Position numbers and translations under genes: made by a program. A DNA stretch of 45,338 nt from Ilumatobacteraceae bacterium (lineage in GTDB: Bacteria; Actinomycetota; Acidimicrobiia; Acidimicrobiales; Ilumatobacteraceae): positions 6,967 through 52,304 of the forward strand of contig JAEMQQ010000007.1 in the NCBI GenBank assembly GCA_016463775.1, written 5' to 3'. Below are positions 1-45,338 of this stretch, one piece after another; position 1 is the first letter of the stretch; the number at the start of each line of letters is the position of its first letter. The notes under the pieces are model-generated. The model ran no database searches, was not told where the DNA came from, and saw only the letters and a list, made by a program, of their open reading frames with translations.

Positions 1-369
1 TGAGCAGTTGACGGCGTTGCCCGCTGAGGCGATGACGACGATGAAGCCGGCGCAGCTCGGGGCAATGAAGCCGACCACGATGGCGGCACTTGCACCAGAA
101 CAGATGGCGGCACTGCCGGCGACTGCGCTCACGCAGATGAAGTCGACACAGGCCGCGGCGTTGCCGTCTGCTGCGATTGCCGAGATGAAGTCGGCACAAG
201 TTGGTGCTATGCCAGCAGCTGCAGTGGGTGGTTTCAAGGCTGAGCAGTTGACGGCGTTGCCCGCTGAGGCGATGACGACGATGAAGCCGGCGCAGCTCGG
301 GGCAATGAAGCCGACCACGATGGCGGCACTTGCACCGGAACAGATGGATGCACTGCCGGCGACTGCGCT
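1..369 (+). repeat. Direct 240-bp-period repeat inside the repeat-protein gene
   Basis: Bases 1-129 recur at 241-369 with only three mismatches (near 97, 108 and 109), giving a period of 240 bp or 80 codons. Further short copies of the ATGAAGTCG/ATGAAGCCG type lie between. Near identity at DNA level means the duplication is recent or kept uniform by recombination. Confidence 0.9.
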
Positions 370-613
370 GCGTCAGGTGAGCGACAAGCAACTCGGCGCC
401 ATTTCCTCGGAGGCCATGAAGTCACTTGATGTGGCGCAGATTGGTGCACTTCCGAAAGAAGCGTTCAAGGGCATGAAAGCTGAGCAGGCGAGTGCGATGT
501 CACCTGATCAGGCTCGAGCGATGACGCCTGCCAAGGTGGCCGAGATGCCAGCCGCGGTGCGTGCCATCGTGAACGAGAAAAAGACACAGCCACAACCACC
601 AGCAGATAGCTGA
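2..613 (+). CDS. Repeat protein, 3' end of a gene that begins before the window
   Basis: The reading frame is already open at base 2 and stops with TGA at 611-613, so only the last ~203 residues are seen. They form degenerate units of about 11 residues rich in Ala, Met, Leu and Gln, of the type MKPAQLGAMKP / TTMAALAPEQM / AALPATALTQM, with hydrophobic residues spaced regularly. An 80-residue block is duplicated almost exactly at the DNA level. The end is a short polar tail (QPQPPADS) without a membrane anchor. I do not recognise a named family; similar short Leu/Ala/Gln repeats are common in large secreted or surface proteins of bacteria. The function is unknown. A TTG at 8 could be read as a start but it lies inside a repeat unit, so a truncated upstream part is far more likely. 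Confidence 0.75.
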   Translation, partial: EQLTALPAEAMTTMKPAQLGAMKPTTMAALAPEQMAALPATALTQMKSTQAAALPSAAIAEMKSAQVGAMPAAAVGGFKAEQLTALPAEAMTTMKPAQLGAMKPTTMAALAPEQMDALPATALRQVSDKQLGAISSEAMKSLDVAQIGALPKEAFKGMKAEQASAMSPDQARAMTPAKVAEMPAAVRAIVNEKKTQPQPPADS

Positions 614-635
614 TTCGGTTCGACAACATTTGCTG

Positions 636-673
636 AAACGGGTGGGTCACTCACAAGAGTGATGCACCCGTTT
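636..673. terminator. Bidirectional hairpin terminator between convergent genes
   Basis: AAACGGGTG (636-644) pairs with CACCCGTTT (665-673), and inside it TCACTC (647-652) pairs with GAGTGA (657-662) around a four-base loop. It lies between the stop codons of the repeat protein (plus) and the VOC protein (minus). There is no long T run, so the efficiency as an intrinsic terminator is uncertain. Confidence 0.75.
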
Positions 674-716
674 GGCGTCTTTGGTTGGCTGTGCGACGCA
701 CAGCACTTGTTTGCTG

Positions 717-1190
717 CTATTGCAATGCGTTGCGAGCGGCAGCGGGGTCGGGGGTAAAACCAGGGGTATCGCGACAGAACTCCACCATGATGCCGTTGGG
801 GTCGAGGTAGTAGTGCGAATGACACCAGCCATGGTCCACATCCATGATCGGCTCGATGTTGTTGTCGGCGAGATGTGCACGCACACGATCCTGGGTTGCT
901 TGGTCGGCCTTGAATGCGATGTGATTCACCCAGACCGGCAGCCCGTTGCCAGTTGACACCTCGGAGCGCCAATCTGGTTTCTCGCCCATTTCGTGCAAAT
1001 CAAAAAATGCAATCGAGGAACCATCACCCAACTCGAAGAACAAATGCAGGAAGTGCGACTCACTCCCGGGGATGCGGGTCACCTCGGTGTGCACGAGGGG
1101 AAAACCGAGCAGATCCTCGTAGAAATGTCGCGTCGCCTCACGATCACGACAGGCGTATGCCACGTGATGTACACCGCTGCGAGTGATCAT
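717..1190 (-). CDS. VOC (glyoxalase/bleomycin-resistance/dioxygenase) superfamily protein
   Basis: A 157-residue protein with the two-module VOC pattern: N-terminal GVHHVAYACRD followed by a second half with VNHIAFKA and a late DPNGIMVEFCRD, the usual position of the last metal ligand (Glu). These proteins bind a divalent metal and act as lyases, isomerases or dioxygenases; the substrate cannot be told. The ATG (1190-1188) shares its A with the TGA of the upstream CMD-like gene (TGATG), which implies translational coupling and a joint role with the CMD-like protein and the monooxygenase. Third gene of a three-gene minus-strand cluster; ends at the hairpin near 636-673. Confidence 0.85.
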   Translation of the reverse strand: MITRSGVHHVAYACRDREATRHFYEDLLGFPLVHTEVTRIPGSESHFLHLFFELGDGSSIAFFDLHEMGEKPDWRSEVSTGNGLPVWVNHIAFKADQATQDRVRAHLADNNIEPIMDVDHGWCHSHYYLDPNGIMVEFCRDTPGFTPDPAAARNALQ

Positions 1191-1810
1191 CAAATTTTCA
1201 ATCCCATGCGGGGGCCGTCAGGGCCGTCAATTTCAACGATTGGATCATCACGATCGTCGAATTCGGTGCGCAGTGCGCGGCTCATTACGGCATGCATGTC
1301 GTACATTGCGATGATATACGTGAACTCTAAAATCTCTTCATCAGAAAAGTGTGCATGGAGGGCTGCAAAGACACCGTTGGCGACCCGACCACCGTCATAC
1401 ACGAGTGCGTCGGTGTAGGCCAAGGCGGCTCGTTCTGGCGGGGTGAACACATCGCTGGCCGACCAGTGGGGAATGGCCGCAATCTTGTCTTCGCTGATAC
1501 CAGCCGTGCGACACGACTTGCAATGTTGCGAGAACACGAATTGACTGCCACGCGCCCAACCAACCCGGGTCTGGCCAAGCTCGCGCAACTGGGGGTCGAG
1601 CCGACGCGCTGGATTGCGGTACAGCGCAAAACCACGCACCGCGTGTTCGAAGATCTCCGGCACCAAGGCAAACACCGTCCACCAGTCACCAGGTGTGCCG
1701 GTCGCAGTGCCGGGCTGCGCAACGGGGTCGCGGTCACCAAAGAGCAGGTCATACATCGGAATCACCGAGGCATCGGCTTCAGCGCGCGGAACTTGTCGCA
1801 AGCGCGGCAT
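1190..1810 (-). CDS. Carboxymuconolactone decarboxylase/AhpD-like family protein
   Basis: A 206-residue all-helical protein with the CMD/AhpD signature: a helix ending in SQHCKSC (Cys97, Cys100) followed by a conserved helix ILEFTYIIAMYDMHAV. Family members are peroxidase-like disulfide reductases or lactone decarboxylases; the CxxC pair argues for a redox role, but the substrate is unknown. The ATG at 1810 is chosen because homology-like sequence begins there (MPRLRQVPRAEA); it lies 32 bases inside the end of the upstream monooxygenase gene in another frame. The upstream in-frame extension is merely the opposite frame of the monooxygenase end. Coupled to the downstream VOC gene by TGATG. Confidence 0.85.
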   Translation of the reverse strand: MPRLRQVPRAEADASVIPMYDLLFGDRDPVAQPGTATGTPGDWWTVFALVPEIFEHAVRGFALYRNPARRLDPQLRELGQTRVGWARGSQFVFSQHCKSCRTAGISEDKIAAIPHWSASDVFTPPERAALAYTDALVYDGGRVANGVFAALHAHFSDEEILEFTYIIAMYDMHAVMSRALRTEFDDRDDPIVEIDGPDGPRMGLKI

Positions 1811-3287
1811 CGATACCCCCCTTTGCTTGGTTGGTGAACTGCATGACACCGTCGTCAACGGCCCCTTCGCGGAACATCTTTTTGTCTTTGTCGTAGTTCT
1901 GCGGGTTGAGCCACGGTTCACGGTCGCCTTGGCTGGGCATGAGGTGCATCACACGCTGCATGTAGCCCGACGAAAAGCCGTCAATCCACGGTCGGCGCGG
2001 CATCTGCTCTTCGCCGTCACGCAATTGCGGTGTGCACTGGCTTGTGCCGGTGTCACGCATGTGGTTGAGCAGTCGGCATACATAGGTGCAGGTGAGGTCG
2101 GCGCGCAGCGTCCACGACGCATTGATGTAGCCAAAACTGGTGGCCAAATTCGGCACACCCGAATATGACATGCCTTTGTAGGTGCGGGTCTGTGCGAAGT
2201 CGACAGGCATGCCATCCACGCTGAAATCGGCCTCGCCCAGCGTTACCAACTGCAAGCCAGTCGCAGTCACGATGACATCAGCCGGGATCTGTTGACCTGA
2301 CGAGAGCAAGATGCCCGTTTCGGTGAAGGTTTCGATGGTGTCGGTGGCCATCGAAACACGACCCGAACGAATGGCTGCAAACAAGTCGGAGTTGGGCACC
2401 AGGCACAAACGCTGATCCCACGGGTTGTACTTCGGGGTGAAGTGTTTGTCGACGGGGTAGCGACCACCAAGTTCCATTCGGATTCCGCCAATCAGCAACT
2501 TCTTGATGTCGTCGGGGTGGCTGCGCGTGCGTCGGTACACCAGTTGTTGTCGCCAGGTGTTTTTTGCACGGGTGATGTTGTAGGCCAACTTCGCCGGAAG
2601 CACCTTGCGTAGAAAGTTTGCGGTCGGATCATGATCGGGCCGCGACACCATGTAGGTGGGTGAGCGTTGCAACATGGTTACATGTGCCGCACGCTCGGCC
2701 ATTGCTGGCACCAGCGTGACCGCCGTTGCCCCCGAGCCGATTACCACCACGCGCTTGTCGGTGTAGTCAAGGTCATCTGGCCATTGCTGGGGGTGAACGA
2801 TTCGCCCTGTGAAGCGCTCGAGTCCGCGAAACTCGGGTTGGTAGCCCGACTTGTACGAGTAATAGCCCGCACACATGAACAAGTAGTTGCAGACGAACAA
2901 TCCGCTCGAGCCATCGCTGCGGGCGGTGTGCACCGTCCATGTTGCTTCTGGCGTCGACCACTCGGCGCGCACGACCCGTTCGCCGAACCGCATATGGCGC
3001 TGCAAGTCGTTTTCAACCACCGTCTCGCGCAAATATTCCATGATCGATGGACCATCGGCGATCGACTTGTCGGCCTTCCATGGCTTGAACTCGAAGCCCA
3101 GGGTGTGCATGTCGCTGTCTGAGCGAACACCCGGGTACTTGAACAAGTCCCACGTGCCTCCGATGTTCTCACGGCCTTCGAGGATGACAAAACTGCGATC
3201 GGGTGACTTGTCTTGTAGATGCACGCCAGCACCGATTCCCGAAATACCTGCCCCAACGACAACGACATCAAAGTGTTCAGGCACCAT
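1779..3287 (-). CDS. Flavin-containing monooxygenase of Baeyer-Villiger type
   Basis: A 502-residue FAD- and NADPH-dependent monooxygenase. FAD motif GAGISG at residues 12-17, second dinucleotide motif VVIGSGATA near 181-189, and the Baeyer-Villiger fingerprint FxGxxxHxxxWP (FTGRIVHPQQWP, 159-170). It should insert oxygen into a ketone or oxidise a soft heteroatom; the substrate is not predictable. First gene of a cluster with the CMD-like and VOC proteins, so a ring-ketone or lactone breakdown route is plausible (inference). ATG at 3287-3285; only 29 bp separate it from the divergent FMN reductase, so the two share a promoter region. Confidence 0.9.
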   Translation of the reverse strand: MVPEHFDVVVVGAGISGIGAGVHLQDKSPDRSFVILEGRENIGGTWDLFKYPGVRSDSDMHTLGFEFKPWKADKSIADGPSIMEYLRETVVENDLQRHMRFGERVVRAEWSTPEATWTVHTARSDGSSGLFVCNYLFMCAGYYSYKSGYQPEFRGLERFTGRIVHPQQWPDDLDYTDKRVVVIGSGATAVTLVPAMAERAAHVTMLQRSPTYMVSRPDHDPTANFLRKVLPAKLAYNITRAKNTWRQQLVYRRTRSHPDDIKKLLIGGIRMELGGRYPVDKHFTPKYNPWDQRLCLVPNSDLFAAIRSGRVSMATDTIETFTETGILLSSGQQIPADVIVTATGLQLVTLGEADFSVDGMPVDFAQTRTYKGMSYSGVPNLATSFGYINASWTLRADLTCTYVCRLLNHMRDTGTSQCTPQLRDGEEQMPRRPWIDGFSSGYMQRVMHLMPSQGDREPWLNPQNYDKDKKMFREGAVDDGVMQFTNQAKGGIDAALATSSAR

Positions 3288-3316
3288 GGGCTCAGACTAG
3301 AGGGTAGGTTGAGCGA

Positions 3317-3847
3317 GTGACCAAACAAATTTTCGTTGTGTCGGGCAGTCTGCGCAAGGGGTCGTACACAACTGCCTTGTGTCGCGCGGTGTGCGGGCTG
3401 CAGATTGAGGGCGCCAAGTTCGTTATGCGCGACTATGCGCGCACCCTGCCGATATATGACGGTGATCTGGATACCGACACACCGCCCACCCAGGTAGCAG
3501 AAATGCGTTCGGAAATCGCTGAATCACACGCGCTGCTCATCGGCACGCCGGTGTACAACTACAACATTCCGGGTGGCTTGAAAAACTTTGTCGACTGGGC
3601 TTCGCGACCGTATGCCAATCATTCGTTTATCGGTCGACGTATGGGCGTTTTTGGGTGCTCGCCAGGCGAGAGTGGCGGAAAACAATCGGTGGAGTATCTG
3701 CGCAACATCATCCCGCTGTTCGGGGCCACACTCATTGGGCCAGAGTTGTTGTTTGCAAAGATCGACACCTTTATGTCTGCTGATGAAGCGGTAGACGCGT
3801 CCGTCATGGGCCCGCTGTCGGCCCTGGCCCGCGAACTCGCCGAATAG
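3317..3847 (+). CDS. NAD(P)H-dependent FMN reductase (flavodoxin fold)
   Basis: A 176-residue flavodoxin-like protein. The phosphate-binding loop is SGSLRKGSYTTAL near residues 9-21, and the flavin-ring motif TPVYNYNIPGGLKNFVDW is typical of the NADPH-dependent FMN reductase / chromate-azo reductase family. It reduces FMN, quinones or other acceptors with NAD(P)H. The start is GTG 3317, because the conserved beta strand (KQIFVVSGS) begins directly after it. Divergent from the monooxygenase cluster, possibly part of the same regulated unit; it need not supply flavin because Baeyer-Villiger enzymes hold FAD tightly. Confidence 0.88.
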   Translation: MTKQIFVVSGSLRKGSYTTALCRAVCGLQIEGAKFVMRDYARTLPIYDGDLDTDTPPTQVAEMRSEIAESHALLIGTPVYNYNIPGGLKNFVDWASRPYANHSFIGRRMGVFGCSPGESGGKQSVEYLRNIIPLFGATLIGPELLFAKIDTFMSADEAVDASVMGPLSALARELAE

Positions 3848-3875
3848 TTCTGTCGGCGCTTCAGAGGCGCAGTGC

Positions 3876-4472
3876 CTACGACAATTTGTTGCTGAGTAGT
3901 CGCAAAAATTCGCTGCGGGTCGGCTCGTGCTCGAATGCACCGCAAAATGCCGACGTGGTGGTCAGCGAGTTCTGCTTTTCGACACCGCGCATCATCATGC
4001 ACAGGTGTTTTGCCTCGATAACGACGGCAACCCCCAACGGGCTGAGTGCCTCCTGAAACGCGTCTCGAATCTGGGTGGTCAACCGCTCCTGTACCTGCAG
4101 GCGGCGTGAACAAATATCAACTACCCGCGCCACCTTCGACAGGCCAGTGATGTAACCATTCGGAATATATGCAACGTGCGCCTTGCCAAAGAACGGAATC
4201 AAGTGATGTTCGCACAGGCTGTACATCTCGACATCTTTGACGATGACCATCTCCTGCACCTTTTCGGCAAAGATTGCATCACGAATGATCTCTACCGGGT
4301 CGTGGCCCTGGCCTTGGGTAAGAAATTGCATCGCTTTGGCGACCCGTTCCGGGGTCTTGAGCAGCCCCTCGCGGTCGGGGTCTTCACCAATGAGCCCCAA
4401 TACGTCTTTGTACGCCTTTGCCAAGTGGTGGGTGGTGGCCTCATCGTAGGTTTCGACTTTTTTGTAGGCCAC
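3876..4472 (-). CDS. folE: GTP cyclohydrolase I
   Basis: A 198-residue enzyme converting GTP to 7,8-dihydroneopterin triphosphate, the first step of folate and biopterin synthesis. The zinc ligands are visible as SLCEHH (Cys87, His90) and HLCMMMRG (Cys158). The N-terminal [13 protein letters not shown] and the [10 protein letters not shown] segment are typical of the family. It is the last gene of the order SDR - PTPS-like - folE, nine bases after the PTPS-like stop. No folB, folK or folP accompanies it, so it may serve tetrahydrobiopterin-type pterin synthesis as well as, or instead of, folate. ATG start. Confidence 0.96.
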
Positions 4473-4481
4473 GGCAGTCCT

Positions 4482-4925
4482 TTAAGCGTGATGCACGATG
4501 TCGGCGGGGTACTGCACGATGTTGCGCGGTGTCTCACCCAAGACCACGTGCAAATCGAGATTCGCCGGCACATGCGGCCGTAACAGGCCGTGCACGACGA
4601 TTGCAATGTTTTCTGCGGTTGGGTTGACGTCGGCAAATTCGGGTACGTCAAGATTGAGGTTCTTGTGGTCGAGGCGATCAAGCACGTGTTGCTTGATGGT
4701 CGCCGATAGCACACCAAGATCTATGACGTAACCAATTTGTGGATCGACTGAACCACAGACCCGCACGGTGAGTTCGTAGTTGTGCCCGTGGTAGTTCGGG
4801 TTGTTGCACTTGCCGTAGATGCGGGCGTTATCAGCATCACTCAGCGCCGGGTTATGAATGCGATGCGCCGCATTGAAGTGTTCGTGTCGGTACACCGCCA
4901 CACGTGGGGCGCTTGAGCCGGCCAT
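4482..4925 (-). CDS. 6-pyruvoyl-tetrahydropterin synthase / 6-carboxytetrahydropterin synthase family
   Basis: A 147-residue T-fold enzyme. Zinc ligands His21 (FNAAHRI), His46 and His48 (YHGHNY), catalytic Cys40 in GKCNNPNYHGHNY, catalytic Asp/His in RLDHKNLN (85-86) and the pterin-anchoring Glu in GETPRN. The CNNPNxHGHNY form is common among eukaryote-like PTPS enzymes, while QueD makes a queuosine precursor from the same substrate. Neighbouring folE and an SDR favour the biopterin route; no queC or queE is nearby. It lies between these two genes in one transcription unit. Either PTPS or QueD activity remains possible. Confidence 0.88.
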   Translation of the reverse strand: MAGSSAPRVAVYRHEHFNAAHRIHNPALSDADNARIYGKCNNPNYHGHNYELTVRVCGSVDPQIGYVIDLGVLSATIKQHVLDRLDHKNLNLDVPEFADVNPTAENIAIVVHGLLRPHVPANLDLHVVLGETPRNIVQYPADIVHHA

Positions 4926-4956
4926 ATCTGATGGTCAGGCTACGAGACGGGTGTGA

Positions 4957-5721
4957 CTAAGCGACGATCTCCACGCCACCGCCTGGGTGCTCGATGATCC
5001 AACGTCGCAATGCAGTGACGGCCGCTGGCGCGGGCATGGCCAACACCCATCCGGCGCGGGCGTCGTGTTTTCCCTCGGCAATGGCAACAATGAGTGAAGC
5101 AACGTCGTTTGGTTGCAGGGTGGACGACAAGCCGTTGACCGGTTCGATTCCGTCGGGCATCAACGAGCGGTGCAAGGGCGTGTCGACCACACCAGGGGCG
5201 ACCGTGAAGGCCCGCACGCCGTGCGCCTCACCCTCGGCATTGGCCACCACGGTGAGCAGATGCACAGCCGACTTTGCCGATGCATAGGCAAAAAAACCAG
5301 GGAACGGGTCAAGCTGGGCGAGCGACGACATGTTGACGATTCGCGCGTCGCCGTGCCGGCACATCGTTGGCCACAACGTATGAATGGCGGTGGCCGGTGC
5401 CGCCACATTGAGGTCGTGCATCGCCCGAAATTCAGCAGGTGTGGTTTCGGCAATCGACATAACTTTGGCGCTGCCAGCGTTGTTGACCAACAAGTCGATG
5501 CGACCGTGGGTGTCGGCAATCTGGTGAAGCACGGCGCCGAACACGGAAGTGTCGGTGACATCGCACGGGAATGGTTCAAACCGCTCGCCGAGGGCTCGAC
5601 CCAAAGCGGAGAGCTTGTCGGAATTGCGGGCAATCCCTACCACCGTGTGACCAGCCTTCACCAGCAACTTGGCAACTGCTGCACCGATGCCGCTTGATGC
5701 ACCTGTTACAACGGCAATCAC
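4957..5721 (-). CDS. Short-chain dehydrogenase/reductase, candidate sepiapterin-reductase-like
   Basis: A 254-residue classical SDR: TGASSGIG (6-13), NNAG (80-83), catalytic Ser133, Tyr146 and Lys150 (YASAK). The family reduces or oxidises carbonyl/hydroxyl groups with NAD(P)H. It is the promoter-proximal gene in front of the PTPS-like protein and folE, 31 bp apart, which is the position and class of enzyme needed to reduce 6-pyruvoyl-tetrahydropterin to tetrahydrobiopterin; that assignment is inference from context. ATG 5721-5719; divergent from the aldolase gene with a 35-bp gap. The sequence alone would only support a generic SDR. Confidence 0.9.
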   Translation of the reverse strand: MIAVVTGASSGIGAAVAKLLVKAGHTVVGIARNSDKLSALGRALGERFEPFPCDVTDTSVFGAVLHQIADTHGRIDLLVNNAGSAKVMSIAETTPAEFRAMHDLNVAAPATAIHTLWPTMCRHGDARIVNMSSLAQLDPFPGFFAYASAKSAVHLLTVVANAEGEAHGVRAFTVAPGVVDTPLHRSLMPDGIEPVNGLSSTLQPNDVASLIVAIAEGKHDARAGWVLAMPAPAAVTALRRWIIEHPGGGVEIVA

Positions 5722-5744
5722 GTATGCACACTATTCTTTGCCAC

Positions 5745-5750
5745 AAGGAG
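5745..5750 (+). promoter_or_regulatory. Ribosome binding site of the aldolase gene
   Basis: AAGGAG ends six bases before ATG 5757. It fixes the aldolase start, since the same frame is open far upstream through the SDR gene. Confidence 0.8.
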
Positions 5751-5756
5751 AAACCC

Positions 5757-6650
5757 ATGGCCATGCATCCGCAACAACTCGAGCGCATCCGCAGCAGCAA
5801 GGGCTTCATTGCCGCACTCGACCAAAGTGGCGGCAGCACCCCCAAGGCGCTCGCGCTGTACGGGGTAGCCGAAACTGAGTACTCGGGTGAGGCGCAGATG
5901 TTCGACGTAATGCACGCCATGCGTACCCGCATGGTGAAAAGTCGCGCATTCGATGGTGCTCGGGTGCTTGGTGCCATTTTGTTCGAAGGCACCATGGATC
6001 GCAAGATTGACGGCATCGGCAGTGCCGAATTTCTGTGGACGAAGAAGCAGGTCATTCCATTCTTGAAAGTTGACAAGGGCCTAGCCGACGAACAAGACGG
6101 TGTGCAGGTGATGAAACCGATGCCCGAACTTGATGCGCTGTTGCAGCGTGCCGTCGTAAAGGGAATCTTTGGCACCAAAATGCGTTCAGTCATCAAGTTG
6201 GCAAATAAGACGGGCATCGATGCAGTGGTTGCCCAGCAGTTCGCAGTAGGTCGCCAAATCATCAGCCATGGTCTGGTGCCGATCATCGAACCCGAGATCG
6301 ATATCAAGAGCCCCGAAAAAGCCGCAGCCGAGGTGCTGCTGCGTGAAGCCTTGCTCGTCGAGCTCAATCAGCAGCCGGCCGCACAGCCGGTGATGCTCAA
6401 ACTCACCCTGCCCGACACGGCCAACTTTTATGCCGAGTTGGTTCGTCATCCCAGTGTGTTGCGGGTGGTGGCATTATCGGGTGGCTATTCGCGCGATATC
6501 GCCAACAAAAAACTGGGTGAGAACCACGGTGTGATCGCCAGTTTTTCACGCGCCCTCACCGAAGGGCTGTCCGCCCAGCAGAGCGAGGGCGAGTTCGATG
6601 CCCTGCTTGATGCGACAATTGCGGGTATTTACGGTGCGTCAATCACCTGA
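5757..6650 (+). CDS. Fructose-bisphosphate aldolase, class I (short bacterial type)
   Basis: A 297-residue metal-independent aldolase that splits fructose 1,6-bisphosphate. The start MAMHPQQLERIRS, then IAALDQSGGSTPKAL and the segment PVMLKLTLP with the presumed Schiff-base Lys215, are features of the ~296-residue bacterial class I enzymes (the Staphylococcus-like group) rather than class II. The strong AAGGAG site fixes the start. It stands alone on the plus strand; a phosphofructokinase lies 8 kb away. Expected to work in glycolysis/gluconeogenesis in the cytoplasm. Confidence 0.93.
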   Translation: MAMHPQQLERIRSSKGFIAALDQSGGSTPKALALYGVAETEYSGEAQMFDVMHAMRTRMVKSRAFDGARVLGAILFEGTMDRKIDGIGSAEFLWTKKQVIPFLKVDKGLADEQDGVQVMKPMPELDALLQRAVVKGIFGTKMRSVIKLANKTGIDAVVAQQFAVGRQIISHGLVPIIEPEIDIKSPEKAAAEVLLREALLVELNQQPAAQPVMLKLTLPDTANFYAELVRHPSVLRVVALSGGYSRDIANKKLGENHGVIASFSRALTEGLSAQQSEGEFDALLDATIAGIYGASIT

Positions 6651-6675
6651 GTCACAAGTCTCAATTCGTATCCAC

Positions 6676-6687
6676 TTCAACGTTGAA
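6676..6687. promoter_or_regulatory. 12-bp perfect palindrome upstream of a small membrane protein gene
   Basis: TTCAACGTTGAA ends 21 bases before the ATG at 6709, in the 58-bp gap after the aldolase gene. Its position would suit an operator, but a chance palindrome cannot be excluded and no known regulator is nearby. Confidence 0.3.
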
Positions 6688-6708
6688 ATCGTCTGGTAAA
6701 CAAAGGGT

Positions 6709-6903
6709 ATGAAACCAAGACAAATTCTGCTCATGACCACATTGCTGGCCGCCGGCGGAAGCCTCGCGATGAGCGTGTTCATCTACTTCTCCAACAGCAG
6801 CTCGATGGACCAGAAGCTCAACGGCATTTACGTCGGTACCTGGGTGCCGTCAATCTTGGCGTTGGGGGCGTTTCTCGTAGTGGCCCAACGAAAGACGGAT
6901 TGA
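6709..6903 (+). CDS. Small membrane protein, 64 residues
   Basis: The protein has two likely membrane helices (residues about 6-26 and 41-59) joined by a polar loop with NSSSMDQKLNG, and ends in a basic tail. I do not recognise a family. ATG 6709 follows a purine-rich AAAGGG a few bases upstream. The next tiny frame starts two bases after its stop, so the two are probably one unit. Confidence 0.55.
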   Translation: MKPRQILLMTTLLAAGGSLAMSVFIYFSNSSSMDQKLNGIYVGTWVPSILALGAFLVVAQRKTD

Positions 6904-6904
6904 C

Positions 6905-7030
6905 ATGGGCCAAGGTGCGCTGTTCGGCTTCGGCTGCGTCATCTTTTTTATTGTTGCCACGGGTGGGTTTTTATTCGCCATGATGACGCTCCGTGAAGCG
7001 GTCGATCGCGAGCGCGAAGGCACTCGGTAG
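6905..7030 (+). CDS. Very small single-pass membrane protein, 41 residues
   Basis: ATG 6905 begins one base after the TGA of the preceding small gene and runs 41 codons to TAG 7028-7030. Residues 5-29 form one strongly hydrophobic segment (GALFGFGCVIFFIVATGG...), followed by a charged tail (REAVDREREGTR) that would lie on the cytoplasmic side. The tight coupling to the upstream gene and the clean membrane-plus-charged-tail layout support a real product. No family recognised. Confidence 0.45.
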   Translation: MGQGALFGFGCVIFFIVATGGFLFAMMTLREAVDREREGTR

Positions 7031-7044
7031 TCCGCAAGCCGAGT

Positions 7045-7118
7045 TGGAGCGGGCGACCGGAATCGAACCGGCGTGATCAGCTTGGAAGGCTGAAGTTCTA
7101 CCACTGAACTACACCCGC
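7045..7118 (-). tRNA. tRNA-Gly (anticodon UCC)
   Basis: On the minus strand the cloverleaf is complete: acceptor GCGGGTG with CGCCCGC (one G-T pair), D arm GTTC...GAAC, anticodon arm TCAGC-CTTCCAA-GCTGA with anticodon TCC, T arm with TTCGATT. A discriminator T and an encoded CCA (7047-7045) follow. It lies 22 bp downstream of the aldehyde dehydrogenase gene on the same strand and may be co-transcribed. Confidence 0.96.
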
Positions 7119-7140
7119 GAAAGTGTCGCCTCAATCGTAC

Positions 7141-8568
7141 TTAGAGTTGCAGGCTCTTGATTTCCAAGAACTCCTCGAAGCCGTAGTCGCCGTATTCGCG
7201 TCCGTTGCCCGACTGTTTGTAGCCGCCGAACGGGGCGTTGGGGTTGAAACCGCCGCCATTCACCTCGACTTGCCCGGTGCGCATTCGACGCGCGACTGCC
7301 ATTGCCTTGTCTTTGTCGGCCAGCCACACGCCGCCCGCAAGGCCGTAGTCGGTGGCGTTGGCGATACGAACTGCATCGTCAATGTCGTTGTAGGTAATGA
7401 TGCTCAGCACAGGGCCGAAGATTTCTTCTTTGGCGATGGTCATGTCGGTGGTTACTTGTGAAAACACCGTCGGCAAGACGTAGTAACCCTTGGACACACC
7501 TTCTGGCACACCCACACCACCGACGAGCAACTTGGCGCCCTCGTCGATGCCTTTTTGGATGTAGCTGTTCACGCGATCGCGTTGCGCGGCAGATGCAAGT
7601 GGTCCGAGGTTCATACCTTCGGTGAACGGGTCGCATGGCGTCATTGCGCTGGCTGCTGCTGCTGCATGCTCTTCGGCCTCGGCGAGGCGGGACTTGGGCA
7701 CCAACATGCGGGTGAGCGCCGAGCAGGTTTGACCGCTGTTCAAGAATGCCTTACCGACGCCTGACTTCACGGCCTTGCCGAAGGTCTCTGCGTCGAGGTC
7801 TTCGCCGATGATGTTGGCCGACTTGCCGCCCAACTCCAGCGCCACTCGCTTGATGCTCTCGGCACCAACTTGCATGACGCGCTTGCCGGCGCGGGTGCTG
7901 CCGGTGAACGAGACCATGTCGACCAGAGGGTGCCCGGCAATTGCCTCACCCACGACGGGGCCCGTGCCGGTGACCATGTTGAACACGCCTGCTGGCAAAC
8001 CGACTTCGTCGATAATTTCAGCAAGCATGAATGCGTCAAGTGGTGCCACTTCGCTGGGCTTCAATACCACGGTGCAGCCCGCGGCCATCGCGAATGCCAC
8101 CTTGGCAGCGATTTGATGAAGCGGATAGTTCCACGGTGTGATGCAGCCGACGACACCAATTGGTTCGCGCACCACGAGTGAACTGCCAACTTCTTTGCTG
8201 TAAGCAAACTTCTCGGCGATTGCCGCGGCCTGCTTGAATGAATTGATCGGCAGACCAACCTGCACGAGTTGGCTCAATACTTTTGACATGCCGGTCTCGC
8301 GCGAAATTGCTGTGGCGATTTCGTCCATGCGACCTGCGAGGCCGTCACCGATACGGCTCATGTACTTGGCGCGCTCTTGCACGTCGAGTGCTGCCCATGC
8401 GTCGAATGCAGCATGCGCAGCCTTGGCGGCGGCGTCAACATCCGCTGCGGTGCCGGCCGGAATCGTGGCCATCACCGATTCATCTGTCGAGTCGAATACC
8501 TGGATGGTGTCCTTGCTGGAAGTTGCCACCCATTTGCCGTTGATATAGAACTTTTGGTAATTGGTCAT
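7141..8568 (-). CDS. NAD(P)+-dependent aldehyde dehydrogenase
   Basis: A 475-residue ALDH-superfamily enzyme oxidising an aldehyde to the acid. Seen motifs: PWNYPLHQ with the oxyanion Asn, LKPSE for cofactor ribose/phosphate, FTGSTRAGK, catalytic Glu245 in [11 protein letters not shown] and catalytic Cys282 in NSGQTCSA, and the C-terminal [13 protein letters not shown]. Length is normal. ATG 8568 is preferred; a GTG two codons earlier (8574) is possible. The substrate is unknown. Divergent from the metal-binding lipoprotein gene (about 73 bp between starts); tRNA-Gly follows. Confidence 0.94.
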
Positions 8569-8641
8569 AGTCACATACTGCCAGCATCGGTCGTGGGTAT
8601 CGTTGTCCTAAGTTCAGACGTCGAAACTCGGTACCCCCCCA

Positions 8642-9703
8642 ATGCAACTTCCTCACAAGCGGCTGATTGCCGTGTGTCTCATGGCTGCAGTGGCTTTGCC
8701 CGCCGGCTGTGCCAGCGAGAATGCCCTCGGTAACGCCACTGAGAGCGAAAACAGCGGTCAAAACTGTGCAGTAAACACCCCGATCGAGGGTCGGGCACCG
8801 CGCATTGTGGCCACAGTTGCCCCCATCACCAGCCTTGTTGCCCAAGTGGCGGGTGACGTCGGGGCCGACATCGTGGGGCTCGTTCCTGAAGGCACGAACT
8901 CGCACACCTTCGAGCCACCGCCCAGTGCCGCCGCGGTGCTCGAGCAGGCTGATGTGGTGTTCATGAACGGTCTCGTGCTCGAAGAACCCACGAAAGATTT
9001 GGCACGAAGCAATGTCGGGGCTGCCACGGTGCTGTGTGAACTCGGCACGTTCGTGTTGCCCGAAAGCGAATGGCTGTACGACTTTTCATTCCCTAAAGAG
9101 GGTGGAAAACCCAACCCGCACCTGTGGACGAACCCGCCGATGGCCAAGCAGTATGCCGAAGTAGTGCTGCAGGTGTTGTTGCAACTTGACCCGGCAAACG
9201 CCGCGCAGTATCAAAACAACTTCAACCTGGTTGCCGAGCAGATCGACGAGTTGGATGCCGCGATGGCCGCGGCCACCCTGACGATTCCGGCCGACGCGCG
9301 GTTGCTGCTCACGTATCACGACGCGTATGCGTACTTTGCCGAGCACTACGGATGGACCGTCGTCGGTGCAATTCAGCCATCGTCGTTTGATGAGCCGACA
9401 CCCAAAGACGTTGCCGATCTCATCGCCCAGGTTCGAGAACAACAAGTGCGGGCAATCTTTGGCAGCGAAGTCTTCCCGTCGTCGATCCTCGAGCAGATTG
9501 GCGCCGAAACCGGCACTCGTTATATCGATGTGCTGCGCGACGACGACCTGCCTGGCGCGTCGGGTGACGATGCGCACTCGTGGCAAGGGCTCATGCAGTT
9601 CAACTTCATCACCATGATTGAGGCGCTCGGCGGTGATGCGACCGCGTTGCGAGCCCTTAACATGAACTTGCTGGTTGTTGACTCTGCGCGGTACACGCAG
9701 TGA
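8642..9703 (+). CDS. Metal ABC transporter substrate-binding lipoprotein (ZnuA/TroA type)
   Basis: A 353-residue cluster-9 (A-I) solute-binding protein. N-terminal lipoprotein signal with lipobox LPAGC, Cys23 as the lipidated residue. Metal ligands appear as His88 (NSHTFEP), His160 (NPHLW), His226 (TYHDAY) and an acidic residue near 300. A third His rather than Glu is the ZnuA/TroA pattern, so Zn is favoured over Mn, although TroA-like proteins bind both. There is no His-rich loop. Anchored outside the membrane, it hands metal to the permease encoded two genes downstream. No clear Zur or MntR site was found in the 73-bp upstream gap. Confidence 0.93.
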   Translation: MQLPHKRLIAVCLMAAVALPAGCASENALGNATESENSGQNCAVNTPIEGRAPRIVATVAPITSLVAQVAGDVGADIVGLVPEGTNSHTFEPPPSAAAVLEQADVVFMNGLVLEEPTKDLARSNVGAATVLCELGTFVLPESEWLYDFSFPKEGGKPNPHLWTNPPMAKQYAEVVLQVLLQLDPANAAQYQNNFNLVAEQIDELDAAMAAATLTIPADARLLLTYHDAYAYFAEHYGWTVVGAIQPSSFDEPTPKDVADLIAQVREQQVRAIFGSEVFPSSILEQIGAETGTRYIDVLRDDDLPGASGDDAHSWQGLMQFNFITMIEALGGDATALRALNMNLLVVDSARYTQ

Positions 9704-9710
9704 TGCCTGT

Positions 9711-9724
9711 AGGAGATCACTATT
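9711..9724 (+). promoter_or_regulatory. Shine-Dalgarno in front of a possible ATT start codon
   Basis: AGGAG (9711-9715) is followed six bases later by ATT (9722-9724) in the frame of the ABC ATPase. The first conventional start in that frame, TTG 9737, is 21 bases from the AGGAG. Frame opens only after TAG 9710-9712. Confidence 0.5.
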
Positions 9725-10525
9725 AATAACGAACCGTTGATTCGCTGTGACGCACTTGGCGTTGCTTATGGCGCCAGTTTCGTGCTGGAGAACGTCACGA
9801 TGCACATTCGTCGTGGTGAGTTCGTCGGCATCGTGGGGCCATCGGGTTCGGGTAAAACTTCTTTGCTGCGGGCAATCACCGGTTCGCTAGTCGCTGCGCG
9901 AGGCTCGGTCGAAGTAGCTCGCGGCACTCGCATCGGTTATGTGCCCCAGGTTGAATCTGTCGACTGGAACTTTCCGATTACGGTCGGTGAAGTGTTGGCC
10001 ATGACGCGCACACGTCGGCACTGGCCGGGCACCTCGTCGAGCGAACGTGCCGAAATGGCTGAGGTGCTCGATGGCTTGGGGTTGAACGGTTTGGAAGGCC
10101 GCCATATTCGTGAACTCAGCGGTGGCCAGCAACAGCGCGTGTTCGTGGCCCGGGCGATGTTCGGCAAGCCCGACATTTTGATATTGGACGAACCCACCAG
10201 CGGCGTCGACGTGCGCACGCGCCACGAAATTTTGCATCTGCTGCGCGATCTGCACAGCAAAGGGAGCACGATTCTGCTCACCACACACGACCTGAACGGC
10301 TTGGCATCGCACCTGCCACGGCTCGTGTGCCTGAACCGCGAAGTGATTGCCGATGGCTCACCACGTGAAACGCTGATACCCGAAGTTTTGGAGCGCACGT
10401 ACGGTGCACCATTGCACGTGCTGGAACATGGTGGCATGCCGATCGTGCTTGACCACGACTACGCCTCATCTGAACTGCTGCGTGATGCCGAACGTCAAAT
10501 GCGAACAGAACGCGAAGCACTGTGA
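9722..10525 (+). CDS. Metal ABC transporter ATP-binding protein (ZnuC type)
   Basis: ATPase of the Zn/Mn importer. Walker A GPSGSGKTS, Q-loop VPQVESVDWNFP (the QxxxxDxxFP form usual in this subfamily), signature LSGGQQQRV, Walker B ILILDEPTSG and the H-loop TTHDL. The annotated start is uncertain: ATT 9722 has an ideal AGGAG and yields the usual family N-terminus xNEPLIRCDALGVAYG (267 residues), while TTG 9737 would give 262 residues but no well-spaced ribosome site. The gene follows the lipoprotein by 18 bp and its TGA overlaps the permease start. Confidence 0.93.
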   Translation: MNNEPLIRCDALGVAYGASFVLENVTMHIRRGEFVGIVGPSGSGKTSLLRAITGSLVAARGSVEVARGTRIGYVPQVESVDWNFPITVGEVLAMTRTRRHWPGTSSSERAEMAEVLDGLGLNGLEGRHIRELSGGQQQRVFVARAMFGKPDILILDEPTSGVDVRTRHEILHLLRDLHSKGSTILLTTHDLNGLASHLPRLVCLNREVIADGSPRETLIPEVLERTYGAPLHVLEHGGMPIVLDHDYASSELLRDAERQMRTEREAL

Positions 10526-11376
10526 TGAACATCGCCCTTGACCTGTTGGCGCCGTACGACTTTGCCTTTTTCCAACGTGGCATGGTGGCAGCCACACTCG
10601 CTGGCGCGTTGTGCGGTGTGCTTGGTGTGTTTGTGGTCTTGCGCGGCATGAGTTACATCGGCCACGGCTTGTCGCACGCAGTGTTTGGTGGGGCGGCGGC
10701 ATCGGCAGTGATGTCGATCAATTTTTTCGTCGGTGCCGGCATCTGGGGCGTCATCTCGGGGGTGCTCATCGGTCGAATCGCCCGCCAGAAGATCATCGGT
10801 GCAGATGCCGCAATCGGCATCGTGACCACGGCGAGTTTTGCCGGGGGCATCGCACTGCTCAATCGCTATGGGCAGGCTCGCAAAAGCATCGAAGCCGTGT
10901 TGTTCGGCAGTGTGCTCGGTGTGTCGTGGGCCGATATCGCAGCGATATTGGCAGTGTCACTAGCGGTTGGCGCCATCGTGTTGTTTGCCTATCGAGCGTT
11001 TCTTTTTGCCACGTTTGACCCGCAGGTGGCAACCGTGTCGGGTGAACGCGTCGCAGCCATCGAAGTCATCTTGATGGTCATGTTGTCGGTCACTATTTTG
11101 GTGACCATGCGAGTGATCGGAACCCTGCTGATTTCGGCCCTGCTGGTGATTCCGGCGGCAACGGCACGAATGGTCACCAACTCGTTCTCACGCATGTTGA
11201 TGTTGTCACCGATGATTGGCGCTGCGTGCTGCCTGGTGGGGATGAATCTGTCGTACCACCTCGACACCAGTGCTGGAGCCACCATCATCTTGGTGGCTGC
11301 GGCGGTGTTTACTGCGACGTATTTGTTGGCGGGTCGTCGGGCACGACTGCGGGTTGCCTCGTTGAATCACCTCTAA
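10525..11376 (+). CDS. Metal ABC transporter permease (ZnuB/MntC type)
   Basis: A 283-residue polytopic permease of the ABC-3 family, about eight hydrophobic helices. Visible family features are MVAATLAGALCGVLGVFVVLRGMSYIGHGLSHAVFGG near the N-terminus and the late GTLLISALLVIPAATAR. It forms the membrane channel of the zinc-type importer. ATG 10525 shares a base with the TGA of the ATPase (TGATG); a GTG one codon earlier is the alternative. Its TAA overlaps the stop of the convergent S51-like gene by four bases. Confidence 0.94.
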   Translation: MNIALDLLAPYDFAFFQRGMVAATLAGALCGVLGVFVVLRGMSYIGHGLSHAVFGGAAASAVMSINFFVGAGIWGVISGVLIGRIARQKIIGADAAIGIVTTASFAGGIALLNRYGQARKSIEAVLFGSVLGVSWADIAAILAVSLAVGAIVLFAYRAFLFATFDPQVATVSGERVAAIEVILMVMLSVTILVTMRVIGTLLISALLVIPAATARMVTNSFSRMLMLSPMIGAACCLVGMNLSYHLDTSAGATIILVAAAVFTATYLLAGRRARLRVASLNHL

Positions 11377-12662
11377 GGCCGCAGCACCCACTCCACACCG
11401 TCTTTGGTGTCGCGCACTTCCACACCAGCGGCCAAAAGTTGGTCGCGTACCAAGTCGGACAGATCGAATCGCTTTTCACCGCGTACGGATGCCCGCACCG
11501 CCAGCAGACCGTTGACGAACGGTGCCACCACCGAGCGCGGGTCGCGCAGGCCGTTGATGGCAATCTCGCCCAGTTTGGAGATCATCGCGCGCAACGTTGA
11601 TAATGCGTGGTCTTGATCGGGGCCCTGCAAGGTGTCGACTGACCACGCACGAATTTCAGACTCGAGCGCCAGCACCGCCCCAACGGCGGCATCGGCATCG
11701 TGCTGGGTGATGGCCAGGTCGAACGCGCTGCGGTGGGCGGCGACCGCTGCTGCCAGTGAAGTGGGTGGGGCTGGCTGTGTTGCTTTGGCACGTGCTGCCG
11801 GCTCTTCGCTAGCCGCAGGCGACACCGTTGCGGTTGGCGCAGAGGTTGACGCCCAATCGAGTGACCGCAGTTCTGCAAGCGGAATGCTCGCCCCTGCTGG
11901 GTAAATCTTTTGAGCCTCGCCCTTGCGCAGAGTCACGGTGGCATTGCCGACCACGTCGGCCACGTCGCGCTCTAGGTCGATGACCAGCCCGGTGTGTTCG
12001 TCAACACCGATGATGAACTCGTCGGCGTGCAAATGTGTTTCGAGCAGGCGCAGGCGCAACTCGCCGAGATAACAAAAGCGCGTGTCGTGGTTGCCGCCCT
12101 CGGCGTTGTCAAAGTGCGGAATCACCGTTGCGGAAATGCCGATGTCGCTCAACACGTTGAGACCGTCGAGCCAGAAGGGGTCGAGCCCGGCCTTGTAGAT
12201 CTCGTACACCGGCACCGTGTGGCAACCCAAGGTCAATGCCGCGGCTGAGGCAAAGGTGACGATGCCACCGTTCTGCAACTTGTTGGCTACTAGCGAACGC
12301 AGCGGAGTGTTTGTCCATTGGCGCAAGGCGTAGGTCGGTGAGCCGGGGCCAGCGAAGAGATAATGGGCGTCGTCCACGAGGCGCAAACCTTTTTCGATAG
12401 CCACGGCATCGGGTGCAACGCCACCGGTTGGCTGCATACGGGTGAGCCCAGCCATCTGCAATTGCACGTTCACACTCGTGGCGAAATAATCGACGGCGCG
12501 CTGGGCAAGGTCGGATGCATTCGATTGAAACCCGTAGGGCGTGTCGAGCACCACTGCGCGCACGGGCGCCGGCAGCAGCGAGGTCAGCCGGCGGTGGGTC
12601 GACACCATCGTCGGTGCGGTTTCGCCCGAGCCCATGATGGCCAAAATGCGGGGGAGCGTCAT
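11373..12662 (-). CDS. S51-peptidase-like (class I glutamine amidotransferase fold) domain fused to a CysRS-type C-terminal domain
   Basis: A 429-residue, two-domain protein. Residues 1-~265 resemble peptidase family S51 / cyanophycinase: IMGSGETAP, LDTPYGFQ, AGPGSPTYAL, a nucleophile-elbow-like TFASAAALTLG with Ser139, a possible catalytic His183 (IPHFDN) and GVDEHTGLVID. The elbow is SAAA where canonical members have SAGA. Residues 271-301 are an Ala/Pro/Thr linker. Residues 302-429 match the tail of cysteinyl-tRNA synthetases: VRGEKRFDLSDLVRDQLLAAG followed by DTKDGVEW. The catalytic part of CysRS is absent, so it is not a synthetase. Function unknown; hydrolysis or transfer on an amino-acid or peptide substrate is a reasonable guess. 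ATG 12662 overlaps the upstream hydrolase stop (ATGA). Confidence 0.85.
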   Translation of the reverse strand: MTLPRILAIMGSGETAPTMVSTHRRLTSLLPAPVRAVVLDTPYGFQSNASDLAQRAVDYFATSVNVQLQMAGLTRMQPTGGVAPDAVAIEKGLRLVDDAHYLFAGPGSPTYALRQWTNTPLRSLVANKLQNGGIVTFASAAALTLGCHTVPVYEIYKAGLDPFWLDGLNVLSDIGISATVIPHFDNAEGGNHDTRFCYLGELRLRLLETHLHADEFIIGVDEHTGLVIDLERDVADVVGNATVTLRKGEAQKIYPAGASIPLAELRSLDWASTSAPTATVSPAASEEPAARAKATQPAPPTSLAAAVAAHRSAFDLAITQHDADAAVGAVLALESEIRAWSVDTLQGPDQDHALSTLRAMISKLGEIAINGLRDPRSVVAPFVNGLLAVRASVRGEKRFDLSDLVRDQLLAAGVEVRDTKDGVEWVLRP

Positions 12663-13507
12663 GCCAAAAACCCACTGATGATGTGTTCGTGCAGTGCCGT
12701 TGCCCACCGCTCGGGAAATTGGGCATGTAGATCGTGGTGTGCTGGCGAAAACCATTGCACTTTCACCCGCTCATTCTGCTGGGTGATTGCGTCATACTCA
12801 CGACGCTTCTCACTCGACCATGCGTCGCCCGAGTCAGCAGGGGTAAAGAGCACAGGCACCGTGATTGACGGCAAAATGTCGTGCGGTCGGTGCTCCCACA
12901 GACCGCGCAGCACCTTAATGTGGCGATCGAAGGTCAACCACGGGCTGATGGTGCCGTCGTCGTGATGTTGCATGTTGGCCAGCGCACCAGTGATGGCAGT
13001 TTCCGGCCAACCCGTGTACACCCGGCGCATCGTGCTGGCGAACCCATCGGCGCGACTCCCGGCCAAACGTGGTGGCTGCAGCGCTTCGACACAGTCATCC
13101 CACGAAGCGAAGCGATCACACAGTTGAATGAGCCCGCCGTCCACCGCGCAGACCCCGCGTGTTGACCCCGGGTGGCGGTGCGCGAGTTCGACCACCACGT
13201 TGCCGCCCCAGGATTGCCCCGCTACGACCGGTCGCTGCAGCCCAAGTTGCGTGATGAGTGCTGCAAGGTCATCGACCACGGTTGCCATGTCGTAACCGTC
13301 GTCGGGTTTGTCACTGAGGCCATGCCCGCGTTGGTCGAGCGACACCACGTGATAGCCGAGGTTGGCAAGTGCATTGGCGGCCCCGTCCCATAAGCGCGAG
13401 TTCGAAGCCAGGCCGTGCACCAACACAATCGACGGTTGGGTGTTTGCCAACCCCAGTTCGCGCACGGCAAGACGAATGTTGCCAACCTGCACAAGCCGAT
13501 GAGTCAT
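12659..13507 (-). CDS. Alpha/beta-fold hydrolase
   Basis: A 282-residue hydrolase: oxyanion motif VHGLASNSRLW (30-40), DQRGHGLSD, nucleophile Ser99 in GQSWGGN, acidic residue near 225-228 (PADSGD) and catalytic His258 (AHHDLHAQFP). It could be an esterase, lactonase, haloalkane-type or C-C hydrolase; the substrate is not evident. Translationally coupled (ATGA) to the S51/CysRS-tail gene, which implies that the two products act together. Divergent from the 2-oxoglutarate oxygenase-like gene with a 40-bp gap. Confidence 0.9.
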   Translation of the reverse strand: MTHRLVQVGNIRLAVRELGLANTQPSIVLVHGLASNSRLWDGAANALANLGYHVVSLDQRGHGLSDKPDDGYDMATVVDDLAALITQLGLQRPVVAGQSWGGNVVVELAHRHPGSTRGVCAVDGGLIQLCDRFASWDDCVEALQPPRLAGSRADGFASTMRRVYTGWPETAITGALANMQHHDDGTISPWLTFDRHIKVLRGLWEHRPHDILPSITVPVLFTPADSGDAWSSEKRREYDAITQQNERVKVQWFSPAHHDLHAQFPERWATALHEHIISGFLA

Positions 13508-13547
13508 GATGTCTCAGTCACCATACCCGTGGCAATAGCGTGGGCTC

Positions 13548-14522
13548 GTGGCCAGCGACATCCTCGACGTCGACTTGCTGGCTTTCGAGCAGGGCAACAC
13601 CCAGCAACAAAAAGCAGTGGTCGATGGTGTGATGCGCAGCCTCAAGACTGGCTTCGTCTACACGAGCCATGATTTGTCAGAGGATCTACTCGACACCACG
13701 TATGCGATGTTGTTCGAGTTCTTCAACAAGCCGCAAGCTGAAAAGCGGGGCTACATCGCTGCTGGTGCCAACGGGCAAACCGGTTACACCGACGTGTTGG
13801 TTGAAACTGCCGAGGTGAGCGACAAACCCGACTGGAAAGAAATGTTGAACTGGGGCAAGCAAGTCGAGCCTGGTCACCCAATGCGCCGCAAATTTCCGCA
13901 GGCCTACCCCGACCAGGTGCTACCCGAGGCGTCGGTGCCGGGCATCAGCAAAGTGCTGTATGCATTCCACGACGCGATGATCGATTTGCAGACACGCTTC
14001 TTGCGCATCATCGCGGTGGGCCTCGGCTGCAAAGACAGTTTCTTCGACCAGATGGTCGACAACGGCTGTGCATTGAACCGGGCGATTCGGTATCCGAGCA
14101 TGAAGAACGTTCCGGGTGACGGCCACGTGTGGGCTGCTGAGCACGGCGACATCAACCTGATTACCGCGTTACCGCGGGCCACAGCCAAGGGATTGCAGGT
14201 CAAGCATGACGGCAAATGGATCGATGCCGTGCCGCCGGCCGGGCATGTCATTTTGAATACCGGCATCATGCTCGAGCGTTTGACCAACGGTGTGATTCCC
14301 ATCGGTTGGCACCGTGTGGTTGCCGACCCGAACTTTGACGGAGAGCGATACAGCATCGTGCAGTTTTGTCACCCGCGACCAAGCACCTTGCTGGCACCGC
14401 TGCCAACGTGTGTTACCAAAGACAACCCGTTGCGGTACCCCACGGTGACTGCCGGGGATGCGCTTGACGAAGTGATCTACCGCATCAATCTGGTCGAGGG
14501 CGCACGTCGAGTTACTAGCTAG
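13548..14522 (+). CDS. 2-oxoglutarate/Fe(II)-dependent dioxygenase, isopenicillin-N-synthase family
   Basis: A 324-residue non-haem iron oxygenase. The iron triad is visible as His199-x-Asp201 (EHGDINL) and His255 (GWHRVVAD), followed by the 2-oxoglutarate-binding Arg-x-Ser (RYS, 267-269). The N-terminal region has the usual GFVYTSHDL of the DIOX_N part. Length is normal for the family (300-340). The substrate is unknown; members hydroxylate or desaturate small molecules. GTG 13548 is chosen because the conserved N-terminus follows it. Seventeen bases separate it from the phosphofructokinase gene, so the two may share a transcript. Confidence 0.9.
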   Translation: MASDILDVDLLAFEQGNTQQQKAVVDGVMRSLKTGFVYTSHDLSEDLLDTTYAMLFEFFNKPQAEKRGYIAAGANGQTGYTDVLVETAEVSDKPDWKEMLNWGKQVEPGHPMRRKFPQAYPDQVLPEASVPGISKVLYAFHDAMIDLQTRFLRIIAVGLGCKDSFFDQMVDNGCALNRAIRYPSMKNVPGDGHVWAAEHGDINLITALPRATAKGLQVKHDGKWIDAVPPAGHVILNTGIMLERLTNGVIPIGWHRVVADPNFDGERYSIVQFCHPRPSTLLAPLPTCVTKDNPLRYPTVTAGDALDEVIYRINLVEGARRVTS

Positions 14523-14539
14523 ATAGGCGCGAGATCTCC

Positions 14540-15574
14540 ATGAACATCGGCGTGCTCACCGGCGGTGGGGACTGCCCGGGTCTCAACGCCGTGATTCGCG
14601 CCATCGTACGCAAGGCACAAAGTGTCGGCGGCCATCGCGTGCTCGGCTTTTATGACTCGTGGGACGGTGTGCTGGAAAAGCGATACGAAGAACTCGATAT
14701 CAGCAAAGTGCGCGGCATCTTGCCCAAAGGGGGCACGATTTTGGGCACGCGGCGCGGCAGCCCGATTGATTACCCCGATGGTGCACAGCGCACCAAGCAG
14801 GTGTTTGTGGATCTTGGCCTCGATGCGTTGGTGGTCATCGGTGGCAATGGTTCGTTGACCGTCGCATCGATGTTGGCCAACGACCATGGGTTGCCCATTG
14901 TCGGCGTGCCCAAAACGATCGACAACGACGTGGTCGGCACCGACGCAACGTTCGGATTTCAAACTGCGGTGCAGATTGCCACTGATGCAATTGACCGTCT
15001 GCACACCACCGCAGAAAGCCACGACCGGGTGATGGTCATCGAAGTGATGGGCCGCGATGCCGGCTGGATTGCTCTGCATGCGGGTATTGCTGGTGGCGCC
15101 ACCGCCATCTTGGTGCCCGAGGTGCCATTCGACATCAAAGAAGTTGCGGCAATCGTTGCCAAGCGCCACGAACGTGGTCGCTATGCGTCGCTCGTCGTGG
15201 TGGCCGAAGGTGCCAAACCCAAGCCCGGCACGCTCGAGGTGCCCGAACCACAACTCGATAAGTACGGTCGTGAGTTGCACGGCAGCATCAGCCAGGTAAT
15301 CGCCCCCGAGTTGTCACGACTCACAGGTTTCGAGTCGCGTGTGGTGCAGTTGGGCCATGTGCAGCGCGGGGGTACGCCCACGGCCTATGACCGTGTGCTG
15401 TCAACCCGATTCGGCTTGGCGGCGGTGGATGCCGTGTATGCCAAAGCATTTGGTGACATGGTCGTGTTGCGCTGCGGGCGCATCGAGCGAGTGTCGATGC
15501 AGGTGACGCGTGGCCAGACCCGCACCATTGACCTCGACTTGTTCAACGACGTCGCAGCAACGTTTTTTGGCTGA
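14540..15574 (+). CDS. 6-phosphofructokinase, group III-like (predicted ATP-dependent)
   Basis: A 344-residue glycolytic enzyme phosphorylating fructose 6-phosphate. Seen: LTGGGDCPGLNAVIR, GTRRGSP, GGNGS (101-105), PKTIDND (124-130, catalytic Asp128), EVMGRDAGW, and the late GHVQRGGTP. Gly104 is the ATP-type residue (PPi enzymes carry Asp), while Lys125 of PKTIDND is the residue common to PPi enzymes and to group III ATP enzymes of actinobacteria. Asn103 where Asp or Glu is more usual is a minor oddity. No PPi-type GGDD motif. Confidence 0.95.
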   Translation: MNIGVLTGGGDCPGLNAVIRAIVRKAQSVGGHRVLGFYDSWDGVLEKRYEELDISKVRGILPKGGTILGTRRGSPIDYPDGAQRTKQVFVDLGLDALVVIGGNGSLTVASMLANDHGLPIVGVPKTIDNDVVGTDATFGFQTAVQIATDAIDRLHTTAESHDRVMVIEVMGRDAGWIALHAGIAGGATAILVPEVPFDIKEVAAIVAKRHERGRYASLVVVAEGAKPKPGTLEVPEPQLDKYGRELHGSISQVIAPELSRLTGFESRVVQLGHVQRGGTPTAYDRVLSTRFGLAAVDAVYAKAFGDMVVLRCGRIERVSMQVTRGQTRTIDLDLFNDVAATFFG

Positions 15575-15584
15575 CCCAGCCAAG

Positions 15585-15636
15585 CTGTGTTTCTAGTTCG
15601 GCTCCCCGAACTGTGTTTCTAGTTCGGTGGCCCGAA
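15585..15636. repeat. Two 26-bp tandem units forming paired hairpins at the 3' end of upp
   Basis: Unit 15585-15610 and unit 15611-15636 differ at three central positions. Each holds AGTTCGG-(4 nt)-CCGAACT, giving hairpins at 15595-15612 and 15621-15638. The second unit contains the last codons and TAG of upp; the first is an extra copy lying downstream. The pair sits between the convergent phosphofructokinase and upp genes and probably ends transcription in both directions. Confidence 0.8.
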
Positions 15637-16254
15637 CTGTCGATCGCCGGCGTCGCCGAGGCCCGGCACGATGAAGGCTCGTTCGTTCAAGTGGCTGTCA
15701 ATCGATGCCGTGATGATGTGCAGGTCCATGCCGGTTGATTCGAGAAATTTGATGCCCTCGGGGGCAGCCAGCACGCACGCCACAAAAATGGTGCCGCTCG
15801 CCCCGCGGTCGACCAAAATTTTGCAACCGTGGGCGAGTGAGCCACCGGTGGCAAGCATCGGGTCGAGCACCACGCAGGTGCGGCCACTCAGATTGGCGGG
15901 CAACTTGGCAACGTACTCGCTTGGTGCGTGTGTCTCTTCGTCGCGCTGCACGCCCACGACGGCAATATCGGCATCCGGCAGCAACTCCATCGCGGCAGGC
16001 AACATGCCGAGACCGGCACGCAAGATTGGCACCAGCACCGGGCGACTGGCGAGCTGCACACCAGTGGTGGTGGCCAGTGGTGTGGTTACTTGGCGCGGCG
16101 TGGTGGGAATGCGTCGTGTTGCCTCGGCCACGACCACGAGCGACAACCTGCGCATTTCGGCCCGGAAGATTTGGTTGGTGGTGGTCTGGTCGCGCAGATT
16201 GGTGAGTGCCTCCTGGGCGACGGGGTGGTCGACGACGGTGACCTGCAGGGGCAT
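15619..16254 (-). CDS. upp: Uracil phosphoribosyltransferase
   Basis: A 211-residue salvage enzyme making UMP from uracil and PRPP. The N-terminal LQVTVVDHPVAQEALTNLRD and RRIPTTPRQVTTPL segments, the VPILRAGLGM motif, and the PRPP loop LDPMLATGGS are diagnostic. ATG 16254 is preferred over a TTG six codons earlier because family alignment starts there. Divergent from the GNAT gene with a 30-bp gap. The stop codon lies inside the second unit of the 26-bp tandem repeat. Confidence 0.95.
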   Translation of the reverse strand: MPLQVTVVDHPVAQEALTNLRDQTTTNQIFRAEMRRLSLVVVAEATRRIPTTPRQVTTPLATTTGVQLASRPVLVPILRAGLGMLPAAMELLPDADIAVVGVQRDEETHAPSEYVAKLPANLSGRTCVVLDPMLATGGSLAHGCKILVDRGASGTIFVACVLAAPEGIKFLESTGMDLHIITASIDSHLNERAFIVPGLGDAGDRQFGPPN

Positions 16255-16284
16255 GGCTACATACTTACGCAATCATGTGTGGTG

Positions 16285-17001
16285 ATGCGAACTAGCGTTT
16301 TGCCCGTGCGAATCACCACGGCGCAGAGTCGCGGCGAATGTGAGCAGGCCGGGGCATTGTTCGACCGTGTCTGGGCGATGCGGGGCATGGTGCCCAGCGA
16401 AGTGATCATCGCCACCGTGCATGCCGGTGGCTACGCGTCGCTGGCCTGGCTCGGTGATCAGGTGGTCGGGGCGAGTTGGGGCTTTCTCGGTGCTCACCAC
16501 GACGAGCACACATTGCACTCGCATGTCACGGGTGTTGTTGCCGACCACAATTCATGTGGCATCGGCGAAGCACTGAAGCAGCACCAATGGTTGTGGGCCT
16601 ACGAGCGGGGGATAGCCGCCATCACCTGGAGTTTCGACCCGCTGGTGCGGCGCAACGCGTATTTCAACCTGGTGAAACTCGGCGCACGCGTCACCGACTA
16701 TCACGAAGATTTCTATGGCTCGATCGATGATGGCCTCAATCAAGGTGAACACACCGACAGATTGTTGGTGCGCTGGGCGGTGGCCGGCTGCGACGGGGTG
16801 GCGCCAGTGGGAAAACACGTTGCGCAGGCAGAGTGGAGCATCACGACACCAGCCGACATCGAAGCCCTGCGCCGCAACGATCGGGCCGCAGCAGCGCAGT
16901 GGCGCATTGCCCAACGGGCAGACTTACGCCGCATGTTCGCCAGCAACCAAACCATCGCCGGCGTGATGAGCGACGGGTCGTATGCGGTGGTGTCGGCATG
17001 A
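16285..17001 (+). CDS. GNAT-family acyltransferase
   Basis: A protein of about 238 residues similar to the predicted GNAT group that accompanies OSBS/NSAR genes. GNAT-like elements: LAWLGDQVVGASWGFLGAHHD, HVTGVVADHNSCGIGEALKQHQ (the acyl-CoA loop of motif A) and ITWSFDPLVRRNAYFNLVKLGARV, the W-x-F-D-P-L motif of this branch. It would move an acyl group, possibly succinyl, from CoA to an amine. ATG 16285 or GTG 16306 may be the start. Its TGA overlaps the following gene's ATG (ATGA), so the products probably act in one pathway. Confidence 0.85.
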   Translation: MRTSVLPVRITTAQSRGECEQAGALFDRVWAMRGMVPSEVIIATVHAGGYASLAWLGDQVVGASWGFLGAHHDEHTLHSHVTGVVADHNSCGIGEALKQHQWLWAYERGIAAITWSFDPLVRRNAYFNLVKLGARVTDYHEDFYGSIDDGLNQGEHTDRLLVRWAVAGCDGVAPVGKHVAQAEWSITTPADIEALRRNDRAAAAQWRIAQRADLRRMFASNQTIAGVMSDGSYAVVSA

Positions 17002-18101
17002 TTTCGAGCATTCGGCTGCGGCGCGCGCACATCGACCTCGTGTCGCCGTTTCGCACCAGCTTTGGGGTCGAGACTGCTCGTGACTTGCTCTATATAGAGG
17101 TGTCGGGTGACGGCGTCATTGGCTGGGGTGAATGTGTGGCCATGAGCGAGCCGATGTATTCAAGTGAGTATGTCGACGGGTGCGAAGAAGTGTTGCGTCG
17201 GTACATGTTGCCGTTGGTGCACCGCAACACCACCGCCGAGTCGTTCACCGATTCGGTGCGTGGCATTCGTGGGCACTACATGGCCAAAGCGGTACTCGAG
17301 ACTGCCTTGCTTGATTTCCAGTTGCGTCGCAACGGCATGAGCCTTGGCACGTTTCTTGGTGCCACCCAAACCCGCGTGCGTTCGGGTGTGTCGGTGGGCA
17401 TTCAACCAAGCATCGACGAATTGTTGAGCGTCGTGCAGGGCTATATCGACGATGGTTACCTGCGCATCAAACTAAAAATCAAGCCCGGCTTTGATCTCGA
17501 ACCAGTGCGGGCCGTACGCACGACCTTCGGAGACGATCTGTTGCTACAGGTGGATGCCAATTCTGCATACCAGCTCAGTGATGCCGAGCATCTGGCCAAG
17601 TTGGATCAATTCAACCTCCTGCTCATCGAGCAACCATTGCCCGAAGAGCAAGTGGCATCGCACGCCCAATTGGCCAAGGTGGTGCGCACACCGATGTGTT
17701 TGGATGAGTCGATTCTTTCGGTTGAAGTTGCCCGCGAGGCGCTCGATAGCGGTGCGTGCAGCATCATCAACATCAAGCCTGGCCGAGTGGGCGGTTATCT
17801 CGAGGCAAAAAAGATTCATGACCTGTGCTTTGAGCGCGGCGTAGCGGTGTGGTGCGGGGGAATGTTGGAGACCGGCATCGGCCGTGCCGCCAACTTGGCC
17901 CTTGCGGCGTTGCCCGGGTTCACCCTGCCTGGTGACACGTCGGCATCAGCCAGATATTTCGCTCGTGACGTTACGTCGCCGTTCATATTGCGCGATGGGC
18001 ACTTGGATGTGCCGACGGGCCCAGGCATCGGTATCGACCCTGATCTGGACTACCTCGACTCGATCACCGACCGTGTGGATGAAATCGTCTTGACGAAATA
18101 G
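16998..18101 (+). CDS. o-Succinylbenzoate synthase / N-succinylamino acid racemase (enolase superfamily)
   Basis: A 367-residue member of the MenC/NSAR group. Catalytic Lys-x-Lys in RIKLKIKPG (158-160), metal ligands Asp186 (QVDANSAY), Glu211 (IEQPLP) and Asp236 (CLDES), and the second catalytic Lys260 (NIKPGR), then GGMLETGIGRA. OSBS forms o-succinylbenzoate for menaquinone; NSAR racemises N-succinyl amino acids, and many members do both. The upstream overlapping GNAT gene favours an amino-acid racemase role; no other men genes are here. Stops inside a long hairpin. Confidence 0.92.
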   Translation: MISSIRLRRAHIDLVSPFRTSFGVETARDLLYIEVSGDGVIGWGECVAMSEPMYSSEYVDGCEEVLRRYMLPLVHRNTTAESFTDSVRGIRGHYMAKAVLETALLDFQLRRNGMSLGTFLGATQTRVRSGVSVGIQPSIDELLSVVQGYIDDGYLRIKLKIKPGFDLEPVRAVRTTFGDDLLLQVDANSAYQLSDAEHLAKLDQFNLLLIEQPLPEEQVASHAQLAKVVRTPMCLDESILSVEVAREALDSGACSIINIKPGRVGGYLEAKKIHDLCFERGVAVWCGGMLETGIGRAANLALAALPGFTLPGDTSASARYFARDVTSPFILRDGHLDVPTGPGIGIDPDLDYLDSITDRVDEIVLTK

Positions 18102-18147
18102 TGCAACGGGGCTGACAGCATCGACGGTGTCAGCGGGGCATTGCACT
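18100..18147. terminator. Nested inverted repeat, bidirectional terminator
   Basis: AGTGCAA (18100-18106) pairs with TTGCACT (18141-18147) and, inside, GCTGACA (18111-18117) pairs with TGTCAGC (18128-18134). The outer arms include the stop codons of both convergent genes (TAG 18099-18101 on plus, TAG 18148-18146 on minus). Confidence 0.75.
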
Positions 18148-18556
18148 ACGCCGTGAGGCGGAACAGAATTGCAGTCTCGGCTTGGTGTTGGTTGTTCCTG
18201 CGAAGTTTGCCCCACAGGCTGGAGATGTTCCAATAGATGCTGAACATGGCATAGACAGGCCCATATTTTTTCGCGATGGCCTTGCGCACGGCGAGGGCTT
18301 CGCTGCCGGTCACGAGTCGAGCAGTGCCGGCCAGCAACGGTGTTTCGGTGGTGACCGAACCTTTGATGTCACAGACCTGCAGGTTGACGGTTGGGTTGTT
18401 GCGGATTCGTTTGACCTTGCCGACGTTGGTCTCGGTGATGACGCCGAATTCGTCGTTCATTGCCGCAAACCACACGGCAGTGGCGACCGGTCGCCCATCA
18501 CGACGGAACGTCACGAGCGACACGTACTTTTCTTTGTTGCTGAGCGCCGCAGTCAT
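18146..18556 (-). CDS. PPOX-class F420/flavin-dependent oxidoreductase (pyridoxamine-phosphate-oxidase fold)
   Basis: A 136-residue split-barrel protein. Its pattern KYVSLVTFRRDGRPVATAVWF, then ITETNVGKVKRIRNNPTVNLQVCD and KGSV, is that of the actinobacterial PPOX class F420-dependent enzymes (Rv2061-like). It probably binds reduced F420 or a flavin; the substrate is unknown. ATG 18556 lies only 7 bases beyond the 3' end of tRNA-Pro, and no ribosome site fits between them, so the mRNA released by tRNA processing would be almost leaderless. Confidence 0.85.
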   Translation of the reverse strand: MTAALSNKEKYVSLVTFRRDGRPVATAVWFAAMNDEFGVITETNVGKVKRIRNNPTVNLQVCDIKGSVTTETPLLAGTARLVTGSEALAVRKAIAKKYGPVYAMFSIYWNISSLWGKLRRNNQHQAETAILFRLTA

Positions 18557-18563
18557 GTTGTTG

Positions 18564-18638
18564 TCGGGATGGCAGGATTTGAACCTGCGACCTCCTGGTC
18601 CCAAACCAGGCGCACTAGCCAAGCTGTGCTACATCCCG
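18564..18638 (-). tRNA. tRNA-Pro (anticodon UGG)
   Basis: On the minus strand: acceptor CGGGATG with CATCCCG, anticodon arm CCTGG-TTTGGGA-CCAGG with anticodon TGG, T arm GCAGG-TTCAAAT-CCTGC, discriminator A. CCA is not encoded (CAA follows). It lies 7 bases after the class V aminotransferase stop and 7 bases before the PPOX start, on the same strand as both. Confidence 0.96.
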
Positions 18639-18645
18639 CGTGCTG

Positions 18646-19809
18646 TCAGGCTAGTGACCGAACAACCGAGAGCAGTCGCTGCACATCATCGTGGGTCACA
18701 TAGCGCACCACACCAGCACGAACGACACCACCCGACTCCGTCAGCCCCAGATGCGACACCAGTTCGACGGCATAGGAGCTGCCCGACCACACGGCGATTT
18801 TTTCGGCAGCCAACGACTCTGCAACGCGATCCGGCGAGAGACCAGCAACGGTGAATGCCACCGTCGGTGTTCGCGCATCGAGCGTGGGTGGGCCCCACAC
18901 CCGCACGTGTGGCATGGCGAGCAGACCATTGAGTAGCGGCGTAAACACGCCCAACTCGTAGTCCGCAACTCTCGTCATATCTTCTTCGAGCAGGTACCGG
19001 GCAGCAGCTTCGGTTGCGGCGATGCTTTCAAAGTTGGGTGTCCCGGTTTCGTATCGTCGGGGCCCGACATCGTCGGCGGGTCGCACTTTGGCAACCGGCA
19101 AGGCGTTGAGCAGATTCGGTTCGATGCACAACACGCCGGCATGTGGTCCGTACCACTTGTACGGGCTGGTGGCGAGCACGTCACAACCAATCGCGCGCAC
19201 GCTCACGGGCATGTGTGGTGCAAGATGCACGGCGTCGACGAACACCCGCGCACCCACCTGGTGAGCGAGTGCAACGACGGCCCGCAGATCGGGCATCGTG
19301 CCGATGAGGTTCGATGCACCGGTGACTGCCACCCATTTGGTGTTCGGGGTAATGAGCGCTGCGAGTGCATCCATATCCAATCGACCGTCAACGGCGGAAA
19401 ACGGTGCGAGCACGTGCTCGGCCCCCGACTCTTCACATGCGATGCGCCACGGTGACACGTTGGCATCATGATCCAGGCGTGTACCAACCACGCGATCACC
19501 AGGTCTGAGTGTGCGACCGATCGCTCGCGTCAATGCGAATGTCAACGTCGTCATATTCGCCCCGAACACCACGCTCAGGGGGTCGGTATCAAGCAGTTGC
19601 GCCACCACACCACGGGCGCGCTCAAGTAGATCGTCCGTGGCGTTGGCGGCGGCGAAGGCGCCATGTGTGTTGGCATTGTTGCCTCCCGTTGACCACTCGC
19701 TCGCTGCTCGAATTGCGACATCCACCATCTGCGTGCCAGCCGGGCCGTCAAAACGGGCCCAGCCGTCGCGCACCCCTGGAAAGCGGTGGCGCACGTCGGC
19801 GCCGATCAT
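18646..19809 (-). CDS. Cysteine-desulfurase-like class V aminotransferase
   Basis: A 387-residue PLP enzyme of the cysteine desulfurase-like (VC1184) subgroup. The start VRHRFPGVRDGWARFDGPAGTQ, the cofactor-contacting RLDHDAN, Asp192 in FVDAVH and PLP-lysine 218 in SPYKWYGPHAG are seen. The family includes desulfurases, selenocysteine lyases and enzymes of unknown substrate; an obvious active-site Cys loop is not clear. ATG 19809 overlaps the TGA of the upstream SH3-like gene (ATGA). tRNA-Pro follows 7 bases downstream. No suf or isc gene is nearby. Confidence 0.88.
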   Translation of the reverse strand: MIGADVRHRFPGVRDGWARFDGPAGTQMVDVAIRAASEWSTGGNNANTHGAFAAANATDDLLERARGVVAQLLDTDPLSVVFGANMTTLTFALTRAIGRTLRPGDRVVGTRLDHDANVSPWRIACEESGAEHVLAPFSAVDGRLDMDALAALITPNTKWVAVTGASNLIGTMPDLRAVVALAHQVGARVFVDAVHLAPHMPVSVRAIGCDVLATSPYKWYGPHAGVLCIEPNLLNALPVAKVRPADDVGPRRYETGTPNFESIAATEAAARYLLEEDMTRVADYELGVFTPLLNGLLAMPHVRVWGPPTLDARTPTVAFTVAGLSPDRVAESLAAEKIAVWSGSSYAVELVSHLGLTESGGVVRAGVVRYVTHDDVQRLLSVVRSLA

Positions 19810-20075
19810 TTGGTGCGCTTGGCGGCTTTCGCCAGTCGCTTCTTGGCGCGTCCGAGCGGGGCCAAATGACGGTGGTCGAGGTCGCTCATCTCCGTGCCAT
19901 CGGCGAAACGTACCCGATATCGCTGCCACTGGAAGCCGTTGGCGAGAATCACCCGACCCTCGCTACCCGACGGCAGATCGGGAAGCTCAACGGTCGTCAT
20001 CACCGTGTCGCCGATCCGCAAGTCGATCTGCCCCTCGTGGGGTTTGGCGAGGGAGTGCGGCTTCCAAAATGGCAT
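19806..20075 (-). CDS. Small SH3-barrel-like protein, unknown function
   Basis: An 89-residue protein beginning MPFWKPHSLAKPHEG. The core RIGDTVMTTVELPDLPSGSEGRVI...YRVRFADGTEMSDLDHRHLAPL has the alternating pattern of a KOW/SH3-like beta barrel, and the end (GRAKKRLAKAAKRTK) is very basic, which suggests nucleic-acid binding. An ATG at 20111 would give 12 more residues but would collide with the divergent tig start; 20075 leaves a 34-bp intergenic region. Coupled to the aminotransferase by ATGA. No family name is assigned. Confidence 0.7.
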   Translation of the reverse strand: MPFWKPHSLAKPHEGQIDLRIGDTVMTTVELPDLPSGSEGRVILANGFQWQRYRVRFADGTEMSDLDHRHLAPLGRAKKRLAKAAKRTK

Positions 20076-20109
20076 GTACTCAGTATGGCACTTGTAGCCT
20101 TCGTGGCTC

Positions 20110-21540
20110 ATGCAGTGCACAGTGGAACAGCTCGAAAACAACAAAGTAAAGGTCGACATCTCGGTTGACGCGGCGTCATTCGACCAGGACATCGAGATTG
20201 CCTATCGCAAGTTGGCACGCCAAGTTCGTATTCCAGGTTTTCGCCCCGGCAAAGCCCCCCGTCGGGTCATCGAAGCGCATCTGGGAGATGACGGCAAGAA
20301 AGCGGCGCGGGCACAAGCAATCGAAGACGCCGTTCCGAAATATTTGGCGGAAGCGGTAAAGCAACTCGACATTGACATCATCGCCACACCAAAGGTGGAA
20401 CATGTGCACGGTGCCGACGAAGACAGTGGCCCGATCTCGTTCCACTGTGAAGTCGAAGTTCGTCCGGTGGTTGCCGTTGCGGGCTATGCCGGCCTGCGGG
20501 TTGAGTTGCCGAGTATCAGCGCCACCGAAGCCGAAATCGATGAGGTAGTCAACAATGAACGCAAGCGTCACGGCACGCTCGTGGATGCGACGCGGGCGAT
20601 TGCCACCGGCGACCAGGTAACGATCGATCTTTCGGCGTCTCGTGATGGTGCACCGGTACCCGGGCTCAATGTCGAAGCCTGGTTGTACGAAGTCGGTCGT
20701 GGCTGGGTGGCGAAAGGTTTCGACGACATTTTGGTCGGTCTCGAGGCTGGTGTGGAAAAGCAGTTTCAGGCAGTGCCCAACGGCAACGAAGATGAAGCCG
20801 ATTTTTCGCTGAAGGTCATCAAAGTGCAGGAACTGCAGTTGCCCGAGACGACCGACGCATGGGTGGCGGAGACCTTCGGTGAGTTCGACACGGTCGCCAA
20901 GTGGCGAATCACGATCGCCGAACGTATGAACGAATCACGAATCAACCAAGCACGAAACTCAGTTGTCGATCGTGTCACCGACGAATTGGCGAAGTTGGTC
21001 GATATCGATCTACCCGAACCGATGGTCGAGGGTGACCTGCGTTCGCGAATTCGCAACACGGTCGATACGTTCCAGCGCCAGGGCATCGAGATTGGACAGT
21101 TTTTGCAGATCACCGGGCAAACCGAGGAGCAGTTCATCGACCAGTTGCGTGAGCAGTCACGCAAGGCCGTGCGGGTAGACCTGGCATTGCGGGCGGTGGC
21201 GCAGGATCAGAACCTCAACGCTGGCGATGATGACCTCGACATCGAACTCGAGCGCATCGCCGTTCGCGCGAATGTCAAAGTCAAACGTGTCAAATCGCTG
21301 TACGAAAAGAATGATGCGCTCGGCGACCTCAAGGCCCAGATTCGAAAATCCAAAGCCCTTGAATGGCTCGTGCGACAAGTCACGTACGTAGATCCGCAAG
21401 GCACGATATTGGCCACAGAAATACTGCTCGATGCTGGCGTGGACATTGACCCCACTGCTGACACCGGTGCCTCTGTGAACATTGACGCTGAATCCAACAC
21501 GAGCGAAGGGTCGACCAGTACCGTGGAAGAAACCCCCTAA
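20110..21540 (+). CDS. tig: Trigger factor, ribosome-associated chaperone and prolyl isomerase
   Basis: A 476-residue protein. The ribosome-binding domain starts [14 protein letters not shown] and has the signature [13 protein letters not shown] near residues 46-58. The middle FKBP-like part has [11 protein letters not shown] and [10 protein letters not shown]; the helical C-terminal arms follow, and the end is an acidic Ser/Thr-rich tail ([16 protein letters not shown]). It binds nascent chains at the ribosome exit. The TAA overlaps the ATG of clpP (TAATG), forming the usual tig-clpP-clpX unit. Divergent from the SH3-like gene. Confidence 0.96.
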
Positions 21541-22181
21541 TGAATGAGCGAGACATGAACTTTTCGAACTATTACGTTCCCAACGTCACCGAAGTTACGA
21601 GCCGCGGCGAGCGGGTGTACGACCTGTACAGCCGCATGCTCAAAGACAACATCATCTTTCTTGGCACCCCGATTGATGACACGATCGCCAACCTGATTTG
21701 CGCGCAGCTGATCCACCTCGAGAGCGAAAACCCCGACAAGGACATCAATATCTACATCAACAGCCCGGGTGGCGATATCACCGCGCTGTTCGCCATTTAC
21801 GACACGATGCAATTCATCAAGAACGACATCGCCACCATTTGCCTCGGTCAAGCCGCATCGGCTGCCGCGGTCTTGTTGGCTGCGGGCACGAAGGGCAAGC
21901 GTCTGGCGTTGCCCCACGCGCGCATTCTGTTGCACCAGCCAACCGGCCAGGTGGGCTATGGCCAGGTCACCGACTTGGAAATCGCCGCTCGTGAAATTCT
22001 GCGGATGCGTGATTTGCTGGAAATTATCTTGTCTGACCACACCGGGCAAAGCATCGAACGGGTGCACGCCGACACCGACCGCGACTTCGTAATGGAAGCA
22101 GAAGAAGCCAAGGCCTACGGAATGATCGATGAAGTGATTTCAACGAGGCAAATGGCCGACCGCAACGGACCTATTCGTTAG
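21540..22181 (+). CDS. clpP: ATP-dependent Clp protease proteolytic subunit
   Basis: A 213-residue serine peptidase. Catalytic Ser107 (GQAASAAA), His132 (LLHQPTG) and Asp182 (DTDRDF); INSPGGD forms the oxyanion loop. Two ATGs are possible, 21540 (overlapping the tig stop) and 21555 ([13 protein letters not shown]); the latter corresponds better to a processed N-terminus. Only one clpP precedes clpX, whereas actinobacteria commonly carry clpP1-clpP2 in tandem at this place. Works in the cytoplasm with ClpX. Confidence 0.97.
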
Positions 22182-22192
22182 AAGGGGACACC

Positions 22193-23470
22193 ATGGCTAA
22201 GTTTGGCGACACTGCAGAGCTTGTCAAGTGCACGTTCTGCAGCAAGACGCAGAAGCAAGTAAAGAAGTTGATTGCTGGGCCATCGGTCTATATCTGCAAC
22301 GAGTGCATCGATCTGTGCAACGAGATCATCGACGACGAGGTGGCCGACGCCAAGAACCTCGGGCTCGACAACGTTCCGACACCCCGCGAGATCCGGGCCT
22401 TTCTCGACGATTTCGTCATCGGTCAAGATTCTGCCAAAAAAGTGCTCGCTGTGGCAGTGTTCAACCACTATCGGCGCATCAAGTACACGCAGTCGAAGAA
22501 ACTGCGTCGTGACGATGTCGAACTGCAAAAGAGCAACATTTTGCTGCTCGGTCCAACGGGTTGCGGCAAGACGCACATGGCCCAGACCCTGGCGCGCATG
22601 CTCAACGTGCCTTTTGCCATCGCCGACGCCACGGCACTCACCGAAGCGGGCTATGTCGGTGAAGACGTCGAAAATATCCTGCTCAAATTGCTGCAGGCCG
22701 CCGACTTTGATGTGAAGCGTGCCGAGATGGGCATCGTTTACATCGACGAAATCGACAAGGTTGCGCGCAAGAGCGAGAACCCGTCGATTACTCGCGACGT
22801 TTCGGGTGAGGGTGTGCAACAGGCGCTGCTCAAGATCCTTGAGGGCACCGTCGCCTCCGTGCCACCCCAGGGCGGTCGTAAGCACCCACATCAAGAGTTC
22901 ATCCAGATCGACACCACCAACGTGCTCTTCATCGTGGGTGGCGCGTTTGCGGGCCTCGATCAAATCATCGGCTCGCGTCTCGGAGACAAGGGTGTCGGCT
23001 TCCACGGCACGGTCAAGTCGAAGAAAGAGCGCGATCCGGGTGACCTGTTCGCACGTGTCTTGCCGGAAGACCTGCTCAAGTTCGGCATGATTCCAGAATT
23101 CGTCGGGCGACTTCCGATGGTCGGCGCAGTTCACGCATTGAAGAAAGATGCACTCGTGCAGATTCTCACCGAGCCAAAAAATGCGCTGGTCAAGCAGTAC
23201 CAGAAGTTTTTTGAATTTGAAGACGTCGAACTGGTGTTGTCGCCAGAGGCACTGTCGGCGATCGCCGACGCAGCCCTCACGCGTGGTACCGGCGCTCGTG
23301 GCTTGCGCGCCATCCTCGAAGATGTGCTGCTCGACACGATGTACGACCTGCCTGGTCGAACCGATGTAGCAAAGGTGGTTATCGAAGCCAAGTGCGTCAC
23401 CGAGCGGGCAGCCCCGACGATCACCACTCGTTCACCACGGGTGAGCAAGCCGAAGCGCGCCGCATCGTAA
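22193..23470 (+). CDS. clpX: ATP-dependent Clp protease ATP-binding subunit ClpX
   Basis: A 425-residue AAA+ unfoldase. N-terminal zinc-binding domain with CTFC and CNEC pairs (about residues 12-40), Walker A GPTGCGKT, pore loop GYVGED, Walker B VYIDEIDK, pore-2 RKH (GGRKHPHQ) and the ClpP-docking loop, here VGF instead of IGF (DKGVGFHG). The end is basic and extended. A strong AAGGGG (22182-22187) precedes ATG 22193, directly after clpP. Confidence 0.97.
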
Positions 23471-23489
23471 GCCCACTACCGTTCACGGC

Positions 23490-24794
23490 ATGACCGAAAC
23501 GGCAATCGAGCGCGCTCTTGCGTTCTTGGAATCCCATTCGGTCTACGAAAAAACCGGACGTATCGAATCCCCGAGTACCGCCAACATTGAACGTCTTGTC
23601 GGGTTGCTCGGTGACCCGCATACTGCGTACCGCACGATTCACATCACAGGGACGAATGGCAAGGGTTCGACCAGCCAAATGGTGACGAAGCTGTTGATGG
23701 CGCATGGTCTGCGGGTGGGCACCTATACCAGCCCTCATCTCGAGCGTGTCAATGAACGGATGGCGGTCGATGACGAGCCAATCAGCGACGATGAGCTCGC
23801 AGAAAACGTGCTGGCAATCGCTGAATTGGAGCCGCTCGTCGGTGCCCGGCTGAGTTATTTCGACATCTTGACCGCAGTGGCGTTTCGCTGGTTTGCCAAC
23901 AGCGCAATCGATGTCGGGGTGATTGAGGTCGGTCTACTTGGTCGCTGGGATGCCACCAACGTGGTGAAAAGCGACGTTGCGGTGCTGACCAACGTGTCGC
24001 TCGACCACACTGAGTTTGCTGGCCCAACCCACGCCCACATCGCCGGTGAGAAAGTCGGCATCGTCAAGGCCGACAGTGTGTTCGTGCAAGGTGAAACACG
24101 TGAAGACGTGCAGGAGATCTGCACGGAAGTGGTGTGTGCCCGACGTGTGGTACGAGGTGAGCATTTTGAAGTCATGTCGAATGATTTGGCCGTCGGTGGG
24201 CGAGTCGTGTCGATGCGCACGATGCGAGCGCGGTATGAAGACGTGTTCGTGCCACTGCACGGAAGTCACCAGGGTGACAATGCGGTTGTGGCCGTCGCTG
24301 CCGTGGAGGAATTCTTCGACAACTCCATTCATCGTGACGTACTCGATGAGGGCTTCGCGGCAGTCACGATGCCGGGTCGATTCGAAGTGGTAGGGCGTCA
24401 ACCATTGGTAATCGTTGATGGAGCACACAATGTCGGTGGGGCCGAGGTGTGCTCGGAGGTTTTTTTCAACGACTTTCAAATCGAAGGCAAGCGGGTACTC
24501 GTAGTGGGCATGTTGAAGAGCCGCGCTCCTCAAGAGCTGCTCGGTGCATTGCGTGCCGACGAGTTCGATCTCGTTGTGTGCTGTACCGCGCCGACGCCGC
24601 GTGGAACTCCGGCCAGTGAAATCGCCGCTGCTGCGCGTGCCGTTGGATGCGACGATGTAAAAGTTGTCGAACGGGTTGACGCGGCACTAGCAACTGCATA
24701 CCGTGAGCTGCGCGCTGAAGATGCGCTGCTTGTTGCGGGCTCGCTGTATGTGGTGGGTGCAGCGAGACCCGTGCTTCGCCAACTGATGCCGTAG
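23490..24794 (+). CDS. folC: Folylpolyglutamate synthase / dihydrofolate synthase
   Basis: A 434-residue Mur-ligase-like enzyme that adds glutamate to dihydropteroate and folates. ATP loop ITGTNGKGSTSQM, then TYTSPHLERVNERM, LTNVSLDHTEF, the carboxylated-Lys region GEKVGIVKA and VIVDGAHNVGGAE. ATG 23490 follows clpX by 19 bp. In many actinobacteria valS sits between clpX and folC; it is absent here. Uses the pterin branch that begins with FolE. Confidence 0.95.
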   Translation: MTETAIERALAFLESHSVYEKTGRIESPSTANIERLVGLLGDPHTAYRTIHITGTNGKGSTSQMVTKLLMAHGLRVGTYTSPHLERVNERMAVDDEPISDDELAENVLAIAELEPLVGARLSYFDILTAVAFRWFANSAIDVGVIEVGLLGRWDATNVVKSDVAVLTNVSLDHTEFAGPTHAHIAGEKVGIVKADSVFVQGETREDVQEICTEVVCARRVVRGEHFEVMSNDLAVGGRVVSMRTMRARYEDVFVPLHGSHQGDNAVVAVAAVEEFFDNSIHRDVLDEGFAAVTMPGRFEVVGRQPLVIVDGAHNVGGAEVCSEVFFNDFQIEGKRVLVVGMLKSRAPQELLGALRADEFDLVVCCTAPTPRGTPASEIAAAARAVGCDDVKVVERVDAALATAYRELRAEDALLVAGSLYVVGAARPVLRQLMP

Positions 24795-24809
24795 CAGTAG
24801 CCTGACTGC

Positions 24810-25235
24810 GTGGCAAATCCCCAGAACAGCAAACGAACCCTCGTTCTACTCAAGCCTGATGCAGTCGAGCGAGGCCTCGTGGGCGAAATCGTCGGCCGTT
24901 TTGAACGCAAGGGTCTGACCATTGCCGCCATGCAGGTGCGCACGCTCGACCAGGCGATACTTGCCAACCACTACGCCGAGCACGAAGGCAAGCCGTTCTA
25001 TGCCGATCTCGTCAAGTTCATGTCGCGCGGGCCAGTCGTGGCGATGGTGGTGGCCGGTCCTGATGACACGTGGGAGATTCTCCGGGCGATGATGGGCGCC
25101 ACCAACCCGAAAGCAGCTGCACCCGGCACCATTCGTGGCGATTTGGGCACCATCTTCACCGAAAATCTCATTCATGGCAGTGACTCGGCAGCAGCAGCCG
25201 AGAGGGAAATCCACATTTTCTTTCCGGGTCTCTGA
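24810..25235 (+). CDS. ndk: Nucleoside diphosphate kinase
   Basis: A 141-residue enzyme that transfers phosphate from NTPs to NDPs. N-terminal TLVLLKPDAVERGLVGEI, phospho-histidine in NLIHGSDS and the C-terminal EREIHIFFP are diagnostic. GTG 24810 is chosen because the family sequence starts immediately after. Part of the folC-ndk-mre operon; mreB starts 10 bases downstream. Confidence 0.97.
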   Translation: MANPQNSKRTLVLLKPDAVERGLVGEIVGRFERKGLTIAAMQVRTLDQAILANHYAEHEGKPFYADLVKFMSRGPVVAMVVAGPDDTWEILRAMMGATNPKAAAPGTIRGDLGTIFTENLIHGSDSAAAAEREIHIFFPGL

Positions 25236-25244
25236 GGCAGCACC

Positions 25245-26279
25245 TTGGCCGGCACTAATCCGATCTCGCTGACGCGGGACATTGCTATCGACCTCGGCAC
25301 TGCAAACACGCTCATCTACATCAAGGGCGAAGGCATCGTGCTCGACGAGCCGAGCACCGTGGCGCTTGACATCGCAACTGGGCAACTCGTCGCGGTCGGC
25401 CACGACGCCAAACGCATGTGGGGACGCGCCCCCCGAAATATTCGTGTGGTACGACCTCTGAAAGATGGTGTGATTGCTGACTTTGACTTGTGTGAGCAAA
25501 TGTTGCGTGAGTTCATTCGCCGTGTACACACCAGCCGTTTCAGCAAACCGCGCATGATTGTCTGTGTGCCGTCTGAAATCACGGGTGTCGAACGCCGTGC
25601 CGTGCAGGATGCGGCCGAGTTCGCCGGTGCTCGCCGACCCGTGTATGTGATCGAAGAGCCGATGGCTGCTGCAATCGGTGCGGGTCTGCCAGTCAGCGAG
25701 CCCAGTGCCAACCTCATCGTTGACATCGGGGGTGGCACCACGGAAGTCGCGGTCATCTCCCTCGGTGGCATCGTGACGGCGAGCTCCTGTCGGGTGGCCG
25801 GCGATGAAATCAACGACGCCATCGTGGCGATGTTCAAAAAACAGTTCAACCTCGAGATTGGGGACAACACCGCCGAGGACGTGAAGATTCAGCTGGGTTC
25901 GGCTTGGCCACTTGAGCAAGAGCTCACCGCCGATGTTGGCGGTCGCGATATGACGAGTGGTTTGCCCCGCACCCAAGAAGTGACGACGGTGGAAATTCGG
26001 GCGGCAATCGACGCGCCAGTCACCGCAATCATCGATGTGGTGAAGAGCACCCTCGAACGTACGCCGCCGGAATTGGCTGCTGACGTCATTAGTAACGGCA
26101 TCACGTTGTCGGGTGGTGGCGCGCTACTCACCGGTCTTGCCGAACGCCTCATTCACGAAACAGGCATCAACACCGTCGTGGCCCCCGACCCGTTGCTGTC
26201 GGTAGTACTGGGTGGCGGGCTCACGCTGGAGAACTTGGATGCGATGAAGGGTCTCACGGCGCAATCGGACGACGAGTAA
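25245..26279 (+). CDS. mreB: Rod shape-determining actin homologue MreB
   Basis: A 344-residue actin-like filament protein: phosphate 1 loop IDLGTANTLIY, IADFDLCEQML, the phosphate 2 motif VDIGGGTTEVAV and the adenosine loop LSGGGALLTGL. It directs lateral cell-wall synthesis at the inner membrane. Start TTG 25245; the conserved SLTRDIAIDLG follows. First of mreB-mreC-mreD-mrdA-rodA. Confidence 0.96.
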   Translation: MAGTNPISLTRDIAIDLGTANTLIYIKGEGIVLDEPSTVALDIATGQLVAVGHDAKRMWGRAPRNIRVVRPLKDGVIADFDLCEQMLREFIRRVHTSRFSKPRMIVCVPSEITGVERRAVQDAAEFAGARRPVYVIEEPMAAAIGAGLPVSEPSANLIVDIGGGTTEVAVISLGGIVTASSCRVAGDEINDAIVAMFKKQFNLEIGDNTAEDVKIQLGSAWPLEQELTADVGGRDMTSGLPRTQEVTTVEIRAAIDAPVTAIIDVVKSTLERTPPELAADVISNGITLSGGGALLTGLAERLIHETGINTVVAPDPLLSVVLGGGLTLENLDAMKGLTAQSDDE

Positions 26280-26297
26280 CCCGGCGGAAGTGAGAGC

Positions 26298-27362
26298 GTG
26301 GCTAAAAATAGAACCAATCTCACCCGGGCCATCGCGCTGTTGGCGCTTGCCTCGGTGTTTTTCATCACGCTCGATCTGAGTGATTCGGCGGTGACGTCGC
26401 GCATGCGACGTGTTTTTGGCACCGTCTTCAGCCCGATTGAAAACGTTTCGCGCGTCGTCACCCGCCCGTTGAGCGGTGCATGGAAGGCGTTCCGCGAGTA
26501 CGACGACGTGGTCGATGAAAATGACCGCTTGAAGGAAGAAGTTGCGTTGCAGGAGGGTGCAGCAGTTGCCGCTGCTGCCTCTGTTCGTTTGGCACAGGAG
26601 CTGCTGGCGCTCAATGGTTTGCCGACGTTGGCAGGTATCAATTCGGTTACCGCCCAGGTAATCGGTGAAACTCCGACGAATTATTCTCAAATCGTCGAAA
26701 TCAATCAAGGGTCGAGTTCAGGCATCAAGGTCGGTATGCCGGTGCTGAATGCGGCGGGACTTATCGGTAAGGTCACCGAGGTCTTCGGCGATCGCGCCCT
26801 CGTCATGTTGATTTCTGACCCTGATTATGCGCTGTCGGTCAAGGTCGTTACGAAGTCGAGCCGCACGCCGATTACCTTGCCACCGTTGCCGACGGAGGAT
26901 GCTCCGACGGTTGATTCGGTGCTGGAAACGAACGATACGAGCTCAACCTCGTCGTCCACCTCCACGACGACCACTATTTTTGGTTTCACACCATCAGCCA
27001 CCACGGTGCCTGCGGATGTCGTGGCGGGTGCCGGGTCGAAGATCAACGTGCCGCTTGCCGGCCAACTCGCGGTGCGCGAAACCGGCATTCTTGAAGGGCG
27101 CGGTCCGGGAACGCGACCAATCGTTCGTTTTCTTGATGCCACCACTCGTGCAGCGGCCATCGAGGTTGGGGCACCGGTGGTGTCGTCGGGTGGATCGCGA
27201 AGTCTCGCACCGCCTGATGTCGTGATCGGTGTCGTGTCTCGGGTGATCGAGCGACTCGGCACTGCCGGACCAATTTTGGAGATAGATCTTGTCGCAGATC
27301 TTTCCAACCTGTCGTTCCTACGCATATTGCTGTATCAACCAATCACCGAAGCAGGACGCTGA
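26298..27362 (+). CDS. mreC: Rod shape-determining protein MreC with a Ser/Thr-rich insert
   Basis: A 354-residue bitopic protein. One N-terminal membrane helix (about 11-29), coiled coil (DENDRLKEEVALQEG), then the periplasmic/extracellular beta domain with GMPVLNAAGLIGKV and VSSGGSRSLAPPDVVIGVV. Between the two halves of the beta domain lies a ~65-residue insert starting near residue 195, full of Ser and Thr (DTSSTSSSTSTTTT). GTG 26298 start. It links MreB and MreD to PBP2. The insert is longer than usual, but the flanking core seems intact. Confidence 0.93.
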   Translation: MAKNRTNLTRAIALLALASVFFITLDLSDSAVTSRMRRVFGTVFSPIENVSRVVTRPLSGAWKAFREYDDVVDENDRLKEEVALQEGAAVAAAASVRLAQELLALNGLPTLAGINSVTAQVIGETPTNYSQIVEINQGSSSGIKVGMPVLNAAGLIGKVTEVFGDRALVMLISDPDYALSVKVVTKSSRTPITLPPLPTEDAPTVDSVLETNDTSSTSSSTSTTTTIFGFTPSATTVPADVVAGAGSKINVPLAGQLAVRETGILEGRGPGTRPIVRFLDATTRAAAIEVGAPVVSSGGSRSLAPPDVVIGVVSRVIERLGTAGPILEIDLVADLSNLSFLRILLYQPITEAGR

Positions 27363-27365
27363 GAT

Positions 27366-27890
27366 ATGTTCGAACGTCTATTGCGGTTGATCGCCAGTCG
27401 TTGGTTTCGGTTGGTTCTGGTCGTGTTCATCGTGCTGTCGTTGCAGACCACGTTGTTCAGCGAAGTGCGGCCGTTCGGATACGCAATTCAACTGGTTGCG
27501 ATTTTTGTGGCAAGTGCTGGCTCGGTGCATGATGTGCGCACTGGGGCCATCGTTGGTTTGGTCAGTGGTTTGATGTTCGATGCGGTTCTGGCAACACCCC
27601 TCGGCATTTCTGCGTTGGTGCTCGGTGCGGTTGGTGCGGGTGCAGCGCTGATGCTGCGGTCATTTCGCGACCCGCCGTGGTGGTTGCGTCTGCTGGCAGT
27701 GAGTGTTGCAGCCGCATGTGGCGAGCTGTTGATGCCTCTCACTCAGGCAGTGGTGGGTCAAGGTGGCTGGCTCGGGCTACGGGTCATCTCGGCGATGTCT
27801 GTCACTTTCATCGGTGCGTTACTGATCGCCTCATTGTTCATTCCTGTCACAAGATGGACACTGCGCGAGAAGGTCTTGCTTGGCAACTAA
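27366..27890 (+). CDS. mreD: Rod shape-determining protein MreD
   Basis: A 174-residue integral membrane protein with about five helices; early LQTTLFSEVRPFGYAIQL and GLVSGLMFDAVLATPLGISAL correspond to the conserved D-x-x-x-x-x-P-x-G motif of MreD. It overlaps the start of the PBP2 gene by 11 bases. Identification rests on this motif and on the position after mreC. Confidence 0.92.
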   Translation: MFERLLRLIASRWFRLVLVVFIVLSLQTTLFSEVRPFGYAIQLVAIFVASAGSVHDVRTGAIVGLVSGLMFDAVLATPLGISALVLGAVGAGAALMLRSFRDPPWWLRLLAVSVAAACGELLMPLTQAVVGQGGWLGLRVISAMSVTFIGALLIASLFIPVTRWTLREKVLLGN

Positions 27891-30045
27891 CAATCAGCAG
27901 CGTCGTTGGTCCGCACTCGGTGGGCTCGCGATTGGTTTGTTGGTGCTGTTGCTTGCCCGCGTGTGGTTCCTGCAGGCAGTCACCAAGGAAGAAACCGACC
28001 GCATCGTCGATCGGGTGCAGTCGCGTGTGGTCAAGTTGATCCCTGAACGGGGGCGAATCTTTGATGTCAACGGCCGCGTGGTTGCCGACAACAAGCGGGT
28101 ACTCGTCGCAACGATCGACCGACGCATCATCAGCGATCCGCAAGACCGATTGGAGATGTTCCGGCGGCTGTCGGGGCCGCTTGAAACCCCGATCGAGCGC
28201 CTGTACACGCGGGCTGCCGACGAGCGATACGACCAACTCACTGAAATGCCCCTGGCCTTTGACATCTCCGAAGAACAAGCCGCGTTCCTTCTGGAGCGCA
28301 TCGAGGATTATCCCGGAGTGGTCATCAAAGAGGATTGGCGGCGCATCTATCAGTACGGGGCCATCGGGAGCCATGTCACCGGTTTCTTGGGTGCCATTCA
28401 ACAAGAGTCTGCTGCGTACTACAAATCGTTGGGCTACGACCCCAATGAACGTGTCGGGCTGTACGGCGTCGAACTGATCTATGAAGTCGACCTGCGTGGG
28501 ATCCCTGGCTTCGTGCGCTACGAGGTCGATGCGGTTGGTCGAATCAAGCGGGTGCTTGAACGTGTCGAGCCCCAGTCGGGCAAGGACATCCAGCTTTCGC
28601 TCGACTTCAAGCTGCAACAATTTGCCGAGCAGGCACTGGAGACGCAATTGCTCGTGCGCCAACGTAATGAAGCTGCACAGGTGATGCTGCCAGAGGGCAT
28701 TCCCGACCCGCAGTACGACGAAGTGAACTATTACAAGGCCCCTGCAGGCTCAGTGGTACTGATGAACCACGCCACCGGCGAGGTCGTGGCGATGGCTTCG
28801 TACCCGCGCTTCGACTCACGTTGGTTCACGGCGAACATCAACGCCGAAAAGTTCGCCCAGGTATTCCCGCGCACTGATGACCCCGACCGTTCGATCCTGA
28901 TCAATCGGGCGGTGTCGGGTCGATACAACCTTGGCTCAAGTTTCAAGCCGTTCGTCGCCTATGCCGCCCTCAATACGGGACAGTTGCCGGGGGGCGCCGA
29001 CTACCTGTTCGACGACCGAGGCTCGTACAAATTGGAGAGCATTCCAAAGGATCGTTGCGACCAAGGCGTGAAGTGCGTCTTTCGCAATGCGATCTGCCGC
29101 GCGACCGGTGCACCGTGTCGATACGGGGAAGTCAATGTAGAGACTGCGCTTGCCGTGTCGAGCGATTCATTTTTTTACAAGATCGGTGAACAAATCTTGA
29201 CCGAGCGCGGCTACCGCGCAATTCTTGAACAAGAAGTCCGACGGTTCGGTTTTGGCTCGCCAACGAATATTGACCTGCCATTCGAGTATGCCGGGACGAT
29301 TCCGAACGCCGCGTACAAAAAGTATCTGGCCAGCCTCGGGGTCATTGCCGAAGATGCTGGGCGTGCGTACTACGTGGGAGACAACGTGTTGTTCTCGATC
29401 GGCCAGGGCCTCTTGTCGGCGTCACCGGTGCAGGTGGCAAACGCCTACGGAACATTGGCGAATGGTGGAACGAAGTTCGAACCGCGAGTCGTTCGGGCTG
29501 TGCTGGCCCCCGGTACCCGCAACAAGGCGTCGGGGTTGGCGGATCTCGCCAACGCTTCAGTGTTGCGCCGAGTGGCAGACGAGTCTCCGGCAGTAGAAGT
29601 TCCGCTGCCAGCAGCGGTGCGCGACCCCATCGTGACTGGGCTGACGCGCGTTGTTACCGGGCCTGGCGTCACGTTCGACTATTACCACAAGACGACGGGG
29701 GAGAACCTGTTCCGTAATTACCGCGGAATGCCGATCGCGGGCAAGACCGGCACGGCGCAGGGTTTCAACAACCTGCCTTGGAACGACTCGTCAGCCTTTG
29801 GGGCGTTCAGTCTCGACGAGACTCAGCCGTACAGCGCATTCGCCTATCTCGAAAAATCGGGGTACGGCGCGCTTGCTGCGGCACCAGTCGTGAAGTGCAT
29901 CTTTTCGGCGCTCAGCAAGCAATGGCGCGTTGACGAACTCAGCCCGGCTGACCCGCTCGACATTGCGTCGACGATGGCTGCGCCGACCACGCGGCTGCGC
30001 AACCCGATGTGTTTGGTGAGTACCTTCGCGGACAGTAGAGACTGA
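27880..30045 (+). CDS. mrdA: Penicillin-binding protein 2, elongasome transpeptidase
   Basis: A 721-residue class B PBP with one N-terminal membrane helix (about 10-30). The pedestal domain begins LIPERGRIFDVNGRVVADN. Transpeptidase motifs: active serine in GSSFKP (SxxK), SSD (SxN position) and AGKTGTAQ (KTG). Cross-links lateral-wall peptidoglycan with RodA as its glycosyltransferase partner. TTG 27880 is chosen because GAGAAGG lies six bases upstream; it overlaps the mreD end. rodA begins one base after its stop. Confidence 0.95.
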   Translation: MATNNQQRRWSALGGLAIGLLVLLLARVWFLQAVTKEETDRIVDRVQSRVVKLIPERGRIFDVNGRVVADNKRVLVATIDRRIISDPQDRLEMFRRLSGPLETPIERLYTRAADERYDQLTEMPLAFDISEEQAAFLLERIEDYPGVVIKEDWRRIYQYGAIGSHVTGFLGAIQQESAAYYKSLGYDPNERVGLYGVELIYEVDLRGIPGFVRYEVDAVGRIKRVLERVEPQSGKDIQLSLDFKLQQFAEQALETQLLVRQRNEAAQVMLPEGIPDPQYDEVNYYKAPAGSVVLMNHATGEVVAMASYPRFDSRWFTANINAEKFAQVFPRTDDPDRSILINRAVSGRYNLGSSFKPFVAYAALNTGQLPGGADYLFDDRGSYKLESIPKDRCDQGVKCVFRNAICRATGAPCRYGEVNVETALAVSSDSFFYKIGEQILTERGYRAILEQEVRRFGFGSPTNIDLPFEYAGTIPNAAYKKYLASLGVIAEDAGRAYYVGDNVLFSIGQGLLSASPVQVANAYGTLANGGTKFEPRVVRAVLAPGTRNKASGLADLANASVLRRVADESPAVEVPLPAAVRDPIVTGLTRVVTGPGVTFDYYHKTTGENLFRNYRGMPIAGKTGTAQGFNNLPWNDSSAFGAFSLDETQPYSAFAYLEKSGYGALAAAPVVKCIFSALSKQWRVDELSPADPLDIASTMAAPTTRLRNPMCLVSTFADSRD

Positions 30046-30046
30046 T

Positions 30047-31219
30047 ATGTCGACAATCTTTCTGGGTCGTCCACGTCCGGGTGATCCACGTGGTTCTGCG
30101 AGTGTGCTTGATCCGTGGCGCAACGTCGATTGGATGATGATTTGGGCAACCTTCGCACTCGTTGTGATCGGAGTCTTCAATATTTACGCAACCACCAGCC
30201 CCCGCCTCGTTCTGCGTGGGGCGGACCCCTTCTATTTCACCCAGCGCCAGGTTCTGTTCGTCATTGCGGCAACGCTCTCGATGTTTGCGGTGATGTTCTT
30301 TGGTCATGACTGGTTACGGAGTAAAGCCGTGTGGTTCTACGGGGCAACCACGTTTTCGTTGCTTATTTTGTTGCTGTGGGGATTCACGAGTGACGGAACC
30401 AAACTGTCGTTCGACCTGGGCATCATCGCCGTACAGCCAGCCGAGGTCATGAAGCCAGTGCTCGTCCTCGTGCTGGCCGCGTGGTTTGCCGACGCTGGGA
30501 TGCGAACGGTGCCGTACGACGAGTTCATTCGCGCATTGTTGATTGCCGTGGTTCCGTTTCTGTTGATCGCCATGCAGCCCGACCTCGGCTCGGCAATGAC
30601 GATTGCAGCGGGCGTTTTTGGGGTGCTGCTCATTGCCGGGACACAACAACGCCATTTTATTTTTGTCTCGTTGCTAGCGGTGTTCAGTTTTGTGGCATCC
30701 ATCTGGTCGGGCGTGGTTCGTGACTATCAGCTGGAACGTTTCACTGCGTTGTGGAATCAGAACAACACCACCAATGAAAGTTTGCAGAGCCTCGTCTTGC
30801 AGGTGCGTTATGCAAAACGGGCGGTCGCTGCCGGTGGGTATTTCGGTAAGGGCTATCTGCAGGGCGAGTTGACGAACGGCCGTTTCATCCCGGTGCAGTC
30901 GACCGACTTTCCGTTCTCGGCAATCGGGGAGCAGTTCGGTTTGGTTGGCGCGTTGATCGTGGTCGGGTTATTCGGCTTCATCTTGTTGCGCGTTTGGATC
31001 GTCGGCCGCAACGCCAACACGCCGTTTGGGCGGTTCTTGGCGGCGGGAGTGTTTGCGACCCTGGCCTGGCAGGTGTTCCAGAACATCGGTATGACCATCG
31101 GCATCACGCCCGTCTCAGGTCTGCCCCTGCCCTTTGTGTCGTATGGGGGGTCGCACCTCGTGTCCTGGGCCGTCATGATCGGTCTCGTGCAAAGCGTGGA
31201 GATGCGTCGCTCGGCCTGA
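30047..31219 (+). CDS. rodA: Peptidoglycan glycosyltransferase RodA (SEDS family)
   Basis: A 390-residue SEDS protein with about ten membrane helices. The polymerase loop motif STDFPFSAIGEQFG includes the conserved Asp, and the ending GLPLPFVSYGGSHLVSW is the family signature. It polymerises lipid II into glycan in the elongasome; its position next to mrdA identifies it as RodA rather than FtsW. Early cytoplasmic PWRNVDWMM precedes the first helix. Confidence 0.95.
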   Translation: MSTIFLGRPRPGDPRGSASVLDPWRNVDWMMIWATFALVVIGVFNIYATTSPRLVLRGADPFYFTQRQVLFVIAATLSMFAVMFFGHDWLRSKAVWFYGATTFSLLILLLWGFTSDGTKLSFDLGIIAVQPAEVMKPVLVLVLAAWFADAGMRTVPYDEFIRALLIAVVPFLLIAMQPDLGSAMTIAAGVFGVLLIAGTQQRHFIFVSLLAVFSFVASIWSGVVRDYQLERFTALWNQNNTTNESLQSLVLQVRYAKRAVAAGGYFGKGYLQGELTNGRFIPVQSTDFPFSAIGEQFGLVGALIVVGLFGFILLRVWIVGRNANTPFGRFLAAGVFATLAWQVFQNIGMTIGITPVSGLPLPFVSYGGSHLVSWAVMIGLVQSVEMRRSA

Positions 31220-31243
31220 GGAAGTCGGTAGGCTAGACCAACC

Positions 31244-31290
31244 GTTGGGAAGTTCCCAACAGCAGATTTGGACATACGCACGAGCGTGCG
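31244..31290 (+). promoter_or_regulatory. Two hairpins in the leader between rodA and rne
   Basis: GTTGGGA-AGT-TCCCAAC (31244-31260) is a perfect 7-bp stem; a second small stem CGCAC-GAGC-GTGCG lies at 31277-31290. They stand in a 157-bp gap before the rne start. They may end the mre transcript in part, or form a leader by which RNase E/G controls its own mRNA; neither is proven and there is no T run. Confidence 0.45.
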
Positions 31291-31376
31291 AGCGCAAGGG
31301 GTAGATGCGCACCGCGCCACGGCACGGCGAATTCGGCGCACAGGCGCGACATCGCCGCCATCGGAAAGGTTTTGAC

Positions 31377-33098
31377 ATGACGAATGAATTTGGCGAGAGC
31401 GAACGCTCGCCCGTTGAGTTGCCCGAGCACCCGCGCGAGGGTCGGCCGTCGATTCCACCGCCACCTGGACGAGCCTTTGGTGGTTCGCCGGAGGGCGACA
31501 CGAGCGACACTGCTGGCACCAACGACGCTCCAGACCGTGCCAACGGGTCAGATCGTGCCAACCGCACTGCGCGCCCGTCGCGCGACGGCGGTGAAGGCGG
31601 TGGTCGGTCGAACAACCGACGTCGACGCCGTGGTGGTCGCGGCCGTACTCGCACTCGTGGCGAGGGTCGCGGCGAGGGTCGTTCGGTCGATCGTCGTTCT
31701 GACAACGGTGACGGTGCCCGCGACGAATCCGAAGCTGGTCTGATTGCCCGACGTCGTGGCAAAGAGCGCGATGGACGCCCGCTGGGGCGCTATCTCATGT
31801 GCGTGCACGTACGCAACGATCTCACGCAGGTCGCCCTACTCGAGGGTCGCAGCCTGATTGAGCATTACGTCAGTCGTCCTGCTGATGATGCACTGCAGAT
31901 TCACGGCAATATTTATCTCGGCAAAGTACAGAACGTGCTGCCGGGCATGGAGGCGGCCTTCGTCGACATCAGCACCCCGAAGAATGCGGTGCTGTACCGC
32001 GGCGATGTGCAATTCGACAAAGAAGATGTGGTTGAGCAGGGCCCCGAGCCGCGTATCGAACAGGTTCTGCGGCGTGGTCAGTTGATCCTCTGCCAGGTGA
32101 CGAAGAATCCGATCGGTGAAAAAGGTGGGCGACTGACCCAAGAGGTGTCATTGCCGGGCCGCTTCGTCGTATTGATTCCTGATTCAAAGACCTACGGTAT
32201 TTCCAAGCGACTGCCCGAGAGCGAGCGGCGTCGTTTGCGCAACGTACTGGACCGCATCAAGCCCGAAGAGCACGGCCTCATCGTGCGCACGGCCGCCGAG
32301 AACGCCACCGAGCACGAACTCACCACCGACATGGAGCAGCTCGTCGAGCGCTGGGCACAAATCAAGGCGAAAGCTGGGAAAGCCAATTCGCCGACCCTGC
32401 TGTACCGCGAGCCATCGCTGGCGGTGCGGGTGATTCGCGAGGAGTTCAGCAGCGATTACCGCGGCATCGTCATCGACGACCGCGAGCTCTACGAGGAAGT
32501 GCGGGATTACATCACTGCGTTCAATCCCGAGTTCGTCGATCGCGTTGAGTACTGGGATGCCAAGCAACAGGACCTTCCACTGTTCGAGCAACACCGAGTC
32601 GTTGAACAGTTGCGCAAGGCACTCGACCGAAAAGTGTGGTTGCCATCGGGTGGCTCACTCGTGATCGAGCACACCGAGGCGCTCACCGTGGTCGACGTGA
32701 ATACGGGTAAAAACGTCGGTAAAAATAATCTTGAAGAGACGGTGCTCGGCAACAATCTCGAGGCCGCCGATGAGGTCGCGCGTCAGTTACGACTGCGCGA
32801 TATCGGTGGCATCATCGTGATCGACTTCATCGACATGGAAATCAAAGAAAACCGCCGCAAGGTGGTGGATGCGTTGCGTCATGCCCTGGCCCGTGACAAG
32901 ACCCGCACCCAGGTGTTCGATATTTCTGAGCTTGGTTTGGTGCAGATGACACGTAAGCGCATCGGTGAGGGGCTCATCACGTCGTTTGCCGACACCTGTC
33001 AGCCGTGCCACGGTCGCGGTGTGGTGCTGGATACCGAGTTGCTCGAAGACGACGCCGCGGTTCAGGTGGGCGCTGATCTGCCGGGGAATGCCCGATAG
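31377..33098 (+). CDS. rne: Ribonuclease E/G family endoribonuclease
   Basis: A 573-residue RNase E/G. Residues 1-~140 are disordered, with Arg/Gly-rich basic tracts (NNRRRRRGGRGRTRTRG). The catalytic half has the S1-like segment GNIYLGKVQNVLPGMEAAFVD, catalytic Asp in VVDVNTGKN and in IIVIDFIDME, and the Zn-link Cys pair CQPC near the end. The long extension N-terminal to the core is like actinobacterial RNase E. ATG 31377 has GGAAAGG a few bases upstream; ATG 31305 would add 24 unconserved residues. Leads into rplU-rpmA. Confidence 0.93.
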   Translation: MTNEFGESERSPVELPEHPREGRPSIPPPPGRAFGGSPEGDTSDTAGTNDAPDRANGSDRANRTARPSRDGGEGGGRSNNRRRRRGGRGRTRTRGEGRGEGRSVDRRSDNGDGARDESEAGLIARRRGKERDGRPLGRYLMCVHVRNDLTQVALLEGRSLIEHYVSRPADDALQIHGNIYLGKVQNVLPGMEAAFVDISTPKNAVLYRGDVQFDKEDVVEQGPEPRIEQVLRRGQLILCQVTKNPIGEKGGRLTQEVSLPGRFVVLIPDSKTYGISKRLPESERRRLRNVLDRIKPEEHGLIVRTAAENATEHELTTDMEQLVERWAQIKAKAGKANSPTLLYREPSLAVRVIREEFSSDYRGIVIDDRELYEEVRDYITAFNPEFVDRVEYWDAKQQDLPLFEQHRVVEQLRKALDRKVWLPSGGSLVIEHTEALTVVDVNTGKNVGKNNLEETVLGNNLEAADEVARQLRLRDIGGIIVIDFIDMEIKENRRKVVDALRHALARDKTRTQVFDISELGLVQMTRKRIGEGLITSFADTCQPCHGRGVVLDTELLEDDAAVQVGADLPGNAR

Positions 33099-33112
33099 GG
33101 TACGAGTTCGTT

Positions 33113-33424
33113 ATGTACGCAGTGATCGCCACAGGTGGCAAACAAGCAAAGGTCTCGAGTGGCCAGACCCTGCGCGTTGAGTTGCTTGAAGGTGCGAATG
33201 GCAGCGAAGTCTCGTTGCGACCAGTGCTCGTTGTGGATGGCGCCACGGTGCTGTCGACCCCCAAAGACCTCGCCAAAGCCACCGTCAAGGCGACGATCGT
33301 CGGCGAAGACCTCGGTGTCAAGATTGATGGCTTCACCTACAAGCGCCGCACCAACCAGCGTCGCCGGTTCGGTCATCGTCAGCGTTATACCGTCGTAAAA
33401 ATCACCAGCATTGTGAAAGGCTAA
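33113..33424 (+). CDS. rplU: 50S ribosomal protein L21
   Basis: A 103-residue protein with MYAVIATGGKQAKVSSGQTL at the start and the rRNA-binding YKRRTNQRRRFGHRQ near the end. Normal length. Directly follows rne and precedes rpmA by three bases, as in most bacteria. Confidence 0.98.
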   Translation: MYAVIATGGKQAKVSSGQTLRVELLEGANGSEVSLRPVLVVDGATVLSTPKDLAKATVKATIVGEDLGVKIDGFTYKRRTNQRRRFGHRQRYTVVKITSIVKG

Positions 33425-33427
33425 AAC

Positions 33428-33682
33428 ATGTCAAAGACAAAGGGTGGCGGTTCAACCAGGAACGGTCGCGATTCCAACTCACAACGTCTCGGTGTCAAGG
33501 TATTCGACGGCACCAAAATCACCGCCGGCACCATCATCATCCGTCAACGTGGCACCAAGGTGCACCCCGGTAAGAACGTACGCCGCGCTAAAGACGACAC
33601 GTTGTTTTCGGTGGTTAACGGCAGCGTAAAATTCGGCGAGCGCCGCGGGCGCAAAGTCGTCGACGTGCTACCCGTTGCCTAG
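33428..33682 (+). CDS. rpmA: 50S ribosomal protein L27
   Basis: An 84-residue protein. N-terminus [21 protein letters not shown] is typical; there is no cleavable extension of the Firmicutes kind. It reaches the peptidyl-transferase centre. Its last 15 bases overlap the end of the convergent nucleoside hydrolase gene. Confidence 0.98.
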
Positions 33683-34600
33683 AGCAACGCGCAACATCGA
33701 CTGAAATTTCGCCTGGTCGGCACGCAACACCACGCGTGTGTTGGCCTTCTTGCGCGCCACACCACGCCAGTCGACCATCGTCTGGCCACGGGCATGGCCT
33801 TCGCCGAGGATGATTTCAACATATTTGGTGGCCTCCTGCGTGACGATCGAGTCGTCGATTGCCACACACATCGCAATGGGGTCCGGGAGATCAAAGCCGT
33901 TGATTTGTGTGACGTTGCGGCAAAACTCGCGCACGTTGCGCTGAATATCGATCGCAAATTCACCGAGCGGTGACAGCGCCCGTAATTCGGCGGCAAAATC
34001 ATCCATCACGACGGCGTCCTGCCAACTTACGTCCCACCCGACCATCTCGATGTGCAGACCCGACTCGAACACGACGTAGGCGGCTTCAGGATCAGCCCAG
34101 ACGTTGAACTCCGAAAGCGCCGTCACATTACCCGGGAGCACGCCAGTACCGGCCATGCTCACGCAGCGTTTGACCCACGAGACGAATTGTGGCTCACTGC
34201 GCACGGCGACGGCAACGTTCGTGAGTGGGCCCAGGGTGACGAGTTCAATTTGACCGGGGTTCGCGCGGAAGGCGGAGATCATCGCACCGACGCCGTCGCG
34301 TGAGGTGGGCACACGCCCGCTCAGGTCTAGGCCGATGTCGCCCATGCCGTCGATGCCGTGCACATTTTGGGCTGAGTCCAGTGGTCGTGAGAGCGGGCGA
34401 TCAGCACCGGCATGCACCGCGACGGTCGCCCCACAGCGTTCGACGGTGATCAACGCGTTCTGTACGGCCATCTCGAGTGGCACGTTGCCGGCAACGATCG
34501 ACATGCCGACCACCTCCACCTCGGGATGCCGCAGCGCGATGATCAGTGCAACGACATCGTCGCTCGCTGTATCGGTGTCAATCCAGATTCGACGCTTCAC
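33668..34600 (-). CDS. Nucleoside hydrolase (inosine-uridine preferring family)
   Basis: A 310-residue enzyme that cleaves ribonucleosides to base and ribose. The calcium-binding DTDTASDD motif (about residues 8-15) begins the protein, followed by [13 protein letters not shown], the VHGIDGMGD loop and [11 protein letters not shown] late Asp in [11 protein letters not shown] completes the metal site. GTG 34600 is chosen because the conserved strand KRRIWIDTD follows it. It lies 25 bp downstream of the dGTPase gene on the same strand; together they look like a purine/deoxynucleoside turnover pair. Confidence 0.92.
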
Positions 34601-34625
34601 GCGACCGCACGCTAGACGATGATCG

Positions 34626-35744
34626 TCAGACGTCGATACCGCGGGGGAGTCGCGCGCGGTCATAGTCGAGTAGTTGCAGCGCCTGACGACAAGCGAAGCG
34701 GTCGGTCATGCCCGCCACATAGATGACGGCCTGTCGCAGTGCATCGGCACTGTGGGCCGGCCCGACACCTTGTTCGAAGGCCACTGCCATGTGTTGTGGT
34801 TGGGCATGAAGGTGTTCGACCAATGCCCGTAGCAAATCGACCACCGACTTGGCTTGCGCCCGTGATTCGGTGCGCATGTAGATGTTGTCGTAATTGAATT
34901 TGCGGAATGCAGCAAGGGCTTCGGCCGTCTCGGCGGTCATGCCGATTCGACCCGAGTGTCGGGCAGCTTCGATCATCGCGGTGATGAACGAACGCAATTG
35001 CGAGCCGCGTGTCGTGCCGCAGCGTGCCCGCACCTCGTCGGGAAGATGGTCGGCGACGACGAGACCGGTCGATACCGCATCTTCGAAATCGTGGCAGACA
35101 TATGCGATGCGATCAGCCCATGACACGACTTCGCCCTCGGGGGTGGCAGGGGCAGGCCGCGACCATGAGTGATTGCGAATACCGTCGAGCGTTTCGAGGC
35201 ACAAGTTGAGCGACGACAGCGCGACGTCGGCACCCCACACGGCGTGGTCGTAGCCGCCATCGACGTACGGCGAGAGGGCATCTTCGCTGGCGTGACCACC
35301 GGGGCCATGTCCACAATCGTGGCCAAGGGCGATGGCTTCGGTGAGTGCCACATTGAGCCCGAGTGCCCGCGCGATCGACACGGCGACCTGCGCGACCTCG
35401 AGCGCATGGGTGAGGCGCGTTCGTTGATGATCTTCGGGGAAGACGAACACCTGGGTCTTGCCGGCGAGTCGCCGAAACGATGACGCGTGCAGGATGCGGT
35501 CTCGGTCGCGTTCAAAGCACGTGCGGAACAGGTCTGGCTCTTCGGCGACCGTACGATTTCCTGCACCGAACGACCGCGTGGCGAGCGGCGCCAGAAATTC
35601 GGCTTCATGCGCCTCGCGGGCATCGCGCGAGACCAGCTCGAGGCGACCGGTACCCGCCCACGAATCGGCATGTGCAAACCGAATGGTGCCATCGGAGGTG
35701 TGTCCGTGCATCGTTGCTGCCCATGATTCGGCGCGTGATGTCAT
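34626..35744 (-). CDS. dgt: Deoxyguanosinetriphosphate triphosphohydrolase-like HD-domain protein
   Basis: A 372-residue dNTPase that releases triphosphate from dGTP or related dNTPs. RDRDRILHASSFRRLAGKTQVF is the family hallmark; HD-site residues are in RLTHALEVAQ and HDCGHGPGGH with a later Asp (SWADRIAYVCHDFED). ATG 35744 is preferred over an upstream frame extension. It is divergent from obg and splits the usual rpmA-obg unit. Confidence 0.92.
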   Translation of the reverse strand: MTSRAESWAATMHGHTSDGTIRFAHADSWAGTGRLELVSRDAREAHEAEFLAPLATRSFGAGNRTVAEEPDLFRTCFERDRDRILHASSFRRLAGKTQVFVFPEDHQRTRLTHALEVAQVAVSIARALGLNVALTEAIALGHDCGHGPGGHASEDALSPYVDGGYDHAVWGADVALSSLNLCLETLDGIRNHSWSRPAPATPEGEVVSWADRIAYVCHDFEDAVSTGLVVADHLPDEVRARCGTTRGSQLRSFITAMIEAARHSGRIGMTAETAEALAAFRKFNYDNIYMRTESRAQAKSVVDLLRALVEHLHAQPQHMAVAFEQGVGPAHSADALRQAVIYVAGMTDRFACRQALQLLDYDRARLPRGIDV

Positions 35745-35781
35745 AGGTTCACGATACGCAGTGGGTCTGCGCTTGTAGCGT

Positions 35782-35802
35782 AAAAAGGCCGCCACTTCGG
35801 CC
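35782..35802 (-). terminator. Hairpin followed by a T run on the minus strand
   Basis: Read on the minus strand, GGCCG-AAGTGG-CGGCC (35802-35787) is followed by TTTTT (35786-35782). It stands in the 84-bp gap between dgt and obg, upstream of the dgt start. It could stop antisense transcripts from obg or act as a leader terminator for dgt. Confidence 0.4.
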
Positions 35803-35828
35803 CCAGCATCACCAGGAGATCATCAAAT

Positions 35829-37091
35829 ATGAGTGCCTTCGTCGATGAAGCACAACTCAACGTTTGTGGTGGACAGGGCGGGGCAGGGTGTGTGAGTTTC
35901 CGCCGTGAAGGCCCCGAGGTGTTCGGCGGACCGAACGGTGGTGACGGTGGTGATGGCGGTGCGGTGTGGCTGATTGCCGATCACAACGTGGCGTCACTCG
36001 TGGCCTTCCGCGACCATCCACACCGCCGCGGCGAAGACGGTGTGTCCGGAATGGGCAAAGACCTGCACGGTCGTCGTGGTCGCCCGCTGGAAGTCAAGGT
36101 GCCCGAGGGCACGATCGTGAAGGACTTCGACTCTGGTGAAGTGCTGGCTGACCTGCGCACCCACGGCATTCGCTGGCAGGCGATTCCTGGTGGTCAAGGT
36201 GGTCGAGGCAACGCACGATTCCTCACCAACAAGCGACGAGCGCCAAAATTCGCCGAGCAGGGTGAACACGGCCCGAACCGGTGGTTGCTCTTAGAACTGA
36301 AATTGATGGCCGACGTTGCCCTTGTCGGGTATCCGAACGCCGGCAAGAGCACGTTCATCTCGGCGGTGTCAGCGGCCAAACCAAAAATTGCGAACTATCC
36401 GTTCACCACGCTTGAACCACATCTCGGCGTGGTGCGCATGGGGGAGGAAACCGAGTTCGTCATCGCCGATATTCCCGGCCTCATCGAAGGTGCCAGTCAA
36501 GGTCGGGGCCTCGGGCATCAATTCTTGCGCCACATCGAGCGGGCCCGGGTGCTGTGCATTCTCGCTGACCTCGTCTCGATGGAGGGCATCGCACCCGAGA
36601 CCCAAGTAGAAGTGCTGCTTGGTGAGTTGCAGGCGTATCGGCCAGAACTCCTCGAGCGCCCACGCTTGATCGTCGGCACCAAGCTCGACTCCGTCGACCC
36701 AGACACCAAGGCCAAGTGGGAAGCCTCGGGCAACCGTGTCATGTCGGCGGTCACTGGGGCCGGCGTGCGCGACGTGCTCGGTGCGCTGGCGGAGATCGTG
36801 CGTGACGCCCGAGCGGTGCCCGACGTTGACGACACCGAAATTACCATCCGCCCGCAGGCTGACGGCACGCGGGTGGAGAAATTGGGGGACAACGAGTTCC
36901 GCCTGCACGGCAGATCAGTGGAGCGTGCCGTCGCCTTGAGTGACGTCAATTCACCCGATGCACTCAACTACATCGATGATCGTCTCACCGGGCTCGGTGT
37001 GCCACGGTTGCTGTCGCGGGCAGGTGCCCAAGACGGGGCGACCATCCACATCAAAGAATTCAGTTTCGAATACACGCGTGAGGTTGGCTGA
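35829..37091 (+). CDS. obg: Obg family GTPase (ribosome assembly and stress)
   Basis: A 420-residue GTPase. The glycine-rich Obg domain (VCGGQGGAGCVSFRRE, PNGGDGGDGG) takes up residues 1-~158, then the G domain: GYPNAGKST, the switch region ending TTLEPHLG, DIPGLIEGA, and GTKLD. An OCT-type C-terminal domain follows (DDTEITIRPQADGTRVEK). A good CAGGAG precedes ATG 35829. Associates with the 50S subunit; usually co-transcribed with rplU-rpmA but here separated from them. Confidence 0.97.
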   Translation: MSAFVDEAQLNVCGGQGGAGCVSFRREGPEVFGGPNGGDGGDGGAVWLIADHNVASLVAFRDHPHRRGEDGVSGMGKDLHGRRGRPLEVKVPEGTIVKDFDSGEVLADLRTHGIRWQAIPGGQGGRGNARFLTNKRRAPKFAEQGEHGPNRWLLLELKLMADVALVGYPNAGKSTFISAVSAAKPKIANYPFTTLEPHLGVVRMGEETEFVIADIPGLIEGASQGRGLGHQFLRHIERARVLCILADLVSMEGIAPETQVEVLLGELQAYRPELLERPRLIVGTKLDSVDPDTKAKWEASGNRVMSAVTGAGVRDVLGALAEIVRDARAVPDVDDTEITIRPQADGTRVEKLGDNEFRLHGRSVERAVALSDVNSPDALNYIDDRLTGLGVPRLLSRAGAQDGATIHIKEFSFEYTREVG

Positions 37092-37119
37092 CCATGGGGT
37101 TGGTTCTGGTACACCCAGC

Positions 37120-38205
37120 ATGAAGCTCGTCGCAAAAATCGGAACATCGTCGATCACCGACGCACGTGGAGCCATCGACGTTGCAATGGTCGAATCGCTC
37201 TGTGCCCAAGTGGCGCAACTACGGGCGAATGGCCACGAGGTGCTCGTCGTAACCAGCGGTGCCGTCGCCGGCGGGGTCGCGGCACTCGGCCTGACCGAAC
37301 GCCCAACCGATACTGCAACGTTGCAGGCACTCTCGGCTGCCGGTCAGAGTCGTCTCATGGGTCACTACAACATGGCCCTTGATCGACACGGCCTGGTCGG
37401 GGCCCAGGTGCTCCTCGTGCCGAACGACTTCATCGATCGTGCGCAGTACCTCCATGCGCGACAGACCATGTTGCGACTGCTTGAACTTGGCTGCGTGCCG
37501 ATCATCAACGAAAACGATGCCATTGCGAGTGATGAAATTCGTTTTGGCGACAACGATCGAATTGCCGCCCTGGTTGCCCACAGTGTCGACGCCGATGTAC
37601 TCGTGTTGCTCACCGACACCGAAGGCCTGTTTACCGCTGACCCGACGCACAATCCAGCGGCTGCACTGATTACTCACGTGGCGGCCAACGATGAGCTCAT
37701 GTCGGTGCGCGCCGGGTCGTCGACGACCGCGTGGGGGAGCGGGGGTATGGCGTCAAAATTGACCGCGGCACGCATCGCCAGTTGGTCGGGGGTGCGCACC
37801 GTGATCGCCCGCGCCACACGCCCGAATGTGTTGCAGGATGCAGCCGCTGGCGCCGTCGACGTGGGCACCACGTTTGCCGCCCACGATCGCCGTCTGACTG
37901 CACGTAAGTTATGGATTGCATTCGCCGCCCAGCCGACAGGGTCGGTCACAGTCGACGCCGGCGCCGCCACTGCGCTGGTGACGCGCGGGGTGTCGTTGCT
38001 GCACGCCGGCGTGGTTGAGGTGCGGGGTGACTTCACGACTGCCGACATCGTCGAGGTGCTGGATGTCGCCGGCGATGTGATCGCCCGTGGTTTGGCCCGG
38101 GTGGATGCGCGTCAAGCAGCGGCGGCGGCCGGCAAAAAAAGCAGCGAGTTACCCGATGATGTACCAACTGAATTGGTGCATCGTGATGATCTCATCGTTT
38201 ATTGA
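37120..38205 (+). CDS. proB: Glutamate 5-kinase
   Basis: A 361-residue enzyme for the first step of proline synthesis. N-terminal amino-acid kinase domain: VAKIGTSSIT, VTSGAVAGGVAALGL, INENDAIASDEIRFGDND, LLTDTEGLF, and the GSGGMASKLTAA motif; a PUA domain ends the protein (AARKLWI...ARGLARVDA). ATG 37120 starts where the family begins. proA does not follow. It overlaps the convergent murJ gene by seven bases. Confidence 0.96.
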   Translation: MKLVAKIGTSSITDARGAIDVAMVESLCAQVAQLRANGHEVLVVTSGAVAGGVAALGLTERPTDTATLQALSAAGQSRLMGHYNMALDRHGLVGAQVLLVPNDFIDRAQYLHARQTMLRLLELGCVPIINENDAIASDEIRFGDNDRIAALVAHSVDADVLVLLTDTEGLFTADPTHNPAAALITHVAANDELMSVRAGSSTTAWGSGGMASKLTAARIASWSGVRTVIARATRPNVLQDAAAGAVDVGTTFAAHDRRLTARKLWIAFAAQPTGSVTVDAGAATALVTRGVSLLHAGVVEVRGDFTTADIVEVLDVAGDVIARGLARVDARQAAAAAGKKSSELPDDVPTELVHRDDLIVY

Positions 38206-39581
38206 TAAGACCGTTTACTTATAAGACCGTTCAGGCCCGCGGTGCCGTGCTTGCGCCGCAGCACCTCCACCGCCACGACTGCCGAAACAAGGTAGGAGAT
38301 CGCGAACGCCAGGCCGAGACCCTGCACGCCGTACGGCGGTACCAGCACGAAGGCCAGCAGCACGTTGAGCACGTTCTGGATCACGTTGATGACGAACGGT
38401 GTGCGCGTATCGCCGTGACTATAGAACCCGCGCAACGTAAACAAATACAGCGAGAAGCCAACCAAACCGATTGCCAGACCGCTGAGTGCTTGCGCGGTTG
38501 AGGCCACTGCCGTATCGCTGAACTCGCCCCAGCCGAGCAAGATCTGCACGATTGGCCGGGCGAAAATTGCCAGGGCGATACTCGGCAGCAATGTGAGGGT
38601 CACGGTCATCCGTGCGCCACGGGCGAATTGATTCTGAAATTCCGTTTGATTGCCCTGCGCGGCGGCCCGGGCCAGTAATGGGGCGGCAGTCGTCACGATC
38701 GTGACTGCCAGCAACCCATGTGGCAACTGGAAGATCATCATTGCTTTGGCGTACGCGTCGAGTTGGCCACTCCCGGGTTCGGCCAGATTCTTGACGACCA
38801 CCAATGCCATCTGATTTGCGGCGATGTACCCGATCGTCCAGCCGGAAAGTCGGGCCAGTTCGCGTACGGCTGGATGGCGCGGGGCAAAGTGGGGCCGCGG
38901 CAACGCCCCGGTGCGAATCGCGGCAATGAGCACGAGAGCCGCCATTGCTGCGATGCCGACGGTGGGCCCGAGTGTGAACCACCAGAACAATCGGGTTCCC
39001 GCTGCGGCATTGGCCAGGTCGACTTCGAGAATCGCGGTGTCGGTGCGCAGCGCAAGCAGGGCAGCGATGGCGACCAAATTCGACGCAACCGGCGCCCAGG
39101 CGGCAATCAGGAACCGGCCCTGCGCATGCAGGATTGCGGCGGCCAGTGCGTTGACACCGTAGAAAAAGATCTGGATGAGAAACACCTGCGTGAGTGCGGT
39201 GCCGACCGTGTGGAACAGTTCGGCGTCGCCAGTCGGGGAGAGTGCGTACAGTCGAAAAATCAGCGGAGCAGCAGCGATGGCCAGCACGGTGATGAGGGCC
39301 AGGGTGACCAGCCCCGTGCCGAAGACTGCAGCGGTACCACTGCGATCGTTGCGTTCTCGATGGCCGACGAAGAGCGGTACGAGTGTGGCGGTCAGGGTGC
39401 CACCGAGCAGCAGTTCATAGATCACGTTCGGGGCGTTGTTGCCGACATCAAACGCGTCGGCTAGTGCCGTTTGACCGATGATTGCTGCGAAGATAACGAG
39501 CCTCGCCAGCCCGGTGATTCGTGATGCGAGGGTGCCACTCGCCACGCCGAGATTGCTCGCCAAGAGCGAGCGCTTAACCAC
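38199..39581 (-). CDS. murJ: Lipid II flippase MurJ/MviN family
   Basis: A 460-residue polytopic MOP-superfamily protein with about 13-14 helices that moves lipid II across the membrane. The opening SLLASNLGVASGTLASRITGLARLV, then NAPNVIYELLLGGTLTATLVPLF and FQLPHGLLAVTIVTTAAPLLAR, are typical of MurJ. GTG 39581 is chosen because conservation begins there. It is somewhat short (usual about 500). The C-terminal codons hold an 11-bp direct repeat (ATAAGACCGTT on the plus strand at 38205-38215 and 38221-38231). Confidence 0.92.
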   Translation of the reverse strand: MVKRSLLASNLGVASGTLASRITGLARLVIFAAIIGQTALADAFDVGNNAPNVIYELLLGGTLTATLVPLFVGHRERNDRSGTAAVFGTGLVTLALITVLAIAAAPLIFRLYALSPTGDAELFHTVGTALTQVFLIQIFFYGVNALAAAILHAQGRFLIAAWAPVASNLVAIAALLALRTDTAILEVDLANAAAGTRLFWWFTLGPTVGIAAMAALVLIAAIRTGALPRPHFAPRHPAVRELARLSGWTIGYIAANQMALVVVKNLAEPGSGQLDAYAKAMMIFQLPHGLLAVTIVTTAAPLLARAAAQGNQTEFQNQFARGARMTVTLTLLPSIALAIFARPIVQILLGWGEFSDTAVASTAQALSGLAIGLVGFSLYLFTLRGFYSHGDTRTPFVINVIQNVLNVLLAFVLVPPYGVQGLGLAFAISYLVSAVVAVEVLRRKHGTAGLNGLISKRSYQ

Positions 39582-39650
39582 ATCGTTCAGGCTATTCGCT
39601 GGGTCGGTTCGGTGAGAGGCACGGCGTGCGGCATGAGTAGCCTTGCGCAG

Positions 39651-40517
39651 ATGACTAGTACCTTCAGCTCCGTTGCACAGGTCCGCGATGGACTCAAGAC
39701 GCTCAATTATCTCGCCGATGACGGCATTGCCGGCGTCGTGTACCTCGCCCAACGCCTTGGTAAGCCGGTCTTGATCGAGGGCCCGGCCGGCACCGGTAAG
39801 ACGCAGTTGGCCAAGAGTGTCGCCGAACTCGTTGGTGCACGGCTCATTCGATTGCAGTGCTACGAGGGCCTCGACGAATCAAAAGCGCTCTATGAGTGGA
39901 ACTACAAAAAGCAGTTGCTGCGCATTCAATCCGACAAAAAGAGTGATACCTGGTCGGACGTCCACGATGACATTTTCAGCGACGAGTTCCTCCTCACACG
40001 CCCGTTGCTGGAGGCCATCTCGGCACCAGATCCGGTCGTGTTGCTGATCGACGAAGTCGATCGTGTCGAGGTCGAAACCGAGGCTTTGCTGCTCGAGGTG
40101 TTGAGCGAATACCAAGTGTCGATTCCGGAACTGGGCACGATCACCGCCAAGCAAATCCCGATGGTGTTCCTCACCTCGAACAACACCCGCGAGCTGTCCG
40201 AGGCGTTGAAGCGTCGTTGTTTGTACCTCCACGTCGACTATCCCGACCTTGAACGCGAGAAAGAAATCGTGCTGGCTCGGGTGCCGGATATCAGCAAGAA
40301 CCTCGCCGACCAGATTGCGCGCATCGTGCGCAGCATCCGCCAACTCGACCTCAAAAAGGCCCCGTCGGTGAGCGAAACACTCGACTGGGCCCGCACGCTC
40401 ATCCTGCTTGGTGTCGAACATATCGATGCCCAGCAGGCCAAAGAAACGTTGCACGTGCTGTTGAAATACCAAACCGATATCGCCAAGGCTGCCAAAGAGC
40501 TGTCGGTCGTCGAGTAG
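39651..40517 (+). CDS. MoxR-type AAA+ ATPase (CoxD-like)
   Basis: A protein of about 288 residues. Walker A GPAGTGKTQ, sensor and Walker B VVLLIDEVDRVE, SNNTRELSEALKRRCL (sensor 1 and arginine finger). The N-terminus FSSVAQVRDGLKTLNYLADDGIAGVVYLAQRLGKP is like CoxD/MoxR ATPases, which act with VWA proteins to mature or insert cofactors into metalloenzymes. ATG 39651 is chosen from the conserved region; ATG 39633 would add six residues. Pairs with the VWA gene seven bases downstream. Confidence 0.92.
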   Translation: MTSTFSSVAQVRDGLKTLNYLADDGIAGVVYLAQRLGKPVLIEGPAGTGKTQLAKSVAELVGARLIRLQCYEGLDESKALYEWNYKKQLLRIQSDKKSDTWSDVHDDIFSDEFLLTRPLLEAISAPDPVVLLIDEVDRVEVETEALLLEVLSEYQVSIPELGTITAKQIPMVFLTSNNTRELSEALKRRCLYLHVDYPDLEREKEIVLARVPDISKNLADQIARIVRSIRQLDLKKAPSVSETLDWARTLILLGVEHIDAQQAKETLHVLLKYQTDIAKAAKELSVVE

Positions 40518-40524
40518 GCACACC

Positions 40525-41976
40525 ATGCCGGCCATCGACCTGATGTCCGGGTTCGTCGCAGAATTGCGGCGCGCCGGACTGCCCGTGAGCCTCACGGAGA
40601 ACCTTGACGCCATGGAGGCGGTCAAGGTGATTCCAATCGAAGATCGTGATGCGTTCAAGTACGCACTCGGTGCCACCCTGGTAAAGAATTCGTCGCACTG
40701 GCGCGTGTTTGAAACGATCTTCGAGGTGTATTTTTCGCTGCGTGGTTCGCAGTACAACATCGTCGACCCGAGCGACGACCAGGCCGACGAGTTCTGGCGT
40801 GACGAACAAGACCAAGCGCAACAGGGGCAAGGTGAAGGTCGCGGTGCCGGCGGTGGTGGTCTCGAGGCGCTGACCCCGGAGGAACTCGCCAACATGTTGA
40901 TGCGTGCACTCATGGCTGGTGACCAGGCGATGATGCGAGCCCTCGCCCGACAATCCGTGGCGCGCTTCGCCGGAATGGAACCGGGCCGCCCCGTCGGTGG
41001 CACCTATTACCTGTATCGCACCCTGCGCAATCTTGACCTTGACAACATGCTCGCCAAGTTGCTCGAAGCCGGAAAGCAGACGCCACAACGGGACACCAGC
41101 AATCTCGAGCAGCGACTGGCCAAGGACGAATACGAATCGCGCATCGAGCAGTTCAAAAAAGAGGTCGAGGCCGAAATTCGTCGGCGACTGGTGGCCGACC
41201 GCGGGGCCGAGGCGATGGCCAAAACCCTGCGCAAGCCCCTGCCCGAGGATGTGGAGTTCATGCATGCCAGCCGCGAAGAAATGCAGTCACTGAAAAAAGC
41301 GCTGTTCCCGCTGACGCGCAAACTTGCCGCACGCCTCACGCGCAAACGTCGGCACGGTCGAAAAGGTGCGCTTGATTTTCGTAATACGGTGCGTCATTCG
41401 CTCAGTTACGGTGGCGTGCCGGCGGAGCCGAAATTCAAGTACCCACGCCCGGCCAAACCAGAACTCATGGTCATTGCCGACATCTCGGGCAGCGTCGCTG
41501 CGTTTGCGAGGTTCACGTTGATGCTGGTGTACGCGATGCAAAGCCAGTTCAGCAAGGTGCGGTCGTTCGTCTTCATCGATGGCATCGACGAGGTGACCAA
41601 ATACTTCAAGGCCACCGAAGACATCCAGGAAGCGATCCACAAGGTGAACACCGAGGCTGATGTCGTGTGGGTGGACGGACACTCGGATTATGGGCATGCC
41701 TTCGAGGTGTTCTGGGAGCGTTACGGCAAGGACATCAACCCCAAGACCACGGTGTTGCTGCTGGGCGATGCGCGCAACAACTATCACGCCTCGCAGAGTT
41801 GGGTCGTAAAAGAGATACGCAAGCATGCCCGGCACGTGTATTGGTTGAACCCCGAGCCACGCTCGTATTGGAACACGGGTGATTCCATCGTCGGCGAATA
41901 CGGCGGTCATACCGATGGCGTGTACGAGTGTCGCAATTTGCGTCAACTTGAAGGCTTCGTCGAAAAACTGGTATGA
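40525..41976 (+). CDS. VWA-domain protein of the CoxE family
   Basis: A 483-residue protein. The C-terminal half is a von Willebrand A domain with MIDAS motif DISGSV (start of VIADISGSV) and WVDGHSDYG...TTVLLLGDARNN. The N-terminal part, with a Gln/Gly-rich stretch (QAQQGQGEGRGAGGGG) and charged helices, is typical of CoxE-like partners of MoxR ATPases. It presumably works with the preceding ATPase as a chaperone for an unknown target; no CO dehydrogenase genes are present. The TGA overlaps the phosphatase ATG (ATGA). Confidence 0.92.
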   Translation: MPAIDLMSGFVAELRRAGLPVSLTENLDAMEAVKVIPIEDRDAFKYALGATLVKNSSHWRVFETIFEVYFSLRGSQYNIVDPSDDQADEFWRDEQDQAQQGQGEGRGAGGGGLEALTPEELANMLMRALMAGDQAMMRALARQSVARFAGMEPGRPVGGTYYLYRTLRNLDLDNMLAKLLEAGKQTPQRDTSNLEQRLAKDEYESRIEQFKKEVEAEIRRRLVADRGAEAMAKTLRKPLPEDVEFMHASREEMQSLKKALFPLTRKLAARLTRKRRHGRKGALDFRNTVRHSLSYGGVPAEPKFKYPRPAKPELMVIADISGSVAAFARFTLMLVYAMQSQFSKVRSFVFIDGIDEVTKYFKATEDIQEAIHKVNTEADVVWVDGHSDYGHAFEVFWERYGKDINPKTTVLLLGDARNNYHASQSWVVKEIRKHARHVYWLNPEPRSYWNTGDSIVGEYGGHTDGVYECRNLRQLEGFVEKLV

Positions 41977-42617
41977 GCGACACCCGTGTGGTGCTCGTGC
42001 GCCATGGCGAATCCTTCGCCAATGCCGAACGCTTCCTCGGGGGCTTACGTACCTGTCGTGGTCTGACCGATCATGGCCGAGCGCAGGCGCGGGTGCTCGG
42101 TGAGCGGTTGGCGCGCACGAGGGAACTGAGCGTCGACGCAGTGGTCTCGAGTTCGTATCCGCGGGCCCTGCAAACTGCCGAGATTATTTTGCCCTACGTC
42201 GGGCACTCGGTGCTCGACGTGCGTGCCGCGTTCGGTGAGCACGATCCCGGTCCGGAATGTGACGGGCTGAAATTCGACGAGTTCGTCGCGCGCTACGGCC
42301 CGCCAAACTTCAATGCCGACCCGCACGCAGTCACGTTCCCCGGTGGCGAGACGATCGCAGAATTTCATACGCGCATCATCGAGGCGTTCCGTGAACTGGA
42401 ACGCGACTATCGCAACCAGACGGTGGTCGTCAGTTGCCATGGTGGCACCATCGAAGGCTTGTTGCGCCACGCGCTGCAGACGCCATCAACGGGCCGGTTC
42501 GAGCTGTATGCAAAGAATTCTTCCATCACCGAATTGGTGCGGGCACGCGAAAATGTCTGGCGTCTCGTGCGCTACAACGATCACGCCCACCTTGCAGACC
42601 TTCCCGATCTCGAGTAG
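41973..42617 (+). CDS. Histidine phosphatase family protein (phosphoglycerate-mutase-like)
   Basis: A 214-residue protein with the catalytic RHGES near residues 10-14, SSSYPRALQTAEI, and the second catalytic His in SCHGGTIEGLL. It uses a phospho-histidine intermediate; substrates range from sugar phosphates to phosphoproteins. The N-terminal GLRTCRGLTDHGRAQARVLGERL segment fits small broad phosphatases. Overlaps the CoxE-like gene by four bases and precedes the lycopene cyclase by three. Confidence 0.9.
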   Translation: MSDTRVVLVRHGESFANAERFLGGLRTCRGLTDHGRAQARVLGERLARTRELSVDAVVSSSYPRALQTAEIILPYVGHSVLDVRAAFGEHDPGPECDGLKFDEFVARYGPPNFNADPHAVTFPGGETIAEFHTRIIEAFRELERDYRNQTVVVSCHGGTIEGLLRHALQTPSTGRFELYAKNSSITELVRARENVWRLVRYNDHAHLADLPDLE

Positions 42618-42620
42618 CAG

Positions 42621-43802
42621 ATGCGCCACGACGTTGTCATCGTCGGCGCGGGGCCTGCCGGCTTGTCGCTGGCCCATGGGCTGGTGTCGCGTGGTGTGGA
42701 CACGCTGGTGGTGGCACCGAATGGCGCCTGGCATGCCACGTACGGTGCCTGGCGAGACGATGTCGCAACGTGCGAGTTGGGGGCCCCACTAGACGCACTG
42801 GTGCGCGGAGCGTGGTCGACCGTGCGCGTCGTTGGCCGCCGTGAACATCGTTTGGCGCGACCGTATGTCGTGTTCGACAACGAGCTGCTTCGTGCAAGTT
42901 TGGGTGCTGGTGTCAGCGTGCTCGACGACACGGTAACGAGTGTGCAGCACGACATCGACACCTCGAGTGTGCGCCTGGGTAGTGGTGCCGAGATACGGGC
43001 ACGACTCGTGGTTGATGCGACTGGCAACGGGTCGCTCCTCGCTCGACGTGGCGTACCAGCAGGTGCCCAGACGGCCTACGGTCTCGTCGTGACCGATGCG
43101 CCCGACGACGTACCGCGGCGGGCCAAGGTGCAGCCCGATGTTTTCACGCTGATGGATTGGGGCACACCTCCCACGTTCTTGTATGCCGCCCGGTTCACCG
43201 ATGGTCGGGTGCTTGTTGAAGAAACATCGTTGTACGCTGACCCGCCGCACGACATCGACGACCTGCGCGCACGGCTAACGCAGCGACTCGGCGTTGACGC
43301 CACGACCACTGCCGACCGTATTGAACGAGTCAATATTCCGATGGGGGCACCGTTGCCGGTGCTCACGACACGCGTCGTGGGGTTCGGTGCTGCGGCCGGC
43401 TACACCCACCCGGTCACGGGCTACTCGGTCGCAGCGTCGCTTCGCGCAACGCCACGTATGGCTGACGTCGTTTGCCAAAATATCGCCCAAGCAAGGAGCG
43501 GTTCTGAATTGTCGCTCGCCGTGTGGGCTGCAGTATGGCCTGCTGCGTACGTGCGCACCCGCGGCTGGCACCAGATGGGTTTGTCGGTGTTGCAGTCATT
43601 GCCGCCCGAGTCGATCGGTGAATTCTTCGATGCATTCTTCGGCCTGCCACCCGAACAATGGGCCGCCTACCTGCGCATCGACAGCGAACCGGCAGTCGTT
43701 CGCCGGGCAATGCTCGGTGTGTTTCGTAACGTCAGCAACGGTGTGCGCCTCAGGTTGATGTCGTCGCCTGGCGCGCTGCTGCGAGCACTCGGCGCACGAT
43801 AA
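42621..43802 (+). CDS. Lycopene cyclase (CrtL/CrtY type, FAD-binding)
   Basis: A 393-residue flavoprotein that closes beta rings on lycopene. The FAD motif VIVGAGPAGLSLA starts the protein; diagnostic motifs are TYGAWRDD, VVDATGNG, QTAYGLVV, FTDGRVLVEETSL, NIPMGAPLP and GFGAAAGYTHPVTGYSVAASLR. It is the single-chain cyclase type, not the CrtYc/CrtYd pair of many other actinobacteria. No other carotenoid gene is in the window. Its last 53 bases overlap the end of the convergent SURF1 gene. Confidence 0.9.
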   Translation: MRHDVVIVGAGPAGLSLAHGLVSRGVDTLVVAPNGAWHATYGAWRDDVATCELGAPLDALVRGAWSTVRVVGRREHRLARPYVVFDNELLRASLGAGVSVLDDTVTSVQHDIDTSSVRLGSGAEIRARLVVDATGNGSLLARRGVPAGAQTAYGLVVTDAPDDVPRRAKVQPDVFTLMDWGTPPTFLYAARFTDGRVLVEETSLYADPPHDIDDLRARLTQRLGVDATTTADRIERVNIPMGAPLPVLTTRVVGFGAAAGYTHPVTGYSVAASLRATPRMADVVCQNIAQARSGSELSLAVWAAVWPAAYVRTRGWHQMGLSVLQSLPPESIGEFFDAFFGLPPEQWAAYLRIDSEPAVVRRAMLGVFRNVSNGVRLRLMSSPGALLRALGAR

Positions 43803-44487
43803 TTACCCAAGCGACCACCGCACACAGGGCGAACACGAACCACTGCACCGTGTACGACAGGTGTGACCCAATCGTGAGTTCGGGGTCGGCGATCCGCGAC
43901 AACACGGGGGAGTCGGCGGGCTCGCTGGCGAAGAGATCGATGTACACGGGCAGTACCGCGCCCGGCAACTGGGCGGCGAGACGTTCAATGTCGATGCGCT
44001 GAATCTCGCGCAGTTCGCCGACTGCTGCGTCACTCAACTCGCCGCGCTGTCGTGGGGCGGCAACCCGCACGCGACCAGCCACCGTCACCCGGCCGACCGG
44101 CGGCATCGGTACGGTTTCGGTCAGCGGTATGAAGCCACGATTCACCAGCAGAATGCGGCCGTCGTCGAGGCGTAGTGCAGATATCGGGTCGACTCCGGCG
44201 CGACCATCCTGTGACAGATTGACGAGCAACAGGTCTTCGTCGGGCACGTAGGTACCCGATGCCACAAGTTGGTACCACTCAAGGTTGGCAGGGTCTGGGC
44301 TCAGTGCCAGCAGGTCGTCTGGTGACCGCGCCACATCAGCAGCCCGCGCACGCACGGCATCGTTGAATGTGACACGTGCATCATGACGGCGTAATTGCCA
44401 AAAGCCGAGGCTTACCATGAGAGCAACGAGTACCACAGTCAACACATGGAGCCCGATCATCTTGAGTGACGACAGCACGCGCAACAC
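43750..44487 (-). CDS. SURF1 family protein, cytochrome oxidase assembly factor
   Basis: A protein of about 245 residues with one N-terminal helix (GLHVLTVVLVALMVSLGFWQLRRHD) and one C-terminal helix (SYTVQWFVFALCAVVAWVIIV). Family motifs LGFWQLRR, LLVNRGFIPL, GRV and GSHLSYTVQWF are clear. SURF1 helps put haem a into cytochrome c oxidase. GTG 44487 is chosen since VLRVLSSLKMIGLH matches the usual family start; ATG 44460 is the alternative. It overlaps the region where the divergent DCC gene may start. Confidence 0.9.
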   Translation of the reverse strand: MLRVLSSLKMIGLHVLTVVLVALMVSLGFWQLRRHDARVTFNDAVRARAADVARSPDDLLALSPDPANLEWYQLVASGTYVPDEDLLLVNLSQDGRAGVDPISALRLDDGRILLVNRGFIPLTETVPMPPVGRVTVAGRVRVAAPRQRGELSDAAVGELREIQRIDIERLAAQLPGAVLPVYIDLFASEPADSPVLSRIADPELTIGSHLSYTVQWFVFALCAVVAWVIIVRRVLAAARQATTST

Positions 44488-44857
44488 GACCACCCCAACG
44501 CTAACGAAGCCGGTGCTGGTGTGGGACGGCGAGTGCGATTTTTGCCGGGCGTGTGCTCGATTTTTGGCGCGGCGCACACGTCGACCAATGACCAGTGTTG
44601 CGTATCAGGATGCCGATCTTGCTGCACTCGGGCTGACTCGCGAACAATGTGCCGAGGCCGTGCAGTGGGTGAGTGCTGATGGCACGGTGCAGTCGGCCCA
44701 TGTAGCGGTTGCTGCTTGCCTGCGTTATGCCAACCAGCCGTGGCCGCTCGCGGGGCTAGTCATCAGTGCACCGGGCGTGCGCCACATTGCGTCGATCGTG
44801 TATCGCCGAGTCGCCGACCGACGCCGCTGTGCCCTCCCGACGCCACCCGCCAGGTGA
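44417..44857 (+). CDS. DCC/DUF393 family thiol-disulfide oxidoreductase-like protein
   Basis: Up to 146 residues. The core VLVWDGECDFCRACARFLARR shows the D-G-x-C-x-F-C motif of the DCC family, followed by AYQDADLAALGLTREQCAEAVQWV and GLVISAPGVRHIASIVYRRVADRR. Members are thought to be thiol-disulfide oxidoreductases. The start is uncertain: ATG 44417 lies within SURF1, TTG 44462 and GTG 44513 are closer to the conserved part. Divergent and overlapping with SURF1, which suggests a shared respiratory role, though this is inference. Confidence 0.82.
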   Translation: MRATSTTVNTWSPIILSDDSTRNTTTPTLTKPVLVWDGECDFCRACARFLARRTRRPMTSVAYQDADLAALGLTREQCAEAVQWVSADGTVQSAHVAVAACLRYANQPWPLAGLVISAPGVRHIASIVYRRVADRRRCALPTPPAR

Positions 44858-44885
44858 TTAGGCGTCGCCGCTAGCCTCACAGTTG

Positions 44886-45008
44886 CAACATCACGAGAGA
44901 CCAAACGGTCCGGCAACCGGAAATCCACGGTGCCAAGTCACTTCGGTGGCGATGTGGTCCCGCAAGGGACAACGGACCGCATGGTGGCACAACCGTCAGG
45001 ACCATCCC
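44886..45008 (+). promoter_or_regulatory. SAM-I/IV-like riboswitch in the metX leader
   Basis: The SAM-I-clan core is visible: a closing helix ACATC (44888-44892) with GATGT (44951-44955), a GACC-AAAC-GGTC hairpin, the conserved CCGGCAACC then GGTGCCAAGTC, and a UUCG hairpin GTCAC-TTCG-GTGGC (44937-44950). Downstream are TCCC-GCAA-GGGA (44958-44969) and CGGACCG (44973-44979), which is complementary to CGGTCCG in the aptamer (44906-44912) and may be the pseudoknot or switching arm. ATGGT (44981-44985) can pair with ACCAT (45001-45005) next to the ribosome site. Expected to lower metX expression when S-adenosylmethionine is plentiful. Confidence 0.8.
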
Positions 45009-45010
45009 AC

Positions 45011-45338
45011 ATGCAACGCACCGACTACCCCGCAACAGGTGCGTGGTCGCCTGCGCAGCCGGCAGGACGTCGACACTTTTTGTCGTTCGGTGAGCGTGCA
45101 GTTGCGTTGGATGTCGGTGCCACCCTGCGCAACGTGGTGGTCGCCTACGAAACCTGGGGCACGCTCAACGCCGATCAGTCGAATGCAATCCTCATCTGTC
45201 ACGCGTGGACGGGCGACAGCCATGTCGCTGGTGCCGCCGGCGAAGGCCACCCCACGCCTGGTTGGTGGGAGGGTCTCGTTGGGTCAGGTCTGGCGATCGA
45301 CACCGACGAGTGGTTCGTCGTGTGCAGCAATGTGCTCG
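45011..45338 (+). CDS. metX: Homoserine O-acetyltransferase, 5' part
   Basis: ATG 45011 opens a frame of 109 codons that runs off the window end. The protein begins MQRTDYPATGAWSP and has RNVVVAYETWGTLN, ILICHAWTGDSHVAG and the truncated GLAIDTDEWFVVCSNVL, which are typical of MetX, the alpha/beta-hydrolase-fold enzyme that acetylates homoserine for methionine synthesis. The nucleophile elbow lies beyond the window. HAWTGDSH stands where HALTGDSH is more common. The SAM-type leader supports the assignment. Confidence 0.92.
   Translation, partial: MQRTDYPATGAWSPAQPAGRRHFLSFGERAVALDVGATLRNVVVAYETWGTLNADQSNAILICHAWTGDSHVAGAAGEGHPTPGWWEGLVGSGLAIDTDEWFVVCSNVL

Follow-up and report, generated by a model that had tools for sequence, protein, structure and literature searches.

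We identified, in a genome of the Ilumatobacteraceae, a conserved two-gene unit in which a GNAT-family acyltransferase gene overlaps the gene for an enolase-superfamily enzyme of the NSAR/OSBS type. In the reading that we favor with some confidence, the unit would encode a bifunctional NSAR/OSBS enzyme together with its acyltransferase and would serve menaquinone synthesis as well as D-amino acid conversion. The evidence comes from the locus itself, from the menaquinone genes of the same genome, and from the occurrence of the pair in relatives, in named actinobacteria and on plasmids.

A GNAT gene and a menC homologue form a two-gene unit

The unit lies on the forward strand of the window, that is, the whole 45,338-nucleotide stretch of DNA that was analyzed (Table 1). 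Because it is bounded by a divergent uracil phosphoribosyltransferase gene and a convergent gene for an F420-dependent oxidoreductase, it consists of the GNAT gene and the menC homologue. The initial annotation had noted that the stop codon of the former and the ATG of the latter overlap, which we confirmed, and the overlap suggests that translation of the two genes may be coupled. The start codon of the GNAT gene is uncertain, with an alternative GTG possible at position 16306, and a scan of window positions 15500 to 19000 returned no sigma-70-type promoter. It was likewise correct that no men gene lies close: a tblastn search with the seven other Men proteins of the same genome found none within the window, and a weak MenE-like ligase match (67 bits; locus L072) fell in the part of the contig that precedes it.

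Table 1. Features of the GNAT-menC locus and its boundaries (window coordinates)
Feature	Position	Strand	Basis
GNAT-family acyltransferase gene (P0001, 238 aa)	16285..17001	+	ORF, AlphaFold2 GNAT fold, Acetyltransf_1 matches of the family
NSAR/OSBS-type enolase-superfamily gene (P0002, menC homologue, 367 aa)	16998..18101	+	TIGR01928, alignment with 1sja, conserved residues
ATGA shared by the GNAT stop codon and the menC start codon	16998..17001	+	Sequence
Uracil phosphoribosyltransferase gene, divergent, outside the unit (boundary)	15619..16272	-	upp, 223.7 bits; PRK00129, 247.3 bits
PPOX-class F420-dependent oxidoreductase gene, convergent, outside the unit (boundary)	18146..18559	-	TIGR03666, 115.7 bits

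Taken alone, the first protein (P0001) matched no Pfam or NCBIfam model at an E value of ≤0.1, and Acetyltransf_1 was matched by 12 of 26 members of its family at the same threshold (best E value, 5e-10). An AlphaFold2 model of P0001 (pLDDT of 94.4) gave 701 Foldseek matches to structures at an E value of ≤0.001, and the best 50 of these were to GNATs, with the best TM-scores at about 0.85 by target length. In our GNAT alignment (A1), G94 is invariant and belongs to a GxG loop that we take to be the acyl-CoA binding loop. P0001 is, by its modeled fold and this loop, a GNAT-family acyltransferase, and we propose that it acts as an N-acyl (succinyl) transferase for D-amino acids.

The second protein belongs to the NSAR/OSBS type

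The product of the second gene (P0002) resembles MenC in scoring above the cut-off of the NCBIfam menC model TIGR01928 (303.8 bits against 200.65) and in being the only OSBS found alongside a complete men pathway. It differs from MenC in lying outside the men cluster, in being coupled to a GNAT gene and in reaching only 59.6 bits against NF002782, the dedicated actinobacterial MenC model (cut-off, 288). Its nearest solved relative is the NSAR/OSBS enzyme of Amycolatopsis (1sja and variants; 456.5 bits), identical at 205 of 357 aligned positions (57%), followed by the N-acylamino acid racemases 2ggj/1r0m (313.7 bits) and 2zc8 (296.1 bits). Dipeptide epimerase and muconate entries first appeared at about 95 to 100 bits, and P0002 was ruled out as a dipeptide epimerase or muconate cycloisomerase on these scores. 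Judged by its closest characterized sequence, P0002 thus falls into the NSAR/OSBS subfamily, as the initial annotation had suspected. Enzymes of this type are already known, and kinetics of several are tabulated in PMC8142540.

The catalytic residues of P0002 (K158, K160, D186, E211, D236, K260 and R263, or KKDEDKR) are all conserved. They include the two Lys residues, the three metal ligands and an Arg at the third position past the second Lys, a pattern that does not discriminate between uses of the enzyme; K160, K260 and R263 correspond to K163, K263 and R266 of the Amycolatopsis enzyme. The Arg is presumably a feature of NSAR/OSBS enzymes. It is kept in 41 of 42 aligned enzymes, including those without a linked GNAT, and R263 is therefore uninformative on racemase use in vivo, so that we rejected the KxxR arginine as a marker of such use.

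P0002 is almost certainly the OSBS of its own genome

The initial annotation had proposed that the pair serves D-amino acid conversion rather than menaquinone synthesis, and the second half of this proposal fails here. The genome (G000; 94% complete, 80 contigs, 1.6 Mb) holds the other genes of the classical o-succinylbenzoate menaquinone pathway: menD lies on contig C56 with the genes for MenG/UbiE, MenF, MenH, MenA and MenE around it, and menB lies on contig C62 (432.5 bits, above the cut-off). MenF, MenD, MenB, MenA and MenG each pass the cut-off of a model; MenH (193.8 of 208.55 bits) and MenE (198.8 of 345 bits) fall below their equivalog cut-offs, and their naming rests partly on their place in the C56 cluster.

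We searched a set of 61 genomes, made up of this one and members of its genus, family and order, for the alternative route. MqnA (PF02621) was found in none of the 61, with 4 of 14 controls positive, and the futalosine route was ruled out for this genome on the absence of MqnA. Searches of the same genome for a second OSBS, with P0002 and with NF002782 as queries, each found only P0002, and the NF002782 cut-off was reached in a single genome of the 61. Hence neither the separate menC nor the futalosine pathway that the initial annotation had suggested looking for was found by these queries. The single-OSBS state recurs in G003, G004 and G012, the other three members of the genus that are at least 90% complete. 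Since the full set of other men genes is present and neither MqnA nor another OSBS was found, the gene content makes P0002 almost certainly the OSBS of its genome. The initial annotation had held that a complete men pathway with this enzyme as the only OSBS, joined to a lack of racemase activity, would speak against its view; the first half of that statement describes what we found. OSBS enzymes dehydrate SHCHC to o-succinylbenzoate, and P0002 would supply this step to the menaquinone genes on C56 and C62.

Distance from the men genes was rejected as a sign of NSAR use. We fetched the menC regions of 20 relatives in which no GNAT was detected, and the men cluster lies clearly beside menC in only two of them; in two genomes beyond these 20 (G056 and G059), menC and menD are separated by no more than about 5 kb. 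The lack of a nearby men gene is therefore not diagnostic.

The GNAT-menC pair is conserved in relatives and in named actinobacteria

Homologues of P0001 occur in 31 of the 61 genomes and homologues of P0002 in 58. The two genes lie at most 400 bp apart on one strand in 28 of the 31 GNAT-bearing genomes (GNAT first in 22, menC first in 6), an adjacency that is beyond chance. The suspected pairing of a GNAT with an NSAR-type gene is thus conserved and, with the ATGA overlap in the window, gives the linkage looked for in a D- to L-amino acid pathway. The remaining three genomes (G015, G019 and G053) have the two genes on different contigs; in G015, the GNAT gene is truncated at the end of its contig. 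Of the 21 GNAT-first pairs of relatives, 11 show the same 4-base overlap, with starts chosen by script. In G002 (L013), the GNAT gene beside menC is split into two frames, through either assembly error or decay.

For named genomes we took the best 80 GNAT loci from at least 589 confirmed relatives; these loci are not independent, several coming from the same genera. menC lies within 600 bp of the GNAT gene in 50 of the 80, and 26 of these 50 close pairs show the 4-base overlap. In a further 13 loci, menC lies up to about 3.1 kb away on the same strand, and in one it is on the other strand; in 16, menC was absent from the fetched DNA. Two records titled as Bifidobacterium breve MAGs (L099 and L105) carry a pair about as similar to that of the window as the pairs of other actinobacterial MAGs are, and their label looks doubtful.

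Most sampled isolates have a second route to menaquinone

From the best 80 loci we chose 28 actinobacterial isolates. A dedicated MenC scored above the cut-off in 24 of them (two of the 24 matches contain an in-frame TGA) and MqnA was present in two of the other four, so that a separate menC or futalosine gene is present in 26 of the 28, which supports a role of the GNAT-linked enzyme as an N-acyl amino acid racemase. In 18 isolates a menC lies downstream of the GNAT gene on the same strand; 15 of these have a dedicated MenC and one, a Streptomyces (L139, identical to G079), has MqnA. Neither was found in Actinomadura rupiterrae (L124) and Planotetraspora phitsanulokensis (L154), where the GNAT-linked copy may also be the OSBS. 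We read the GNAT-linked copy as needless as an OSBS in most of the sampled isolates and as required in that capacity in the genome of the window. A racemase role for the GNAT-linked enzyme probably exists.

The pair also occurs on plasmids beyond the actinobacteria

The GNAT family is present in 44 plasmid records. We opened eight plasmid regions from four phyla, seven picked from GNAT matches and one (Streptomyces) from menC matches: two from Deinococcus and one each from Streptomyces, Arthrobacter, Sulfitobacter, Pseudosulfitobacter, Priestia and Lysinibacillus. In all eight, the annotated GNAT and menC genes adjoin or lie at most about 0.9 kb apart, and the seven GNATs compared with the profile of alignment A1 (all except that of Pseudosulfitobacter) match it. 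M20 peptidase genes accompany the pair in Streptomyces and Lysinibacillus and lie at a distance of about 3.4 kb in Arthrobacter, an amidohydrolase gene accompanies it in Priestia, and transporter genes do so in both Deinococcus plasmids, Sulfitobacter, Pseudosulfitobacter and Lysinibacillus. Such neighbors are the setting to be expected of N-acyl amino acid metabolism. For the plasmid pairs L216, L219, L220 and L222, genes close by encode M20 enzymes, an amidohydrolase or serine hydrolases. The enzyme is labeled menC in all eight records, and Sulfitobacter is not known to make menaquinone; labels of this kind on GNAT-linked copies, including the plasmid-borne ones of Alphaproteobacteria, may mislead on the pathway.

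A desuccinylase would have to be encoded elsewhere

A pathway of Geobacillus kaustophilus, attributed to Sakai and co-workers (2006), reportedly combines a GNAT N-succinyltransferase, an NSAR/OSBS enzyme and a desuccinylase to convert D- to L-amino acids. The window resembles this reported pathway in having a GNAT acyltransferase gene beside that of an NSAR/OSBS enzyme and differs from it in that the genome has no linked M20 gene. The initial annotation had advised looking for an M20-type desuccinylase elsewhere in the genome; four M20 genes, which are at most candidates for this role, are present (amidohydrolases on contigs C1 and C38, a hydantoinase/allantoate type on C13 and a carboxypeptidase G2-like gene on C54), all unlinked to the pair, with none of the four on the window's contig.

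The C54 gene is the nearest of the four to the M20 genes that stand in operons with the pair, which are 43 to 52% identical to it. The C54-type copies of the family nevertheless form a clade of their own apart from the operonic M20s (support, 100/100). Within the family, loss of the GNAT and loss of the C54-type M20 showed no association, the latter being present in 23 of 28 genomes with the GNAT versus 8 of 9 without it by a hand count. Among the best 80 named loci, a C54-type M20 lies within 300 bp of the GNAT gene in 17 (13 on the same strand, 4 divergent) and was not in the fetched DNA for 60, and in G037, of the same order, the GNAT, menC and M20 genes are contiguous. The Lysinibacillus plasmid shows an M20-GNAT-menC arrangement, a further likeness to the pathway reported from Geobacillus. 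The operonic M20s that we found in actinobacteria are of the carboxypeptidase G2-like C54 type, including those of the Streptomyces and Arthrobacter plasmids (47 to 51% identity), whereas the Lysinibacillus M20 and the Priestia amidohydrolase, one of each having been compared, are nearer to the C1 amidohydrolase (24 to 25% identity).

Proposed function and alternative explanations

In the bifunctional scheme, the GNAT would transfer an acyl group from acyl-CoA to a D-amino acid to give an N-succinyl (or other N-acyl) amino acid, and P0002, besides its OSBS reaction, would racemize this product. An L-specific M20 deacylase encoded elsewhere could then free the L-amino acid and so pull the equilibrium; this third step is possible for the genome of the window and is the weakest of the scheme. 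A literature search returned little on a GNAT/NSAR pathway.

A simpler account, which we regard as possible and appreciably less probable, is that P0002 acts in vivo only as the OSBS (MenC), with NSAR activity at most promiscuous and with the GNAT as a hitchhiker or an enzyme of an unrelated substrate. It would fit a men pathway that is complete with P0002 as the only OSBS found and the lack of a linked desuccinylase gene, as well as the family genomes without a detected GNAT (9 of 37), seven of which keep a menC homologue. Selection points the same way: against seven relatives of the same genus, dN/dS was 0.04 to 0.08 for menC and 0.11 to 0.21 for the GNAT gene, rough values given that dS is high in most comparisons, exceeding 0.8 in six of the seven for the GNAT gene (an eighth comparison, outside the genus, was saturated). 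The GNAT gene itself is, by these rough estimates, under purifying selection. Against the account stand the retention of the pair at GNAT identities as low as 33% within the family and its presence in four phyla, including isolates in which a futalosine gene or dedicated menC is also present.

That P0002 acts solely as an N-acyl amino acid racemase, with o-succinylbenzoate supplied by another enzyme or with the menaquinone pathway dead, would agree with the GNAT pairing and with the dedicated MenC of most sampled isolates (including the two matches with an in-frame TGA); we hold it to be quite improbable in a genome where two queries revealed no other OSBS-like gene and all other men genes were found, and where three further genus members show the same state. 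Equally hard to credit is acylation by the GNAT of a lysine of a menaquinone enzyme or other protein, with a regulatory pairing, for although o-succinylbenzoyl-CoA synthetase is reported to be acetylated in Bacillus subtilis (PMC11619455) and the top Foldseek matches of P0001, among the best 50 of 701, are protein N-terminal acetyltransferases, their ranking among GNATs mirrors fold and not substrate, and the pair lies beside transporter genes in Alphaproteobacteria and occurs in the Streptomyces with a futalosine gene.

Returning to the bifunctional scheme, we are evenly balanced on a further proposal: a catabolic GNAT-linked racemase may have become the sole OSBS in this lineage, which the closest named loci place near the Ilumatobacteraceae. 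One bifunctional enzyme, coupled in translation to its acyltransferase, would then serve both menaquinone synthesis and D-amino acid salvage in a 1.6-Mb genome, and Actinobacteria and Bacillota may have recruited the deacylase from different M20 subfamilies. In contrast, a separate enzyme for each of these tasks is retained by most of the actinobacterial isolates sampled. Genome context would in this way separate the two functions of the NSAR/OSBS family, with a second route in most isolates and one OSBS found here, and the lineage of the window would offer a natural case for how selection on both reactions holds a bifunctional enzyme.

Other genes of the window

Three further observations concern the window outside the unit. 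An ORF that is open at the left window edge (positions 1 to 613) encodes a repetitive Ala/Met/Pro-rich protein with repeats like ALPAEAMTTMKPAQLGAM. On the reverse strand, positions 3876 to 5721 hold in series genes for GTP cyclohydrolase I (FolE), a 6-pyruvoyltetrahydropterin synthase-like protein and an SDR; the row could be a tetrahydrobiopterin-type pterin pathway, the synthase model being below its cut-off. Finally, a lycopene cyclase family gene on the forward strand (42621 to 43802; TIGR01790, 241.6 bits, above the cut-off of 209.5) suggests carotenoid or retinal synthesis.
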